Positions 1 through 64,000 of a stretch of 64,000 nt of DNA are shown piece by piece. Source of the DNA: an uncultured Paracoccaceae bacterium (GTDB lineage Bacteria > Pseudomonadota > Alphaproteobacteria > Rhodobacterales > Rhodobacteraceae). The notes under the pieces are model-generated. The model saw only the letters and a program-made list of their open reading frames with translations. It did no database searches and was not told the DNA's origin. The stretch covers positions 62,001 through 126,000 of the forward strand of contig CANLEQ010000009.1 of the NCBI GenBank assembly GCA_947489705.1. The letters run 5' to 3'. The first letter of the stretch is position 1, and the number at the start of each line of letters is the position of its first letter. Position numbers and translations under genes: made by a program.

Positions 1-96
1 CTGCTCGGGCGGAGCGATCCGCTCGCGGTACGCGTCGCATTGCGGCGCACGGATTTCCTGCGTGCGGGTCTCGTCGGATTATGGGCGGCTCGGTGA
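1..96 (+). CDS. hpnC: Squalene synthase HpnC, C-terminal end only
   Basis: This is the last 31 codons of a gene that begins before the window. The reading frame opens at base 1 and stops with TGA at 94-96. The visible residues include SDPLAVRV, which resembles the C-terminal end of HpnC-type trans-isoprenyl diphosphate synthases. HpnC, HpnD and HpnE together convert two farnesyl diphosphates to squalene (HpnC turns presqualene diphosphate into hydroxysqualene). The call rests mainly on its position: it overlaps the start of hpnD by 16 bases and hpnE follows. Too little is present to judge catalytic residues. Confidence 0.6.
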   Translation: MLGRSDPLAVRVALRRTDFLRAGLVGLWAAR

Positions 97-959
97 ACTT
101 CACCCCCGCAAAGAGCGAAGCGGCCGACATGGCCGAGGTCCGCCGGATCGTCGCCACCGCCGGGTCGAGCTTCACCGCGGGCATGCGCATCCTGCCATCG
201 GCGCGCCGCCGCGCCATCTATGCCGTCTATGCGTTCTGCCGGACGGTGGACGACATCGCGGATGGCGATGCGCCCGGTGCGGCTTCGCCGCGCATGCGGG
301 CCGATCTGCTGCACCGCTGGGAGGCGGAACTGCATGCCGTCTATGCCGGTGCGCCGCAGACCGCGATCGGCGCCGAGATCGCGCGGGCGCGCGTCTGGCT
401 GGACCTTCCCAAGCAGGAATTCATGCTGATCCTCGAAGGGATGCGCATGGATGCGACGGCGATGATCGCGCCGAACGGCGAACTTCTGGCCGCCTATATC
501 CGCCGGGTCGCCGGCGCGATCGGCATCCTGTCGATGAAATGCTTCGGCGCCTGGCGGGGCCCCGCCTCCGAGCGGTTCGCCCTGAACCTCGCACGCGGCC
601 TGCAACTGACCAACATTCTGCGCGATGTCGAGGCCGATGCCGCCATGGGGCGGCTCTATCTGCCGGCATCCGTTCTGACCAAAGCAGGCGTGCCGCACGA
701 CCCGCAAAAGGCTGCGCGTCATCCCCATCTCCCGCGCGCACGTGCGCTCCTGGGCGAAGAAGCGCGTCGGGCGTTCGCGGCCGCGCGCGCCGAGATCGGC
801 GCCCATGACCGGCTGTCGCTGATGCCGGCGCTTCTGATGATGGGCCCGTACGAGCGGATGCTCGGCCGCTGGGAGGTCGACTGGTCCCGCCCCCCGCCGC
901 GCCGCACGCGGTTCGGCAAGGTGCTGGACGGGCTGATGACCGTCGTGCGCCCCGCCTGA
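81..959 (+). CDS. hpnD: Presqualene diphosphate synthase HpnD
   Basis: This 292-residue protein belongs to the squalene/phytoene synthase family. Both Asp-rich, magnesium-binding motifs are visible: DDIAD at residues 57-61 and RDVEAD at about 181-186. HpnD condenses two farnesyl diphosphates to presqualene diphosphate in the cytoplasm, the first step of the bacterial HpnCDE squalene route that feeds hopanoids and possibly carotenoid-like products. The first ATG overlaps the hpnC stop; an internal ATG at 129 is an alternative start. The stop overlaps the hpnE start (TGATG), so the three genes are almost certainly co-translated. Phytoene synthase is the main alternative, but the hpnE partner argues for HpnD. 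Confidence 0.88.
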   Translation: MGGSVNFTPAKSEAADMAEVRRIVATAGSSFTAGMRILPSARRRAIYAVYAFCRTVDDIADGDAPGAASPRMRADLLHRWEAELHAVYAGAPQTAIGAEIARARVWLDLPKQEFMLILEGMRMDATAMIAPNGELLAAYIRRVAGAIGILSMKCFGAWRGPASERFALNLARGLQLTNILRDVEADAAMGRLYLPASVLTKAGVPHDPQKAARHPHLPRARALLGEEARRAFAAARAEIGAHDRLSLMPALLMMGPYERMLGRWEVDWSRPPPRRTRFGKVLDGLMTVVRPA

Positions 960-2212
960 TGGGGCGGGCCTATGTGATCGGCGCGGGGCTCGCGGGGCTG
1001 GTGGCCGCGGAACGCCTGTCCGCCCAGGGCCGCGAGGTCGTCCTTCTCGAGGCGTCGCCGAAGGCCGGGGGCCGGTGCCGGTCGTATTTCGACACGCATC
1101 TCGAGCGGACGATCGATAACGGGAACCACCTCGTCCTGTCGGCAAACCGCGATCTGATCGGATGGGTGGACGGCCTCGGCGGCGCTGCGGGACTGGAGAT
1201 CGGCGCGCCCGAATTTCCGTTTCTCGATCTCGGATCGCAGTCGCGATGGACCCTGCGATTCGGGAACGGTCGACTCGGCGGTTTCGTCGCAGGCGCGCGC
1301 CCCCCGGGCGTCACCCTGCCGGCGCTTCTGGGGGATGCAGCCCGGCTTCTTGCCGCGCGGCGCGGCCGGACGGTCGCCGAGACGCTCGGCGGCGGACGGG
1401 CCTTCGAGCCATTCTGGGACCCGATGACCCGCGCCATCCTGAACGAGGCGCCCGAGACCGGCAGTGCCGCATTGCTCCGCGCGACGTTCCTGCGCATCGC
1501 CTCCGGGGGTGCCGCGACCGCGCGCCCCGTCTTCATGCGTAAGGGCCTCGGTGCCGCGCTCGTGGAGCCCGCCCTGAAGCGGCTTGCGGAGCGCAACATC
1601 GTTCCGCGCTATCGCACCCCCGTCACCGCGCTGTCGGGCGGCGACAGGCTCGACGCGATCGAGACCTCGGAGCGTCGACTGGACCTCGCGCGGGACGATG
1701 TCGTCGTGCTTGCCGTTCCGGTCCGCCAGGCCGCGCGACTGCTGCCGCATTTGGCCCTGCCCGAGGGCGGGCATACCATTCTCAACGCGCATTTCCGGGC
1801 CGAGGACACAGAGCTGCCCCGGCTTCTCGGTCTGCTCGGCGGACAGGCGCACTGGCTCTTCCGCTGCGGGGACGTAATTTCCGCGACGGTATCCGCGGCC
1901 GAAGCCTCGCCGCTCGCCGCGATGTCGCGGGACGAGGCGCTCGCCGCGATCTGGGCCGATATCAGCGCCTCGGTAGCGGCGCATGGCGGAGAGGTTCCGG
2001 ACCATATGCCCCCCGCGCGCCTGGTGCGCGAGCGGGGCGCCACGTTCGACCAGTCGCCGAACGGCGTGAGCAGACGGCCCCGCGCCCGAACCCCCTGGCG
2101 AAACCTCGTCCTCGCCGGGGATTACGTGCAGACCGGCCTTCCCGCCACCCTCGAGGGCGCGGTGCGGTCAGGGATCGCCGCCGCCCGCATCGCGGCGCGG
2201 ACCGTCGCCTAG
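959..2212 (+). CDS. hpnE: Hydroxysqualene dehydroxylase HpnE (FAD-dependent)
   Basis: This 417-residue flavoprotein has an N-terminal FAD-binding fold with GAGLAG at residues 8-13, followed by the E and GGR residues typical of phytoene-desaturase-like amine oxidases, and a C-terminal FAD motif around LAGDYVQTGLPATLEGA. HpnE reduces hydroxysqualene to squalene, the last step of the HpnCDE route. The ATG lies on the hpnD stop codon, which implies translational coupling. The 3' end overlaps the convergent membrane-protein gene by 45 bases. No downstream squalene-hopene cyclase is visible; it may lie left of the window. A carotenoid desaturase is a less likely alternative. Confidence 0.88.
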   Translation: MGRAYVIGAGLAGLVAAERLSAQGREVVLLEASPKAGGRCRSYFDTHLERTIDNGNHLVLSANRDLIGWVDGLGGAAGLEIGAPEFPFLDLGSQSRWTLRFGNGRLGGFVAGARPPGVTLPALLGDAARLLAARRGRTVAETLGGGRAFEPFWDPMTRAILNEAPETGSAALLRATFLRIASGGAATARPVFMRKGLGAALVEPALKRLAERNIVPRYRTPVTALSGGDRLDAIETSERRLDLARDDVVVLAVPVRQAARLLPHLALPEGGHTILNAHFRAEDTELPRLLGLLGGQAHWLFRCGDVISATVSAAEASPLAAMSRDEALAAIWADISASVAAHGGEVPDHMPPARLVRERGATFDQSPNGVSRRPRARTPWRNLVLAGDYVQTGLPATLEGAVRSGIAAARIAARTVA

Positions 2213-2827
2213 GGGGCCGTCCCACCCGCCATAGATCACCGGATTCGCGTCGAGGAAATCCAGCAGCAGCGCCGCGGGCGGGACCCGCGTACCACGGGTC
2301 ACGGCCAGATGGCTCGCGACCGCGCCGAAGACCGCCCCGACCAGGTTGGCCACGATGTCGGTCATCGTGTCGATCAGCCCGCTATCCTGGGTATTCGTGC
2401 CGAATGTCTGATCGAGGGTGAACTCCATCAGTTCCCACATCGCCCCGACCATCATGGAGAAACCGAATGCGAGGACGGCGAGCACCCAGATGCCGGTACG
2501 CGGCGCAGCGCCGGCCGTCGGCAGGAGTGCCAGCCCCATTCCCGCGACCGACAGGACGGCCGCGCTGCCGACATGGAGCGCCATGTCCCACCACGGGAAG
2601 GTCTCGTAGCCGTTCGCGAGCTCTCCGAAAAGCAGCGCGCCGAGCGTGAAGACGGCGACCCCAACCACCAGCCGTCTCGGAAACCGCAAGCCGGAGATCA
2701 ATGTGAAGATCGGCAGCAGCGCCGCGAGCGCGACGCATGATCCGATCACGCCGAGAGCATTGAGAAAAGCATCTGGAAACAAGGACACGGGACCCTGAGC
2801 AGTGGCAGGAATGCCCTGTCTACCCAT
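2168..2827 (-). CDS. DUF2238/YjdF-like integral membrane protein
   Basis: This protein of about 219 residues has several hydrophobic segments and the signature region of the DUF2238 (YjdF) family: WDMALHVGSA in the middle, then WELMEFTLDQTFGTNTQDSG and a DTMTDIVANLVGA stretch. The family is a predicted inner-membrane protein without an assigned function. The ATG at 2827 has no clear Shine-Dalgarno. A GTG at 2788 preceded by AGGG is a plausible true start and would give about 206 residues beginning directly with a membrane segment. The C-terminal 15 codons overlap the end of hpnE on the other strand, so there is no room for a terminator between them. Confidence 0.75.
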   Translation of the reverse strand: MGRQGIPATAQGPVSLFPDAFLNALGVIGSCVALAALLPIFTLISGLRFPRRLVVGVAVFTLGALLFGELANGYETFPWWDMALHVGSAAVLSVAGMGLALLPTAGAAPRTGIWVLAVLAFGFSMMVGAMWELMEFTLDQTFGTNTQDSGLIDTMTDIVANLVGAVFGAVASHLAVTRGTRVPPAALLLDFLDANPVIYGGWDGPLGDGPRRDAGGGDP

Positions 2828-2993
2828 GGCGGCGATCGCTTACCAGCACGAGGCGACCCTCCGAAAGGCACCCCGCGGAAATCCCTTTCACCCCGTCATC
2901 ATGGTTAACACTTGTGATCGCGCCGGGCTCTGGCCACTAATCCATTGTGGAACGACATCATCCGGACCACCCGGAAACTTCGCGAGGATCCCA

Positions 2994-4379
2994 GTGACGC
3001 ATATCGCTCTCAAGGCCGCCATGATCGCCACGGCTGCGGCCACCCCGCTTGCAGCGGAGAACAGGATCGACGGGCAATCGCCCGACGCTCCCGAACTGGC
3101 GGCCTATGGCCCCCTGCCCGTCGGCGTGCGCCGGCTCGATTTCGTGCACGAGAACCAGATCGACATCGTGTCGATCGACCCCGCGGCCGAGACGCCGGCG
3201 GAGTTGCCGAGATACGACCGCCCGCTGACGGTCGAGATGTGGTATCCCGCCGCCGAGGGCGCGACAGGCGACACCGCGCAGAAGACCTACCTGCGCGACG
3301 GGGTGACGGAGATCACGCTCGAGGGGCGCGCGATGCGCGATGCGACACCGGCGACGGTCGACACCCCGCTTCCGCTGGTCCTGATGAGCCACGGATATCC
3401 CGGGAACCGGTTCCTCATGTCGCATCTGGGCGAGAACCTCGCCTCCAAGGGATACGTCGTGGCATCGATCGACCATACGGATTCGACCTATCGAACGCAG
3501 GACGCCTTTGCATCGACGCTGCGCAACCGCACGCTCGACCAGATGTTCGTCCTCGACGAGATGGCCCGCCTCAACGGCGAGGCGGCCTCCGGTCTGGCGG
3601 GGATGATCGATACCGACAATACCGGGATCATCGGGTATTCGATGGGCGGATACGGGGCGGTCGTGACCGCGGGCGGCGGCCTGAGCGAGGCGGCCATGGC
3701 ATACGCCCCCTACGACACGCTGGAGATCCACCGCGAGGGAAGCGAGACCCAGAAGGCCCTGCCAGATCCGCGGATCAAGACGGGCGTGGCGATCGGGCCG
3801 TGGGGCATGAATGTCGGCCTTTGGGACGAAGAGGGCCTCGCCGGCATCGATATTCCGATGCTGTTCGTCGCCGGCTCCGACGACGCCACGTCGCTCTACG
3901 AAAGCGGCGTGCGTGCGATCTGGGAAGGTGCGTCGAGCATCGACCGTGCCCTGCTGACCTTCGAGGGCGGCGGCCACAACACCGTCGCTCCGATCCCTGC
4001 GCCGGAGGAAAGCTTCGCCGCCGGCGTGTCGGGTCATTACACCGATGCCGTCTGGGATACGGTCTTCATGAACAATGTCGGACAGCATTTCGTGACGGCC
4101 TGGCTCGATTTCGAGCTGAAGGGCGATGCCGGCAAGGCGGCGTATCTCGACCTTGTGGAAAACGGGCGCGACGGCGTCTGGTCGGTGGAGTCGGAAAGCG
4201 TGTTCACCGACGCCCACACTTATTGGAAAGGCTTCGCGGATGGCACCGCCGAAGGTCTGCGCTACGAGACGCTGACGGCCAGCGTGGCGCCCGTTCCTTT
4301 GCCGGCCTCGGTCTGGATGTTGGGCTTCGCGCTCGGCGGCATCGCCGTGATGCGCGGCAGGCGCCGTCACGGGGCCTGA
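2994..4379 (+). CDS. Exported alpha/beta hydrolase with VPLPA-CTERM sorting tail
   Basis: I chose the GTG at 2994 because AGGA lies five bases upstream and the protein then begins with a signal-peptide-like stretch (HIALKAAMIATAAATPLAAE). The 461-residue product is an alpha/beta hydrolase of the dienelactone hydrolase/PAF-acetylhydrolase-like type. It has a nucleophile elbow GYSMGGYG near residue 220, an AGSDD acid loop and a GGGHN histidine near residue 330. The last residues are VPLPASVWMLG, a hydrophobic helix and RGRRRHG. That matches the VPLPA-CTERM signal, which in this group is recognised by an exosortase that cleaves or anchors the protein at the surface. Substrate unknown. A good terminator follows. 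Confidence 0.82.
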   Translation: MTHIALKAAMIATAAATPLAAENRIDGQSPDAPELAAYGPLPVGVRRLDFVHENQIDIVSIDPAAETPAELPRYDRPLTVEMWYPAAEGATGDTAQKTYLRDGVTEITLEGRAMRDATPATVDTPLPLVLMSHGYPGNRFLMSHLGENLASKGYVVASIDHTDSTYRTQDAFASTLRNRTLDQMFVLDEMARLNGEAASGLAGMIDTDNTGIIGYSMGGYGAVVTAGGGLSEAAMAYAPYDTLEIHREGSETQKALPDPRIKTGVAIGPWGMNVGLWDEEGLAGIDIPMLFVAGSDDATSLYESGVRAIWEGASSIDRALLTFEGGGHNTVAPIPAPEESFAAGVSGHYTDAVWDTVFMNNVGQHFVTAWLDFELKGDAGKAAYLDLVENGRDGVWSVESESVFTDAHTYWKGFADGTAEGLRYETLTASVAPVPLPASVWMLGFALGGIAVMRGRRRHGA

Positions 4380-4398
4380 GCGACCCACCGGCATGCCA

Positions 4399-4434
4399 GG
4401 CCCCGTCCGGTCGTCGAACCGGGCGGGACCTTTT
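4399..4434 (+). terminator. Rho-independent terminator after the hydrolase
   Basis: A 12-base stem (GGCCCCGTCCGG pairing with CCGGGCGGGACC, with one mismatch and one G-U pair) is followed by TTTT at 4431-4434, 19 bases after the hydrolase stop. It separates the hydrolase from znuA. Confidence 0.65.
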
Positions 4435-4580
4435 CCCGCGCAGTCGTCAAACACGCTTGAAGGAACGGCAATTTCGTTGCGCTGCCTCACATGCGCCGCG
4501 GCGCCGCCCTGTCGGCACATACGACCGAACCTCCGGCGGGGCTTGCTATGTTATACCCTCGCATATATCCCTGCCGAACG

Positions 4581-4596
4581 ATGTTATATAATCACA
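4581..4596 (+). promoter_or_regulatory. Probable Zur box upstream of znuA
   Basis: The sequence ATGTTATATAATCACA sits 10 bases before the znuA ATG, inside a locally AT-rich promoter. It resembles the alphaproteobacterial zinc uptake regulator operator, an imperfect palindrome built on TGTTATA arms (here 5 of 7 positions match across the dyad). A second ATGTTATA occurs at 4548-4555. Zur repression when zinc is plentiful is the expected control; the site is judged by eye only. Confidence 0.5.
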
Positions 4597-4606
4597 GGTA
4601 GAGAAC

Positions 4607-5617
4607 ATGCTCATTCGTCTGGTCCCCGCCACCGGCCTCGCGGTCATGCTGATGTCTGGCACAGCGTCCGCCGAGGTACCGCAGGTCGCCGCCGATATTG
4701 CCCCGGTCCATTCCCTCGTCGCGCGGGTCATGCAGGGGCTCGGAACGCCCAGCCTCATCGTGCAGCCGGGCGCATCCCCGCACGGCTACGCGATGCGACC
4801 CTCCGAAGCGCGGGCGGTTCAGGAGGCCGACGCCATCTTCTGGGTCGGCCCGGAACTCGAGCCCTGGCTCGAAGGCGCCCTCGCCAACCTCGCCCCCGAC
4901 GCCGAGACGGTGGAGCTGCTGGAAGCGTCCGGTACCGAGACGCTCGAATTCCGCACGGGTGCGACCTTCGGATCTCACGCGCATGATCACGACGGCGATC
5001 ATGACGACGGCGATCATCACGACGACGATGGGCACGAGGCGCATGACGACCACGACGATGGCGAACACGACCACGAAGGCGCGGATCACGGCCATGCTCA
5101 TGAGGGGGTCGACCCCCATGCCTGGCTCGACCCCGGCAACGGCAAGGCTTGGCTCGACTCCATCGCCGCCACCCTCGCCGAGATCGACGCCACCAACGCG
5201 GATGCCTATGCCGCCAATGCCGCCGCTGCCAAGGCCGAGATCGACGCTGCCGCGGACGCCGCGCGCGCAACCCTGAAAACGGTCTCGGACCCGCGATTCG
5301 TGGTCTTCCACGACGCTTATCAGTATTACGAGCACGCCTTCGGTGTCTCGGCTGCAGGCGCCATCGCCCTCAGCGATGCCACCGACCCCTCGCCCGCCCG
5401 GATCGAGGAGGTTCGCGATACGGTGCGCGAGCTCGGCGTCACCTGCGTTCTGGCAGAACCGCAATTCAATCAGGGGCTGGTACGAACAGTCGCCGAGGGA
5501 AGCGACGTGACAAGCGGTGTGATCGATCCCATGGGCTCCGAAATCGCGACGGGCCCCGATTTCTACCCTCAACTCCTCCGCAAGATCGCCGAAGACCTGA
5601 CCGCCTGCGCGGAATGA
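4607..5617 (+). CDS. znuA: High-affinity zinc ABC transporter substrate-binding protein ZnuA
   Basis: This 336-residue periplasmic protein has a signal peptide (residues 1-22, ending SGTASA) and the cluster A-I metal-receptor fold. The zinc ligands are visible as HSLVARVMQG, HGYAM, HAWLDP and a late acidic residue. Between about residues 123 and 165 is a long His/Asp loop with more than fifteen histidines, typical of ZnuA and thought to collect zinc. Two cysteines (TCVLAE, LTACAE) lie near the C terminus. ZnuA delivers zinc to the ZnuBC permease and ATPase, but neither gene is adjacent, which is unusual because they normally sit close to znuA. A Zur box is predicted just upstream. Confidence 0.92.
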   Translation: MLIRLVPATGLAVMLMSGTASAEVPQVAADIAPVHSLVARVMQGLGTPSLIVQPGASPHGYAMRPSEARAVQEADAIFWVGPELEPWLEGALANLAPDAETVELLEASGTETLEFRTGATFGSHAHDHDGDHDDGDHHDDDGHEAHDDHDDGEHDHEGADHGHAHEGVDPHAWLDPGNGKAWLDSIAATLAEIDATNADAYAANAAAAKAEIDAAADAARATLKTVSDPRFVVFHDAYQYYEHAFGVSAAGAIALSDATDPSPARIEEVRDTVRELGVTCVLAEPQFNQGLVRTVAEGSDVTSGVIDPMGSEIATGPDFYPQLLRKIAEDLTACAE

Positions 5618-6118
5618 AGGCCCGCTGATCGCGCCGTGTCGTGTTCAAGGCGTGATCGATCCCGGTAATTCCATCCGTGCGATCACGCACTCTCGCCGGT
5701 CGGTCGGTCTTCCTCGCGAGGGCGCTGTCGATCCCAATTCGGCCGCGCCCGATGCCCCCCCACTCGGCGCTTGACTGCTAACCCCTCCCTCGGACGGGAG
5801 CGCGACCGCTCGCCCTCTTCAAATCGCGCGGAATGCAAACGTTTTTTCGAGAAAACACTCTTTATCAGAAACTTTAAATCCATCATGGAACCTGAAAAAG
5901 CGTTTCGTTCCGCTGCTAAGAGAATATGACGGCCCGCTTTGCGCATCCGAGATGGCGGATAGCCCACCGCCTGAAAATGGGGGGACGTGACGCGAATACC
6001 TGTGAAACCGAGGGCCGCGGCATACGGAGGATCATGTTTCCCAGGTACGATGCAGGTCTAAACGACCGTTTTCCCCTGCCCCATAAAACTGTATGCCTCT
6101 CTTAGTTGGAGGTCATAC
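5618..6118 (+). other. Non-coding gap between znuA and the recombinase
   Basis: This 500-base gap has no convincing long gene. It holds a 9-base inverted repeat (GCGTGATCG at 5650-5658 and CGATCACGC at 5680-5688), a clearly AT-richer patch at about 5820-5930 compared with its surroundings, a 23-codon ORF described separately, and the repeat region before the recombinase start. It probably marks the edge of the replicon-maintenance block. A 94-codon minus-strand frame at 5683-5967 looks like a chance frame. Confidence 0.5.
6034..6105 (+). CDS. Possible 23-residue leader peptide before the recombinase
   Basis: An ATG with GGAGG three bases upstream opens a 23-codon frame (starts MFPRYDAGL, ends KTVCLS) that stops 13 bases before the recombinase ATG. 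The stop lies inside the inverted repeat that overlaps the recombinase start. It could be a leader peptide that couples or attenuates recombinase translation, or chance. The spacing of the ribosome site is short and no homology is recognised. Confidence 0.25.
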   Translation: MFPRYDAGLNDRFPLPHKTVCLS

Positions 6119-6119
6119 A
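6090..6119 (+). promoter_or_regulatory. Inverted repeat overlapping recombinase start and RBS (candidate res/autoregulatory site)
   Basis: TGTATGCCTC at 6090-6099 is matched by GAGGTCATACA at 6109-6119, an inverted repeat with a single bulged base. The right arm contains the GGAGG ribosome site and the A of the ATG. A related CATACGGAGG lies at 6021-6030. Serine resolvases often bind such half-sites just upstream of their own gene. An RNA hairpin here would also hide the ribosome site. Confidence 0.4.
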
Positions 6120-7003
6120 TGCGCATCATCGGCTACGCCCGCGTTTCGACCGTGGGACAGACCCTCGAAGGACAGGTTGCCGCTTTGCGCGCGGCCGGTG
6201 CGAAAACGGTCGTCGAGGAGACGGGATCCGGAGGCAACCGGCAAAGGCCCGCCCTGGCGCGACTTCTCAGGGGAATGGGCCCCGGCGACGTCCTGCTGGT
6301 CGTGCGTATCGACCGATTGGCGCGAAGCGTGGCGCATCTGCTCGAGGTGATCGAAACGCTCGAGGCCCGTGGCGCGGGATTTCGATCGCTCGGCGATCCG
6401 GTCGACACGACCACCCCGCAGGGCAAGTTCACGTTGCAGATCCTCGGGGCGGTCGCCGAGCTCGAGCGCGCGTTGATCCGCGAGCGGACGCTGGCCGGCC
6501 TCGAGACCGCCCGTGCCGCGGGGCGCACCGGCGGCAACCCCAAGCTTAAGGCGCGGGATCCGGCCGCGCTCAAGGCGCTCTCGCGTGCTCGGGACGACCG
6601 TTTCTTCGAGGAAATCAACGCCACCGCGACCGAATGGGTGCCGGTCGTCCGCGCGATGCGACCGCACAGCTCGTGGGAGGTGGTGGCCCGAGCGATCAAC
6701 CGCACCTCCCCCGCCAGGCCGTGGAGCCCGGAACGGCTCAAACGCGCCGCGAAGCGCTTCGTGGCCGATGGCTTTCTCGATCAGGCGATCTTCGCCCGCG
6801 CGCCGAAGGCACAGCCGTCTGACAGGCTCTGCGCCATCATCGCGGGCATGATCAACGCTGACCCAGACATCACCCTCAAGCGCATCGGCGCGACCCTCGA
6901 ACGGATGCGCGAACGCACCCCGTCGGGCGGCACCGCCTGGTCCCTGTCGTCGGTCAAGATGCTTAAGGACCGTGCGAAGCGTCTCGGAATGATCGAGGTC
7001 TAG
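6119..7003 (+). CDS. Serine recombinase (resolvase/invertase family)
   Basis: The 294-residue protein starts with a resolvase catalytic domain (residues 1 to about 140): IIGYARVST with the nucleophile Ser10, then VVRIDRLARS carrying the conserved arginines and AELERALIRERT before the long E helix. A helix-turn-helix-like region and an extra C-terminal part of about 100 residues follow, longer than classical resolvases of about 185 residues but shorter than large serine recombinases. On plasmids such enzymes resolve multimers or invert segments. The gene ends on a CTAG palindrome shared with the stop codon of the convergent PIN toxin gene. Confidence 0.85.
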   Translation: MRIIGYARVSTVGQTLEGQVAALRAAGAKTVVEETGSGGNRQRPALARLLRGMGPGDVLLVVRIDRLARSVAHLLEVIETLEARGAGFRSLGDPVDTTTPQGKFTLQILGAVAELERALIRERTLAGLETARAAGRTGGNPKLKARDPAALKALSRARDDRFFEEINATATEWVPVVRAMRPHSSWEVVARAINRTSPARPWSPERLKRAAKRFVADGFLDQAIFARAPKAQPSDRLCAIIAGMINADPDITLKRIGATLERMRERTPSGGTAWSLSSVKMLKDRAKRLGMIEV

Positions 7004-7407
7004 GCCGTCGGATCGAGGGTTCTGACCCCGGCGGGTTCGAAATCCGCGACGTTGCGTGTAACCACCACCGCATCCCGCGTCAGCGCCTGCGCCGCGATCA
7101 TCAGATCCGCCCCGGGATGCCCGATCTGCGCCGAAAGCCTGCCCCACCGCAGCGCATCGTCGGGCGTGAATTCGAGCAGCCTGTCGCCGAAGTCCCGCAC
7201 CGTCCGCTCCAGCCAGATGCGAAGATCCCGGGCGAAGAGCGCGTTTCGGCGCTCCTGCAAGGCGATCCCGCGCTCGATCTCGCCAAGCGTCACCACGCTG
7301 AGATAGAGCGTCGCTTCGTCACGCGCATTCAGCCAATCCACGAGTTGCGGGGCCCGCTCGGCGCGACGCGCGTCCGAAACGATGTTGGTATCGAGGATGT
7401 AGATCAA
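7000..7407 (-). CDS. vapC: VapC-like PIN-domain toxin
   Basis: I chose the TTG at 7407 because it overlaps the antitoxin stop by four bases (TTGA) and yields a standard 135-residue PIN protein starting with IYILDTNIVSD. The acidic residues that bind magnesium are visible: Asp in LDTN near residue 6, Glu in TLGEIERG, and Asp in HPGADLMIAA, followed by VVTRNVADF. PIN toxins are ribonucleases, usually cutting tRNA or rRNA, and are neutralised by their partner. With the upstream Phd-type gene it forms a toxin-antitoxin pair that probably stabilises the replicon. Its stop shares CTAG with the recombinase stop. Confidence 0.86.
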   Translation of the reverse strand: MIYILDTNIVSDARRAERAPQLVDWLNARDEATLYLSVVTLGEIERGIALQERRNALFARDLRIWLERTVRDFGDRLLEFTPDDALRWGRLSAQIGHPGADLMIAAQALTRDAVVVTRNVADFEPAGVRTLDPTA

Positions 7408-7646
7408 AAATCGACATCTCGCGGCGTCGCGCTCACGCGCGGCACATCCTCTTCGGGAAAACTCAGCAGGTGATCGTGGAAGCTGCCCCGATGCGCCTTG
7501 GCCGCTTCGACCAGCCGCTCGTATTCCTGGGTCGCCAAGACGACAACGGCGGGCTTGCCGCGTCGTGACACCTGTTGCGGATGACCGGAAAGCGCCGCCT
7601 CGACGACCGCGCTGAACCGGTTCTTCGCATCCTGCAGAGAAAGCAT
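7404..7646 (-). CDS. Phd/YefM-family antitoxin
   Basis: The ATG at 7646 is preceded by AGGAG at good spacing and gives an 80-residue protein starting MLSLQDAKNRFSAVVEAAL, the N-terminal DNA-binding pattern of Phd/YefM antitoxins, followed by a GKPAVVVLATQEYERL core. Its C terminus should bind and block the PIN toxin, and the pair normally represses its own promoter. A longer frame to 7703 exists but has no better start. A Phd-type antitoxin paired with a PIN toxin is a common mixed arrangement. Confidence 0.85.
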   Translation of the reverse strand: MLSLQDAKNRFSAVVEAALSGHPQQVSRRGKPAVVVLATQEYERLVEAAKAHRGSFHDHLLSFPEEDVPRVSATPRDVDF

Positions 7647-7699
7647 TCCCGTCACTCCTGTCCAACTAGCTAGACAGGTAAGGCAAGTTCGCCCTTCGA

Positions 7700-8815
7700 T
7701 CAAGAACTATCGAAATGGCGGGCAAGCTTCTTTACCGCCAATTCCATCGAGGCGCTATCGACCCCGCGCCCGCTCATCCGAAGGACCTGCTTGCCGTCCT
7801 CCTGCCCGTATTCGATGATGATCCCATTCGACAGGGTCAGCTTTCCGCCGCCCTTCCATTCCGGCCGCGGCTTGGCGCTTTTCGGCCGCCCTCCCCTTTC
7901 GGGCACGGAATTGTTCCGGGCTTCGATCTCGATGACCGCCGGCTCCAGCAAGGCCCATTCTTCGGCGCCGTTCGAGACCGATCCCCGCTCGAGTACCTCG
8001 CGCAGCCGCGCTTGGCCCCCCTGTCGCAACGCGCCCACCAGGCGCAATCCGTCGCGTTCCCGCAGGCTTTCACCGTGAACCAGCATGTCTCCCAGTTCTT
8101 CGTGGATCAGCGCGAAGGATCGGATCTTCGACCGCTTGGCTTTGGAGGCGCTTGCGAAAAGGACGTTCACCGCCTCCTCCACCGAGCCAAACAGGCCCTG
8201 CTGCATCCCGACCGCTGCGATCCGGCCGCGCTCGTAATGCGTCAGCTGCGCGCGGATCTCATTCTCTTCCACCATGGCCACCATCGCACCGCCGAGCTCG
8301 GCCGGATCGCGGATGACGGCGCGGATAGTCGCATGTTCCTCGAGCCCGTGTTCCGCGTGCAGTTCGCGCAGCGCGCGGAGGCGGCGATACCCGGATATGA
8401 GCCCGTAGCGGCGCGGCGCGGCGTCGGCGCCCTGGTCGAACACCTCGATGGGCAATCGCAATCCGTTGGCGCGGATCGAGCGTTTGAGTTCGGCCATCTC
8501 TTCGGGATCGAGCACGATCCGGTCCCGGACCATGACCGCCTCGTCGATCGCACGTGTCGGGATCTCGACGATGATACGACCATGCGCGGCAGCCTCGCGC
8601 AGCGTTTCGGCGTCCTTGCGATCGCGCGCCTGCACCTGCCGGAGATCCTGAGGAAGAGGCTGCCCCGCGATGGCCGCATCCCGCGCAACCTGGGCAATCG
8701 GTGCCATCGGAGGGGGCCCACCTCCCTCGCGGCTTCGGCTTTCCGACGTGAACTCCTCTTCGATCCGGTTCAGATCCTCGGCACTCGGAGCGGCGACCTT
8801 GCGACGTCTAGCCAT
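7700..8815 (-). CDS. parB: Plasmid partition protein ParB
   Basis: This 371-residue protein has the ParB/Srx N-terminal domain with the CTP-binding signatures LISGYRRLRALRE (residues 135-150) and ENEIRAQLTHYERG (about 187-200), then a helix-turn-helix region with KRSKIRSFALIHEELG. A C-terminal region of about 100 residues with basic patches follows. ParB loads on parS-like sites and couples the replicon to the ParA gradient. It follows parA by 56 bases on the same strand, and a perfect 17-bp palindrome lies in that gap. The N-terminal 40 residues are Ser/Glu rich and probably disordered. Confidence 0.92.
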   Translation of the reverse strand: MARRRKVAAPSAEDLNRIEEEFTSESRSREGGGPPPMAPIAQVARDAAIAGQPLPQDLRQVQARDRKDAETLREAAAHGRIIVEIPTRAIDEAVMVRDRIVLDPEEMAELKRSIRANGLRLPIEVFDQGADAAPRRYGLISGYRRLRALRELHAEHGLEEHATIRAVIRDPAELGGAMVAMVEENEIRAQLTHYERGRIAAVGMQQGLFGSVEEAVNVLFASASKAKRSKIRSFALIHEELGDMLVHGESLRERDGLRLVGALRQGGQARLREVLERGSVSNGAEEWALLEPAVIEIEARNNSVPERGGRPKSAKPRPEWKGGGKLTLSNGIIIEYGQEDGKQVLRMSGRGVDSASMELAVKKLARHFDSS

Positions 8816-8842
8816 GCTTCGACCCCCTGCCGCTCATTCGCG

Positions 8843-8861
8843 AGGTTTCGCCGCGAAACCT
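8843..8861. repeat. Perfect palindrome between parA and parB, copy 1 (candidate parS)
   Basis: AGGTTTCGCCGCGAAACCT is a 9-base inverted repeat around one central base in the parA-parB gap. The inner 17 bases recur exactly, on the complementary centre base, at 9567-9583 within parA. A repeated perfect palindrome in a par locus is what a ParB-binding centromere looks like. Confidence 0.55.
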
Positions 8862-8871
8862 TCCGCCCAAA

Positions 8872-10272
8872 TCAGCCATTGTCCGACCCCTCCGGAACCT
8901 TGCCCGCCATTTCGAGTTCACGCCACCACGACCCCAGGATCAAGCCTTTTACCTCGGCCCAGGTCCGGTCGAATGTCTCTCGCCCCCGTACATAGGTTTC
9001 CCGGTTGAACTCGCGGTAATCGGCCTCGTAGATGCCGTTGACCTGCTCGCCGGCCTGCCCGACCATCGCCGTGACATCCTGGCGGAACGTGGTCATGAGA
9101 TCGCCGAAATAGGCCTGGATGACATTCGCAAGTTCGGTTTGCTGCCCGGCATCGAACCGGGTAATGATGGTTCGCACGGCGTCCCATTCGAAGCGCATTT
9201 CGGGCAGGCCGTCGCGGGCGCGCACACGGTTCTCACCATCCTCGATCGAGGCAAACGTAGAATAGAGCATGTCGAAAAAACGACCTGTGGAGTCGAATTC
9301 GAGGAAACTTGCGCCGAGCGGAATTAACAGGATATCGGCCGCGGCAAGCGCGTTGATCGTCAGATACCCCAGCGCGGGAGGGGTATCGATCAGAACGATA
9401 TCGTAATCCTGCAGGAAGGAATCACCTTCCAGCGAATTCGTCAGCGCATCCCAGAGTGGCCAGGATTTTTCCTGCATCCGCCACACGGGCACCTGGAACT
9501 CGGCCCAGTAGAGATTGAGCTGCGCTCCGATCAGATCGATGTTGGGCCAGTGGGTCCGCTGAACCAGGTTTCGCGGCGAAACCGTCAGCGCTTCGGTCAG
9601 CGTTTCGTCAAGCGGAAGCACAGCGTCGCCAGACGCCGCACGTATGCGGTTCTCGGCTTCGACATGACGCGCGAAATCGCGAGCGAGGAGCGGGAAGGCG
9701 GTCTGCCATTCGTCGGCCACCTTGCCCCCCATGATGGAGGTCAGCGACCCCTGGCTATCGAGATCGAGTACCAGAACCCTGTATCCGTCCAGGGCGGCGG
9801 ACATGGCGAGGTGAGCACAGGTCGACGTCTTGCCGACGCCGCCCTTGAAGTTAGCAACGGCGAGCACCTTGGCGTTGAGGCCCTCGGGGCGCCACGGCCG
9901 ATATTCGCGGCCCTTCGCCCCTTCCGCCGCGAAATGATCCCGCAGCACCATGACCTCCTCGAGGCTGAACCATTTGGAGTTTCCGTCTCCCTTGCCCTGG
10001 GGCAGGTCGGGATGTGCCTTGAGCACCCGTCGGAAATGGGCCGAGGCCACCGGGATCAGGTACCGGCAAACCTCCCAGGTGGAGAAGAGACGAAGCCGCT
10101 TTGTTCCGTCGGGTGCATGGCCGCCGCGGGCAAGCTCGTCCCGACCGCGGGCGGCAAAACTCGCGGCCTTGGCGAATCGCGCGGTGTCAGCCGGTTGACT
10201 GAGGCTCCGCGCGGCACGCGCCGGATCGAGACCGAAAAAAGGGGGGAGATCTGGTTTGCCGCTAGATGTCAT
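8872..10272 (-). CDS. parA: Plasmid partition ATPase ParA with N-terminal DNA-binding domain
   Basis: This 466-residue type Ia ParA has an extra N-terminal region (residues 1-130, with STWEVCRYLIP as a probable helix-turn-helix) before the ATPase core. The deviant Walker A motif is KGGVGKTS at 143-150, followed by VLDLDSQGSLT and VLIDTPPALG. Type Ia ParA proteins move the replicon over the nucleoid and also repress the par promoter. No strong ribosome site is seen before the ATG at 10272. The upstream region holds an inverted repeat (CATGTGC at 10284-10290, GCACATG at 10321-10327), a candidate autoregulatory operator. Confidence 0.92.
   Translation of the reverse strand: MTSSGKPDLPPFFGLDPARAARSLSQPADTARFAKAASFAARGRDELARGGHAPDGTKRLRLFSTWEVCRYLIPVASAHFRRVLKAHPDLPQGKGDGNSKWFSLEEVMVLRDHFAAEGAKGREYRPWRPEGLNAKVLAVANFKGGVGKTSTCAHLAMSAALDGYRVLVLDLDSQGSLTSIMGGKVADEWQTAFPLLARDFARHVEAENRIRAASGDAVLPLDETLTEALTVSPRNLVQRTHWPNIDLIGAQLNLYWAEFQVPVWRMQEKSWPLWDALTNSLEGDSFLQDYDIVLIDTPPALGYLTINALAAADILLIPLGASFLEFDSTGRFFDMLYSTFASIEDGENRVRARDGLPEMRFEWDAVRTIITRFDAGQQTELANVIQAYFGDLMTTFRQDVTAMVGQAGEQVNGIYEADYREFNRETYVRGRETFDRTWAEVKGLILGSWWRELEMAGKVPEGSDNG
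9567..9583. repeat. Perfect palindrome inside parA, copy 2 (candidate parS)
   Basis: GGTTTCGCGGCGAAACC is identical, on the opposite strand, to the core of the palindrome at 8844-8860. Here it is within parA codons, so protein coding alone could explain it once but not easily twice. No third full copy was seen by eye in the window. Confidence 0.5.
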
Positions 10273-10849
10273 TCAATGTCGCCCATGTGCTCGAAGTTTG
10301 CGGAGTTTCGTCGAACTATCGCACATGTCACGGCGCCGGGGAATCGATCCAGAGGTGATACTCGCAATAATATTGTCAAAACCACATAAGCACGAGCGTG
10401 CTGTTTAGCATGATCTTAGAATCTTTAAGGACTTTCATCTGATATTACTTTTGGTTTTCAGCAACTTAGACGATGCAGGGGACCCCGATACAGGCGCAAA
10501 GGTCTCCGTTCACGGGAGGAACGGGACCCTTATACGGGAGAAGGGGCGCCGATTCGCGGGAAATACGCTTTTTGCGGAGCTAGGCGCGCATGACCGGGGA
10601 AAAACCGGTGCCTAGCGGTAACCTGAGGCGAAGGTTTTCCCGTAAAAGGGTGCCTTTGGCGTTGATCGCCTGCCTAGCCAATTGCAAAGGTATCCATCTA
10701 CGGGACGGCGCGGAAGCGAGAAGGGAACCCGGAAAACAGATTGCATCGGGTTCCCTTCCGAGGCACGCTCGCAAGAAAGGGAGGGTGCGACGAAGAAGCG
10801 GACCGGCCCGGCGAGGCGGGATTTCGAAGATGCGCGAGGGGCAAGGGCG
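10273..10849 (+). other. Candidate replication origin region (AT-rich segment plus repeats)
   Basis: This 577-base gap between the divergent parA and initiator genes has no gene. From left to right: an inverted repeat likely belonging to parA control (10284-10327); an AT-rich segment at about 10360-10470, striking in this GC-rich sequence and a good candidate for strand opening; and a repeat cluster at 10512-10705. GCTAGGC/GCCTAGC occurs three times (10579-10585, 10610-10616, 10672-10678), the first two flanking an inner ACCGG/CCGGT dyad. No canonical DnaA box was recognised. Confidence 0.6.
10512..10705 (+). repeat. Iteron-like ACGGGA repeats
   Basis: ACGGGA occurs at 10512-10517, 10521-10526, 10534-10539 and 10700-10705 on the plus strand and as TCCCGT at 10638-10643; a variant GCGGGA ends at 10561. 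Short repeats next to a Rep_3-family initiator gene are typical iterons bound by the initiator. The copies are short and irregularly spaced, so the exact iteron unit is uncertain. Confidence 0.45.
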
Positions 10850-12037
10850 ATGATCGAGGACATTCCGCGCGAGCGGCTGACGGGATCGCTTCGACGCGAC
10901 GCGGTCAAGAAGCACGTGGCGGCGATCCATGTATCCGGCAGGCTCAGCCTGTTGCAGCGGAAATTGTCCAACGTGCTCCTGCTCAACGCCTACGACATGT
11001 TGGGCGAGCAGGCGGTGTTCCAGATCGACGCCAAGACGCTGTCGCTCATGGTCGGCTACAATTCGAACGATACCGAGACGCTCAAGACCGCGCTCAGGGG
11101 CTTGGCCGAGACGATCGCCGAATGGGACATGCTCGACGAGAAGGGCCGTCAGGAATGGGGCGTGTCGTCGCTGCTGTCGTTCGCGACCCTCAAGGAAGGG
11201 GTCTGTACCTATGCCTATTCTCCGGCTCTGGCCGAGAAGCTGCGCGATCCGAAGGTTTTCGCGCTCATCAACCTCAACATCCAGCGACGCTTCACCAGCG
11301 GCCATGCGCTGGCCCTTTACGAGAACTGCTATCGCTTCGTGCGCACGGGGTCGAGCGGCTGGTGGTCGCTCGAGACGTTCCGTCGGCTGATGGGGGTCAA
11401 CGACAGCGCCTATTACGAGACCTTCAAGCATCTCAACGCCAAGATCATCAAGCCCGCCGTGGCCGAAGTGAACCGGACATCGAATATCATCGTTACGCCC
11501 GAAACCCGCAAGCGCGGCCGGACGGTGACGGATATCCGGTTCCTGATCGAGAAGAACCCGCAACTCGCCATTCTCGACCTCGATGACGGGACGGGGATGC
11601 GCAACGCGCCCGTCTACGAACGGCTGCGGGCGATCGGCATCAGCGACCGGCTGGCGCGGCAATGGATCGGCGAGCACGGCGAGAACGCGGTGGTCGAAAA
11701 GCTCGCCTATGTCGAAGGGCAGGGGGGCGTCGTGCGCCATCCTGCGCGTTATCTGGCGGCCGCCCTGCGCGACGATTACGGGGCAGAGCCGGTCCGTCCG
11801 GATGTCGTCGGAGCAGGGGAGCCCAGCACGCGGTCGCGGCGGCTGCGCCGCGTGAGCGAACTTGTGGCATCGCGCACGCCAACGCAGCGCGATGCCGACA
11901 AGCGGCTCTTCATGGCGCGCCTCTCGGGAGGAGACCGCGCCGATTTCGAGCGTCATGGCTGGATGTCACCGCTCTGCCACGAGAGCATCTGCGCGTTCTG
12001 GTCCGAACTCGTCCCGGACGCATTCGACGGGGTCTGA
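10850..12037 (+). CDS. repB: Plasmid replication initiator, Rep_3/RepB family
   Basis: The ATG at 10850 follows GAGGGG at 10836 and yields 395 residues; the frame is open further upstream to 10682 but that part reads like non-coding sequence. The N-terminal half matches the Rep_3 winged-helix pattern (LSLLQRKLSNVLLLNAYDML, then FQIDAKTLSLMVGY and LKTALRGLAETIAEWD), and the central part SGHALALYENCYRF with W-rich SSGWWSLETFRRLMG is the second winged helix. Such proteins bind iterons and melt the origin. In Rhodobacterales this family defines the RepB-type plasmids. It reads away from the origin, opposite to parA-parB. Confidence 0.87.
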   Translation: MIEDIPRERLTGSLRRDAVKKHVAAIHVSGRLSLLQRKLSNVLLLNAYDMLGEQAVFQIDAKTLSLMVGYNSNDTETLKTALRGLAETIAEWDMLDEKGRQEWGVSSLLSFATLKEGVCTYAYSPALAEKLRDPKVFALINLNIQRRFTSGHALALYENCYRFVRTGSSGWWSLETFRRLMGVNDSAYYETFKHLNAKIIKPAVAEVNRTSNIIVTPETRKRGRTVTDIRFLIEKNPQLAILDLDDGTGMRNAPVYERLRAIGISDRLARQWIGEHGENAVVEKLAYVEGQGGVVRHPARYLAAALRDDYGAEPVRPDVVGAGEPSTRSRRLRRVSELVASRTPTQRDADKRLFMARLSGGDRADFERHGWMSPLCHESICAFWSELVPDAFDGV

Positions 12038-12045
12038 CATACACC

Positions 12046-12082
12046 GCTCTTCACCCGCCTTCGGCAAATGCGGGTGAAGAGC
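12046..12082. terminator. Bidirectional hairpin between repB and SGNH hydrolase
   Basis: GCTCTTCACCCGC at 12046-12058 pairs perfectly with GCGGGTGAAGAGC at 12070-12082 around an 11-base loop, between the convergent ends of the initiator and hydrolase genes. There is no clear T-run, so it may act as a stabilising or bidirectional terminator hairpin. Confidence 0.6.
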
Positions 12083-12090
12083 CGCGCCTG

Positions 12091-12852
12091 TCATTCCATC
12101 ATGGATTTCACCTTCTCCGCGACGCCCTGACCGATATTCTCGTGCATTTCTGCCGAGAAGTGCACGCCGTCGATCCCGTCGGTCTCGGCGAGGGTGCCGA
12201 CATCGAGAAAGTCCGCCCCCGCAGCCTCCGCGACGGCCTCGTAGAATTGCGGAAGCGCCTGCGTCTTCTCCACGCCCCCGGCAAAGCGCTCGGCCCTTCC
12301 CTCGGGATAGAGATCCCCGAGCGGCGGCGGCGCCAGCACCAGGATCTCGGGGGTCGGATAATCCGTCCCGACCCCGCTGCCGGTCTGTTGCACGATGTCG
12401 ACGAGCGCACCCATCCCGAGGCCGATGCGGAACGGCGACCGATCGAACTGCGCCTTCACGTCGTTGGTGCCGAGCATGATCACCACCAGATCGAGCGGCA
12501 GGTGCGACGCGATGATCGGCGACAGGGCTGCGGAGCCGTCCAGACCCGCCCCGGAAATGTTCGGCAAGGTGGGGTCGGGGATGTCGGTGGTCCGCGCGCT
12601 CAGCCCCTCCTCGATGACCTCGTAACCTTCGCCGAGTTCCGCCTGCAGCACGCCGGGCCAACGGATATCGGCGGCATAGCGTTCGGTCGGGCCGCTCTCG
12701 ACGGGGATGTAGCCCCAGGTGTTCGAGTCACCGTAGACTAGGATGCGCTTCGTCTCCGCGGCCTGATCCTGATCCTGCGCGTGGACGGCGCCCCCGGACA
12801 TGAACGCAAGAGCTGCGATGCCGCCGATGAGACTGCGCCTTGTAATGGACAT
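12091..12852 (-). CDS. Exported SGNH/GDSL hydrolase (arylesterase-like)
   Basis: The ATG at 12852 has GGAGGAG upstream and gives 253 residues beginning with a twin-arginine-type signal (SITRRSLIGGIAALAF... VHAQ). The SGNH blocks are present: VYGDSNTWG with the nucleophile Ser, an LSARTT glycine-type block, MLGTNDVK with the Asn, and DGVHFS with the catalytic Asp/His. These residues fit the arylesterase/acyl-CoA thioesterase I-like branch that removes acyl or acetyl groups. It is divergent from a GH51 arabinofuranosidase gene, so a role in deacetylating plant or algal polysaccharide is conceivable but is only inference. Confidence 0.85.
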   Translation of the reverse strand: MSITRRSLIGGIAALAFMSGGAVHAQDQDQAAETKRILVYGDSNTWGYIPVESGPTERYAADIRWPGVLQAELGEGYEVIEEGLSARTTDIPDPTLPNISGAGLDGSAALSPIIASHLPLDLVVIMLGTNDVKAQFDRSPFRIGLGMGALVDIVQQTGSGVGTDYPTPEILVLAPPPLGDLYPEGRAERFAGGVEKTQALPQFYEAVAEAAGADFLDVGTLAETDGIDGVHFSAEMHENIGQGVAEKVKSMME

Positions 12853-13095
12853 GATATCTCCTCCCCCTTGTGAGACTTCGATGCTAGCAGGTTCCCTTTC
12901 CCGGTCCAGATCGTCTTGAGGTAGAACGGCCTTCCTTGGCCGCCCGATGGAAAGAGGCGCCGCATTCACAGGAAGGAAGCGCGCGATTTTTTGGCCGCCG
13001 CCAGCGTTCATCCTGTCCGATCCGCTCGAGCTCCGGGGGAACCCCCGTTTCCGGCGACCCGTTGGGGACGCGAATTCGCGGTTCGGGGATCGCCT

Positions 13096-14648
13096 ATGGG
13101 GGGAATGAGCTTGCCGATAACCAGAACCTTTGCCACCGCCACGGTCGTCTTCACCGCGGCCGCCACGGCCCAGGCGCAGACGAAGATCGAGATCGATCGG
13201 GACGCCGAGATCGGCACGATCGCGCCCGAGATCTACGGTCAGTTCGTCGCGCATCTGGGCGCGGGCATCTATGACGGGATCTGGGTCGGGGAGAGTCGGA
13301 CATTCCGAACACCGACGGCATTCGCGACGATGTCTTCGAGGCGCTGGACCGCTTGGATATCCCCGTCATGCGGTGGCCCGGCGGATGCTACGCGGATCTC
13401 TATCACTGGCGCGACGGAATCGGCCCGCGCGACGAGCGCGACCAGACGGTGAACATGGCCTGGCGCGGGACGGTGGAAACGAACCAGTTCGGAACCCACG
13501 AATTCTTCGATCTCGCCGAGCGGTTGGGGGCGAAGACGTATCTGAACGTCAATCTCGGAACCGGCACCGCCGAAGAGGCGGCGGATTGGCTCGAATACAT
13601 CACCCTGCCGGAAGGGTCCGACCTCGCCGAGCTTCGCGCGGAGAACGGCCGGTCCGAGCCGTGGCGGATCGACTATCTCACCATCGGCAACGAGACCTGG
13701 GGCTGCGGCGGAAACATGCGGCCGGCATTCTACGCCGATCTCTATGCGCTCTGGGCGACGGTCCTGATGACGGCGCAGGAGGACGCGCCGGTCAGGATCG
13801 TTTCGGGATCGCATGACGGAAACATCGACTATTCGGACCGCGTGCTCGATCATCCCGCGATGGGCGATCTCGCCGAGGGAATATCGGTGCATTACTACAC
13901 CCTCCCGACCAGCGACTGGTCCGACAAGGGCGAGGCGACAGGCTTTCCCGAGGCGGAGTGGGACAGCACGATGACGCGTACCCTGCGGATGGCCGACGTC
14001 ATCGACCAGTCCCTCGAGATGATCGACGGCCATGATCTGGGCGAGGATTTCGACCTCTATGTCGACGAGTGGGGGATGTGGGTCAACGAGCCGGAGGGGG
14101 CGCCCGCGCTCTACCAGCAGAGCACGATCCGGGATGCGGTCGTCGCGGCCCTGAACTTCAACCTCTTCCACGAACATGCGGACCGCATTCCGATGGCCAA
14201 TATCGCCCAGATGGTCAACGTGCTTCAGGCGATGATCCTGACCGACGGCCCGGAGATGCTTCTCACGCCGACCTATCACGTGTTCGACATGTACAAGCCC
14301 TTCCAGGGTGCCACGGCCCTGCCGGTTACGCTCAATGCGCCGATGATCGGCGAGGGGGACGCGGCCTATCCCGCCGTAAGCGCCACGGCCGCTCGGACCG
14401 AGGACGGTGCCCTCGTGATCGGTCTGGTCAACACGGACCCGAACGAACCCCACAGCGTGAGTTTTCCATCCCATGACGACGACGAGGCGACCGGTCGGGT
14501 TCTGACCGGTGCGGCGATGGACGCGCACAACACCTTCGCCGAGCCCGAGGTCGTGGTGCCCGACGAGGTTCGCGTCGAGGCCGAGAACGGCCGGTTCACC
14601 ACCGAGTTGCCGCCGCATTCGGTTGCCGTGATGACCGTCGTGCACTGA
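13096..14648 (+). pseudogene. GH51 alpha-L-arabinofuranosidase, broken by a one-base frameshift
   Basis: The gene starts at ATG 13096 with a signal peptide (ends TAQAQ) and reads in frame through EIYGQFVAHLGAGIYDGIWVGE to about 13293. It then loses frame; the rest (from about 13296, VMRWPGGCYADLYHW onward to 14648) continues in another frame. One base appears deleted in GAGAG at 13291-13295, where GAGGAG would restore the family pattern GE-x-S-D-I-P-N. The acid/base Glu (TIGNETWG) and nucleophile Glu (VDEWGMW) are both intact, so the lesion is recent or a sequencing error. If functional, it would release arabinose from polysaccharides outside the cytoplasm. Confidence 0.8.
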
Positions 14649-14708
14649 CGCCGTGACTTGCGGTACGCCCCCCGGATGTGCTCGGCGCGCGCTCCGGGGG
14701 GGGATTCC

Positions 14709-14737
14709 GAGGATCGGCTCCCGGGGCGATCCTCTTT
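14709..14737 (+). terminator. Rho-independent terminator after the GH51 gene
   Basis: GAGGATCG at 14709-14716 pairs with CGATCCTC at 14727-14734 around a 10-base loop and is followed by TTT. A second GC hairpin (CCCCCCGG at 14668-14675 with CCGGGGGG at 14694-14701) precedes it. Confidence 0.6.
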
Positions 14738-14797
14738 ACATTGAGCGGCAGATGGCGAATGTCCTTACGGGAAACGCAACCGGATGGGCAGGTGAAA

Positions 14798-14905
14798 ATG
14801 GATCAGAGCGGCAGAAGCGATGTCACTCCATATGTGCCGCTCGACGCCGGCGCAGCCCTTGCATGGGTGCACCCGGCCCGTGATGCCGGGCAGGTGGCGT
14901 CATGA
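14798..14905 (+). CDS. Small ORF translationally coupled to the Old Yellow Enzyme gene
   Basis: An ATG preceded by CAGGTG opens a 35-codon frame (starts MDQSGRSDVTPYV) whose TGA overlaps the ATG of the next gene (ATGA at 14902-14905). The frame is open upstream to 14678, so a longer form is possible. It could be a small protein or a leader that carries ribosomes to the reductase start. No family is recognised. Confidence 0.35.
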   Translation: MDQSGRSDVTPYVPLDAGAALAWVHPARDAGQVAS

Positions 14906-16008
14906 AGGGGCCGCAGCTCTTCACGCCCGTCACCATCGGCGGCCATACGTACCGCAACCGCATCGTGATCGCCCCGATGTGCCAGTATTCGGCCGAGAAC
15001 GGCTGCATGAACGATTGGCATCGGATCCATCTGGGGCAACTCGCCCTTTCGGGGGCGGCGGTGCTGACCATCGAGGCCACCGCCGTCGTGCCGGAAGGCC
15101 GCATCACCTATGGCGACGCGGGTCTCTGGGACGACACCACCGAGGCCGCGATGGGGGACGTGCTCGACAGCGTGCGCCGCTGGTCGGACATGCCGATCGC
15201 CATCCAGCTCGCGCATGCCGGGCGAAAAGCATCCTCCGAGGTGCCCTGGAAGGGCGGCGCGCAGCTGCCGCCGGACCACCCCGATGGCTGGCAGACATTG
15301 GCGCCCTCCGCCCAGCCGTTCACCGCCGACCATCGACCGCCGATAGCACTCGACCGTGCAGGTCTCGACCGGATCCGCGACGGGTTTGCCGATGCGGCGC
15401 GGCGCGCGGCGCGGATCGGCATCGACGCGGTGCAGTTGCATGGCGCGCACGGATACCTGCTGCACGAGTTTCTCTCGCCGCTGTCGAACCTGCGCGATGA
15501 CGAATATGGCGGCAGCCTGGAAAACCGGATGCGGTTCCCGCTCGAAGTGTTCGATGCTGTCCGCGAGGCCTTTCCGCCCGATCGCGGCGTCACGATGCGG
15601 GTATCGGCCACCGACTGGGTCGAGGGCGGCTGGGACATCGAGGGCACCATCGCCTTCGCCCGGGCGCTGGAAGCACGCGGCTGCGCCGCGATCCACGTCT
15701 CGAGCGGCGGGCTCGATCCCCGTCAGGACATACCGATGGGTCCGAGCTATCAGGTGCCGCTCGCGCGTGCGGTCAAACAGGCCTGCGGACTGCCGGTAAT
15801 CGCGGTCGGCCTGATCAGCGATTACGACCAGGCCGAGGCGATCATCGGCACGGGCGATGCGGACATGATCGCCCTCGCCCGCACGATCCTCTACGATCCG
15901 CGCTGGCCCTGGCACGCGGCGGCGCATCTGGGCGGTAGGGTGACGGCGCCCCCGCAATATCTGCGGGCGCAGCCGTCCCGGTTCCGGGATCTGTTCGGCG
16001 GTGCCTGA
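14902..16008 (+). CDS. Old Yellow Enzyme family NADH:flavin oxidoreductase (YqjM/NamA class)
   Basis: The 368-residue protein is an FMN-dependent TIM barrel that reduces activated C=C bonds. It shows the thermophilic-like (YqjM) active site: Cys27 and Tyr29 in APMCQYSAENG, histidines in IQLAHAGRK and the barrel pattern LHGAHGYLLHEFLSP. The substrate-binding RDDEYGGSLENRMRF box and the C-terminal FMN phosphate region ADMIALARTILYDP are also present. Such enzymes handle enones, nitro compounds or dienoyl substrates in the cytoplasm; the physiological substrate cannot be told. The start overlaps a 35-codon ORF by ATGA. Methionine aminopeptidase follows 57 bases later on the same strand. Confidence 0.9.
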   Translation: MKGPQLFTPVTIGGHTYRNRIVIAPMCQYSAENGCMNDWHRIHLGQLALSGAAVLTIEATAVVPEGRITYGDAGLWDDTTEAAMGDVLDSVRRWSDMPIAIQLAHAGRKASSEVPWKGGAQLPPDHPDGWQTLAPSAQPFTADHRPPIALDRAGLDRIRDGFADAARRAARIGIDAVQLHGAHGYLLHEFLSPLSNLRDDEYGGSLENRMRFPLEVFDAVREAFPPDRGVTMRVSATDWVEGGWDIEGTIAFARALEARGCAAIHVSSGGLDPRQDIPMGPSYQVPLARAVKQACGLPVIAVGLISDYDQAEAIIGTGDADMIALARTILYDPRWPWHAAAHLGGRVTAPPQYLRAQPSRFRDLFGGA

Positions 16009-16065
16009 AGGAACCGCCGCGGCCGTGGCCGTACCCAGTGCCGGACAGAATTCGGGAGAGGCGAA

Positions 16066-16815
16066 ATGACCATCACGAACCAGGACGAGCTCGACGGGCT
16101 CAGGGAGATCGGACGGATCGTCGCCAACACCATGCGCGCCATGGCGAAGGCGATGGAGCCCGGCATGACGACGCGGGAACTCGACGAGATCGGGCGCGGG
16201 CTGCTGGATGACGCGGGCGCCGTATCCGCGCCGCAATCCACCTACGGCTTTCCGGGCGCGACCTGTATCAGCGTGAACGAGGAGATCGCCCACGGCATTC
16301 CCGGCGCACGCGTGATCGCGCCGGGCGATCTGGTCAATATCGACGTCTCGGCCTCGAAGGACGGATTTTTCGCGGATACCGGAGCGACATATCGCGTCGG
16401 GGCGGTGGCGCCGAGGCTCGACCGTCTCTGCCGCGACGGAAGACGCGCGATGCAGATCGGCGTGGCGCAGGTCCGCAGCGACCGGCCGCTTGCCGGGATC
16501 GGCAAGGCCATCGGGCGCTTCGCGTCGGGGCGGGGCTACACCTTGATCGGCAATCTCGCGAGCCACGGCGTCGGCCGCTCCTTGCACGAATATCCCGAGG
16601 AGATCCCGACATGGCCCACCAGCGGAGACAGGCGTCGGATGAAGAAGGGTCTCGTCCTGACGGTCGAGCCGTTTCTCTCCGTCGGTGGGACGATGGCTAC
16701 CGGGGGCGAAGACGACTGGACCCTCTACAGCATGCCGCCCGCGCCCGTCGTGCAGTACGAGCATACCGTCGTCGCCACCGACAGGGGCCCGCTCGTGGTG
16801 ACGCAGCCGGGCTGA
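16066..16815 (+). CDS. map: Type I methionine aminopeptidase
   Basis: The 249-residue protein removes N-terminal methionine from new proteins. All five metal ligands are visible: Asp in VNIDVSA, Asp in FFADTGAT, His in ASHGVGRSLHEYPE, Glu in LTVEPFLS and Glu in VQYEHTVVA; the substrate His is in AHGIPG. A GAGAGG ribosome site lies just upstream. An essential chromosomal map gene is expected elsewhere, so this is probably a second copy, perhaps with specialised substrates or for stress. It ends 12 bases from the convergent pdxA2. Confidence 0.9.
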   Translation: MTITNQDELDGLREIGRIVANTMRAMAKAMEPGMTTRELDEIGRGLLDDAGAVSAPQSTYGFPGATCISVNEEIAHGIPGARVIAPGDLVNIDVSASKDGFFADTGATYRVGAVAPRLDRLCRDGRRAMQIGVAQVRSDRPLAGIGKAIGRFASGRGYTLIGNLASHGVGRSLHEYPEEIPTWPTSGDRRRMKKGLVLTVEPFLSVGGTMATGGEDDWTLYSMPPAPVVQYEHTVVATDRGPLVVTQPG

Positions 16816-16827
16816 GCGGCCGCAAGG

Positions 16828-17808
16828 TCAGGTTTCGCGCGCTGCGGCCGCCATCATCCGGCTGGCGTAATCCAGTGCCGACAGCATGTTGACGTGGTTC
16901 GCCTTGCCGGTTCCCGCGATATCGAAGGCGGTCCCGTGATCGACGGAGCAGCGCTGGATCGGCAGGCCGAGCGAGACGTTGACCGCGCTGTCGAAGGCGA
17001 CCAGCTTGATCGGGATATGCCCCTGGTCGTGGTATTGCGCGATGACGAGGTCAAACCCGCCCTGGTAGGCGCGATGATAGACCGTGTCGGCCGAGATCGG
17101 TCCCTCGACATCGATCCCCTCGGCCCGGGCGGCTTCGACGGCCGGGGCGAGCTGGTCGTCATCCTCGTGCCCGAAAAGGCCGTTCTCGCCGCAATGGGGA
17201 TTGATGCCCGCCACCGCGATCCGCGGCCGCGCGACCCCCATGCGGCGGAAATGTTCGGCGCCGATGCGGATCGTCGCGAGCACCCGCTCGGTTGTGGCAC
17301 GGCCGATGGCGTCTTTCAGCGAAACATGGGTCGAGGTGTGGATCACGTTCAGCCGCTCGGAGGCGAGCAGCATCCATGAGGATTCCGACCCGGTGAGATG
17401 CGCCAGCATCCCGGTATGGCCGTCGTAATGGTGCCCGGCCGCGTTCAGCGCCTCCTTGTTGATCGGCGCGGTCACGATGCAGCTGGCGCGGCCGTCGAGA
17501 CAGGCTCGCGCCGCGCGTTCGATGTACCGGAACGCCGCCTCGCCGCAGGCGGGGTCGAGCGTGCCGAACCGCCCGGGCAATCCCGCGACCTCTAGGTGAT
17601 CCACGCGGATGCCGTCGCCCGATGCGTCGGGCGCGATGACGGGGATGTCGATGTCGCAGGCCGAGAGCGCACGGTCCACCGTGTCGCGGTCGCCGATGAT
17701 GACGGTCCGTGCCCGAAGCTCCGGGCCCGCCTCGGCGAGGGCCTTCACCGAGACCTCGGCGCCGACGCCGGACGGATCTCCCATGGTGATGACGACTGGT
17801 GCGGTCAT
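16828..17808 (-). CDS. pdxA2: PdxA2-type 4-phospho-acid-sugar dehydrogenase
   Basis: The ATG at 17808 follows GGGGAGAG and gives 326 residues. The PdxA fold is recognisable from [25 protein letters not shown], the first metal His in [24 protein letters not shown], and the third in [12 protein letters not shown]. True PdxA makes pyridoxal phosphate from 4-phosphohydroxythreonine. The PdxA2 paralogs paired with DUF1537 kinases instead oxidise D-threonate- or erythronate-4-phosphate to dihydroxyacetone phosphate and CO2. The divergent neighbour here is such a kinase and a TRAP transporter follows, so the PdxA2 role is preferred. Confidence 0.87.
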
Positions 17809-17933
17809 TCGGCTCTCCCCTGTCCCCTTGCGGGCGAATGTCCCACGGGTACGATAGTTGCGGACCAGATGCCAGATCGCACGGATTGCCGCAGCGTTGC
17901 ATCGCGACGGCCGCGACCCTAGAACCTTGCGGC

Positions 17934-18983
17934 ATGAGCCCGGATGGCCGCCTGACCCGATTGCTGTTGATCGCCGACGACCTGACCGGGGCGCTCGATT
18001 CGGCCGTGGCCTTTGCCGCGACCGGGCGGCGCGTCGCCGTGGCACGGACGCCCGACGCCGCGCCGGCATTGGCGGCGGAGGCCCCCGATGTGCTGGCGGT
18101 CAATCTGGGATCGCGCGACGGCGACGCGGCACGCGCGCGCGCCCGGATGGAGGCGCTCTGTCGCGCGCTGGACCCGCGGCGGTTCGACGTGGTGATGAAG
18201 AAGGTGGATTCGCGGCTGAAGGGGCATCCTGGGGCCGAAGCCGCCGTTCTTGCCGCCGCGATGGGCAACCCGCCATGCGTCGTGCTGCCGGCGATCCCGT
18301 CGATGGGCCGTGTCCAGCGTGGCGGTCGCATCGAGGGGGAGGGCATCGCCGCACCGATCCCGGTGGCCCCCCTCTTCGAGACAGAGGTCGATGTGCCCGA
18401 AATTCTGGCGGATGCGGATCTCGACCGTGCCGTATCGGGGGGCGCGCGCGTTCTCTGGGTCGGCGCGCGCGGGCTCGCCGCGGCCTTGGCCGGAACGCTC
18501 TTCGACGGGGCGTCCGCCCCGCTGCCGGTCGTTCCTCCTCCGATGCTGATGGCGATCGGCTCGCGCGATCCGATCACGGTGGCACAGGTCGACGCGTTGC
18601 GCGGGGCAGGGGTCCACGCCGCGCCCGACGGCCGCGTCGGCGACCTCGACCTCAGGCGCGCGGTCGAGGTCGTGCGGATGACGGATGGCGGCGAAGGCCG
18701 CGACGCGGACGCGGCGGGCGCCGATTTCGCGGCCGGCCTCGCCGCCCGGATGCGGGGCTTCCGTCCGGCGACGCTTCTCTGCTCCGGCGGCGAAACCGCC
18801 GATGCGATCCTCGCGCGACTCGGGATCGACCGGCTCGACGTGCTGGCCGAGATCGCGCCGGGCGTGCCGGTCTGCGAAATCGACGCGCCTTGGGGCAAGC
18901 TGCGCCTCGTCACGAAATCCGGCGGGTTCGGAGCGCGCGACCTTCTTGCCGAGATAGCCGCCGATTGCCTCGGCACCCGCTAG
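17934..18983 (+). CDS. DUF1537 four-carbon acid-sugar kinase
   Basis: This 349-residue protein has the two conserved regions of the DUF1537 kinase family: an N-terminal substrate domain with [12 protein letters not shown] and [14 protein letters not shown], and a C-terminal nucleotide region with [11 protein letters not shown] and [11 protein letters not shown]. Family members phosphorylate D-threonate, D- or L-erythronate or related acid sugars on O4. It is shorter than many members (often about 400) but no key block is missing. It is divergent from pdxA2 across 125 bases, and dctQ follows, consistent with an acid-sugar uptake and catabolism operon. No strong ribosome site is seen before ATG 17934. 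Confidence 0.85.
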
Positions 18984-19111
18984 GAACAGCAAGCCGGGAG
19001 ATCACCGACGGGTTACAGGCATGCCGGTCCGGATACGATCGTCAGCCTCTTGCACTGCTGCCTGCGCCCCGGCACGATGCCGTGTCGGCGATGCAGAATT
19101 GGGGAGGCTCC

Positions 19112-19150
19112 ATGGTGGTTTCATACGGCCCGGCGGGGTGGGCGCCGTGA
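19112..19150 (+). CDS. 12-residue leader ORF coupled to dctQ
   Basis: GGGGAGG lies at ideal distance before ATG 19112, which opens a 12-codon frame (MVVSYGPAGWAP) ending in TGA at 19148-19150. That stop overlaps the GTG start of dctQ (GTGA). The strong ribosome site serves this tiny frame while dctQ itself has none, so dctQ translation may depend on re-initiation. It could be an unannotated leader peptide. Confidence 0.4.
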   Translation: MVVSYGPAGWAP

Positions 19151-19725
19151 GCGCGCTTCTCTCGGTCTCGCGGCTCATCGATCGCACCAATGGCTTCATC
19201 GGCCGCGCCTTCGCCTGGCTGCTGCTCGTCGCGGTGGTGGTGAGCGCCGGCAACGCGGTGATCCGCAAGGCGGTCAACCTGTCGTCGAATTCCTGGCTGG
19301 AACTCCAGTGGTATCTCTTCGGGGCGGTCTTCATGCTCTGCGCGGCCTGGACGCTGCGCGAGAACGAGCATGTGCGCGTGGATGTACTGTCCGCGTCGCT
19401 CAGCCCGCGGACGCGCGTGCGCATCGACCTGATCGGCCACCTTCTCTTCCTGCTGCCCTTCGCGGGGATGATGGTCTATCTCAGCTGGCCGTTCTTCGTC
19501 TCGTCCTACGTGTCGGGTGAACAATCGAGCAATGCCGGCGGCCTCGTGCGATGGCCGGCGAAGCTCTGGGTGCTGATCGGTTTCGTGCTGCTCTTCGCTC
19601 AGGGCATATCCGAGATCATCAAGCGCAGCGCGATGCTGGCGGGTCATCTCGACATTCCCGAAGCTCTGAACAAACGGGCGGAAGAGGTCGAGGCGACGCA
19701 GCCGATGGACGAGGGCAAGGCGTGA
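19147..19725 (+). CDS. dctQ: TRAP transporter small membrane subunit DctQ
   Basis: The 192-residue protein has four membrane segments and the DctQ/YiaM pattern, with WLELQWYLFGAVFMLCAAWTLRENEHVRVDV in the middle. TRAP transporters use the sodium gradient and a periplasmic binding protein to import organic acids; the small subunit is needed for assembly. The GTG at 19147 is chosen because the preceding leader ORF overlaps it; earlier in-frame codons do not look coding. Its stop overlaps the dctM GTG (GTGA). The C-terminal 20 residues are charged and cytoplasmic. The dctP binding-protein gene lies convergent beyond dctM. Confidence 0.87.
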   Translation: MSALLSVSRLIDRTNGFIGRAFAWLLLVAVVVSAGNAVIRKAVNLSSNSWLELQWYLFGAVFMLCAAWTLRENEHVRVDVLSASLSPRTRVRIDLIGHLLFLLPFAGMMVYLSWPFFVSSYVSGEQSSNAGGLVRWPAKLWVLIGFVLLFAQGISEIIKRSAMLAGHLDIPEALNKRAEEVEATQPMDEGKA

Positions 19726-21617
19726 TCGAGCTCATCGCCCACAACCTCGCCCCGATCATGTTCATCTCGGTCATGGGGCTTCTCATCCTCGGCTATCCCG
19801 TCGCCCTGACCCTGGCGGCGGGGGGGCTCTTCTATTTCGTCGTGGGCGTCGGGCTTTCGGATTACTCGAGCGAGATCAATCTCTTCTGGCCGCTGCTCCG
19901 CGCGATGCCCGAGCGCGTCTTCGGGATCATGTCGAACGACACGCTGCTCGCGATCCCGTTCTTCACCTTCATGGGGCTGATCCTCGAACGTTCCGGCATG
20001 GCGGAGGACCTGCTCGACACGGTGGGCCAGCTCTTCGGGCCGATCCGGGGCGGGGTGGCCTTCGCGGTGATCCTCGTCGGCGCGCTTCTGGGCGCCACGA
20101 CCGGCGTGGTCGCGGCCTCGGTCATCGCGATGGGGTTGATCTCGCTGCCGATCATGCAGCGCTACAAGTACGACCCGAGTGTCGCGACGGGGACCATCGC
20201 GGCGTCGGGAACGCTGGCGCAGATCGTGCCGCCCTCGCTCGTCCTCATCGTCATGGCGGACCAGCTCGGCGTATCGGTGGGCGACATGTATCTCGGCGCC
20301 GTCTATCCCGCGCTCCTCACGATCGCGGCCTATTGCGCCTATATCGCCGCGCTGACCGTGCTGCGCCCGCGCGCCGTGCCGGCCCTGCCGGCCGAGGAGC
20401 GCAAGCTCGGCGGCGGGATCTGGTCGCTGGTGGCGATGCTGGGGCTGGCGGTCGCCCTCTATTTCCTGGGCACCCGCGTCCTCTTCACCGGCTACATCCC
20501 CGCGACGCGGGTGGTGTTCGCCGCGGCCCTTTCCGTGATCGTGTGCTACGTGATCGCGCTTGCGAACCGCCGCATGGAGCGGGGGATCCTGTCGCGCCTG
20601 ACCGAGCAGGTCGTCATCGTGCTGATCCCGCCGCTCGCGCTCATCTTTCTCGTGCTCGGCACGATCTTTCTCGGCATCGCCACGCCGACCGAAGGCGGCG
20701 CGATGGGGGCGGTGGGCGCACTCATCCTGGCCGTGGCTAAGCGGCGGATCGACTTCAAGACGCTGACCTCGGCGGTCGAGGGAACGGCGAAACTCTCGGC
20801 CTTCGTGCTCTTCATCCTGATCGGCGCGCGCGTCTTCGGCCTGACCTTCTACGGCATCAACGGCCAGGTCTGGCTGGAGGAGCTGTTGCTGAGCCTGCCG
20901 GGCGGGCAGTTCGGCTTCCTCATCGTCGTGACGATCGTGATCTTCGTTCTGGGATGTTTTCTCGATTTCTTCGAGATCGCCTTCATCCTCGTCCCGTTGC
21001 TGGCCCCCGTGGCGCAGACGCTCGGGATCGACCTCATCTGGTTCGGCGTGCTTTTGTCGATGAACCTGCAGACCTCGTTCCTGACACCGCCCTTCGGCTT
21101 TGCGCTCTTCTACCTGCGTTCGGTCGCTCCGACGGAGGAATGGGTGGACAATCAGACCGGCGAGACCATGCAGCCCGTGCGGACCGCGCAGGTCTACAAG
21201 GGCGTGCTGCCCTATATCGCTCTGAATTTCGGACTCATCCTCCTCGTGATCCTGATGCCGGGGCTCGTGACGCATTACGACGACGCGCGCGAGGCCCGGC
21301 AGCAGGAAAGCAGAACCGTGGCGCCCGCAGAAACCGGCGGCGATCCCGCGACCAGCGGAGGCTTCAACTTCGGCGGAGCGGGGAACGATGCCGCACCGTC
21401 GCAGGGCGAGAACTCCGGCGGTGGCTTCAACTTCGGAGGCGCCCCCGAGGCGCCGTCTTCCGATACGGGATCGGCAACGCCCGAGGCCGCGCCGGGCGGC
21501 AGCTTCAACTTCGGCAATACCGGGGCGACGGACGAGGCGCCTGCGGCCGAGACCGATGCAGGGGACGAAGAAGATGACGCCGCGCCGCCCCCGGGTGGGG
21601 GCTTCAACTTCAACTAG
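19722..21617 (+). CDS. dctM: TRAP transporter large permease DctM with GGxFNF-repeat tail
   Basis: The first 520 residues are a normal multi-spanning DctM permease: LLAIPFFTFMGLILERSGMAEDLL, GATTGVVAASVIAMG, SGTLAQIVPPSLVLIV and the C-terminal TSFLTPPFGFALFYL. The protein then continues for over 100 residues beyond the last membrane helix with a low-complexity Gly/Ala/Asp/Glu tail containing GGFNFG (546-551), GGGFNFG (566-572), GGSFNFG (592-598) and GGGFNFN (625-631, the very end). Typical DctM proteins of this type end soon after the last helix. The tail's role is unknown; interaction or phase-forming behaviour is only speculation. Start GTG overlaps the dctQ stop. Confidence 0.92.
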   Translation: MIELIAHNLAPIMFISVMGLLILGYPVALTLAAGGLFYFVVGVGLSDYSSEINLFWPLLRAMPERVFGIMSNDTLLAIPFFTFMGLILERSGMAEDLLDTVGQLFGPIRGGVAFAVILVGALLGATTGVVAASVIAMGLISLPIMQRYKYDPSVATGTIAASGTLAQIVPPSLVLIVMADQLGVSVGDMYLGAVYPALLTIAAYCAYIAALTVLRPRAVPALPAEERKLGGGIWSLVAMLGLAVALYFLGTRVLFTGYIPATRVVFAAALSVIVCYVIALANRRMERGILSRLTEQVVIVLIPPLALIFLVLGTIFLGIATPTEGGAMGAVGALILAVAKRRIDFKTLTSAVEGTAKLSAFVLFILIGARVFGLTFYGINGQVWLEELLLSLPGGQFGFLIVVTIVIFVLGCFLDFFEIAFILVPLLAPVAQTLGIDLIWFGVLLSMNLQTSFLTPPFGFALFYLRSVAPTEEWVDNQTGETMQPVRTAQVYKGVLPYIALNFGLILLVILMPGLVTHYDDAREARQQESRTVAPAETGGDPATSGGFNFGGAGNDAAPSQGENSGGGFNFGGAPEAPSSDTGSATPEAAPGGSFNFGNTGATDEAPAAETDAGDEEDDAAPPPGGGFNFN

Positions 21618-21639
21618 GCGCCACCTCCGCGACGACAGA

Positions 21640-21667
21640 AAAAGGCGCGCCCTGCCGGGCGCGCCTT
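21640..21667. terminator. Bidirectional terminator between dctM and dctP
   Basis: GGCGCGCCC at 21644-21652 pairs perfectly with GGGCGCGCC at 21657-21665 around TGCC, flanked by AAAA on the left and TT on the right. It can stop both convergent transcripts. Confidence 0.8.
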
Positions 21668-21692
21668 GGGCTTCGTACGACGGAAGCCGGCC

Positions 21693-22847
21693 TTAGTTCT
21701 CGCTGGACGAGCTCTCGCCACCCGTCGCACCCGCGCCCGAGATCTGCGCGGGAAGCTGACCCTGGCTTTGCTTTTGCTGCATGAAGCTCGCGAAGTTCTG
21801 CTCCGCGACCTGCTGCCAGAGGAAGTGGTCGGCCTGGAACGCCATCATGCTGTCGTAGATCTTCGCCCATCCATCGGCACTGTCGCGAAGATCGGCATAG
21901 AGCTGCAGGCTCGCGTCGTAGGTCGCGTTCAGCACGTCCTGCGGGAAGGCGCGAAGCTGCGCTCCGTTCGACACCAGACTGCGCAGAGCGGCGGGGTTCT
22001 TGTAGTCGTACTCGGCCATCATCTCGGTGTTGGCCGCGCGACATGCCGTTTCGAGCAGGCGCTTGTAATTGTCCGGAAGGCCGTCCCAAGCGGAGCGGTT
22101 GACGAAGCAGTTGAGGGTCAGGTTCCCCTCCCACCAGCCGGGATAGTAGTAATAGGGCGCGACCTGATAGAAGCCGAGCTTCTCGTCGTCGTAGGGACCG
22201 ATCCACTCGGCCGCGTCGATCGTGCCGCGTTCGAGTGCCGGATAGATATCGCCGCCCGCGATCTGCTGCGGGACGACGCCGATCTGCTCCATCACCTGGC
22301 CCGCGAGGCCGGCAATGCGCATCTGCAGGCCCTGCATGCCCGAAAGCCCGTCGATCTCGTTGCGGAACCAGCCGCCCATCTGGGTGCCGGTATTGCCCGC
22401 GGGCAGATAATGCAGGCCCTGACCGTTGTAGAACTCGTTGAGCAGGTTGATGCCGTCGCCGTAATAGAGCCACGCATTCATGCCGCGCGTGTTCAGGCCG
22501 TAGGGGATGACCGCGCCGAGCGCCCATGTCGGCGATTTGCCGACATAGTAATAGGCGGCGGTATGACACATCTCGACCGTGCCGTTCTGCACCGCATCGG
22601 CCGCCTGCAGGCCGGGAACGATCTCGCCGCCGGCAAAGACCTGGATGTCGAAGGCCCCATCCGTGGCCTCGCGCACGTAGCGGGCCACGTCCACCGCGCC
22701 GCCATAGATCGTGTCGAGCGATTGCGGAAACGACGACGTGCAGCGCCACTGGATGCTTTCGGATCCCTGCGCGAGGGCCGGCGCGGCTAGCGCCGATGCG
22801 CCGGCACCGCTCAGTGCGGCGGTACGGAGAAAACGTCTACGGTCCAT
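21693..22847 (-). CDS. dctP: TRAP transporter substrate-binding protein DctP (TakP-like)
   Basis: The 384-residue protein has a twin-arginine signal (MDRRRFLRTAALSGAGA... ALAQ). It matches the TakP/mannitol-chloroaromatic branch of DctP proteins, with IPYGLNTRGMNAWLYYGDG, the substrate arginine region MRIAGLAGQVMEQIG, and AEWIGPYDDEKLGFY followed by YYYYPGWWEG. TakP binds 2-oxo acids with sodium in the periplasm. Here the neighbouring kinase and dehydrogenase point to an acid sugar such as a C4 aldonate. The gene is convergent with dctQM instead of preceding them. The C-terminal 20 residues are Gly/Ser rich. Confidence 0.9.
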   Translation of the reverse strand: MDRRRFLRTAALSGAGASALAAPALAQGSESIQWRCTSSFPQSLDTIYGGAVDVARYVREATDGAFDIQVFAGGEIVPGLQAADAVQNGTVEMCHTAAYYYVGKSPTWALGAVIPYGLNTRGMNAWLYYGDGINLLNEFYNGQGLHYLPAGNTGTQMGGWFRNEIDGLSGMQGLQMRIAGLAGQVMEQIGVVPQQIAGGDIYPALERGTIDAAEWIGPYDDEKLGFYQVAPYYYYPGWWEGNLTLNCFVNRSAWDGLPDNYKRLLETACRAANTEMMAEYDYKNPAALRSLVSNGAQLRAFPQDVLNATYDASLQLYADLRDSADGWAKIYDSMMAFQADHFLWQQVAEQNFASFMQQKQSQGQLPAQISGAGATGGESSSSEN

Positions 22848-23293
22848 GAGTAACTTACCTCCATGTCATTCATGCGAAAGGATAGGGCGTCGGCCGACGC
22901 CTGTACAGGCAGCACTCCCGCGACATGCGAACCCGGTCTGTCCGACCGCCTTCAGGGAAAAGCGGCGGAGCCGCCGCCCTTCGGCGGACATCGATGGCCC
23001 GGTGCGGCTCCCCGCGAAACGCCCGCTCCGTTAGTTCCGGTCGGTACCGATATCGGCGACCCCGGCAAGACCAGGCAGGGTCTGGTCGCGGACCCCGCCC
23101 TTGGTCACCTTTACGACGGCGCTGTCCGTAGTTGCTGCGTCGGTCATCGCCGGCGCCGCTCCGGTCATCCCATCGACCGCGCGGGCAAGCTCCTCGCGTG
23201 TGGGACTCTGCCGCCCCGTCACATCTACCGAGCATGGCTCAGACCCGGGTCGACCCCTGGGACGGGCGCCCGAACGATCGCGGTCGCGCGGGT
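22848..23293 (-). other. Mostly non-coding gap between htpX and dctP
   Basis: About 445 bases. It contains a GC hairpin (GCGGCGG at 22962-22968 with CCGCCGC at 22971-22977), the dctP promoter on the right-to-left side is not expected here but downstream of the small ORF, and one 63-codon minus-strand frame listed separately. Nothing else was recognised. Confidence 0.4.
23031..23222 (-). CDS. Hypothetical 63-residue protein
   Basis: A GTG-started frame of 63 codons (begins TGRQSPTREELARAVDG, ends DIGTDRN) between htpX and dctP on the same strand. Its third codon positions are mostly G or C, as in the real genes around it, and its composition is protein-like (Ala/Thr/Asp rich with VVKVTKGGV). 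There is no strong ribosome site and no family match I recognise. It may be a small protein or a chance frame. Confidence 0.3.
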   Translation of the reverse strand: MTGRQSPTREELARAVDGMTGAAPAMTDAATTDSAVVKVTKGGVRDQTLPGLAGVADIGTDRN

Positions 23294-24190
23294 TCAGCCC
23301 CAGGGACCGCGATGGGCGGCATTCCGGCGCGTCGTCGGCCGGGGCGAAGGCGTCCCACGGTTTCCCGCCATCTCGCGCAGGGCGGCGACGCGGTTCTCGG
23401 TCGACGGATGGGTCGAGAAGAGCTTGTCATGCGCGTGGGCATGCAGGGGATTGATGATGAACATATGCGCCGTCGCGGGGTTGCGTTCGGCCGTGTGGTT
23501 GTCGATCCGTGCCGCGCCCTGCTGGATCCGCTCCAGCGCCGTGGCGAGCCAGAGCGGGTTGCCGCAGATCTGCGCGCCCTCGCGATCCGCCGCATATTCC
23601 CGCGTGCGGCTGATCGCCATCTGGACCAGGGCGGCCGCGAGAGGCGCCAGGATCATCAGCGCGAGCGTGCCCACGATCCCCATCCGTTCGCGCGAACCAC
23701 CGAAGAACAAGGCAAAGTTCGCCAGCATCGAGATCGCGCCCGCGAAGGTCGCGGTCACCATCATGATCGCCGTGTCGCGGTTCTTGATATGGGCGAGTTC
23801 GTGCGCGACGACCGCGGCCACTTCCTCGCGGCTCAGCGACCGGACGAGCCCCTGCGTCACCGCCACGGCGGCGTTTTCGGGATTGCGGCCGGTGGCGAAG
23901 GCGTTGGGCTGGGCGGTCTCGATCAGATAGAGCGCGGGCATCGGCAACTCCGCGTCGCGCGCCAGATCCGCGACCATCGCATGCAGCCCCGAGCGGTCGT
24001 CGGGCCCGATCGGACGCGCATTGTGCATCCTCAGGACCATCTTGTCGGAATTCCACCACGAGAACGCGTTCATCGCCACGGCAACGGCGAAGGCGATCGC
24101 AATACCGCTCGTCCCTGCGAGCAGGTAGCCGATGCCGAGGAACAATGCCGTCATGGCGGCCATCAACATTGCGGTCTTCGCGTATCCCAT
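23294..24190 (-). CDS. htpX: Membrane zinc metalloprotease HtpX
   Basis: The 298-residue M48 protease has two N-terminal membrane segments (residues 5-37), then the zinc motif HELAH near residue 127 within [16 protein letters not shown], two further hydrophobic segments and the third-ligand region [10 protein letters not shown]. HtpX degrades damaged membrane proteins under stress, active site facing the cytoplasm. The C-terminal 20 residues ([13 protein letters not shown]) are an unstructured tail. I use ATG 24190 rather than an in-frame ATG at 24232 because the membrane segment begins directly after it. It lies 75 bases past the oppF end, oriented the same way. Confidence 0.9.
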
Positions 24191-24265
24191 CACCGAACCT
24201 CGAATCGTTTCTCCGTGGGTATATGGGTGCACCTTGCCCCGGGGGGAAGACTCGCGGTCACGGGA

Positions 24266-25261
24266 TCACGCAGCGCCGGCACGCCGCCGCCGTTCGGTCT
24301 GAACGGGCGGGCAGGCGGCGAACCATTCCGGTCCCATCGTCAGAAGCTCGGGCCGGTTCGTGGCGCAATCCGGCCGGGCGATCGGGCAGCGGGTTCGAAA
24401 GGCGCAGCCCGACGGCACGTTCGCCGCACTTGGCGGGTCGCCCTCGAGCGGCGCGACATCCGACGGATCGCGGGTGAGCGTGGGCGCGGAGGCGAGCAGC
24501 GCCCGGGTATAGGGATGGGCCGGATCCGAGAACAGGTCCTCCGTCGGCCCGATCTCGGCCACGCGCCCGAGATACATGACCGCGATGCGGTCGCACATCC
24601 GGCGCACGACCGACAGATCGTGGCTGATGAAGAGATAGGTGAGGTCGTATTCTGCCCTGAGATCCCGCATGAGGCTGAGCACCGTGGCCTGCACAGACAG
24701 GTCGAGCCCGGATGTCGGTTCGTCGAGGATCACGATCTTCGGCCGCAGGACGAGGGTCCGTGCGAGGCCGACGCGCCGCTGCTGCCCGCCCGACAGCTCG
24801 TGCGGATAGCGGCGGCGGAATTCGGGCCCGAGCCCCACGGCCGACAGGACGTCGTCGATCCGGCCGCGCCGCTCTGCCCGGTCGGAAATGCCGTGCACCT
24901 TCAGCGTCTCGTCCAGCGTGTCGCCGATCCGCCACCACGGATCGAGGGCGGCACCCGGATCCTGATGCACGTACTGGATGTCGCGCCGCGCGTTCCGGGC
25001 CTGGCGCGGCTCGAGGTTGGAGACTTCGCGTCCGTCCATGAGGATGTCGCCGCGGGTCTCGCGCAGAAGGCCGAGGACGGTCTTGGCCAGCGTGGATTTT
25101 CCGCAGCCGGATTCGCCGACCAGCCCGAGGACTTCGCCCTGCCGCAGGTCGAGCGAAACGCCGTCCACCGCGCGGACCAGCGGATCGGATCGTGCCATCA
25201 GGCGCTTCGTGCCGCCGAAATGCCGCTCGACGTTCAGGAGGGACAGGGCAGGTTGGATCAT
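24266..25261 (-). CDS. oppF: Peptide ABC transporter ATP-binding protein (OppF/DppF type)
   Basis: The 331-residue ATPase has Walker [10 protein letters not shown], the Q-loop HQDPGAALDP, signature LSGGQQRRVG, Walker B IVILDEPTSGLD and the H-loop FISHDLSVV. A C-terminal oligopeptide-transporter domain follows with Cys-rich FRTRCPIARPDCA, which binds a 4Fe-4S or metal site in this family. It powers import together with OppD. The ATG overlaps the oppD stop by ATGA, so the two are translationally coupled. It is the last gene of the M28-racemase-oppABCDF operon. Confidence 0.92.
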   Translation of the reverse strand: MIQPALSLLNVERHFGGTKRLMARSDPLVRAVDGVSLDLRQGEVLGLVGESGCGKSTLAKTVLGLLRETRGDILMDGREVSNLEPRQARNARRDIQYVHQDPGAALDPWWRIGDTLDETLKVHGISDRAERRGRIDDVLSAVGLGPEFRRRYPHELSGGQQRRVGLARTLVLRPKIVILDEPTSGLDLSVQATVLSLMRDLRAEYDLTYLFISHDLSVVRRMCDRIAVMYLGRVAEIGPTEDLFSDPAHPYTRALLASAPTLTRDPSDVAPLEGDPPSAANVPSGCAFRTRCPIARPDCATNRPELLTMGPEWFAACPPVQTERRRRAGAA

Positions 25262-26262
25262 GATGCGGCTCCACGGACGTGACAGGCAATGCGGCGGCCG
25301 CCGGCCGGCCCTTCGAGGGGCGGCCGAACCTCCGAGCACCGGCGTTCCGCCAGCGCACAGCGGGGGTGAAACCGGCAGCCCATCGGCGGATCGATCGGCG
25401 ACGAGACCTTGCCGGGGATGCCGACGAGGTTCCCCGACCGCTCGGGATGGCAACCGATGAGCTTCTCGGTATAGGGATGGCGCGGATTGTCGATGATGTC
25501 GGCCGCCGTGCCGGTCTCGACGGTCTGCCCCGCATACATCACCGACACGCGGTCGCAGATCTGGGCCACCACGCCGAAATCGTGCGTCACGAACATCATC
25601 GCCACGTCGTATTCGGCGGCCAGATCGCGCAGCAGCTTCAGGATCTGCATCTGCGTCGTGACGTCGAGGGCGGTTGTCGGCTCGTCCGCGAGGATCAGCC
25701 CCGGCCGCGCGGCGAGCGCGCCGGCGATCAGGATCCGCTGCCGCTGGCCACCCGAGAACTGGTGCGGGTAGCGGTCGAGCGCTTCGGCCGGATCGGGGAT
25801 CTGCACCGCGCTCAACACCTCGATCAGCCGGTCGCGGTGGCGCTTGCGGTCCGCGCGGCCGAACGGTCGGCCCTCGGGGTCCTCGGGCAGGCCGCTCCAG
25901 CGCAGGATCTCCAGCATCTGCTTGCCGATAGTGAAGGTCGGATTGAACGACTGGAACGGATCCTGCGGGATGAAGCCCATCGTTCCGCCGCGAAGGCGCC
26001 GCGCGGTCTGGCGACGGCTGAGCTCGAAGAGGTTCTCGCCGCGGAACATGACGCGTCCGCTGTCGATCACGCTGTTGCGGGGCGGCAGGCCAAGGACCGT
26101 CTTGGCGAGGGTCGACTTGCCGCAGCCCGACTCGCCCACGATGCCGAAGATCTCGCCGGGGCGGATATCGAAATCCACGTGATCGAGGATGCGCGCGGGG
26201 CCGGCATCCGTCTTGACCGAAAGCGAGAGATCGCGGACCTCCAGAAGGGGTGCCTCGCTCAT
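25258..26262 (-). CDS. oppD: Peptide ABC transporter ATP-binding protein (OppD/DppD type)
   Basis: The 334-residue ATPase has Walker [10 protein letters not shown] near residue 43, Q-loop PQDPFQSFNPTF, signature FSGGQRQRI, Walker [13 protein letters not shown] and H-loop VTHDFGVVA, then the oligopeptide C-terminal domain with CRFHPRCALAERRC. I use ATG 26262 (MSEAPLLEV), which overlaps the oppC stop (ATGA). OppD pairs with OppF to drive the OppBC permease. The start shares four bases with the previous gene and the end with the next, so oppC-oppD-oppF form a tight chain. Confidence 0.92.
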   Translation of the reverse strand: MSEAPLLEVRDLSLSVKTDAGPARILDHVDFDIRPGEIFGIVGESGCGKSTLAKTVLGLPPRNSVIDSGRVMFRGENLFELSRRQTARRLRGGTMGFIPQDPFQSFNPTFTIGKQMLEILRWSGLPEDPEGRPFGRADRKRHRDRLIEVLSAVQIPDPAEALDRYPHQFSGGQRQRILIAGALAARPGLILADEPTTALDVTTQMQILKLLRDLAAEYDVAMMFVTHDFGVVAQICDRVSVMYAGQTVETGTAADIIDNPRHPYTEKLIGCHPERSGNLVGIPGKVSSPIDPPMGCRFHPRCALAERRCSEVRPPLEGPAGGRRIACHVRGAAS

Positions 26263-27098
26263 CGCAACCGCCTCAACTTGGGATCGACGAGATCGCGAAG
26301 GCCGTCGCCGAGCAGGTTGAAGCCCAGCACCAGCACCAGGATCGCGAGCCCCGGGAAGGTGGCGTACCACCATTGCTCGGGCAGGTATTTGCGGCCCTCC
26401 GAGATCGACAGGCCCCAATCCGGGCTAGGCGGCGTCGCGCCCACTCCGAGAAAGCCCAGCACGGCGGCCGTCAGGATGATGAAGCCCATTCCGACCGTCG
26501 CGCGCACGATGACCGGTGCCGCGATATTGGGCAGTATGTGCAGCAGCATGATGCGCCTGCGCCCCATCCCGATCCCCTCGAGCGCCTCGATGAAGAGCTG
26601 GGAACGGACCCTCTGCGTCTCGGCATAGACGGTACGGGTGAAGAACGGCCAATAGGTCGCGGCGAGCGCGATCATGGCGCTTTCCGCGCCGCGTCCGAGG
26701 ATCTGCGCGATCGCGATGGCGAGGATGAGCTGCGGCACGGCGAGGAACACGTCCGTCAGCCGCATGACCGTGCCCGAGATCCAGCCGCCGAGATAGCCCG
26801 CGGCCAGTCCCAGCGGGATGCCGATCGCCATCGACAGGGCCACGACCGAAAGCGCGATCTCGATCGCGGGCCGGGTGCCGAGGATGACCCGGGCGAAGAT
26901 GTCGCGCCCGAGATCGTCGGTGCCGAAGAGGAATTCCGCGCTCGGCGGCTGGAGCCGGTAGAGGATGTTGCCGCGGTTTACCCGGGCGATGTCCTCGACG
27001 AAGAGACCGGGAAAGGCGGCGAGGATCAGGGCCACGATGATAATGACGAAGCCCATCACGGCGGGCACGTCCCGCGCCAGTTTGCGAAGCAGCGGCAT
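26259..27098 (-). CDS. oppC: Peptide ABC transporter permease (OppC/DppC type)
   Basis: The 279-residue inner-membrane permease has an N-terminal helix, then FGTDDLGRDIFARVILGTR, typical of the DppC/OppC branch, and the cytoplasmic EAA loop EALEGIGMGRRRIMLLHILPN that contacts the ATPases. It ends with FNLLGDGLRDLVDPKL, also characteristic. It pairs with OppB to form the channel. The start lies two bases after the oppB stop and the end overlaps oppD. Confidence 0.92.
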   Translation of the reverse strand: MPLLRKLARDVPAVMGFVIIIVALILAAFPGLFVEDIARVNRGNILYRLQPPSAEFLFGTDDLGRDIFARVILGTRPAIEIALSVVALSMAIGIPLGLAAGYLGGWISGTVMRLTDVFLAVPQLILAIAIAQILGRGAESAMIALAATYWPFFTRTVYAETQRVRSQLFIEALEGIGMGRRRIMLLHILPNIAAPVIVRATVGMGFIILTAAVLGFLGVGATPPSPDWGLSISEGRKYLPEQWWYATFPGLAILVLVLGFNLLGDGLRDLVDPKLRRLR

Positions 27099-27100
27099 CT

Positions 27101-28111
27101 TCACATCCTTTCCGCGACGCGGGGATCGAGCAGCCCGTGCACCAGATCGACCACGATGTTGACGATGCCGTAGACCAGTCCGATCACCAAGGTGACGGCC
27201 AGCACCGCCTGGAAATCCGACGTGAAGATCGCGTTGACCAGATAGGAGCCGAGGCCGGGCCAGTCGAAGATCGCTTCCACCGCCACGGCGGAGGAGACGA
27301 ACGCCCCGAAGAGCAGGCCGATCTGGGTGACCGGCGTGACCAGCGAGTTGCGCAACACGTAGGGCAGGACAACCCGGCGCTCGGGATAGCCGACCGCCCG
27401 CTCGTAGGAGGCGAACTCGCTCTGCATCGACGAGATGACGGAGGATCGGGTGAAGCGGGCGACCGTCGCGAGGCCCCCGAGCGAGATGGTGAAGGCCGGC
27501 AGGATGATGTGGCGCAACGCCTCCCACGCGGTCTCGAACCGGCCGGTGAAAAGCGCGTCGATCACGTAGGAGCCGGTGATGAAGGGCGGCGGCGGCATGC
27601 CGGTGGGCAGCCGTCCGCGCAGCGGCAGGACCTGCAGATCCATGGAGAAAATCAGCTGCAGCATGATCGCGAACCAGAACGAGGCCGTGGCGAGACCGGC
27701 GACCGAGACGACCCGCGTGACGTGGTCGAAGACCGAGTTGCGCCAGACGCCCGCCAGCGTGCCGAACGCGATGCCGAACACCGCGGCGATCAGCAGGGCG
27801 AAGAACGTGAGTTCTAGCGTTGCGGGAAGGCGCAGGGCGATATCCGCGCCGACCGCGCGGTTGGTATAGGCCGAGACGCCGAAATCGCCACGCGCGGCAT
27901 GGCTGAGATAGTCCCAGAACTGGATGACGAGCGGATCGTTCAGCCCCAGATCCTCGCGGATGCGGGCGATCTGCTCGGGAGTGGCGTTGTCGCCGGCGAT
28001 GGCGGCGGCCGGATCGCCGGCCCCCATGCGCAGCATCATGAAGGTCAGCACGAGCAGCCCGAGCAGCGTCGGCACGATCAGGATGAGTCGTCGGATCACA
28101 AAAAGGATCAT
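27101..28111 (-). CDS. oppB: Peptide ABC transporter permease (OppB/DppB type)
   Basis: The 336-residue permease starts with FVIRRLILIVPTLLGLLVLTF, the classical OppB first helix. It carries the family blocks LGLNDPLVIQFWDYLSHAARGDFG and the EAA loop AVGYPERRVVLPYVLRNSL, and ends GLLDPRVAERM. It forms the translocation channel with OppC. A 9-base hairpin separates it from the preceding, frameshifted oppA gene, as is common between binding protein and permease genes. Confidence 0.92.
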   Translation of the reverse strand: MILFVIRRLILIVPTLLGLLVLTFMMLRMGAGDPAAAIAGDNATPEQIARIREDLGLNDPLVIQFWDYLSHAARGDFGVSAYTNRAVGADIALRLPATLELTFFALLIAAVFGIAFGTLAGVWRNSVFDHVTRVVSVAGLATASFWFAIMLQLIFSMDLQVLPLRGRLPTGMPPPPFITGSYVIDALFTGRFETAWEALRHIILPAFTISLGGLATVARFTRSSVISSMQSEFASYERAVGYPERRVVLPYVLRNSLVTPVTQIGLLFGAFVSSAVAVEAIFDWPGLGSYLVNAIFTSDFQAVLAVTLVIGLVYGIVNIVVDLVHGLLDPRVAERM

Positions 28112-28145
28112 GGCGTCCTCTGCCGGAATTCTGGTTCTGGAAGGT

Positions 28146-28170
28146 CACCGCGCGACGGGGCCGCGCGGTG
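28146..28170. terminator. Intercistronic hairpin between oppA and oppB
   Basis: CACCGCGCG at 28146-28154 pairs perfectly with CGCGCGGTG at 28162-28170 around a 7-base loop, right after the oppA stop. There is no T-run, so it is more likely an mRNA-stabilising or attenuating hairpin that raises binding-protein output over the permease than a full terminator. Confidence 0.5.
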
Positions 28171-28179
28171 CGATGCGCG

Positions 28180-29759
28180 TCAGTCCGTCAGCGACATCCA
28201 CCGGAAGTCCGAACCGGAGCCGATGGGCGAGAACTTGAAGCCCTCGACCCGGTCGCTGACCCCCCGCAGGGCGACGGTGTTGTAGATCCAGATGTCGACG
28301 GCATCGTCCACGATCTTGCGATAGGCCTCTGAATAGGCATCCGCACGCGTCTCCTGGTCTGTCTCCGTGCGCGCGGTCGCGAGCAGCTCGTCGACCTCGG
28401 GGTTGGAATACCATGACGAGGCCTTCCACGTGCCGTGGAACTGGCTGTCGTACATCTGGCCGATCCAGTTCTCGGGATCGACGAAATAAGTCGAGACCCA
28501 GTGGACCCACATGTCGGGCGTGGTTTCGACCGATCCGGTGCTGGAGGTGAGGTTGGCCCATGTCGCCGCGACCAGCTCGACGTCCACGCCGACATCGGCC
28601 AGGCCCTGCTGAAGCAACTGCGCCGATTGCGTCGTCTGGTCGAGAGAGGACTGGATATGGATCTCGAGCGGCCGGTCGAGATCGACGCCCTCCTCGCGGG
28701 CGGCGTCGCAGAATTCCTGCGCTTTTTCGGGGTCGTATTCGTAACCGACCGCATCTTCCGGAACGCCCCAGAGATTGCCGGGCAGGGGTCCGGGATTGCG
28801 GGCGACCATGCCCTTCAGGACGATGTCGATGAAACCCTCGTACTGAAACGCATGGCTGACGCATTTGCGGAAGTTGAGGTTGTCGAAGGGCGGACGTGCA
28901 TTGTTCATGCGGATGACCATGATCCGCATCGACTCGTCCTCCGCGACATGGACACCTTCGGCCTCGCGCACCCGGTCGACCTGATCGGTCGGCAGATAGC
29001 CGTCGGTCCCGTCGATATCCCCGCGCAGCAATGCCAGGACCCGGGTCGAGGTTTCCTGCACCGCGTGGGCCCGGACGATGTCGATGGGATCGTCGTTGTC
29101 GTCCCATCCGTAGAAATGGTCCTCGTTGCGCGCGAGATCGATGATCTCCTGCGGGCGGTAGGTCGCGGCATCGACCGCATAGGCCCCCGATCCGGCTTCG
29201 TTCGAGGCAAGCCACGCCGTCCCCCAATCGCCGTCGACCTCCTCCTCGGTGAGGATGTCCTCGTTCACGATCGCGACCAGCGGGATGGTCGACAGGAACG
29301 GCGCATAGGGCGTGTCGAGCACGAATTGCACCGTCAGCTCGTCGACCTTGGTGACGTTCTCGGGCTTCAGGACCGGGGTCATCGCCCCGGCCGGTCCCTG
29401 CCCGAGCGACAGCAGCCGGCGGAAGCTGTAGACGATGTCGTCGGCGGTCAGGGGGAGCCGTCGTGGAAGGTCACGCCGTCCTTGAGCGTGAACTGCCAGG
29501 TCAGGTTGTCGTCGCTCACGGTGTGGCTCTCGGCCAGCCACGGCGTCAGTTCGGGCGGATTGCCGATGTAGCGATAGAGGCCGTCATAGGCGTTGAGCAG
29601 CAGCATCTGCATCGGCACGTCATAGACCACGTGCGGGTCCAGACCGGCGGGAAGCGTGTCACCCCAGACCAGCTCGTTGTCGGATTGCGCGTGAAGTGCG
29701 CCTCCCGCGGCCAAGGTGGCGGCCAGCGAGAGCGTTCCAATCAAAGGTCTCATTTCCAT
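28180..29759 (-). pseudogene. oppA: Peptide ABC transporter substrate-binding protein OppA, one-base frameshift
   Basis: The gene starts at ATG 29759 (or 29753) after GAGAGG with a signal peptide (MRPLIGTLSLAATLAAGGALHAQ). It reads through WQFTLKDGVTFHDGSP, where TGA follows. The continuation LTADDIVYSFRRLLS lies one frame over and runs cleanly to 28180. Families of this type read HDG-SPLTADDIVYSF without a break, so one C is missing from a run of five (plus-strand GGGGG at 29451-29455). The two parts together make a normal binding protein of about 525 residues. The lesion is in a homopolymer, so a sequencing error, a recent mutation or slippage are all possible. Confidence 0.82.
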
Positions 29760-29766
29760 GTTCCTC

Positions 29767-30513
29767 TCAGCGGTGAAGTGCGGCGGTGTGGAGAACGGGT
29801 TTGGCATCGGCGCGCGGCCAGCGCGCGCGGCTCTGCGTCAGGCGGTGGGCGATCATCATCTCGGCGGTCTTGAGCGCCGCGACGACCGGATTGACGACCG
29901 GCACGCCCAGACGTTCGGTCAAGGCAGGCGTGGGATCGAGAAACGCCATGCTCATGCAGCCGAGCAGAAGGACGTCCGCCCCCTCGGCCACGCAGTCGCG
30001 CGCCGTCGTCTCGATGCGGTCGAGCGCATCCTCCTCGGCGCGGGCCAGATCGCTCACCGAAAGCCCCATGCCCCGCGCCGCGGCGAAATGCGTCTCCTGG
30101 CCCATTGCCCGCATCATGGCGCGACTGCGCCCCGGATCGCCCGGTCCCGGCGAGACGATCCCGATCCGGTCGCCGAGCTGCAGAGCCAGGTGGATCGCGG
30201 CGGCGCCCGCGCCGACCACCGGAATGCTCACCGCCTCCTTCGCGGCGTCGATGGCGGGATCGCTGAAACAGCCGATGATGGCCGCGTCGAACCCGTCGGC
30301 CTCGGCCCTGCAAATCCCGTCCACGAGGTACGGGCCGACAGTGACCGCGTCCCAGGCGCCCTCGATCGACTCGCGTCCCTGCGCGGGGGTGCGGACCTCG
30401 ACCTCGGTCCCGGACGCGGCATGCCGGGCGAGAAAGGCCTGCCTTCGTGCGGGCTCGTCGGGGCCCACCACGACGTCGAGCGGTGCCACGAGGTGATAGA
30501 GGATGCGGCCCAT
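29767..30513 (-). CDS. Asp/Glu/hydantoin racemase family protein
   Basis: The 248-residue protein has the two cysteines of the cofactor-independent racemases in their usual contexts, IIGCFSDPAID near residue 83 and LLLGCMSMAF near residue 185, and the hydantoin-racemase-like opening RILYHLVAPL. Such enzymes interconvert D and L forms of amino acids or hydantoins, or act as maleate isomerases or related lyases. It sits four bases after the M28 peptidase stop and just before oppA, so it may epimerise residues released from imported peptides. The exact substrate is unknown. Start ATG 30513. Confidence 0.8.
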   Translation of the reverse strand: MGRILYHLVAPLDVVVGPDEPARRQAFLARHAASGTEVEVRTPAQGRESIEGAWDAVTVGPYLVDGICRAEADGFDAAIIGCFSDPAIDAAKEAVSIPVVGAGAAAIHLALQLGDRIGIVSPGPGDPGRSRAMMRAMGQETHFAAARGMGLSVSDLARAEEDALDRIETTARDCVAEGADVLLLGCMSMAFLDPTPALTERLGVPVVNPVVAALKTAEMMIAHRLTQSRARWPRADAKPVLHTAALHR

Positions 30514-30517
30514 GCGC

Positions 30518-32302
30518 CTAGCCCTGCGCGTCGATGACGAGCCGCGCATCGGCGATGATCCGGGCGGCTTCGTCCAGCCCGTCGATCACCCGGTTGCGGT
30601 CCCGTACCAGCCGCGTGCGCAGTATCCAGCGTTCCTCGCCTTCCGGCAGTTCCGCCAGCCGCGGCACGTCGTAGAGGACCGGGATCATCGTCGTCTGCGG
30701 CGTGTAGCCATAGGGGTCGTGACCGTATTTTCCGATCGCCGAGCTTTGCAGCGGGACGAGGATCCGGCTCAGCCGCTTCATCGTCCGGTTGAGGATTTGC
30801 GCCGCGTCCTCGTTGCCCTGGCCCTTCTCGAAGGCGTCGCGCCACCTGGCCGAAAGCTGGTCGAACTCCGCGGCGGCGGCGCCGAACCTGTCGGCGGCAT
30901 CGGCCGCTTTCTGAAGATCGATGGCGCGGCCCGGCTCGGAGAGCTCGGCCAGACGCGCGGTCACCTGCTCGGCGACCGGGACGAACGAGAACGGCAACAC
31001 CGGCGCGGTGCAGAGCTCCCACATCCAGGCCAGATAGACCTCGAGATGCGTCTGCATCCACTCCCAGTCGAGCTTGTCGAACCGGTTCTCGATGGAATGG
31101 TGCCACCATCCGAGTGTCGCCAGCGCGCTGTCCTTCAGCTCCTGATCGGTGAACGAGCCTTCGCCGTGGAACATCGGGATGCCCAGACCGAAGAAGGAGG
31201 CGTCGCCGTTCTTGGCGGACCGCCGCCACGTGGTATCGCGCCCGTCGAGCGTGGCGTCCTCGATCTTCTGGTGGAATGCCTTCAGCTCGGCGTTGGACGC
31301 CGTGGCCCAGCGGGTCGTGGTGCCGATGCAGGCGGGCTGGTCGATCTGCATGTAGGCCACCGCATGATCGCGCAGGCGCGCCCATTCGTGATCGGCCCAC
31401 CACGACGACCCTGCCATCGTGCCCGTCTCGTGCGCCGTCCAGAAGCCGCAGATGACGCCGCGCCGCAGCTTGGACCGGTTCGCGTTCAGGATCCGCGCCA
31501 GTTCCATCATGCACGCATTGCCCGCGGCGTTGTCGGTGGCGGCCTCTCCGGGCCAGCTGTCCTGATGGCCGCCCAGAAGCACGAAATCGTCCGATTCCGG
31601 CCCCTCGTCGGCCGCGATCTCGCCGATGGTGATCTGCACGGGACGCCATCCGTTCTCGACATCGGTGACGAAGCGGCAGGTCACGGCGCCCTTCGCACAG
31701 GCGTCCTTGAGGGCCAGCCCCTCGATGCGCGCGATGCCGATGCAGGGAATCGTCGCCATCTCGGTATGGACGTTCTCGGGGGTGGGGTTGCCCCAGACCG
31801 GCTTGACCGATCCGAAGGGCACCGCCGTGTTGTCGGGCGGGCCCCAGTTCATCATCACCGCGCCCACCGCGCCCATCATCGCGGCGATCCGCTGTTTCTC
31901 GTGACGCGCGGGCGAATAGGAAAGCTCGGTGAGGATGATCTTGCCCGTGACGTCGAGGCCCTCGTAATCCGAGAATGCCCCCGATCCGACATAGACCAGT
32001 TCGCCCTCGATGCCGTCGGGGCCGGTCTCGGTCGAATGACCCAGCGTGTTGGCCTCGATCCGGCGGCCGCCCTCGGACAGGATCGTGAACTCCGCCTCCC
32101 GCGGAAAGCTCACGACCGCCGGAAGCTCGTGGATACGGACGTTCTCGATCCCGTCGGCGAGCAGCGCGTCGCGGGAATATTCCGCCATGCGGCGCCCGTT
32201 CTGCGAACCGGCCGCGCGATGCGGGATCTCCCGCACGATGGTCTCCACATGCTTGCGGACCCGGTCTGCGGAGATGTCGGCGTCGTTCAAGTCCTTGGCC
32301 AT
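30518..32302 (-). CDS. M28-family zinc peptidase (glutamate carboxypeptidase II-like)
   Basis: The 594-residue protein has a PA-like insert (about 90-220, with GIEGELVYVGSG) and the M28 catalytic core: GGHQDSWPG (His246), TDNAAGN (Asp257), TAHETGT (Glu291/292) and a later QIDQPA aspartate, then a C-terminal helical domain that resembles the dimerisation domain of PSMA-type peptidases. There is no signal peptide, so it likely acts on imported peptides in the cytoplasm. It is the first gene of the racemase-oppABCDF operon. The start ATG 32302 is divergent from an M20 peptidase across 107 bases that hold a palindromic operator candidate. Confidence 0.88.
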   Translation of the reverse strand: MAKDLNDADISADRVRKHVETIVREIPHRAAGSQNGRRMAEYSRDALLADGIENVRIHELPAVVSFPREAEFTILSEGGRRIEANTLGHSTETGPDGIEGELVYVGSGAFSDYEGLDVTGKIILTELSYSPARHEKQRIAAMMGAVGAVMMNWGPPDNTAVPFGSVKPVWGNPTPENVHTEMATIPCIGIARIEGLALKDACAKGAVTCRFVTDVENGWRPVQITIGEIAADEGPESDDFVLLGGHQDSWPGEAATDNAAGNACMMELARILNANRSKLRRGVICGFWTAHETGTMAGSSWWADHEWARLRDHAVAYMQIDQPACIGTTTRWATASNAELKAFHQKIEDATLDGRDTTWRRSAKNGDASFFGLGIPMFHGEGSFTDQELKDSALATLGWWHHSIENRFDKLDWEWMQTHLEVYLAWMWELCTAPVLPFSFVPVAEQVTARLAELSEPGRAIDLQKAADAADRFGAAAAEFDQLSARWRDAFEKGQGNEDAAQILNRTMKRLSRILVPLQSSAIGKYGHDPYGYTPQTTMIPVLYDVPRLAELPEGEERWILRTRLVRDRNRVIDGLDEAARIIADARLVIDAQG

Positions 32303-32313
32303 GTGATCCTCGA

Positions 32314-32324
32314 TTGTCAGACAA
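32314..32324. promoter_or_regulatory. Palindromic operator candidate for the FCD/GntR regulator
   Basis: TTGTCAGACAA is a perfect 11-base palindrome in the divergent promoter between the M28 and M20 peptidase genes. It fits the TNGTNNNACNA pattern of FadR/FCD-type GntR regulators, and a FCD regulator is encoded about 2.2 kb away in the M20 operon. Only one copy was found. Confidence 0.45.
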
Positions 32325-32409
32325 ACTAATAATATGACAAAACGGTTGATCAGCCCGCGGTTTCAGGTCAACCCTTTTTTCGACACCCCCCGGACGGAGA
32401 TCGTTAACG

Positions 32410-33558
32410 ATGAAAAACCATGCAGCTATCGCGTGGCTTGCGACGAAAAAGGAGGCGATGGTCGAATTGCTGGCGGATCTCGTCGCGATCGACAGCAATT
32501 CGCACGACAAGGCAGGGGTCGATCGCTGCGGGGCCCGGCTCGCCTCTTGGTTCGACGCGGCCGGGCTGGAGTGCACGACGACCCCCCGCGAGGTTCAGGG
32601 CGACGCGCTTCACGCATGGCTGCCCGGCGGGACGGGAAACGCCCCGGCTTTGCTCATGGGGCACATAGACACCGTCTTTCCGACCGGAGAGGCCGCGCGC
32701 CGGCCGTTCCGGGTCGACGGGTCGCGCGGATCGGGGCCGGGCTGCGCCGATATGAAGGCCGGGCTCGTGATGAACGCCTTCGTCCTGCGAGCCTTCGCCG
32801 AGGCCGGCGCGCCGCCGGTGCCGCTGCACGCCCTCTTCACCGGCGACGAGGAGATCGGATCCCCCGCCTCACGGCCGATCATCGAGGCTGCCGCCCGCGA
32901 GGCCTGCGTCGTCTTCAACTCCGAGCCGGGCCGCGTCAGCGGCAACATCGTCGACGGCCGCCGGGGCGGAACCTTCTTCCGCGTCGCGATCGCGGGCCGC
33001 GCCGCCCATGCCGGGCTCAATCCCGCCGACGGGCGCAGCGCGATCCACGAACTCGGCCGCAAGATTGTGGCCTGGCACGGCCTGAACGATCCCGAACGGG
33101 ATATCTCGGTGAATGTCGGGCTCGTGTCGGGCGGACAATCGGTCAATACCGTCGCCCCCGATGCCGAGGCCCGAATAGACCTGCGCTTCACCGATCCCGA
33201 GGACGAAGCGCGCCTGATCGCGGCCATCACCGGCATCGCCGAGGAGTGCCTCGAGGACGGCGTCACCGCGATCGTCGAGATCCTGGGCGGGTTCGCCCCG
33301 ATGGCGCGGGGCGCGCGGGATCTCGCGCTGCGCGACCTCTATCTCGCGGCGTCCGAAGAACTCGGCTATCCGACGCAGGCGGAATTCACCCGCTCCTGCG
33401 CCGATTCCGGCGTCGCGTCGAGCACCGGCACGCCGACCGTCTGCGCCCTCGGCCCGATCGGCGGCAAGGCGCATACGCCCGACGAATATGTCGAACTCGA
33501 CAGCCTGGTCCCCCGCGCACAGGCGCTTGCGCTCGCGATCTCGAGGCTGCCGCTATGA
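32410..33558 (+). CDS. M20-family zinc metallopeptidase (CPG2/ArgE-DapE like)
   Basis: The 382-residue protein has the M20 zinc site: LLMGHIDTVFP (His and Asp), GPGCADMKAG (bridging Asp), FTGDEEIGSPASRP (catalytic and ligand Glu), and a C-terminal GIGPIGGKAHTPDEYVE-like block with the last His. The middle GRAAHAGLNPADGRSAIHE is the dimerisation domain of carboxypeptidase G2-like enzymes. These remove C-terminal glutamate or deacylate amino acids. Its stop overlaps the oxidoreductase ATG (ATGA). It is divergent from the M28-opp operon and upstream of the FCD regulator. Confidence 0.88.
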   Translation: MKNHAAIAWLATKKEAMVELLADLVAIDSNSHDKAGVDRCGARLASWFDAAGLECTTTPREVQGDALHAWLPGGTGNAPALLMGHIDTVFPTGEAARRPFRVDGSRGSGPGCADMKAGLVMNAFVLRAFAEAGAPPVPLHALFTGDEEIGSPASRPIIEAAAREACVVFNSEPGRVSGNIVDGRRGGTFFRVAIAGRAAHAGLNPADGRSAIHELGRKIVAWHGLNDPERDISVNVGLVSGGQSVNTVAPDAEARIDLRFTDPEDEARLIAAITGIAEECLEDGVTAIVEILGGFAPMARGARDLALRDLYLAASEELGYPTQAEFTRSCADSGVASSTGTPTVCALGPIGGKAHTPDEYVELDSLVPRAQALALAISRLPL

Positions 33559-34535
33559 AGGCGGCGATGTATGAGCGGACGGGTCTGGCCGCCGACGTGA
33601 TCGGAATCGTCGACCTGCCCGACCCCGAGCCCGGCCCGGGCGAGGTCCTCGTCCGGATCGCAGCGTCAGGCGTCAATCCGCACGACACCAAGAAGCGGTC
33701 GGGCTGGTTGGGCGGTGCCGTGCCCGAAGGTGGCATCGTGCCCCACAGCGACGGCGCCGGAGAGGTCGTCTCCTGCGGGCCGGGCGTGGATACGTCCTGG
33801 ATCGGACGGCGCGTCTATGTCCGGTCGGCGGGCCCCACGCGCGGCACCGCGGCGGAATATTGCGCGGTCTCGACCGACTACGTCTTCGATCTGCCCGTTG
33901 GCCTGTCCTTCGCGCAGGGCGCCTCGCTCGGCGTGCCCGCCTTCACCGCGTGGCTCTGCGTGCTGGGCGATGGCGGCGTCACCGGCGATACGGTGCTGGT
34001 GCAGGGCGGCTCAGGCGCCGTCGGGCGCGTTGCCGTCGAGATGGCCGCCTGGAACGGTGCGACCGTGATCGCGACGGCGGGCAGTCCCGAGCGTGCGGCC
34101 ATCGCACGGCGCGCCGGCGCCACCCATGTCCTCGACTACCGGGAGGCGGATCTGACCGGCGCAATCCTCGATCTCACGCAAGGCAGGGGCGTCGACCGGA
34201 TCGTCGAGGTGGATCTGGGGGCCAACATGACGACCGACGCGCGGCTCCTCGCGGTGCACGGGACCCTCTGCTCCTATTCCTCCACCAGTGACCGGACGCC
34301 GGTCCTGCCGTATTACGACTTTGCCCTCAAGGGGGTGTCGCTCCACTTCATACAGGCGTCGCGCATGCGCCCTGCCGACAATGCGGCCGCCGGCCGGGCG
34401 ATCGGCGCGCTGCTGGCCGCGGGCCGCATCGCGCCGGATATTTCAGCCACGTTCGGCATCGACGATTGTGCCCGGGCGCATGATCTGATGGCCGCCGGCG
34501 GTGCCGGTGGCAATATCGTCGTCACGTTCCCCTGA
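33555..34535 (+). CDS. Zinc-independent MDR alcohol dehydrogenase/quinone oxidoreductase
   Basis: The 326-residue medium-chain dehydrogenase has an N-terminal GroES-like domain (PGPGEVLVRIAASGVNPHDTKKR) and a Rossmann domain with LVQGGSGAVGRVAVEMA around residue 155. Catalytic zinc cysteines are absent, so it belongs with the NADPH:quinone or enoyl reductases. The substrate is unknown. The start overlaps the M20 peptidase stop and the FCD regulator follows 33 bases later, which argues that all three serve one pathway, possibly processing a product of peptide or amino-acid breakdown. Confidence 0.85.
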   Translation: MKAAMYERTGLAADVIGIVDLPDPEPGPGEVLVRIAASGVNPHDTKKRSGWLGGAVPEGGIVPHSDGAGEVVSCGPGVDTSWIGRRVYVRSAGPTRGTAAEYCAVSTDYVFDLPVGLSFAQGASLGVPAFTAWLCVLGDGGVTGDTVLVQGGSGAVGRVAVEMAAWNGATVIATAGSPERAAIARRAGATHVLDYREADLTGAILDLTQGRGVDRIVEVDLGANMTTDARLLAVHGTLCSYSSTSDRTPVLPYYDFALKGVSLHFIQASRMRPADNAAAGRAIGALLAAGRIAPDISATFGIDDCARAHDLMAAGGAGGNIVVTFP

Positions 34536-34568
34536 AGGCCCCGGGGCGAAGCCGGCTGAAAGAAGACA

Positions 34569-35243
34569 ATGACAAAGTTGCGTATCGAGCCCATCTCCAA
34601 GCCGAAACTGGTCCGTGATGCGACCATCGAAACCATCCGGCATGCGATCATTAACGGTGTCCTGCCGCCCGGATCCCGCCTGATCGAGCGCGAGCTCTGC
34701 GAAGCGACCGGCGCCAGCCGCGCATCTGTCCGCGAGGCGATCCGTCAGCTCGAGGCCGACCGGCTGGTCGTGGTGATGGCTCACAAGGGGCCCGCGGTCG
34801 CGCGGCTGACCCCCACGCAGGCCGCCGAGATCTACGAGTTGCGCGCCGATCTGGAGGTCCGGCTGGCCCGGGCCTTCTGCGAGCGCGCGTCCGAGAGCGA
34901 CATGGACAAGCTCGGCGCCCTTCTGCAGGAGGTCGTCGAGGCGGCGTCGCACTCCGACAAACCGGCGCTCGTCGATATCATGGGCCGGTTCGACGAGCAT
35001 ATCATGGCCGTCTCCGGGCTCGAGGTGACGTCTGACATGCTCCGCACGCTGCTGGCCCGGATCAGCTGGCTTCGCTTCGTCGCGATGACCCAGGCGGGGC
35101 GGATCCAGCGCAGCGTCCAAGAGATACGCGATATCGTGCACGCGCTGAGAGAACGCGATCCCGACGGGGCCGACCGGACCATCAGGTTCTACGTCCGAAA
35201 TGCCGCCGAAGCGGCGCTTCAACAGCTCAAGGCAGCGCAGTAG
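34569..35243 (+). CDS. GntR-family transcriptional regulator, FCD domain
   Basis: The 224-residue protein has a winged helix (residues 10-75, with ELCEATGASRASVREAIRQLEADRLV) and an all-helical FCD ligand domain, with the acidic and histidine residues that coordinate a metal in RFDEHIMAVSG and later in IVHALRERD. FCD regulators usually repress genes for amino-acid, sugar-acid or carboxylate catabolism and release DNA on ligand binding. It closes the M20-oxidoreductase operon and probably controls the divergent M28-racemase-opp and M20 genes, through the TTGTCAGACAA palindrome between them. Confidence 0.87.
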   Translation: MTKLRIEPISKPKLVRDATIETIRHAIINGVLPPGSRLIERELCEATGASRASVREAIRQLEADRLVVVMAHKGPAVARLTPTQAAEIYELRADLEVRLARAFCERASESDMDKLGALLQEVVEAASHSDKPALVDIMGRFDEHIMAVSGLEVTSDMLRTLLARISWLRFVAMTQAGRIQRSVQEIRDIVHALRERDPDGADRTIRFYVRNAAEAALQQLKAAQ

Positions 35244-35513
35244 GGCCACGGCCCTTGTCAGAAGGGCGGCCCCTCGCGCCCCAAGGTTGCGCCCGTCGCC
35301 CGGCTCGCTAGGCTGTGAAGAGGTCCTTGCGATGCCAAACCTGTCCGAAATGGCCGGAAAGTTGCGCAAAGATCCATTTCGGGGCGCGGGGCGCCTGGGT
35401 TTGCACGGACGGTGCCGTTTTCCCGCGCCCCGACCAACGGCGGCACGTGACGTGCCAATCGGTTCGCACGACCGCTGTGATGGGCGCGAACGGACAAACG
35501 GAGAGAGCGAGAC

Positions 35514-36983
35514 ATGAGCATCGGCATCTGGATCAGCCTCATCGCGTATTTCGCGTTGATGATCGGCATCGGCATCTACGCCTATCGGAAATCCACGGAC
35601 AGTTCCGAGGAATACGTCCTTGGCGGGCGCAATCTGCACCCCGCGGTCGCCGCCTTGTCGGCCGGCGCCTCCGACATGTCGGGCTGGCTCCTGCTGGGCC
35701 TTCCCGGCGCTCTCTACGCGGCCGGGCTGGTCGAGGCCTGGATCGGCATCGGCCTCTTTCTCGGTGCGCTCGCGAACTGGATCATCGTCGCGCCCCGCCT
35801 GCGCGAACAGACCGAGCGCTACGGCAACGCGCTGACGATCCCCTCCTTCCTGGCGAACCGGTTCCCAAGCCAGGCCACCACATTGCGCGTCGTCTCGGCG
35901 CTGGTCATCGTGGTGTTCTTCGCCGTCTACACCGCATCCGGCCTGGTCGGCGGCGGCAAGCTGGTGCAATCGGCCTTCGACGGCAATTACCAGTTCGGCG
36001 TCTGGCTGACCCTGGGCGTGGTGCTCTGCTACACCGTGGTCGGCGGCTTTCTGGCGGTCAGCCTGACCGATTTCGTGCAAGGCTGCATCATGATGCTGGC
36101 GCTGATCGTCATGCCGCTGGTCGTGCTCTATGCCGGCGAGGGCGGCGGCTTCGACCAGGCGGCCGAAACGCTCTCGGGGGTCGAGGATTTCTCGCTCTCC
36201 CTCACCCAGGGGCTGACCGCGATCGGCTGGCTTTCGGCCGTGACCTGGGGCCTGGGGTATTTCGGACAGCCGCATATCATCGTGCGGTTCATGGCCGTCC
36301 GGTCCGTGCCCGCCGTGGCCACCGCCCGCAATATCGGGATGACGTGGATGTTCATCTCGCTCATCGGCGCGGTGGGCGTGGGCATCCTCGGCCGCGCCTA
36401 TGTGGAACGCAACGGCGTGTCGGTCGAGGACAGCGAGACGATCTTCATCGTGCTGGCCGACCTGCTGTTCCACCCACTGGTCACGGGGTTCCTCTATGCA
36501 GCGCTCCTGGCCGCGATCATGTCGACGGTGTCGAGCCAGCTTCTGGTGTCGTCGTCCTCGCTGGCCGAGGATTTCTATCGCCTGTTCTTCCGCCGCGATG
36601 CGTCCGAGACCGAGATCGTCAATGTGGGCCGTCTGGCCGTCGTCGCGGTGGGCGTCGTCGCTGCCTTCATCGCGGGCGATCCCGAAAGCCAGGTCCTGGG
36701 GCTGGTCGCGAACGCCTGGGCGGGCTTCGGCGCGGCCTTCGGCCCGCTCATCATCCTGTCGCTGACCTGGAAACGGATGAACGGCTACGGCGCGGTCGCG
36801 GGTCTTGGCACCGGCGCCGTGGTCGTCGGCCTCTGGATCTGGGCGGGGTGGAACAGCGAATTCCTCGGCGGTCCCGGCGTCTACGAGATCATTCCGGGCT
36901 TCATCGCGGCCTTCGCGGCGATCGTCGGGGTCAGCCTGGCCACGGGCGAATCGGACGAATATCGCGCCATGCCGGCCGAGTAG
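35514..36983 (+). CDS. putP: Sodium/proline symporter PutP
   Basis: The 489-residue protein has about 13 membrane segments. It matches the SSS-family PutP branch: GRNLHPAVAALSAGASDMSGWLLLGLPGA near residue 45 (sodium and proline binding), NRFPS after helix 3, the Na2-type serines in IMSTVSSQLLVSSSSLAEDFYR, and GLGYFGQPHIIVRFMA. A strong GGAGAG ribosome site is present. PutP imports proline with sodium, for nutrition or osmoprotection. It follows the FCD regulator by 270 bases, with its own promoter likely. Specificity for proline over related substrates is inferred from these motifs. Confidence 0.9.
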   Translation: MSIGIWISLIAYFALMIGIGIYAYRKSTDSSEEYVLGGRNLHPAVAALSAGASDMSGWLLLGLPGALYAAGLVEAWIGIGLFLGALANWIIVAPRLREQTERYGNALTIPSFLANRFPSQATTLRVVSALVIVVFFAVYTASGLVGGGKLVQSAFDGNYQFGVWLTLGVVLCYTVVGGFLAVSLTDFVQGCIMMLALIVMPLVVLYAGEGGGFDQAAETLSGVEDFSLSLTQGLTAIGWLSAVTWGLGYFGQPHIIVRFMAVRSVPAVATARNIGMTWMFISLIGAVGVGILGRAYVERNGVSVEDSETIFIVLADLLFHPLVTGFLYAALLAAIMSTVSSQLLVSSSSLAEDFYRLFFRRDASETEIVNVGRLAVVAVGVVAAFIAGDPESQVLGLVANAWAGFGAAFGPLIILSLTWKRMNGYGAVAGLGTGAVVVGLWIWAGWNSEFLGGPGVYEIIPGFIAAFAAIVGVSLATGESDEYRAMPAE

Positions 36984-37100
36984 GACATGCCGGGCCGTGG
37001 CGAATGCCGCGGCCCGAGCCCGGCCGCGCGGCTTGCGGCGATCCGGCCGGGAGGGGCGGATGATGCGGTCGGGCGGTCGCGATGCGTCGGCCCCAAACGA

Positions 37101-37126
37101 AACGGGGCGCCCGAAGGCGCCCCGTT
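37101..37126 (-). terminator. Terminator downstream of the cold-shock gene
   Basis: An 11-base perfect stem (AACGGGGCGCC at 37101-37111 with GGCGCCCCGTT at 37116-37126) with a TTCG tetraloop on the minus strand lies 27 bases after the csp stop and is followed by T-rich sequence on that strand. It can also end the putP transcript on the plus strand. Confidence 0.75.
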
Positions 37127-37152
37127 CGAAATTTCAGATCCGGTGGAGCCGA

Positions 37153-37359
37153 TCAGGCGAGTTGAAGGTTCGCAGCCGATTCACGGCCATCGCGGCCGGA
37201 TTCCACGTCGTAGGTGACCTTCTGGTCGTCGCTCACGGTCGTCAGACCGGCACGCTCTACGGCGGAAATGTGAAGAAAGACGTCCTTGCCGCCCGTATCG
37301 GGTGCAATGAAGCCGAAGCCTTTGGTGGGGTTAAACCATTTCACGGTGCCTGTGGCCAT
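37153..37359 (-). CDS. Cold-shock domain protein (CspA family)
   Basis: The ATG at 37359 has AGGAG upstream and gives a 68-residue single-domain cold-shock protein (MATGTVKWFNPTKGFGFIAP). RNP1 (KGFGFIAP) and RNP2 (VFLHISAV) are intact. It binds RNA and single-stranded DNA as a chaperone. A long leader of over 100 bases up to the neighbouring ggt end is likely, as is usual for csp genes. The length is as expected for the family. Confidence 0.93.
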   Translation of the reverse strand: MATGTVKWFNPTKGFGFIAPDTGGKDVFLHISAVERAGLTTVSDDQKVTYDVESGRDGRESAANLQLA

Positions 37360-37627
37360 CGTGAGATCTCCTGTATTATTCAACCTGTTCGCGGAAGTGC
37401 AACAGCGTGGCGCAGTAGGCCAAGATCGAGTTCGCTGGAGTCCGGAAGGGAATGCAGGGGATCGATAGAGGGAACGTAGCACGATCTGACTGAACGAGTG
37501 CGGGCGCCCTGTCAATCCCTCATCGCAGCTGCGCACGCTCGCCCTGCCAACGCGAGACCTGCTGCGGGCCTGCGGGGGCGGCGGCTGCAATTGCGCCGCG
37601 ACCATGTCCCCCGGGGCCGCATCCCCG

Positions 37628-39418
37628 TCACCGTCCGATCGCATAGGCCTGCATCAGACGCGGGGTCGCTGCGGCGACGAGTGCGCCATCCGCCCGCCGC
37701 AACGCGGCGGTGAGGCGCCCGACCGTCCAGGGCGCGGCCACCGTGACGATGTGGCCGCGCGCGCGCAGCGCCTCGATGCAGGCCTCGCCCACATTGGGTT
37801 CGATCATCATCTCGCCCGGCTTCACGGCGCGGGGGAAGAACGATCCCTGGAAATGCATGCTGTGGAACAGCGGCGCGTCCATCCCCTGCTGCAGGCCCAT
37901 GCCGTGGTGGACGAGGCGCAGGAACCAGACGAGCTGCCACTGGTCCTGCTGGTCGCCGCCGGGCGTGCCGAAGACCAGACGGTCGCCGTTCTCGTGGCAG
38001 GCCAGCGTCGGGGTGAGGGTGGTGCGTGGCCGGCGACCGGGCGCGAGCGAGGTCGGCAGCCCGTCCTCCAGCCAGAACATCTGCGCGCGGGAATTGAGCG
38101 GGAAACCGAGGCCCGGGATCACCGGGTTCGATTGCAGCCAGCCGCCCGACGGCGTGGCCGCGACGCAATTGCCCCAGCGGTCTATGACGTCGAGATGGAC
38201 GGTATCGCCCTTCCTGTCGGTCAGATGCGCCATGGTCGGCTCTTGTGCGCCCACGTCCGAGACGCCGAAGTCGCGCGCCGCGCGGGCGATATAGGCGTCG
38301 GCCTGATGCTCCAGCCCCGGAACGCGGCCCGGCCGCTGGTCGAGCGAGGCCTCCGCCCCGATGAGGCTCGCGCGCTCTGCATTGTAGGCCTCCGACAGGA
38401 GGTGCTCCATCGGCACCTCGCTCTGGTCGGGATCGCCGTAATAGGCTTCGCGGTCGGCATAGGACAGCTTCATCGCCTCGATGACCGTATGGACGAAATC
38501 GGGGCCCATCGGGTCCATCGAGGCCAGATCGAAATGCTTCAGGATCGCCAGCGATTGCAGCAGCACCGGCCCCTGTCCCCAGGGCCCGGTCTTGTGCAGC
38601 GTCCAGCCGTGGTATTCGTAGGATTGCGGCGCCTCGAACGCCGCGCGCCATCCGGCCATGTCCCCGGGTGCTAGGACGGCGCGGTTCCTGCGCTCGCTCA
38701 CGTCATGGACCTCGGCATCCTTGAGGTAATCGAAGATCGCCTCGGCCACGAAACCCTCGGCCCATGCGTCCCTCGCGGCGTCGATCTGGGCCACGCGATC
38801 GTCACCCGCCGCCTCGGCCGCCTCGACGAGCCGCTCGTAGGTGCGGGCAAGGTCGGGATTGCGAAAAAGCGCTTTCGCCTCGGGCGGCGTGCCTTCGGGG
38901 GTCCAGACCGCAGCGGAGGACGGCCATTCGGCGGCGAAGTACTCCGCCAGCCCCGCGATCGTGTCCGCAACGCGCGGCAGCATCGGATGCCCGTCGCGGG
39001 CATAGCCGATCGCGGGCGCCAGGGCCTCGCGGATCGTCATCGTGCCCTCGTCGCGCAGCATCAGCATCCAGCCGTCGAAGGCGCCCGGAACGACGGTCGA
39101 CAAAAGCCCCGAGCCCGGGATCAGCGTGAGACCTTGCGCCTTGTAATGCGCGATCGTGGCCGCCTCGGGCGCGGGGCCCTGGGCGGCCACGACGCGGTTG
39201 CCGTTCGCCACGCTGTGGAACACGATCGGCAGGTCGCCTGCGGGGCCGTTGAGATGCGGCTCCACCACCTGCAGTGTCAGCCCCGTCGCCACCGCCGCGT
39301 CGAAGGCGTTGCCGCCCTTCTCGAGGATCGACATCCCCACCGCCGAGGCGATCCAGTGCGTCGAGGTGACGGTTCCGAAGGTGCCGCGGATGTCGGGGCG
39401 AGTGGTGAAGTCGGTCAT
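37628..39418 (-). CDS. ggt: Gamma-glutamyltransferase/glutathione hydrolase
   Basis: The 596-residue Ntn hydrolase precursor has the family opening (THWIASAVGMSILEKGGNAFDAAVA), the EPHLNGPAGDL block, and the autocleavage site at Thr406 in GDTVHLDVID, where the small subunit would start. The GGWLQSNPVIPGLGF region and the late TVAAPWTVGRLTA are also present. The second residue after the catalytic Thr is Val instead of the usual Thr. There is no signal peptide. GGT cleaves gamma-glutamyl bonds, as in glutathione. It starts 10 bases after dppC in the dppDFABC-ggt operon, so the transporter probably imports gamma-glutamyl peptides. Confidence 0.9.
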   Translation of the reverse strand: MTDFTTRPDIRGTFGTVTSTHWIASAVGMSILEKGGNAFDAAVATGLTLQVVEPHLNGPAGDLPIVFHSVANGNRVVAAQGPAPEAATIAHYKAQGLTLIPGSGLLSTVVPGAFDGWMLMLRDEGTMTIREALAPAIGYARDGHPMLPRVADTIAGLAEYFAAEWPSSAAVWTPEGTPPEAKALFRNPDLARTYERLVEAAEAAGDDRVAQIDAARDAWAEGFVAEAIFDYLKDAEVHDVSERRNRAVLAPGDMAGWRAAFEAPQSYEYHGWTLHKTGPWGQGPVLLQSLAILKHFDLASMDPMGPDFVHTVIEAMKLSYADREAYYGDPDQSEVPMEHLLSEAYNAERASLIGAEASLDQRPGRVPGLEHQADAYIARAARDFGVSDVGAQEPTMAHLTDRKGDTVHLDVIDRWGNCVAATPSGGWLQSNPVIPGLGFPLNSRAQMFWLEDGLPTSLAPGRRPRTTLTPTLACHENGDRLVFGTPGGDQQDQWQLVWFLRLVHHGMGLQQGMDAPLFHSMHFQGSFFPRAVKPGEMMIEPNVGEACIEALRARGHIVTVAAPWTVGRLTAALRRADGALVAAATPRLMQAYAIGR

Positions 39419-39428
39419 GGAGCCTCTG

Positions 39429-40328
39429 TCATTGTTCGCGGGGGTCGAGCGCGTCGCGCAGCCCGTCGCCCAGAAGGTTGAAGCCGAGCACCACGAGGAA
39501 GATCGCGATGCCGGGCCAGAGCGCCATCCATGGCGCCTGATTGAGGAAGTTCTTGGCGGTGTTCAGCATCGACCCCCAGGACGGGGCGGGGGGCTGCTGA
39601 CCCAGACCCAGAAAGCTCAGCGACGCTTCGGCGATGATCGCGGTGGCGATGGTCAGGGTCGCCTGCACCAGGATGGGCGGCAGGATGTTGGGCAGGATGT
39701 AGCGCGCGAGGATCTTGCGCGTGGGCAGGCCGATGGCGCGCGCGCTGTCGACGTAATCCTCGGCCGCGACCGACAGGACCTGGCCGCGCGTCAGCCGCAC
39801 GAAAAGCGGCGTGGCGGAAATGCCGATGGCGATCATCGCGTTCGACAGCGACGGCCCGAGAAACGCCGCGAGCGCGATGGCGAGGATCAGGAAGGGCGCC
39901 GCCAGAAGCGCCTCGGTGCAGCGCGAGATCACCGCGTCGGTCCAGCCGCCGAAATACCCCGCCGCGATCCCCAGCGGCACGCCCAGCAGCACGGCGATCA
40001 GCACCGAGATCACGCCCGCCAGAAGAGACGCCTGCGCGCCCCAGATCATCCGCGAGAGCACGTCGCGCCCGATCTCGTCGGTGCCGAAGGGATGCGCGGC
40101 CGAGGGCGCCTGCCGGACCGCGGCCCAGTCCGTGGCGGTCGGATCGGGGATCGGCAGCACCGGCGCCAGCAGTGCTACGGCCACGAAGAAGGTGACGAGG
40201 ATGCCGCCCAGCATGGCCGAGCGGTGGGCGCGGAATTTCTTCCACACCCGGTTCTCGGGCTTGCGGTTGAGGACGGGATCGTTGGCGCTTTCGGCATCGA
40301 CCGTCGAGGGCGTGGCGACCTGCGGCAT
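39429..40328 (-). CDS. dppC: Peptide ABC transporter permease (DppC type, second system)
   Basis: The 299-residue permease has an N-terminal cytoplasmic tail, a first helix LGGILVTFFVAVALLAPVLP, the block FGTDEIGRDVLSRMIWGAQ, the EAA loop ARAIGLPTRKILARYILPNI and the end FNLLGDGLRDALDP. It pairs with DppB. Its ATG abuts the dppB stop directly, and ggt follows at 10 bases. It is a different system from the one at 24-30 kb: sequences of the two permeases clearly differ. Confidence 0.92.
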   Translation of the reverse strand: MPQVATPSTVDAESANDPVLNRKPENRVWKKFRAHRSAMLGGILVTFFVAVALLAPVLPIPDPTATDWAAVRQAPSAAHPFGTDEIGRDVLSRMIWGAQASLLAGVISVLIAVLLGVPLGIAAGYFGGWTDAVISRCTEALLAAPFLILAIALAAFLGPSLSNAMIAIGISATPLFVRLTRGQVLSVAAEDYVDSARAIGLPTRKILARYILPNILPPILVQATLTIATAIIAEASLSFLGLGQQPPAPSWGSMLNTAKNFLNQAPWMALWPGIAIFLVVLGFNLLGDGLRDALDPREQ

Positions 40329-41273
40329 CTATTGCTTCCTCAGGCGCGGGTTCAGGAGGACATAGGCGATATCGGCCAGCAGGTTCATCGCGATGAACCC
40401 CACCGCAGTGACCAGCACGATGCCCTGGACCACCGCATAATCGCGGTTGAAGACCGCGTCCACGATCAGCTTGCCGAAGCCCGGCACGGTGAAGATCTGC
40501 TCGGTCAGGACGGCGCCCGCGATGAGTTCGCCGAAGAGCAGCGCCGAGAGCGTGACGATCGGCGTCAGGGCGTTGCGGAAGGCGTGTTTCAGGATCACCC
40601 GCCGTTCGCTGAGGCCCTTGGCGCGCGCCGTGCGGACGTAATCCGACGTCAGAACGGACAACATGGCCGAGCGGGTATGGCGCATCAGCGTCGCGGCGAG
40701 CGCCGTGCCCAGGACGAAGGCGGGCATGATCATCACCTGGATCGAGCGCAACGGGTCCTCGTCGAAGGGCACGTAGCCGCTGGCCGGCAGAAGCTGCCAT
40801 TTCACCGAGACAAGCAGGATCAGCATGATGCCGAGCCAGAAATTCGGGATCGACAGGCCCGACAGCGCCACGACGTTGGCCACGTAGTCGACGATCGTGC
40901 CCTTCCGGATCGCCGATACGATACCCGCCGGAATCCCGATCGCCAGCGCGAAGATCATCGCCATCGCGGCGAGCTGGATCGTCACGGGCAGCTTCTGCCC
41001 GATCAGTTCCAGGACCGGCTGGTTGGTGCGCAGCGAAATGCCGAGATCGCCCCTGAGCGCGTTGCCGACCCAGGTCAGGTACTGGATCGGGATCGGATCG
41101 TTGAGGCGGTATTTCTCGCGCAAATATTCGATCGTCGCGGGATCGCGTTCCTCTCCGGCCATCGCGAGGACCGGATCGCCGGGAAGCAGCTTTTGCAACG
41201 CGAAGACGAAGATCGAGATCAGGATGATCGTCGGGATCGCGATGATCAGGCGGCGCAGGATGAATGACAGCAT
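40329..41273 (-). CDS. dppB: Peptide ABC transporter permease (DppB type, second system)
   Basis: The 314-residue permease opens with FILRRLIIAIPTIILISIFVF, then LREKYRLNDPIPIQYLTWVGNALRGDLGIS, the EAA loop AKGLSERRVILKHAFRNAL and the terminal YVLLNPRLRKQ. It forms the channel with DppC. A perfect 11-base hairpin separates it from dppA. It is shorter than the OppB at 27 kb and has the compact form common in dipeptide or glutathione systems. Confidence 0.92.
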   Translation of the reverse strand: MLSFILRRLIIAIPTIILISIFVFALQKLLPGDPVLAMAGEERDPATIEYLREKYRLNDPIPIQYLTWVGNALRGDLGISLRTNQPVLELIGQKLPVTIQLAAMAMIFALAIGIPAGIVSAIRKGTIVDYVANVVALSGLSIPNFWLGIMLILLVSVKWQLLPASGYVPFDEDPLRSIQVMIMPAFVLGTALAATLMRHTRSAMLSVLTSDYVRTARAKGLSERRVILKHAFRNALTPIVTLSALLFGELIAGAVLTEQIFTVPGFGKLIVDAVFNRDYAVVQGIVLVTAVGFIAMNLLADIAYVLLNPRLRKQ

Positions 41274-41295
41274 GGCGGCTCCGGGGCACGGGCGG

Positions 41296-41322
41296 GCCGG
41301 GCGGGGGGCTTCCCCGCCCGGC
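41296..41322. terminator. Intercistronic hairpin between dppA and dppB
   Basis: GCCGGGCGGGG at 41296-41306 pairs perfectly with CCCCGCCCGGC at 41312-41322 around a five-base loop, just after the dppA stop. As in the other opp operon, it probably tunes binding-protein versus permease expression. Confidence 0.5.
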
Positions 41323-41330
41323 GGGACGGA

Positions 41331-42848
41331 TCAGTCTTCCTCCAGGCTGACCCCTTCGAGCCGGATCATGCCGTCGGGATAGGGCACGAAGCCCTGTACC
41401 CGGTCGCTGATCGCCCAGAGCCAGGTGTCGTGCCAGAGATACACGATCGGCAGATCCTCGTTCAGGATCCCGCGCGCCTCGGCATAGAGGGCCTGCCGTT
41501 CCGCGGTATCGTTGCTCTGCCGCGCCTCGTCGAGCAGCCGGTCGATCTCGGGGTTCGAATAGCCCGAATCGTTGATGCCGCCATCGGTGGTCATGAACTG
41601 GTGGATGTTGCCGTCAGGATCGACACGCCCCGACCACCCGACCAGCGAGGCGGTGTAATCGCCCGCCGTCTGGTCCGACAGCATGGTGGCGAATTCCTTC
41701 GACGTGATCGAGATGTCGATGCCGGCCTCGCTCGCCATGGCCTGGATCACCTGGATCACCTGCATCGAATCGGTGTCGTTGGGGGCCTGCACCTCCAGCG
41801 TGACGCCATCCTCGTAGCCGGCCTCGGCCAGCAGCGCGCGGGCGCGCTCCACGTCGCGTTCGGGGACGGGATAATCCTCGGCGTAGAACGGGCTTTCGGG
41901 CGAATATTGCTGGTTGCCGGGCGTGGTGACGCCGTTGAAGACCACCTGGCTCAGAGCCTCACGGTCGATCGACGCGCTCAGCGCCTGTCGCAACAGCTCT
42001 CCGTCGGCACCGAAGGGATTGTCGGCGCGGTCGCCGTTGCCGACGTTGAAGGTTATGCCGTCATAGCCGAGCGAGGTGGCCCGCTCCACGGTGATCGACC
42101 CGTCGCTTTCGGCCTGCGCCATGTCCGTGGCCGACATCCGCTCGATCATGTCGAGATCGCCCGATTGCAGGTTGGCAAGCCGCACCGTGGTATCGGGAAT
42201 GGGCAGGTAGGTCACGCCATCGACCAGGATCTCCTCGGCGTTCCAGTATTCCGGGAACGCCTCGAGCACGATGCGGTCCTGCGCCACCCTCTCGACGAAG
42301 CTGAACGGCCCCGAGCAGATCGGCTCAAGCCCGAAATCCGCGCCGGCTTCCTCGGCGGCGGTCGGCGAGATCATCATGCCCGCCCGGTCGGCGAATTGCG
42401 CCAGCAGCGTGGCGTCCGGCGCGTCGAGATCGAAGCGGATCTCGTGCTCGCCCAGCACCTCGACCCCGGTGATGGAGGTCAGCTCGGACTTGCGGCGGCT
42501 TTCCTCGAGATTCTGCGAGCGGTCGATATTGGCCGCCACGGCCTCGGCGTCGAAGGGCGTCCCGTCATGGAACGTCACCCCCTCGCGCAGCTGCATGGTA
42601 AGCTCGGTGTTGTCGTCGTTCCACGACCATTCGGTTGCGAGCTGCGGGATGATCTCGAGCTCGGGGGTGATGTCCACCAGCTTGTCGCAGAGCGAGGCAT
42701 AGACGATCCGCCCCACGAAGGTGCGCGATTGGTCGGGATCGAGAATGTCGGGGTCTTCCTGCAGGCCGATGCGCAGGGTCTGGGCCTGCGCGCCGAGTGC
42801 CGTGGCCCCCAGAAGCGCCGCGGCGAGCGTCATGCGTGAAAGTGTCAT
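41331..42848 (-). CDS. dppA: Peptide/glutathione ABC transporter substrate-binding protein (DppA/GsiB type)
   Basis: The 505-residue protein has a Sec signal (MTLSRMTLAAALLGATALGAQA) and the SBP_bac_5 fold: the N-terminal motif PQLATEWSWNDDNTELTMQLREGVTFHDG, then PFDAEAVAANIDR and the C-terminal NPEIDRLLDEARQSND. AGGAG precedes the ATG. It delivers peptides to DppBC. The ggt gene in the same operon suggests glutathione or gamma-glutamyl peptides as ligands (inference). The open frame extends further upstream to 43004, but that part is not a signal sequence. Confidence 0.9.
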   Translation of the reverse strand: MTLSRMTLAAALLGATALGAQAQTLRIGLQEDPDILDPDQSRTFVGRIVYASLCDKLVDITPELEIIPQLATEWSWNDDNTELTMQLREGVTFHDGTPFDAEAVAANIDRSQNLEESRRKSELTSITGVEVLGEHEIRFDLDAPDATLLAQFADRAGMMISPTAAEEAGADFGLEPICSGPFSFVERVAQDRIVLEAFPEYWNAEEILVDGVTYLPIPDTTVRLANLQSGDLDMIERMSATDMAQAESDGSITVERATSLGYDGITFNVGNGDRADNPFGADGELLRQALSASIDREALSQVVFNGVTTPGNQQYSPESPFYAEDYPVPERDVERARALLAEAGYEDGVTLEVQAPNDTDSMQVIQVIQAMASEAGIDISITSKEFATMLSDQTAGDYTASLVGWSGRVDPDGNIHQFMTTDGGINDSGYSNPEIDRLLDEARQSNDTAERQALYAEARGILNEDLPIVYLWHDTWLWAISDRVQGFVPYPDGMIRLEGVSLEED

Positions 42849-42906
42849 GTCTGTCTTCTCCTGGCTGGTGTCGGGGCCGCCCGCATGCGGACGGATCTTC
42901 TGAGGT

Positions 42907-44006
42907 TCAGGTCGTGGCGCGCGGGCGGATCCCGGTGCCCGAGACCGCGTCGGCATAGAGCGAGAAGCGCGCGCGCGCGGCATCGGTGCGGCCGGTGCCG
43001 GCACTTGCGGGGGGCGATGGCGCCTCGGCCGCGATCTCCTCGAAGAAGTGACACGCGGCGCGGTGGCCGGGGCCGGTATCGGTCTCGCGCAAAGCGGGGA
43101 TCTCGGCCGCGCATGTTTCGCGCGCGAAACGGCAGCGGGTGCGGAACCGGCAGCCCGAAGGCGGGTCCACGGGGCTCGGCATCTCGCCGGTGAGCGCGAT
43201 CTGCCGGCGCGTGCGCCCGTGTTCGGCCTCCGGGATCGCCGAGAGCAGCGCCATGGTGTAGGGGTGGCGGGGATGGGCGAAGATCTCGTCGGTCGGCCCC
43301 TCCTCGACGATCTTGCCGAGATACATGACCGCGACCCGGTCGCTCATGTGGCGGATCACCGCCAGATCGTGGGCGATGACGACCAGCGTCAGCCCGAGCC
43401 GGTCGCGCAGCTCGGCGAGCAGGTTGATCACCTGCGCCTGCACCGACACGTCGAGCGCCGAGACCGGCTCGTCCCCGATGATCAGCTTGGGGCCCGAGGC
43501 AAGAGCCCGGGCGATGCCGATCCGCTGGCGCTGCCCGCCCGAGAATTCGTGCGGATACCGACCGGCATGTTCCGCGCGCAGGCCCACCTGCGACAGAAGG
43601 TCCGCCACCTTCGCGCGCCGCTCCTGCGCCGAAAGCCCGGGGGCGTGCGTCTCCAGCGGTTCGCCCACCAGACGCCCCACGCTCATCCGCGGATTGAGCG
43701 AGCTGAACGGGTCCTGGAAGATGAACTGCATGTCGCGACGCAACTCGGTCAGGGCGCGGCCCTCGGCCTGGTCGATCTGCCGCCCCTCGAAGAGCATCTG
43801 GCCCGAGGTGGGCTCGATCAGCCGCATCAGCATGCGCGCGAGCGTCGATTTCCCGCAGCCGGATTCGCCGACGATGGCCAGCGTCTCGCCCTGCTCCACC
43901 GACAGCGACACGTCCTCGACCGCGCGCAGGGTCTTCGGCTGGGTGAAGAGCGATCCGCCGACCCTGAAATGGCGCGTCAGCCGGATGGCCTTGAGGATGG
44001 GCTCGC

Positions 44007-44010
<4 letters not shown>
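42907..44010 (-). CDS. dppF: Peptide ABC transporter ATP-binding protein (DppF type, second system)
   Basis: The 367-residue ATPase has Walker [11 protein letters not shown]-loop [12 protein letters not shown], signature [15 protein letters not shown], Walker [13 protein letters not shown] and H-loop [11 protein letters not shown], then the C-terminal domain with [15 protein letters not shown]. Start ATG 44010 overlaps the dppD end (ATGA). A C-terminal Ala/Ser/Thr tail of about 35 residues is longer than usual. It works with DppD. Confidence 0.91.
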
Positions 44011-45011
<1,001 letters not shown>

Positions 45012-45155
45012 GATGCTAAACCGTTGGTTGACTGACCCGAGCCTACGCCCGGGGCGGGGGCCGTCAACGCAGAACCCTTCCTCCGGCACGCCGCCGCGTG
45101 CGGATGCCGGAAGAAGGGAGCGGCTGCCTATTGTTTGGGCATCTCGGCGCGGCGA

Positions 45156-46091
45156 TCAGCGCAGCAGCGTCTTTTCGAGCATCATGTGGATGCCCTTGCA
45201 GCCGTTCACCGTCTGCGTGACCCTCAGATCGCCGGCGAGAGAGCAGAGCATGTAGGCATCGGCCCAGGAGAGCCCCGCCTTCGCCTCGATCAGGGCGATC
45301 ATGTCCCGCAGTGCCATTTCGGCGCATGTGTCGAGATCGGGATCCATCCCCATCGTGATCCAGTGGGTGGGCGTCTCGGCTTGCGGGAAGGCGAGGCTCA
45401 TGTCGTCGCGCACCGTCAGGCGGAAGGTGCCCGTAAGGGCCGTCTCGATGGCGGTGACGCAGACCTCGCCGTCGCCCTGCGCGCCGTGCCCGTCGCCGCA
45501 GGAAAAGAGCCCGCCCTCTTCCCAGACGGGAAGATAGAGGGTGGATCCCGCCACCAGCTCCTTGTTGTCGATGTTGCCGCCGTGGCGGCGTGGCTGGATC
45601 GACGGGATCAGCCCCCAGGCGGCAGGCGGCGCCACGCCCATGACCCCGAAGAACGGCCGCAGCGGCAGATCGAGGCCCCAGGGCATGCGTCCCGTCATCG
45701 CCGCCCGGTCGAGCGGGATCGTGACCATGCGCGCCTCGGGCACGTCATAAGGCAGGGTGCCGGCGAGCGGCCGCATGGAATTGTAGCCCCAGTCCTGGCG
45801 CAGGCGCACATCCTCGATGACGACCTCCAGAACGGTGCCGGGGCGGGCGCCCTCGACCGCGACGGGTCCGGTCAGGATGTGGCCGTAGACCGGGCGTTCC
45901 GAGCGCGCGTGAATGTCGTGGAGTTCCGGCGGGACGTGGAAGCCCTCGCCCGGCAGGGCCTCGGGGGGCCCCGATACGCTGTCGATCGTGACCCGGTCGC
46001 CGCTGGCCACGGTCAGGACGGGCGCGCGCGCGGCGTCGAAATAGCCCCAGGCGCAGGTCTCGACCGAGGCGGGCAGGTGATGATCCGTCAT
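45156..46091 (-). CDS. fmdA: Acetamidase/formamidase (FmdA/AmdA)
   Basis: The 311-residue protein matches the FmdA_AmdA family: DIHARSERPVYGHILTGPVAVEGA, the core GGNIDNKELVAGSTLYLPVWEEGGLFSCGDGHGAQGDGE and a C-terminal YMLCSLAGDLRVTQTVNGCKGIH. It hydrolyses formamide, acetamide or similar small amides to ammonia and the acid. A ribosome site is weak before ATG 46091. It stands alone between the dpp and carnitine operons, with about 240 bases upstream. The specific amide is unknown, but nitrogen scavenging fits the neighbourhood. Confidence 0.88.
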   Translation of the reverse strand: MTDHHLPASVETCAWGYFDAARAPVLTVASGDRVTIDSVSGPPEALPGEGFHVPPELHDIHARSERPVYGHILTGPVAVEGARPGTVLEVVIEDVRLRQDWGYNSMRPLAGTLPYDVPEARMVTIPLDRAAMTGRMPWGLDLPLRPFFGVMGVAPPAAWGLIPSIQPRRHGGNIDNKELVAGSTLYLPVWEEGGLFSCGDGHGAQGDGEVCVTAIETALTGTFRLTVRDDMSLAFPQAETPTHWITMGMDPDLDTCAEMALRDMIALIEAKAGLSWADAYMLCSLAGDLRVTQTVNGCKGIHMMLEKTLLR

Positions 46092-46331
46092 CTTGTTCCT
46101 TTCGTCGCGGCGGCAGGCCGCGGAGGCGCGGGCCATCCTGCGTCCTGCCGACCGCATTTCTCAGCCATCACGAATGGCACCGCGATACGATACCGGCTGG
46201 AGGGATCTTGCAATGCTGTGGATGCGAGGGCGCGACGCGCCGCGTTCGGGATGCACGAACCCGGCCTGCGCGGATCGCGCGGTGCGGGGCACGGCGGGGA
46301 TGGATGGCCGGCCCCTCGGGGCCGGCACCCG

Positions 46332-46365
46332 AAAGGCGGCGGGATCCGGGGATCGCGCCGCCTTT
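46332..46365. terminator. Terminator at the end of the carnitine operon
   Basis: AAAGGCGGC at 46332-46340 pairs with GCCGCCTTT at 46357-46365; the loop carries a further GATC/GATC pairing. It lies 21 bases past the caiX stop and has A/T runs on both sides, so it can end transcription in either direction. Confidence 0.7.
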
Positions 46366-46386
46366 CTCTTCATCCGGCGAAGGCGC

Positions 46387-47325
46387 TCAGAGCCCGAGGC
46401 TCTCGCGCACCACCGGCAGGGCGGGCTCGCCGTCGATCGTGGTGACGCCGTCGAGCCACGTGTCGAGGAGGTCCGGCCGATCCTGCAGAACCTCTTCGGC
46501 GGCGTCTTCGGGCGCGGTGCCGTCATTGAGGATCAGGGCCATCATCGCGTTTTCGAGCTCTACCGAGAACACCATGTTCTCGAGCAGGGCGGCCACGTTC
46601 GGGCACTCCTCGGCGTAGCCCGGTCGCGTGACCGTGCGGACCTCGGCCGAGCCCATGTCCGGGCCGAAATATTCGTCGCCGCCGGTCAGATAGGTCAGGT
46701 CGTATTCGGTGTTCATCGGGTGCGGCTCCCAGGCGGGGAAGACGACCCAGTCGTCGGAGCGTCCGGCGCGCGCGACCTGCGCCAGCATGCCCTGCTCGCT
46801 CGATTCCTGCAGCGACCAGTCGCCGAGACCGAACGCGTCGTCCTCGATCATCCGCATCATGTTCTCGTTGACCGAGGCGCCCGATTCGATGCCGTAGATG
46901 GTCTTGTCGAACTTCTCGGCGTTCTCCGCGAGATCGTCGAACGAGGTCACGCCCGCCTCGGCCACGTAGCTCGGCACGGCGAGGGTGAAGCGGTTGCCCG
47001 AGAGGTTGGTCTGCAGGACCGTGATCTCGCCCGCCTCGACCATCGGCTGCGCGAGTTCGGTCTGGGCCGGCATCCAGTTGCCGAGGAACACGTCGAGCTG
47101 ATCGTCGGCGAGCGCGCGGAACGTGATCGGCACCGACAGGGTCTCGATCTCGGCCTCGTAGCCCATCGGTTCCAGCATCTTCTGCAGCAGGGCATTCGTC
47201 GAGGCGATGTCGGTCCAGCCGGGGTTGGAATAGCGCACCGTCTGGCAGCTTTCGGCATCCTGGGCGATGGCCGCCCCGCTGCCGATCAGGGCGATCGCGG
47301 TGGCGGTGGTCATGAGCTTGGTCAT
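46387..47325 (-). CDS. caiX: Carnitine/quaternary-amine ABC transporter substrate-binding protein
   Basis: The 312-residue protein has a Sec signal (MTKLMTTATAIALIGSGAAIA) and the OpuAC/ProX-like fold, with NPGWTDIASTNALLQKMLEPMGYEAEI, LDVFLGNWMPAQTE and the aromatic FPAWEPHPMN that forms the cage for a trimethylammonium group. In Pseudomonas-type clusters the carnitine-specific binder CaiX is encoded with cdh genes, as here, so carnitine is the likely ligand. No permease or ATPase gene is adjacent; it may share a general choline/betaine/carnitine transporter. It follows the fused dehydrogenase by 38 bases. Confidence 0.85.
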   Translation of the reverse strand: MTKLMTTATAIALIGSGAAIAQDAESCQTVRYSNPGWTDIASTNALLQKMLEPMGYEAEIETLSVPITFRALADDQLDVFLGNWMPAQTELAQPMVEAGEITVLQTNLSGNRFTLAVPSYVAEAGVTSFDDLAENAEKFDKTIYGIESGASVNENMMRMIEDDAFGLGDWSLQESSEQGMLAQVARAGRSDDWVVFPAWEPHPMNTEYDLTYLTGGDEYFGPDMGSAEVRTVTRPGYAEECPNVAALLENMVFSVELENAMMALILNDGTAPEDAAEEVLQDRPDLLDTWLDGVTTIDGEPALPVVRESLGL

Positions 47326-47363
47326 TGAAGTCCTCTTTCGAAATGTCCGGTTCGGGGGTGAAG

Positions 47364-48851
47364 TCAGGGCGTACCGGCCGCGCGGATGGCGCGGCCCGGC
47401 GTGATGTCGTCGGGTTGCGGAGGCTGGCTGCGCACCAGCGCCGCGATCCTGTCCAGAACCTCGGCAGGTGCGGGAGCGACGCGGCCGGCGGTCCGGTTGA
47501 CATGAAGGCACATATGCTCGGCCGTGGCCAGCACGTCGCCGTCCACGCCCCGGCGCAGCCTGTGGAAGAGGTGCAGCCGCTTTTCGTCGTGCGACACGAT
47601 GCGCGCCTCGACCGTCAGATCGTCGCCGAGCCGCGCCTCGCCCAGGTGCCGCAGATGCGATTCGGCCGTGTAGTAGCTTGCGCCGCCCTCGACATAGGCG
47701 AGGTCCACGCCGATCCGGCGCAGCACGGCGTCGGTCGCGTCGCCGAAGACCTGGAGATAGCGATGCTCGGTCATGTGGCCGTTGTAATCGACCCAGGCGG
47801 GGGCGACCCGCGCCGAATGGCGTACCGGACCGTCCTCGGAGGGCGCGGGTGCCGCGGCGCGCAACCGTGCCTCGAACTCGGCGAGCAACCGCCCGGCGCC
47901 CCAGCCGCGGCCGCCATCGCCGTCGCGTAGGGCCTGGAGGATGCCGACGAGGTTCTCGTCGCGCACCCGCTCGAGCCCGCGGACCGAGAGGCCTTCGTTC
48001 TGCGCATCCGACTGCGCCACGATCTTGTCGATGAGCGCGTCGTCGAGATCGACCGTGTCCATCAGTTTCGTCCACGGCCATTTCAGGGCGGGGCCGAACT
48101 GTCCCAGGAAGTGACGCATCCCCGCTTCGCCGCCGGCGATCCGGTAGGTCTGGAAGAGGCCCATCTGCGCCCATCGCAGGCCGAACGAATAACGGATCAC
48201 GTCGTCGAGCGTCTCGACGTCGCAGATATCGTCGTGGACGAGCCAGAGCGCCTCGCGCCAGAGCGCCTCGAGCAGGCGGTCGCCCACGAAGGCGTCGATC
48301 TCCTTGCGGATCGCCACGCCCTTGAGGCCCAGCGGCGCGAGGAGCGCGATCGCCTCTTGGACGGTGGCAGGATCGGTGTGCTTGCCGCCGACGATCTCGA
48401 CCAGCGGCAGCAGATAGACGGGGTTGTAGGGATGGGCCACGACCAGCCGTTCGGGACGGGTCATCCCGTCCTGAAGGTCGGTCGGCAGCAGGCCGGAGGT
48501 CGAGGAGCCGATCACCGCGTCGGCGGGCGCGGCGCGGTCGATCTCGGCCAGCACGGCGCGCTTGAGGTCGAGTCGTTCGGGCACGCTTTCCTGCACCCAT
48601 TGCGCCCCTGCGACCGCACCCGCCACGTCGTCGTGAAAGCTGAGCCGTCCCTCGGGCGGCAACGGTGCGTCGGTAAGGCGGGCATAGGCGGCGCGGGCGT
48701 TCTCCAGCACCTCGGTGACGATCCGTCGCGCCTCGGGATGCGGGTCGTGCACGGCCACGTCGACACCGGCCAGAAGGAACCGGGCGACCCAGCCTCCGCC
48801 GATGACGCCGCCGCCGATGCAGGCGGCCCGCCGGAGCGTCGGCGCGCTCAC
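47364..48851 (-). CDS. cdhA: Fused L-carnitine dehydrogenase and betainyl-CoA thioesterase
   Basis: The 495-residue protein has an N-terminal 3-hydroxyacyl-CoA-dehydrogenase fold (residues 1 to about 310). It carries the NAD motif [23 protein letters not shown] and [18 protein letters not shown] with the catalytic His, plus the [14 protein letters not shown] core of carnitine 3-dehydrogenases. After a linker comes a 4HBT hotdog domain (about 345-480: [24 protein letters not shown]). The first part oxidises carnitine to dehydrocarnitine; the second would hydrolyse betainyl-CoA to glycine betaine (CdhB role). GTG 48851 overlaps the cdhC stop (GTGA). Such fusions are known in alphaproteobacteria. 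Confidence 0.88.
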
Positions 48852-49753
48852 CACCGGCGCTCCAGCCCGAGGCGCTCGCGCACCTCCGAGGGGCCCATGA
48901 TGCGCGATCCCATGTTCCGGGCAATTTCCGCGGCGCGTTCGACCAGCTGGCCGTTGGTCGCCAGCACCCCGCGTTCGAGCATCAGGTTGTCCTCGAGCCC
49001 CACGCGGATATGCCCGCCGGCCAGCACCGCCAGCGCGGCATAGGGCAACTGGTCGCGTCCGATCGAAAAGGCCGAGAAGGTCCATTCGGACGGAAGGTTG
49101 GCGACCATCGCCTGCAACGTGGAAAGGTCGTTGGGCGCGCCCCAGGGGATGCCCATGCAGAGTTGCACCATGACCGGATCGTCGATCAGCCCCTGCTCCT
49201 TGAGCCATTTTGCGAGGACCAGGTGACCGGTGTCGAAGATCTCGATCTCGGGCCGCACGCCCAGATCGCGGATCCGCGCCGCCATCGCCCGAAGCATGGC
49301 GGGCGTGTTGGTCATCACGTAATCGCCCTCGCCGAAATTCATCGTCCCGCAATCGAGGGTGCAGATCTCGGGCCGGAGCTCGGCCACATGGGCGAGCCGC
49401 TCCTCGGCGCTGGCCATGTCGCTCTGGGCAGCAACGGGCGGCAAAGGGGCGTCGGGCGGGCCCAGCACCAGATCGCCGCCGGCGCCGGCCGTGAGGTTCA
49501 GGATCACGTCGACATCCGAGGCCGCGATGCGCTCGACGACCTCGCGGTAAAGCGCCGGATCACGCGCCGGCGCGCCGGTCTCGGGGTCGCGGACGTGGAT
49601 ATGGGCGATGGCCGCCCCGGCCCGGGCGGCCTCGATCGCGGCGTCGGCGATCTCGGCCGGCGTCACCGGCACCTTGTCCGAACGTCCGGTGGTGTCGCCC
49701 GCACCGGTCACGGCACAGGTGATGAAGACGTCGCGCGTTGGTCTCAGCGGCAT
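48848..49753 (-). CDS. cdhC: BKACE enzyme, dehydrocarnitine cleavage (CdhC)
   Basis: The 301-residue TIM-barrel protein belongs to the beta-keto acid cleavage family. It has the zinc ligands His-x-His in AIAHIHVRD near residue 49 and Glu in [12 protein letters not shown], and [10 protein letters not shown] in the middle. With acetyl-CoA it converts dehydrocarnitine to acetoacetate and betainyl-CoA, which the fused thioesterase then splits. The context (dehydrogenase, thioesterase, carnitine binder) makes the specificity convincing. AGGG precedes the ATG, and an unusual tandem 9-base repeat lies just upstream. Confidence 0.88.
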
Positions 49754-49761
49754 GCAATCCC

Positions 49762-49779
49762 TCGATATTGTCGATATTG
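49762..49779. repeat. Tandem 9-bp repeat in the cdhC promoter region
   Basis: TCGATATTG is present twice in direct tandem, about 10-25 bases before the cdhC start. It is AT-richer than its surroundings and could be a regulator half-site pair, but it overlaps the likely ribosome-site region so it may also act at the RNA level. Confidence 0.35.
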
Positions 49780-49844
49780 ATGTGCCGGACCCGCGCCGAA
49801 CGCGATCCCGGTATGAGTGGGGCTTGAGGCCCGTGGGGGTCCGG

Positions 49845-51005
49845 TCACCGGTGGACGACGACCTTCTGGCGGTCCTCCGGCGCGTCGATCGGGATGTGGT
49901 TTTCCTCGAGCACCAGGATGTTCTCGGCGCCGATCACGTCGCTCTTGGTCTTGTACCCGATGACGTCCTCGACGGGCATGTCGACATGCCGGGCCAGCAG
50001 CATCGTCTCGTCCGACGAGAAGTTGCTGAGGCCGCGGGCGACCTCGGTCCCGGTTTCGTCATAGACGTGCAGCACGTCGCCCTTGACGAAATCCCCCTGG
50101 ATCGAGAGCACGTTCTCCCGGCTGATGCCGTGATCGCCGCCTCTCACGGCCGCGGCGACGTCGTTGGAGACGACGAGCGTGCCCGCGACCTGAAGCCGGT
50201 TGCTGAGCCAGATCTTGAGCGGCGACGCCGTCTCGCCGGTGACGAGACAGCGGGTATAGCGACGCTCGCGGTTCAGCAGCGACGAGATGGGGCGTTCGAT
50301 GATGCCGTCGGCGATGATCGTCTCGACCCCGGCATTCTGCGCCATGTTCGCGGCCTGCATCTTGGTCAGCATGCCGCCGCTTCCGAGCGCGCTGATCCCG
50401 GTGGTCGATTCCAGATGCGCGCTGACATCCTCGACCTCTGCGATGAACTTGGCATCGGGATCGGACGGGTCGCGGTCGAAAAGGCCCTCGACGCTCGTCA
50501 GGATCACGAGCATGTCGGCCTCCACCATCTGGGCGACCTTGGCCGACAGGCGGTCGTTGTCGCCGACGCGAAGGTCGCGCGTCGCGACGGAATCGTTCTC
50601 GTTGATGATCGGCATGATGTCGTTCTCGAAGAGACGCATCATCGTGTTCTTGATGTTCAGGAAACGACGCCGTTCCTCCATGTCCTCGGCGGTCACGAGC
50701 ATCTGGGCGACGTCCATGTTGTGCTCGGACGCAATCTGCCGGTAGGCGTTCATCAGGAGCGGCTGGCCGCAGGCAGCGGCCGCCTGCTTGTCGAGCAGGC
50801 CGGCATCCTCGGGCCGCTTGCCGATCATGTTGAGCCCCAGTGCCACGGAGCCCGACGAGGTGAGAACGATGTCGTGGCCCTCGCGCTGCAGCTGCGCGAG
50901 GTCGCTGATCAGGCCGTTCATGAAGGCATAGCGCAGCGTCAGCTTCTCGCTGTTGGCAAGCAGGCTCGATCCGATCTTGACGACGATCTTCTTCTTCCTC
51001 GGCAT
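49845..51005 (-). CDS. proB: Glutamate 5-kinase ProB
   Basis: The 386-residue protein has an amino-acid-kinase domain ([63 protein letters not shown]) and a C-terminal PUA domain (about 285 on, with [20 protein letters not shown]). It phosphorylates glutamate in the first step of proline synthesis. ATG 51005 has GGAG upstream. The C-terminal tail [15 protein letters not shown] is about 20 residues longer than the family's usual length. It is divergent from proC-proA, and the same-strand carnitine operon follows 91 bases later. Confidence 0.9.
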
Positions 51006-51262
51006 TTCATTCTCCGCTAGAGGTCTGGTCTTGCTGCGAAAAACGAAAGCGGTTTGCGTCGTCCCGGGCAGCGTTGTAGCGTTCGGTGGTAAGAGATTTT
51101 CGGGTCTATACCACGTACCGGACCTGCGAATGCAAACAGATCGCTGCCGTCGCGGATGCGCCACGGGGTGGTGGCGGCGCCAAGAAACCGGCCGCCTTCG
51201 CGAACCCGATGCCGCGCTGCGGAAAAGGGGCGGGGCGGGCGGACCAATGCTGGGGAAACGAC

Positions 51263-52042
51263 ATGAACGTGCTTCTTATCGGATGCGGCAAGATGGGCGG
51301 CGCGATGCTGCGCCGCTGGGTGCGCCACGACGATGTCCGGTTCACCGTCGCCGATCCGGCGGCGCATGATCTGCCGCAGGGCGTGACGCATGTGTCGGAT
51401 GCTTCCGAGCTGTCCGCCCGCGCCTTCGACGTGGTGATCATCGCGATCAAGCCGCAGATGATCGCCGAGGTCCTGCCGGACTACGTCCACGCGCTGGCCG
51501 AGGGCGGCTGCTACGTCTCGATCGCCGCGGGGGCGAGCCTCGCGACGATCGGCGCCGTCGTCGGCGACGAGGCGATCGTGCGCGTGATGCCGAACATGGG
51601 CGCGCTGGTGGGAATGGGCGTCTCGGGCCTCTATGCGAACGATCGCTGCACGCCCGAGCAGAGTGCCGCGGTCACCGATCTGATCGCGCAGACGGGCAGC
51701 TGCATTCCGCTCGGCAGCGAGGACGAGATCGACCGCCTGACCGCCGTGAGCGGCAGCGGGCCCGGCTATGTCTTCGAGATCATGCGCGCCTATGTGGCCG
51801 CGGCCGAGGCACTCGGCTTCGACCACGAGACCGCGCGGACGCTGGTCTTCGGCACCATTGCCGGCACCGCCGAGGCCGCGCGCCAGTCGGACCAGACGCT
51901 GGAGGACCTGCGCAAATCCGTCACCAGCAAGAACGGCACGACCGAAGCCGGCCTCGCGCAGCTGATGCGCGACGGAGAGCTTGAGGCGTTGCTGAACGAC
52001 ACGGTGCAGGCCGCCTATGCGCGCGCCGTCGCCCTGAGATGA
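51263..52042 (+). CDS. proC: Pyrroline-5-carboxylate reductase ProC
   Basis: The 259-residue protein has an N-terminal Rossmann fold ([19 protein letters not shown]) and the ProC C-terminal dimer domain with [41 protein letters not shown] and the signature [13 protein letters not shown]. It makes proline from pyrroline-5-carboxylate with NAD(P)H. I use ATG 51263 rather than an upstream frame to 51086 because the nucleotide-binding motif begins directly there. The stop overlaps a possible proA ATG at 52039. Confidence 0.91.
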
Positions 52043-52080
52043 ACCCTGGCGGTTCTTTCGCAGAGATCGAGGACACGAAC

Positions 52081-53361
52081 ATGAACGAGATGAGCACGAA
52101 TGGCGTCCGCCGGGATGTCGAAGCGGTCGTATCCGACCTCGGGCACCGCGCCAGGGATGCCGCGCGCGCATTGTCCACGGCCCCGGCCGAGCAGCGCAAC
52201 CTCGCCCTTGCCGAGGCGGCGAACGCATTGCGCCGGCGCGCGGCCGAGGTGATCGCCGCCAATGCGCGGGATCTCGAGGCCGTCGAAGGGAGCGGCAAGG
52301 ACGCGGCCTTCATCGACCGGCTGACCCTGACCGAGGACCGCGTGGCCGCGATGGCCGATGCGCTCGACGCGATCGCGGCGCAGGACGATCCGCTCGGCCG
52401 CACCCTCGCCACGTTCGAGCGGCCCAACGGCCTGAAGATCGACCGCGTCAGCGTGCCCATCGGCGTCATCGCGATGATCTACGAATCGCGCCCGAATGTC
52501 GGGTCCGACGCCGGCGCGCTGTGCATCAAGTCCGGCAATGCCGTGATCCTGCGCGGAGGCTCGGAAAGCCTGCATTCCTCGCGGGTCATCGTCGAATGCC
52601 TGACCGAAGGCCTGAAAGCCGCCGATCTTCCGCAGGATGCGGTGCAACTTGTCGACACGCGCGAGCGCGAAGCGGTGAAGCTCTTGCTGCACAGTATCGA
52701 CAATGTCGATCTGGTCATCCCGCGCGGCGGGCGGGGGCTGGTTTCGCTGGTGCAGCGCGAGGCGCGGGTGCCGACGCTGCTGCATCTCGAGGGCAACAAC
52801 CACACCTATCTCCACGAGAGCGCCGATCTCGACAAGGCGGTCGGCATCGTGCGCAACGCCAAGATGCGCCGGACCGGCATCTGCGGCGCGACGGAATGCG
52901 TGGTGGTCGATGCCGCGATCGCCGAACGGGTGCTGCCGCTTCTGGCCAAGGCCCTGCACGATTGCGAGCTGCGCGGCGACGAGGCCACCCGCCGCATCCT
53001 CCCCGATGCGGCCCCGGCATCGGATGCCGACTGGGACACCGAATATCTCAGCAACATCATGTCGATCAGGATCGTCGAGGGTTTGCAGGAGGGTATCGCA
53101 TTCGTGCAGGCCCATTCGTCGGGTCACACCGATGCGATCATCGCAGAGGATGCCGTCGCCGCGAAACGCTTCATGGCGGCCGTGGATTCGGCCGTGGTGA
53201 TGCACAACGCCTCCACCCAGTTCTCGGATGGCGGAGAGTTCGGCATGGGCGCCGAGATCGGGATCGCGACCGGCAAGATGCACGCCCGGGGCCCCGTCGG
53301 CGCGGAGCAGCTGACGAGCTTCAAGTACCTCGTCTACGGCAACGGCCAGCAGCGGCCCTGA
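52081..53361 (+). CDS. proA: Glutamate-5-semialdehyde dehydrogenase ProA
   Basis: The enzyme (about 426 residues from ATG 52081) reduces gamma-glutamyl phosphate to glutamate semialdehyde. It has the ALDH fold, with [55 protein letters not shown], the catalytic Cys in [13 protein letters not shown] and the family end [23 protein letters not shown] ribosome site precedes 52081; an ATG at 52039 overlapping the proC stop (ATGA) is an alternative that adds 14 residues. With proB and proC the whole glutamate-to-proline route is encoded here. Confidence 0.91.
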
Positions 53362-53367
53362 GCCCTT

Positions 53368-53398
53368 CGGTACCGGGCCAGGTCGGGGCCCGGTACCG
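53368..53398. terminator. Bidirectional hairpin between proA and the SDR gene
   Basis: CGGTACCGGGCC at 53368-53379 pairs perfectly with GGCCCGGTACCG at 53387-53398 around a 7-base loop, between convergent genes. No T-run is seen, so it may be a weak terminator. Confidence 0.6.
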
Positions 53399-53407
53399 AC
53401 GCGCGCC

Positions 53408-54187
53408 CTACGGCATCAACTGGCCGCCGTTCACCTCGATCACCTGGCCGATCACGTAGCCGGCGAGCCGGTCCGAGGCGAGGAACAGGTACGCGCCCAC
53501 GCAATCCTCCGCGACGCCCAGCCGTCCCTGCGGTACGGTGGCGAGCATCGCGTCCATCTGCTCCTGGGTCGAATGCCGCTCGTGGAACGGCGTGGTGATG
53601 ACGCCGGGGGCCACGGCGTTGACCCTGATGCCGAAGCCGATCCATTCCTTGGCCATGCCGCGGGTGATGTTCGACACGAAGGATTTCGACGAGCCGTAGA
53701 GCCCCGCGCCGCCGCCGGCACCGTTGCGTGCCGCGATGGAGGTCGTGTTGATGATGAAGCCGCCGTTCTTCTTCAGATGAGGCAGGGCGACCCGCGACGC
53801 GGTCACGACCGAGCGCGCGTTGAGATCCATCACCTTGTCGTAATCCGTGTCGCTGGCCTCGGCATAGGGCACGCGTTTGACCATCCCGCCCGCGTTGTTG
53901 ACCAGGCCGTCGAGCCCGCCGAGCTTTTCCGCGGCCTCCTCGACCATCCGCTCGACCTCCGCCGAGGAAGAGACGTCGGCCTGGATCGCCACGGCGGTGC
54001 CGCCGGCCTGCTCGATCTCGCGCACCAGCGCCTCGGCGGCGTCGCCGCTCGAATTGTAGTGCACGCCGACTTTCGCGCCCTGTGCCGCGAAGGCCCGCGC
54101 CACGGCGGCCCCGATCCCGGTCGACGCCCCCGTGACGAGGATCGCCTTGCCGGAAAACTCGGGAAAGCTCAGTGGTTGATCGGACAT
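53408..54187 (-). CDS. Short-chain dehydrogenase/reductase (SDR)
   Basis: The 259-residue classical SDR has the cofactor motif TGASTGIGAAVA near residue 20, NNAGG, the catalytic YGSSK (Tyr and Lys) near residue 155, and a C-terminal GQVIEVNGGQLMP. An acidic residue after the second strand is not seen; HYNSSGDA suggests NADP(H) preference. The substrate is unknown; sugar or hydroxy-acid oxidation or reduction is typical. It is divergent from the tctCBA transporter across about 210 bases and could process its ligand. AGGAACC before ATG 54187 is a fair ribosome site. Confidence 0.87.
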   Translation of the reverse strand: MSDQPLSFPEFSGKAILVTGASTGIGAAVARAFAAQGAKVGVHYNSSGDAAEALVREIEQAGGTAVAIQADVSSSAEVERMVEEAAEKLGGLDGLVNNAGGMVKRVPYAEASDTDYDKVMDLNARSVVTASRVALPHLKKNGGFIINTTSIAARNGAGGGAGLYGSSKSFVSNITRGMAKEWIGFGIRVNAVAPGVITTPFHERHSTQEQMDAMLATVPQGRLGVAEDCVGAYLFLASDRLAGYVIGQVIEVNGGQLMP

Positions 54188-54396
54188 GATGGTTCCTCCA
54201 TTCAAGGTGAAAGCGCGCGCGGACATGCTCGCCCACGCGCGAAATTCCGGGCGAAGGTGAGACGTGACGCCGCCATCGTCAACACGCAAAGCGTCCGCGC
54301 CGGCTTTGGCGGCGGCAGATCCGGCGCCGTACCAACCCGATTGAACTGGCGGCTCGGCCATGCTCTTTACGCACCACAAACGAGGAGGAGAAAGCC

Positions 54397-55377
54397 TTGA
54401 CGATCGATCTGACGCGCCGCGCCGCGCTTGCCTGCGCCGTGGCCCTTGCCGCCCTTCCCGCCATGGCCCAGGACGACTGGCCGACCGCGCCCGTGCATGT
54501 CTTCGTCGGCTTTCCGGCCGGATCGTCACCCGACACGCTCGCGCGGATCATCACCGAACCGCTGGCGCAGCGGCTGGGCCAGCCGGTCGTGGTCGAGAAC
54601 AAGCCCGGCGCCGGCGGCGTGATCGGGGTGCAGCAGATGCTGACCACGGCGGGCGACGGGCACACGTTCGGCACCACGATCAACGGTCCCCTGACCACCG
54701 CGCAGCGGCTGATGGACAGCACCGGCTACGACGTGGAGGCCGACATCGCCCCGGTGACGCTGATCGCGACCTCGCCGCTGGTCCTGGCGGTGTCCTCGGC
54801 GTCGGAGTTCGAGGACCTTCAGGGCTTCGTCGACGCCGCCGGGGCAGAGCCCGAGGCGCTGGCCTATGGCTCGGTCGGGCAGGGCTCCGGCGCGCATCTC
54901 ACCGCCGAGCTCTTTGCCGACGAGGCGGGGGTCAGCATGCTGCACATCCCCTTCACCAGCTATGCCGAGGTCACCACCTCGATCATGGGCGGCGAGATCG
55001 ACGCGGGCTTCATGGCGCCGTCGGCCGCGCTCCCGCATGTGGAGGCGGGCAACATGCGGATGCTGGGGATCACCTCGGCCGAGACCTTCCCGCAGGCCCC
55101 CGACGTGCCGGTCATGGCCGGGCAGGCGGGCCTGCCGGATGATTTCCGCGCCGAGCTCTGGAACGCGTTCATCGCGCCCGCGGGTACCGATCCGGCCGTG
55201 ATCGAGCGTCTCAACACCGAGCTGGGCGAGATCCTCGCCGATCCGCAGGTGCAGGAAAAGCTGCTCGCCATCGGCTGGCAGGCGGCGCCGGGCACGCCCG
55301 CAGATCTCGAAGAGCGCATCGTCGCGGATACCGAGATGTGGGGCGCGGTGATCGACCGGGTCGAAGCGGGCGAGTAA
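54397..55377 (+). CDS. tctC: Tripartite tricarboxylate transporter substrate-binding protein (TctC/Bug)
   Basis: The 326-residue protein has a Sec signal (MTIDLTRRAALACAVALAALPAMAQ) and the Bug-family fold, with VHVFVGFPAGSSPDTLARII, VVVENKPGAGGVIGVQQML and MGGEIDAGFMAPSAALPHVEAG. It binds a carboxylate ligand in the periplasm for the TctAB permease. The ligand is not predictable from sequence. AGGAGG ribosome site. It leads a tctCBA operon, and no TctDE two-component pair is nearby. Confidence 0.9.
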   Translation: MTIDLTRRAALACAVALAALPAMAQDDWPTAPVHVFVGFPAGSSPDTLARIITEPLAQRLGQPVVVENKPGAGGVIGVQQMLTTAGDGHTFGTTINGPLTTAQRLMDSTGYDVEADIAPVTLIATSPLVLAVSSASEFEDLQGFVDAAGAEPEALAYGSVGQGSGAHLTAELFADEAGVSMLHIPFTSYAEVTTSIMGGEIDAGFMAPSAALPHVEAGNMRMLGITSAETFPQAPDVPVMAGQAGLPDDFRAELWNAFIAPAGTDPAVIERLNTELGEILADPQVQEKLLAIGWQAAPGTPADLEERIVADTEMWGAVIDRVEAGE

Positions 55378-55384
55378 CGCCGCG

Positions 55385-55831
55385 ATGCGACGCGACTGGC
55401 CGGATATCTGCGGCGGGCTGGCGCTGACCGCCGTGGGACTCCTTGCCTGCGGCTGGGCGCTCGCGGAATACGACCTCGGCACCCTCCGCCGGATGGGGCC
55501 GGGGTTCTTCCCCGCCATTCTGGGCGCGCTGCTGGCCGCGCTGGGGTTGATCGTGGCGCTGCCGGCCCTCGGGCGGGCCGGAATGCCGGCCCGCGTCGCG
55601 CCGCGCTCGGCGGTGGCGGTGCTGGCATCGATCGTCATCTTCGGCTTTGGCCTGCCGCGTCTGGGTCTCGCGGGGGCCACCGCGGCCTCGGTCCTGGTCG
55701 CGAGCCTTCCCGCACCGCAGCCGGGATGGACCTGGCGCATCGTGCTGATGGTGGCGATCACGCTGCTCACCGTGCTCGTCTTCAGCGTCGGGTTGCGGAT
55801 GACCCTGCCGGTCTGGCCGCGCCTGCCATGA
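55385..55831 (+). CDS. tctB: Tripartite tricarboxylate transporter small subunit TctB
   Basis: The 148-residue protein has four predicted membrane segments and the TctB pattern: an N-terminal GLALTAVGLLACGWA, then LRRMGPGFFPAILGALLAALG, and a hydrophobic C-terminal pair. It supports the TctA permease. It starts 7 bases after tctC and its TGA overlaps the tctA ATG (ATGA). Confidence 0.88.
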   Translation: MRRDWPDICGGLALTAVGLLACGWALAEYDLGTLRRMGPGFFPAILGALLAALGLIVALPALGRAGMPARVAPRSAVAVLASIVIFGFGLPRLGLAGATAASVLVASLPAPQPGWTWRIVLMVAITLLTVLVFSVGLRMTLPVWPRLP

Positions 55832-57342
55832 CCACCTGGGAAGGTCTGCTCTACGGCATCGGCTTCGCGCTTCAGCCCGGCGTGCTGGTCTATTGCGTGC
55901 TCGGGGTCGTTCTGGGCACCTTCGTGGGCGTGCTGCCGGGCATCGGCGCCATGGCGGCGATCTCGCTCCTGCTGCCGGTCACGTACTACATCACCCCCGA
56001 GGCCGCGCTGATCATGCTGGCGGGCGTCTATTACGGGGCCCAGTATGGCGGCGCCGTGGCCTCGATCCTGATGCGATTGCCCGGCACGCCGCAATCGGCT
56101 GTCACCGCGCTCGACGGGTATCCGATGGTGCGGGAGGGACGCACCGGCGTCGCCCTTTTTGCCGCGATGGCCTCGTCCTTTGCCGGGTCGGTCATCGGCA
56201 TCGCGGTCCTCGTGATGCTGGCCGGATGGCTCTCGACCGCGGCGACCGCCTTCGGCGCGGCGGATTACGCGGCGATGATGATCCTCGGGCTCGTCGCCGC
56301 CTCGACCATCGGCACGGGTCAGTTCGCCAAGGGCTTCGCGATGGTGACGCTGGGGCTGCTTCTGGGATGCGTCGGGACGGACGTGAATTCGGGCGTGCAG
56401 CGTTTCACCTTCGGCCAGACCGAGCTTCTCGACGGGATCAACCTCGTCGCGCTGGCGATGGGTCTCTTCGGGGTGGCCGAGGTGGTGGCCAACGTGCAGG
56501 ACCCCGATCGGCAGGGGGTGGTCGAACGGATCGGGTTCCGCCGCATGCTGCCGGCATGGGCCGATCTGCGGCAGATGGGGTGGCCCACCTTGCGCGGCGG
56601 CGCGCTCGGCAGCTTCTTCGGGGCCCTGCCGGGAACGGGCTCCACGCTGTCGTCCTTCCTGAGCTACGCGATGGAGCGGCGGGTCGCGCGGCGCCCGGAA
56701 CGGTTCGGCAAGGGGGCGATCGAAGGCGTCGCGGGTCCGGAATCGGCCAACAACGCGGCGGCCATCACCGCGTTCGTCCCGACACTGACGCTCGGCATTC
56801 CGGGCGATCCGATCATGGCCCTGATGCTGGGTGCGCTGGTGATCCACGGCATCCAGCCCGGGCCCCTGATGCTCGAGGCGCGCCCCGAAATGTTCTGGGG
56901 GCTGGTGGCCAGTTTCGGGATCGGCAACCTACTGCTGCTGATCCTCAATCTGCCGCTCATCGGAATCTGGGTGGCGATGCTGCGCATCCCGTTCCGCTGG
57001 CTCTATCCCGCGATCCTCGTGTTCGTCTGTCTCGGCGTCTATTCGGTTCGGGGGCTGACCTTCGACATCGTCGCGGTCGCCGCGATCGGGCTGGCGGGAT
57101 ACTTGCTGGCGCTTGCCGCGTTCAGCCCCGCGCTGCTGCTGCTCGGGTTCGTGCTCGGCCCGCTGATCGAGACCAATCTGCGCCGCGCGCTTCTCATCTC
57201 GCGCGGAGATCCGATGGTCTTTCTCGAGCGTCCCATTTCGGCCGTCTTCGTCGTCGCGACGATCGCGCTCCTCCTGCTGTCGCTCTGGCAGGCCTGGCGA
57301 CAACGGCGGAACGCGCGGGCGGATCGGCGGGAGGCGGCCTGA
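55828..57342 (+). CDS. tctA: Tripartite tricarboxylate transporter large permease TctA
   Basis: The 504-residue permease has about a dozen membrane segments and the two TctA repeats: GTFVGVLPGIGAMAAISLLLP with YGGAVASILMRLPGTPQSAVTALDGYPM early, and GSFFGALPGTGSTLSSFLSY with FGKGAIEGVAGPESANNAAAITAFVPTLTLGIPGDPIMALMLGAL later. It is the sodium-driven channel. The C-terminal tail ends with WRQRRNARADRREAA. It is coupled to tctB by ATGA. Confidence 0.92.
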   Translation: MTTWEGLLYGIGFALQPGVLVYCVLGVVLGTFVGVLPGIGAMAAISLLLPVTYYITPEAALIMLAGVYYGAQYGGAVASILMRLPGTPQSAVTALDGYPMVREGRTGVALFAAMASSFAGSVIGIAVLVMLAGWLSTAATAFGAADYAAMMILGLVAASTIGTGQFAKGFAMVTLGLLLGCVGTDVNSGVQRFTFGQTELLDGINLVALAMGLFGVAEVVANVQDPDRQGVVERIGFRRMLPAWADLRQMGWPTLRGGALGSFFGALPGTGSTLSSFLSYAMERRVARRPERFGKGAIEGVAGPESANNAAAITAFVPTLTLGIPGDPIMALMLGALVIHGIQPGPLMLEARPEMFWGLVASFGIGNLLLLILNLPLIGIWVAMLRIPFRWLYPAILVFVCLGVYSVRGLTFDIVAVAAIGLAGYLLALAAFSPALLLLGFVLGPLIETNLRRALLISRGDPMVFLERPISAVFVVATIALLLLSLWQAWRQRRNARADRREAA

Positions 57343-57372
57343 CGCCCGAGGGGGTCATGCCCCACCGGACCG

Positions 57373-58011
57373 CTACTGGGCGAATTTGCGGCGCGCGGCG
57401 CTCAGCGAGGCGGGTTCGGGCAAGCCGCGCGGGGTATAGGCGTCCTCGACCCCGCCGCCCAGGCCGGTGGCGATCGGAAGAACGCCGCCCCAGCTCCCGC
57501 CCTCGATATCCGTCGCGTCGTCGTTCGGCGGGCCCGTCCGGACCTTGGCGCTGGCATGCTCTATCTCGATGGCCACCACGCCCGTGGCCTTGCGCTCCTG
57601 CGCGGTCATGGCGCGGATCTCTTTGCTGCGCGCCGGCAGAAGGTGGTCGACGATGGCATCGAGCGCCGCGTCGGCCTCCGGTCCGTCCACGAGGCGGGCG
57701 GTTCCGTGGACGATCGCCGTGCGGTGGTTCATCGAGTGGTGAAAGCCCGACCGCGCCGCGACGATACCCGTGAGGATCGTCACAGTCATGCAGACCGGCA
57801 CCCGGTCGAGCCCGGCGATCCGGGTCTTCGAGGCGCCGTGAAGGTAGATCGTCCCGCCGACCCGAGCATAGGCCATGGGCATGACCATGGGACGGTCCGC
57901 GTCGATGAACCCGACATGGCCAACGAGGCCGGCATCGAGAATCGCCTCGACGGTTTCGGTGTCATAGCGCGCGGTCTTCGACTGCCTGGCGCGGGCATAG
58001 CGGGGCTGCAT
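57373..58011 (-). CDS. Pyridoxamine 5'-phosphate oxidase family FMN-binding protein
   Basis: The 212-residue split-barrel flavoprotein starts with ARYDTETVEAILDAGLVGHVGFIDADRPMVMPMAYARVGGTIYLHG, typical of FMN-binding PNPOx-like and nitroimidazole-resistance proteins. The GFHHSMNHRTAIVHGTARLV block of that group follows. It is divergent from a MocR regulator across 74 bases. The MocR/PNPOx pairing suggests a pyridoxal-related role, but the oxidase itself is not classical PdxH. The function is unproven. Confidence 0.8.
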   Translation of the reverse strand: MQPRYARARQSKTARYDTETVEAILDAGLVGHVGFIDADRPMVMPMAYARVGGTIYLHGASKTRIAGLDRVPVCMTVTILTGIVAARSGFHHSMNHRTAIVHGTARLVDGPEADAALDAIVDHLLPARSKEIRAMTAQERKATGVVAIEIEHASAKVRTGPPNDDATDIEGGSWGGVLPIATGLGGGVEDAYTPRGLPEPASLSAARRKFAQ

Positions 58012-58085
58012 GGTGGCTTCCTTCGATTGACTTCCCCTCCGCTACCTGCCGAAGTGGATCGCGCAAAGATCCAGTTGCGGGCGAA

Positions 58086-59549
58086 ATGACCAGACCACTT
58101 TTACTGACGCCGATATGCCGCCCCGAGCCGGGTCGATCCGATGCGCTGGCCGTGCAGGTCTATCGCGACCTGCTCGCGGCGATCCGGGATGGCCGCATCG
58201 CCCGGGGCAGCCGCCTTCCCTCGAGCCGGGCCGCGGCGTCGGAACTCGGCCTTTCGCGCAGCACGGTCAACGTCGCATACGATCTTCTCAGGGCCGAAGG
58301 CGTCGTCGCCATTCGCCGCGGTGCCGCGCCGTGCGTCACTTCCCCGTCCGAGCCCCGCAAGCCCCTGGCGGATCGCGAAGCGGTCCGCGCGTCGGAGCGC
58401 GGGCGTCGTCTCGCCGGGACCCCGCGCGGCGTGGCTCTGGCGGGGCCCTCCGGGACGATGGCGCCCGGCGAGCCGAGCGAGAGCCTCTTTCCCGCCGACG
58501 AATGGGGGCGGTCCCTGCGCCGCGCGGCCCGCCGGTCGCACGGGCCGATCGCCTCCTATGCCGAGCCCTACGGCCATCGGGACCTGCGACAGATCCTGTC
58601 CGAGCGGCTGGCAAGCGACCGCGGCCTGTCGGTCGATCCGGAGCGGATCCTGATCACGCCCGGGACGCAGGCAAGCCTGGCGCTGGCCGCGCATCTTACG
58701 ACCGACCCCGGAGACCTGGCGGCGATCGAGGATCCCGGCCATCTCGGCGCGCGCGCCGCATTCCACGGCGCGGGCCTGCGGCTCGCGTCGCTGCCGGTGG
58801 ATGCGGAAGGGGCCCGGGCCAACGCGGTGCCGCCGGAGGCGCGGCTCGTCTATGTCACGCCCTCGAACCAGTATCCGCTGGGCGTGCGGCTCTCCCACGC
58901 GCGCCGCATGGCGCTTCTCGACCGGGCGCGGGCGATCGGCGCCGTGATCCTCGAAGACGATTACGACAGCGAATTCCTCTGGCGCGGGCGCGAGATCGCG
59001 GCGCTTGCCGCCGAAGCGCCGGAGGGCCGCGTGATCTATACCGGATCGGCCTCGAAGGTCCTCCTGCCGGCGCTCAGGATCGGCTGGATGGTGGCGCCGT
59101 CCGACATGATCGACGTCTTCCGGGCCGCGCAACGCAACCTGGGGCTTCTCGCCAACCTCCATACGCAGATCGCCCTTGCCGACATGATGCGTTCGGGGCG
59201 CTATCGCGCGCAGCTGAGCCGGATCGCGCGGGTCTACGAGGCGCGCGGCCATGCGCTGGCGGCGGCCCTCTCGGCCATCGAGGGCGTCGCCGTGCGGGAG
59301 CCGGACGGCGGCGTCCAGATCACCGCGCGGTTCACGGAGGGGGATCCCGAGGCGCACGTCGTTGCCGCTTTGTCCGCGACGGGGTTCGCACCCACCCGCC
59401 TTTCCCTCTATTGCAATGGCGAAAAACGATCCGGCCTCGTGATCGGCTTCGCGGATGCGACGCCCGAGCGGATTGACGCCTTCGCCCGGACATTGAGCCG
59501 GGCACTGAAAGAAGCCCCCCTCCCCGCGCGAAGCGGCATTCGCGACTGA
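58086..59549 (+). CDS. MocR/PdxR-type GntR regulator with aminotransferase domain
   Basis: The 487-residue protein has a GntR winged helix (residues 15-85: VYRDLLAAIRDGRIARGSRLPSSRAAASELGLSRSTVNVAYDLLRAEG) and a fold-type I aminotransferase domain. The PLP Lys is in YTGSASKVLLPALRIGWMV, the Asp in LEDDYDSEFLWRG and the conserved DPGHLGARAA region are present. MocR proteins use PLP as a sensor, not for catalysis, and often control vitamin B6 or amino-acid genes. The divergent FMN-oxidase-like gene is the likely target. It starts ATG 58086 after a GGGCGAA ribosome site. Confidence 0.9.
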   Translation: MTRPLLLTPICRPEPGRSDALAVQVYRDLLAAIRDGRIARGSRLPSSRAAASELGLSRSTVNVAYDLLRAEGVVAIRRGAAPCVTSPSEPRKPLADREAVRASERGRRLAGTPRGVALAGPSGTMAPGEPSESLFPADEWGRSLRRAARRSHGPIASYAEPYGHRDLRQILSERLASDRGLSVDPERILITPGTQASLALAAHLTTDPGDLAAIEDPGHLGARAAFHGAGLRLASLPVDAEGARANAVPPEARLVYVTPSNQYPLGVRLSHARRMALLDRARAIGAVILEDDYDSEFLWRGREIAALAAEAPEGRVIYTGSASKVLLPALRIGWMVAPSDMIDVFRAAQRNLGLLANLHTQIALADMMRSGRYRAQLSRIARVYEARGHALAAALSAIEGVAVREPDGGVQITARFTEGDPEAHVVAALSATGFAPTRLSLYCNGEKRSGLVIGFADATPERIDAFARTLSRALKEAPLPARSGIRD

Positions 59550-59638
59550 TCCGACGCAGAGAAAGGGACAATGCTCGCGGCGCCCGAGGCGGCGGGCGGG
59601 GAACAGGCGGCTTGCCCTCCGCTCAGCTTCCCCGTGGC

Positions 59639-60265
59639 CTAATCGGTCAGATGGGCGAGATAGAAGGCGAGCGTGTCGATATCCTCGTCCGAGAGGGGCT
59701 CCGCGATTTCCACCATGGCCGCACGCGCGCCGATCCGTCGCTCCGTCTTGTAGTCATGAAGCGCCTTGGCGAGGTAATCCTCGTGCTGGTTGCGCAAGGG
59801 CGGCATCTGGCTGCCGCCGAGATACTCCGCGCCATGGCAGGACCCGCACCGATGCTCCTCCGCCAGCGCGGCACCGGCTTCCATCCGTTGCGCGTCGGGC
59901 GTGCCTTCGGAGGGCGCGGGGCGGGTCAATTCGGCGATCCAGTCCGAGGCGGCGCGCAAATCGTCGTCGGACATGTCCTCCACCATCGAGGACATGATCG
60001 CGTTCTCGCGGTCGCCTTCGCGGAATGCCACGAGCTGGAGCAGGGCGTAATACGCGTCGATGCCGCCGAGGGCCGGAGCCTCCTGCATCGCTTCCGCATC
60101 GCCGACGCCGTGGCAGTCGGCGCATTGCTCTTTCCGTTCCTCGAAGATTTCCTGGGTCATGGCCGGCCCCGCCGCAAGGCCGAGGCAGCCGAGTAGGACC
60201 AGCCGGGGCAGGCATGGCCCGGGACGCTGCCCGGGCCATGCTGCGCGTGCCTTACTGGGCGCCAT
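59639..60265 (-). CDS. Diheme cytochrome c
   Basis: The 208-residue protein has two class I heme sites: CADCHG near residue 48 and CGSCHG near residue 141, each followed by a distal Met region (MSSMVEDMSD, SQMPPLRN). The duplicated layout is cytochrome c4-like. The N terminus (ending GLAAGPAMTQ) is a signal peptide, so the protein is periplasmic. ATG 60265 overlaps the end of the PQQ sugar dehydrogenase gene by 14 bases, and a perfect hairpin lies within its first codons. It should accept electrons from the PQQ enzyme and pass them to a terminal oxidase. Confidence 0.88.
   Translation of the reverse strand: MAPSKARAAWPGQRPGPCLPRLVLLGCLGLAAGPAMTQEIFEERKEQCADCHGVGDAEAMQEAPALGGIDAYYALLQLVAFREGDRENAIMSSMVEDMSDDDLRAASDWIAELTRPAPSEGTPDAQRMEAGAALAEEHRCGSCHGAEYLGGSQMPPLRNQHEDYLAKALHDYKTERRIGARAAMVEIAEPLSDEDIDTLAFYLAHLTD
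60212..60241. repeat. Perfect 12-bp hairpin within the start of the cytochrome gene
   Basis: GCATGGCCCGGG at 60212-60223 pairs perfectly with CCCGGGCCATGC at 60230-60241 around a six-base loop. It follows the PQQ dehydrogenase stop by ten bases but is inside the cytochrome signal-peptide codons, so it may tune cytochrome translation or act as an mRNA stability element for the dehydrogenase. Confidence 0.45.
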
Positions 60266-61460
60266 CGTAGCTCACGCGCCAGATCGCCCCGTTCCAGTCG
60301 TCGGAGACCAGCATCGAGCCGTCGGGCATGAGGGCCACGTCGACCGGACGGCCGACATACTGGTTGTCCTGGATGAAACCGGTCAGGAACGGCTCGGTCC
60401 GCTCGATCCCGGTCTCCCCGTCGAGATAGGCCACGGCGACTTCGGCGCCTTCCTTCTGGGTCCGGTTCCACGGGCCGTGCTTGGCGATGAAGATCTCGCC
60501 CCGGTATTCCTCGGGGAACATGTCGCCCTGGTAGAACCGCATGCCGAGCGGCGCCGTGTGCGGCCCGAGCAGCGCGACCGGATCGGTGAACTCGCTGCAT
60601 TCGTGGCCCCAGCCGAACTCGGGATCGGTGAAGGTCCCGTTATGGCAGTACGGGAACCCGAAATCCTGTCCCTCTTCGGTCAGGACGTTCAGCTCGTCCT
60701 CCGGAATATCCTCGGAGAGCCAGTCGCGCTGGTTGTCGGTGAACCAGAGGTCCTCGGTCTCGGGGTTCCAGTCGAAGCCCACGGTATTGCGCATGCCGGT
60801 CAGGATCGGCTCCGCCCCGCTGCCGTCGAGCTCCATGCGGCGGATCTCGCCGAAACCCTCTTCGCGGGCGCAGATGTTGCATGGCGAGGAGTTCGAGACG
60901 TAGAGCTTCTCGTCCGGCCCCACGGCGAGAAAACGCCAGCCATGCGGACGCGGCTCGCCCAGCTCGGAATAGATTTCCCTGAGCTCCGGCGGATTGTCGA
61001 GGCTCTCCATGATGTTCTCGGCCACGGAGATCCTGGTGTGCTCGGCGATGTAGAGGTCGCCGTCATGCAGGGCGATCCCGTTCGGCCAGTCGAGATCCTC
61101 GTAGATCTTCCGGGGGTCCCCGTCGGGCGGGATCACATAGACGTCGTTGCCTTCCCAATTGCCGACGAAGACGGTTCCGTCATCGGCGACGCGCATCGAC
61201 CGCGCATTGTTCACGCCGGCCGCAAAGACCTCTACGGAGAACCCCTCGGGCGCCTGAAGCTGATCGAGCGGCAACTGATCCTCGGGGGTGGGCAGCGGTG
61301 GCGGCGTCTGCGGGGCGAGCTGCTGCGCGGCTTCGGTTTCGGGCTGTCCCTCGAGCGGTCCGCCCGCTTCCGCATCGTCCTGCGCCCATGCCAACTGGGC
61401 CGACAGGGCCGCGGAGCCGGCGATGCCAGCCAGCAATGCGCGTCTGATTCCTGATTTCAT
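60252..61460 (-). CDS. Soluble PQQ-dependent sugar dehydrogenase
   Basis: The 402-residue protein has a Sec signal (MKSGIRRALLAGIAGSAALSAQLAWAQ), a Gln/Pro/Glu linker (residues 30-68), and the GSDH/YliI-like beta-propeller core: PEGFSVEVFAAG, RVADDGTVFVGNWEG, GMRNTVGFDWNPETEDLWFTDNQRDWL, GFPYCHNG and AIWRVSYDG. Such enzymes oxidise aldose sugars or sorbosone in the periplasm using PQQ and give electrons to a cytochrome. The diheme cytochrome gene follows and overlaps by 14 bases. Two cysteine pairs (SPCNICAR, YCHNG...HECSE) are notable. The sugar is unknown. Confidence 0.86.
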   Translation of the reverse strand: MKSGIRRALLAGIAGSAALSAQLAWAQDDAEAGGPLEGQPETEAAQQLAPQTPPPLPTPEDQLPLDQLQAPEGFSVEVFAAGVNNARSMRVADDGTVFVGNWEGNDVYVIPPDGDPRKIYEDLDWPNGIALHDGDLYIAEHTRISVAENIMESLDNPPELREIYSELGEPRPHGWRFLAVGPDEKLYVSNSSPCNICAREEGFGEIRRMELDGSGAEPILTGMRNTVGFDWNPETEDLWFTDNQRDWLSEDIPEDELNVLTEEGQDFGFPYCHNGTFTDPEFGWGHECSEFTDPVALLGPHTAPLGMRFYQGDMFPEEYRGEIFIAKHGPWNRTQKEGAEVAVAYLDGETGIERTEPFLTGFIQDNQYVGRPVDVALMPDGSMLVSDDWNGAIWRVSYDGAQ

Positions 61461-61581
61461 GACATTCCTCCCTTTTTGCCGGGACGCCCGGGGCGCGTCA
61501 CCGACGTTTCCTCGACGCCAGTCTTGCCCTTATTCTCACGCAACTCAATTGCTATCCGTCGCATTGCGGGCCCCATCCGAC

Positions 61582-61597
61582 GGCCGGCAAGCCGGCC
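61582..61597. terminator. Hairpin after the membrane PQQ dehydrogenase gene
   Basis: GGCCGGC at 61582-61588 and GCCGGCC at 61591-61597 form a tight hairpin 31 bases past the minus-strand stop. There is no T-run on that strand; it is a weak or stabilising terminator. Confidence 0.35.
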
Positions 61598-61627
61598 ACC
61601 GCGGGGCACGGATCCGCGCCTCCCCGC

Positions 61628-64000
61628 TCAATCGGCCGTACCTTCGCCCTCCGGAAGGGCATAGGCGATCACGCTGTCGCCGCGTTTGGTCCCGAGCGAG
61701 CCGTGACCCCCGGCGGCGACGAGGAGGTATTGCCGGCCATCCGCCCCCTCGTAGCTCATCGGGGTGGACTGGCCGCCCGCCGGCAGACGCGCGCGCCAGA
61801 TCTCGGCGCCGGTGGTGACGTCATAGCCGCGGACGTAATAGTCGAGCGTGCCCGAGATGAAGGCCACGCCGCCCGCGGTCATGACGGGACCGCCGAGATC
61901 CGGCACGCCCATCTCGAACGGCAGCGGGACCGGCGACAGGTCGCGTACGGTGCCGTTTTTACGCATCCACGCGATCTCGCCGGTCCGAAGATCGGCCCCC
62001 GCGACATAGCCCCAGGGCGGCTCCTGGCAGGGCACGCCGAGGAACGACGTGAAGGGCCGCAGTTCGACCGCGTAGGGGGCGCCGAAATTCTCGTTCAGGG
62101 CCGGCAGCGGGCCGTCATTCCCGTCGTTGATGACCAGCGTCTCGTCGTCGGGGCGCGGCACGAGGCGCGAGACGAAGGCAAGGTAGGCGGGCGTTCCGAA
62201 CAGGATCTCGCGCTCGGGGTCCACGGCGACGCCGCCCCAGTTGAAGACCCCGAAATTGCCGGGATAGACGAGGGTGCCGTCGAGCGTCGGCGGCGTATAG
62301 CGCCCTTCATAGCGGAACCCGTGGAACGCGATCCGGCAAGCCATCTGGTCGATGATCGTGGCGCCCCACATCTCGCGGCCGCTGAGCGGAGGCGGATCGA
62401 AGGACAGCGCCGAGACCGGCTGCGTCGGTGCGGTGAAGTCCGGCTCCACCGCGCCCTGCGGCACGTCCACCTCGGTCACCGGAAGGACAGGCTCGCCGCT
62501 CTCGCGGTTCAGTACATAGAGTTCGCCCTGTTTCGTCGGCTGGACCAGGGCGGGCACGCGCTCTCCGTCCACGGTCAGGTCGATCAGCGAGGGCTGCGAG
62601 GGCACGTCGTAGTCCCAGATGTCGTGATGGACGGTCTGGAACACCCAGGCGACGCTGCCATCCTCGAGGTTCAGCGCCAGGACCGAGGAGCTGAACCGTT
62701 CCGCCGCCTCGTCGCGATTGGCGCCCCATTGATCGGGCGGCTCGTTGCCCATCGGGATGTAGACCATCCCGAGCTCTTCATCGACGGCCGAGATCGACCA
62801 GGTATTGGGCGAGTTCGCGGTGTAGGTCTCGCCGGGCGGGAGCGGCGTGGTGATTTCGGGAGCGCCGGTGTCGAACGCCCAGACGAGCTCTCCGCTGTCG
62901 ACGTCGAAGCCTCGGATCACGCCCGACGCCTCGTTGATCGACACGTTGTCGAGCACGGTGCCGCCCACGATGACGAGATCTTCGGTCACGACCACGGGCG
63001 AGGTGGAATAGTACGAGCCCGGATTGACGTTCGGCATGTTGCGCCAGAGGTCGATCTGTCCGGTTCCACCGCCGAAGCCGGTGCAGACGGCCCCGGTCTC
63101 GAGGTCGAGCGCGATCAGCCGCCCGTCGGCGGTCGGCATGAAGAGCTTGCCGTTGCACGCCTCCGATGTCCGCTCGGCGGTTTCGGCGGCGACGGGAATG
63201 TCCTCGCGGGCGGTATCGTCCGATTGCCGATCCGCCGCGTTCGTCTCGCCCTGGGGCTCGGTCAACGCGCCTTCCTCGGACAGGTCGTCGGCCGGTGCCA
63301 CCGGGCCGGTGGTCTCGATGTCATCGCTCGCCTCGGTTTGCAGCGCGGCGGCCGGTGCGTCTGCCGCGGTATCGACGGCACCGGGCGGCTGGTAGGACAA
63401 TCCGCGGCAGGTGAGATGCTGGAGCGCGAGTTCGCCCAGAATCTCGGGCGTGAACCGCCAGGCTTCTTCCCCGGTGGTGGCGTCGATGGCCACGACCGAT
63501 TGATGCGGCGTGCAGAGATAGAGCCGCTCGCCGATCTTGAGCGGCGTCACCTCGAACGTGGTCTCGGTCGGATCGCCCGGCTGGCTTTCGTCGCCGGTGT
63601 GATAGTGCCAGGCGACCTCGAGTTGGTCGACATTCTCGGGCGTTATCTGGTCGAGCGGGGAATAGCGCTGGCCCCACCCGGTACGGCCATAGGCATGCCA
63701 GTCGCCCTCCGGGATCTCGGGCCCGGTCGACGCGATCTCGTCCTCGCCCCGCGCATCGGGCAACGTGCCGGCGATCGCGTGCGGGTCGGTGAACCACGAG
63801 ACCACCGCCACCACCAGCGCGACCGACAGCGCCGCGGTCAACGCGACGCCCGAACCGCGCAGCAGGCCGGGATGTCCGGCACGCGCCGCGTCGGGATGGA
63901 TGCCCGCATCCGTCCGGCGCCCGAGGCGATGGGTGACGAACGGGCAAAGGAGAAGCGCGCCGATCACGAAGATCACGTCGCCCCGCGCCACCAGGGGCCA
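61628..64000 (-). CDS. Membrane-bound PQQ-dependent dehydrogenase, glucose/quinate/shikimate type (5' end cut)
   Basis: At least 790 residues are visible; the start lies beyond base 64000 and the first residues (WPLVARG) continue from a membrane helix. Two hydrophobic segments, then a PQQ beta-propeller follow: DWHAYGRTGWGQRYSPLDQIT, QHLTCRGLSY, NVNPGSYYSTSPVVV, FQTVHHDIWDYDVPSQPSLIDL, WNWGG-like FGVFNWGGVAVDP, and PMTYE-like STPMSYEGADGRQY with AAGGHGSLGTKRGDSV. The enzyme oxidises sugars or quinate in the periplasm with electrons going to ubiquinone. An acidic insert of about 75 residues (codons at 63158-63385) interrupts the core after HLTCRGLSY. The whole chain is longer than the usual 780-800. 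Confidence 0.9.
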   Translation of the reverse strand, partial: WPLVARGDVIFVIGALLLCPFVTHRLGRRTDAGIHPDAARAGHPGLLRGSGVALTAALSVALVVAVVSWFTDPHAIAGTLPDARGEDEIASTGPEIPEGDWHAYGRTGWGQRYSPLDQITPENVDQLEVAWHYHTGDESQPGDPTETTFEVTPLKIGERLYLCTPHQSVVAIDATTGEEAWRFTPEILGELALQHLTCRGLSYQPPGAVDTAADAPAAALQTEASDDIETTGPVAPADDLSEEGALTEPQGETNAADRQSDDTAREDIPVAAETAERTSEACNGKLFMPTADGRLIALDLETGAVCTGFGGGTGQIDLWRNMPNVNPGSYYSTSPVVVTEDLVIVGGTVLDNVSINEASGVIRGFDVDSGELVWAFDTGAPEITTPLPPGETYTANSPNTWSISAVDEELGMVYIPMGNEPPDQWGANRDEAAERFSSSVLALNLEDGSVAWVFQTVHHDIWDYDVPSQPSLIDLTVDGERVPALVQPTKQGELYVLNRESGEPVLPVTEVDVPQGAVEPDFTAPTQPVSALSFDPPPLSGREMWGATIIDQMACRIAFHGFRYEGRYTPPTLDGTLVYPGNFGVFNWGGVAVDPEREILFGTPAYLAFVSRLVPRPDDETLVINDGNDGPLPALNENFGAPYAVELRPFTSFLGVPCQEPPWGYVAGADLRTGEIAWMRKNGTVRDLSPVPLPFEMGVPDLGGPVMTAGGVAFISGTLDYYVRGYDVTTGAEIWRARLPAGGQSTPMSYEGADGRQYLLVAAGGHGSLGTKRGDSVIAYALPEGEGTAD

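Follow-up and report, generated by a model that had tools for sequence, protein, structure and literature searches.

The large permease of a TRAP transporter encoded in the window, that is, the whole 64,000-nucleotide stretch of DNA that was analysed, carries a real C-terminal tail, a conserved accessory element so far unrecognised in this known family of transporters. Of the DctM proteins compared, only TakM has such a long tail. It had been taken for an oddity of one DctM protein, but comparison of the sequences shows it to be a trait of the TakM subfamily, of which the FNF repeats found here are the version of one clade. As for its role, we propose tentatively that the tail, lying in the periplasm, tethers the dimeric binding protein TakP in a multivalent manner. 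The features concerned are the following (positions in the window).

19114–19725, plus strand: takQ-like gene of the TRAP small permease (DctQ), Pfam PF04290 at 1.7e-20; the start is not settled within the open frame 19021–19725
19722–21617, plus strand: takM-like gene of the TRAP large permease (DctM), 631 amino acids; Pfam PF06808 at 2.8e-97, TIGR00786 over its cut-off, Foldseek match to SiaM 7qha_B
21279–21614, plus strand: C-terminal tail after the last transmembrane helix, residues 520–631, predicted to be disordered and periplasmic (composition, pLDDT, topology)
21363–21371, plus strand: FNF copy 1, SGGFNFG (this and the next three by reading frame and codon pattern)
21426–21434, plus strand: FNF copy 2, GGGFNFG
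21504–21512, plus strand: FNF copy 3, GGSFNFG
21603–21611, plus strand: FNF copy 4, terminal, GGGFNFN followed by the stop codon
21693–22847, minus strand: takP-like binding protein gene, 384 amino acids, convergent to takQM, proposed partner of the tail; PF03480 at 2e-55, PDB 2hzk/2hzl
21696–21752, minus strand: extension of TakP past the swapped dimerisation helix, residues 366–384 (19 residues), seen in the clade with FNF tails

The GTG start of the permease gene overlaps the end of takQ. Membership of its product in the DctM family was supported by both profiles, with 326.6 bits against the curated cut-off of 23.8 for PF06808 and 308 against 268.45 for TIGR00786, and the Pfam and NCBIfam matches lay in the core alone, with no known domain in the tail. 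The AlphaFold2 model (pLDDT 81) is confident in the core, which shows the SiaM-like elevator fold, and its top Foldseek match was SiaM of Photobacterium profundum (7qha_B, E 2e-15, TM 0.83 by target length, 24% identity). By profile and fold, the part upstream of the tail is the normal permease that the preliminary description of this DNA had taken it for. In the assembled sequence the frame stays open as far as the stop at 21,617. A tail created by a sequencing artefact or frameshift was rejected, because independent genomes carry an in-frame tail of the same kind.

The best solved relative of the neighbouring binding protein is TakP (PDB 2hzk/2hzl; 4.3e-150, residues 1–365 of both query and chain), the alpha-keto acid binding protein of Rhodobacter sphaeroides, which, according to the available sections of the original report, dimerises via a swapped C-terminal helix of residues 326–365 (PMC1839085). 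The match spans the region of this helix, which makes the protein one of the TakP type. Since TakP is the best solved relative and genes for DctQ and DctM accompany it, the system was therefore regarded as being of the TakPQM type and, judging from these similarities, the permease as the TakM of such an importer, with a putative role in keto-acid uptake. The region adjoining takQM (16828–18983) contains a PdxA-family dehydrogenase gene on the minus strand (TIGR00557 over the cut-off), whose product also resembles threonate-4-phosphate dehydrogenase, and a gene for a kinase like D-threonate kinase (below the cut-off, E 1.2e-29). The resemblance of these upstream genes to those of four-carbon acid sugar enzymes may hint at a four-carbon acid as the substrate or as a fellow nutrient.

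The tail comprises 112 residues and is rich in Gly, Ala, Pro, Asp and Glu. The preliminary description had placed a low-complexity tail of more than 80 residues at base 21,354, which is indeed the start of residue 545, the Ser preceding the first repeat; 87 residues remain from this point, but the tail proper starts sooner, at residue 520 (base 21,279). Four FNF copies are present as described, though the strict form GGxFNF fits only three of them, the first being SGGFNFG, while G[GS]FNF fits all four. That the protein terminates on its last repeat (FNFN) and that the linkers are acidic (20 D/E versus 3 K/R in the tail) was correctly seen. The repeat spacings had been read as 20, 26 and 33 residues, of which the first is actually 21, and their increase toward the C-terminus is not conserved: relatives show orders such as 17, 22, 16, 27 or 22, 24, 25, by which a meaning of the rising spacing was ruled out.

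In residue shuffles of the tail, which probe its arrangement and not its composition, FNF occurred 0.037 times on average and four copies were reached in 0 of 20,000 shuffles, while G[GS]?FNF appeared four times in 0 of 100,000; the four-copy arrangement exceeds chance. The codon pattern for G-x-F-N-F matched seven times in the whole 4.3-Mb genome, four times in the takM tail and three times singly on other contigs (the reversed control gave four matches), and no second clustered set of this pattern was present anywhere in the genome. When the genome was searched at the protein level with the tail, only the tail itself was matched, the next hit having an E of 0.14. By neither approach was GGxFNF seen in this genome as a general tag of several membrane proteins, and this idea was rejected. 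At the DNA level, a pattern for GGxFNF close to a TAG stop was found in 51 of 394 genomes of the family but was discarded: it was loose and covered TAG stops only, few matches were tail-like, and by their letters most were judged to be due to chance.

The genome (4.3 Mb) is that of a very TRAP-rich organism, with 37 DctM-family matches. Thirty of these loci were fetched and 29 read (L129 was without a match), which gave 28 complete paralogous DctM ORFs; L120 was left out of the count because the ORF picked there belonged to a neighbouring gene truncated at the end of the locus. All 28 complete ORFs end 0–18 residues past the last hydrophobic stretch, versus 112 in TakM, which bears out the statement that a DctM protein normally ends shortly behind its final helix.

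Conservation in close homologs, on which the preliminary description had made its reading depend, was found. A close TakM (E at most 1e-100) was detected in 8 of the 13 other genomes of the same genus that were searched, and all eight proteins have a tail with 3–6 [FL]NF copies, the last one lying 4 or 5 residues from the end. In Loktanella atrilutea, one locus likewise has 3–6 [FL]NF copies and ends on one. At least three [FL]NF copies occurred in 12 of 95 loci, representing 10 distinct tails, and the terminal copy was retained in all ten. Tails of 24–185 residues after the core (median 78) were found in each of the 90 readable TakM loci, our own included, among the best matches listed: the loci derive from the best 80 of 561 confirmed matches together with 60 covered genomes, and statements on all 90 are valid for those lists. 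Five of the 95 loci do not enter the tail counts, L018 and L020 having the same TakM as L005 and L011, respectively, and L047, L058 and L073 running off their contigs. The non-FNF tails are built of clade-specific repeat units such as LGLPPL, PPPSFG, LGAP or GGLGG. Among the same best matches listed, the end has the form DL[ST]xPPx[FM][NDK] in 38 of 90 tails, across several families, and consists of F or FG plus N, D or Q in 46; a bulky hydrophobic residue stands within the last five positions of 67 tails and is absent there from 23. A juxtamembrane VDPSxIxI segment was recognised by its strict pattern in 40 of the 90 loci. A phylum-wide draw of 150 genomes yielded nine further TakM proteins besides our own, all with a tail; two of them lie outside the class and have non-aromatic tail ends. 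The ends of these relatives outside the class (L143 and L144; DPAKALMDSLNAAPTQ and DPGKALEESMKKKP, respectively) differ from the others and are possibly helical.

The codons of the tail change very unevenly. In four species pairs, non-synonymous changes affected 5 of 80 motif codons versus 152 of 354 linker codons, a contrast somewhat inflated by the anchoring of the alignments on the motif, and in the closest pair (L009/L011) they affected 0 of 25 motif, 21 of 112 linker and 2 of 520 core codons. The Asn of the motif is constant while its codons vary (35 AAC, 10 AAT). The difference between L009 and L011 includes the gain or loss of one entire 24-residue unit together with its motif. What emerges directly from the computation is the tail itself, with its conservation, the constraint on the motif over the linkers and, among the DctM proteins compared, its confinement to TakM. 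Copies free in their order but preserved in their motif are the mark of a multivalent short linear motif, and the several conserved short motifs on disordered linkers that a tether calls for are seen in the sequence, the codon changes and the pLDDT values. The earlier comparison with interaction motifs of disordered proteins names the best class of explanation, which the conservation of the motif favours, with TakP as the putative partner.

The AlphaFold2 model assigns pLDDT values below 50 to residues 544–558 and 561–631, and neither Cys nor Trp occurs in 5,236 tail residues; disorder of the tail is thus a prediction, and a well supported one. SiaM has an N-out, C-out topology according to the accessible part of its authors' account (PMC9971032). 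With sides assigned according to that topology, the inner loops were richer in K/R than the outer ones in 64 of 64 relatives (0.137 versus 0.025 per residue), although the loop sides were taken from that topology and from our own reading of the helix limits, which makes this a consistency test and not a blind prediction. Between the two halves of the permease, two more helices were modelled than in SiaM; this being an even number, the side of the C-terminus would be kept. Given the SiaM-like fold, the C-out topology and the loop charges, the tail is most likely periplasmic, on the face where TakP docks, and we regard this placement on the same side as TakP as well supported.

A TakP-like gene (44–100% identity) was present at 78 of 95 loci, at 74 on the opposite strand and at 68 in convergent orientation, and no TakP gene was found at 17 of 95 loci within the fetched stretch. 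At the four loci with takP on the same strand, the tails are short (29, 32, 50 and 29 residues). Co-divergence was examined by Mantel-type tests, which readily yield false positives when ancestry is shared, on the 66 of 90 loci that had full TakM, TakP and TakQ, with the tails compared by 3-mer distance. The distance between tails correlated with that between TakP proteins when core and TakQ were given (partial rank r 0.41, n 66, p 0.002), versus 0.04 for TakQ given core and TakP (p 0.25, n 66) and −0.11 for the core given TakP and TakQ (n 66). The TakP signal was 0.35 with order and genus as covariates, 0.29 with one locus per genus (n 40), 0.32 in 45 non-redundant loci and 0.42 without the FNF clade (n 62), and was lost in the 15 loci under 75% core identity (r 0.10, p 0.27). 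It fell to 0.26 when the last 12 tail residues were removed. Within Rhodobacterales alone (n 22), TakQ reached r 0.19 (p 0.02) versus 0.25 for TakP (p 0.01). As the 3′ end of takM adjoins takP, part of the signal could stem from linkage or recombination, although the N-terminal part of TakP correlated as well (0.42) as its C-terminal part (0.36). The co-divergence is consequently a modest signal which, without being proof, would favour TakP as the partner of the tail.

According to the tether proposal, the last helix of TakM would exit the membrane on the periplasmic side and pass into the disordered tail, which would display several times a short aromatic motif (G[GS]FNF[GN] in this protein, with the last copy at the C-terminus) on flexible acidic linkers. 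Each copy would bind dimeric TakP weakly, so that the tail would act as a multivalent fishing line that keeps both loaded and empty TakP close to the permease, and would help it to dock, swap and dock again with a gain in uptake. We infer TakP as the partner, the weak multivalent binding and the gain in uptake. The great differences in repeat units between clades make one conserved interaction less than obvious, and the solved sialic acid TRAP systems, which function without such a tail, also count against a tether, as do the 23 tails that lack a bulky hydrophobic residue near the end and the 17 loci at which no TakP gene was found in the fetched stretch. A broader version, which we consider rather doubtful, would see in the tail a strategy like that of FG nucleoporins, with weak periplasmic docking motifs of the FxFG type (PPxFN or LPPL elsewhere) co-evolving with dimeric TakP for fast multivalent capture, as a general coupling device of TakPQM systems.

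The diversity of lengths (24–185 residues) and of clade-specific units, the fast-changing linkers and the unit gained or lost between L009 and L011 would also be expected of an unspecific periplasmic spacer or bristle, growing and shrinking by repeat slippage, soluble by its composition and serving at most crowding or protease protection. Such a spacer gives no account of the constancy of the FNF residues, even if the motif-anchored alignments exaggerate it, nor of the terminal copy in all distinct FNF tails and the recurrent DL[ST]xPPx[FM] end, and we regard it as unlikely, if worth keeping in mind. It is conceivable that a flexible periplasmic tail of up to 185 residues reaches the cell wall and serves to anchor or position the transporter in the envelope through contacts with peptidoglycan, with an outer-membrane protein or with some other periplasmic scaffold; however, the other DctM proteins of the genome have no tail, the FNF repeat occurs in no other gene of it, Pfam and NCBIfam found no known domain in the tail, and clade-specific units fit a dedicated, co-evolving partner better than the cell wall, all of which makes an anchor improbable.

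The position of the motif at the very C-terminus in the FNF clade, the fixed end common elsewhere and the persistence of a minimal tail of about 25–30 residues could also reflect a regulatory fold-back, in which the terminal motif covers the docking face of TakQM and is then displaced by TakP. The tail end is, however, undocked on its own core in the TakM model, with pLDDT below 50 to the C-terminus, and no docked end was seen in the model of a Rhizobium homolog with a DLSQPPSFN end, which is too weak to count (mean pLDDT 65, tail end below 50); we give the fold-back little credence. A cytoplasmic tail that recruits an enzyme or forms condensates, an idea encouraged by the FxFG-type spacing reminiscent of FG repeat proteins, is contradicted by the fold and by the loop-charge topology, which put the C-terminus outside, and is very improbable.

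Four known systems come closest. The binding protein is like TakP of R. sphaeroides over residues 1–365, and the TakM-like protein of Rhodobacter capsulatus (L071) also has a tail, of 84 residues; the tail units of Rhodobacter are GGL/LGAP-like, in contrast to FNF here, and TakP here is 19 residues longer. The TakPQM papers, as far as their accessible sections go, make no mention of a TakM tail, and no description of a DctM or TakM tail was found in literature searches, which covered open-access papers and a part of the preprints. With SiaQM (PDB 7qha, 8thi, 7qe5) the fold of the large subunit is shared, but the permease here has about 25–50 extra residues between its halves and the long tail, whereas the SiaM chains (427 residues) end after the last helix. 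Nucleoporins carry FxFG repeats. FNFG is formally an FxFG motif, it stands on hydrophilic linkers of about 20–30 residues and multivalent weak binding is the model proposed here, but nucleoporins are eukaryotic pore proteins, the tails have only 3–6 copies, and no relation is claimed. In the maltose ABC importer, the periplasmic loop MalF-P2 moves around MalE, according to the part of the report available (PMC8134467). This is similar in idea, a periplasmic extension of a permease touching the binding protein, but there is no homology, the loop is folded and not a disordered repeat tail, and the importer is of the ABC and not the TRAP type.

How TRAP systems, as secondary transporters, achieve strict coupling to a soluble binding protein is an open question, and the reason for employing a dimeric TakP has been unexplained since 2007, as far as the sections available of PMC1839085 indicate. 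The TakM tail offers a concrete and easily deleted element for probing the capture of the binding protein, and the FNF clade has the cleanest repeats, while a version of the tail is available in R. capsulatus, which is a laboratory organism. If the proposal is true, the FG-like tail would represent a general coupling device in the TakPQM branch of the TRAP family that has escaped notice; should the tail turn out to bind something other than TakP, this would also be new for these transporters.

The ends of the TakP proteins provided some further observations. In all six distinct complete TakP ends of the FNF loci, the sequence continues with P[AG]Q after TakP position 365, and the extension represents one event, because it is confined to one clade. 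TakP here ends with GESSSSEN, and the unrelated binding protein beside the paralog L134 ends with SSDDSSEN. The loci L024 and L041, from Mangrovicoccus (Rhodobacterales) and Aurantimonas (Hyphomicrobiales), respectively, have TakP ends that resemble each other (FMMxKQREGxL followed by an extra tail), and both have TakM tails of the LGLPPL type across the two orders; a joint transfer of the TakP end and the TakM tail between these lineages is possible.
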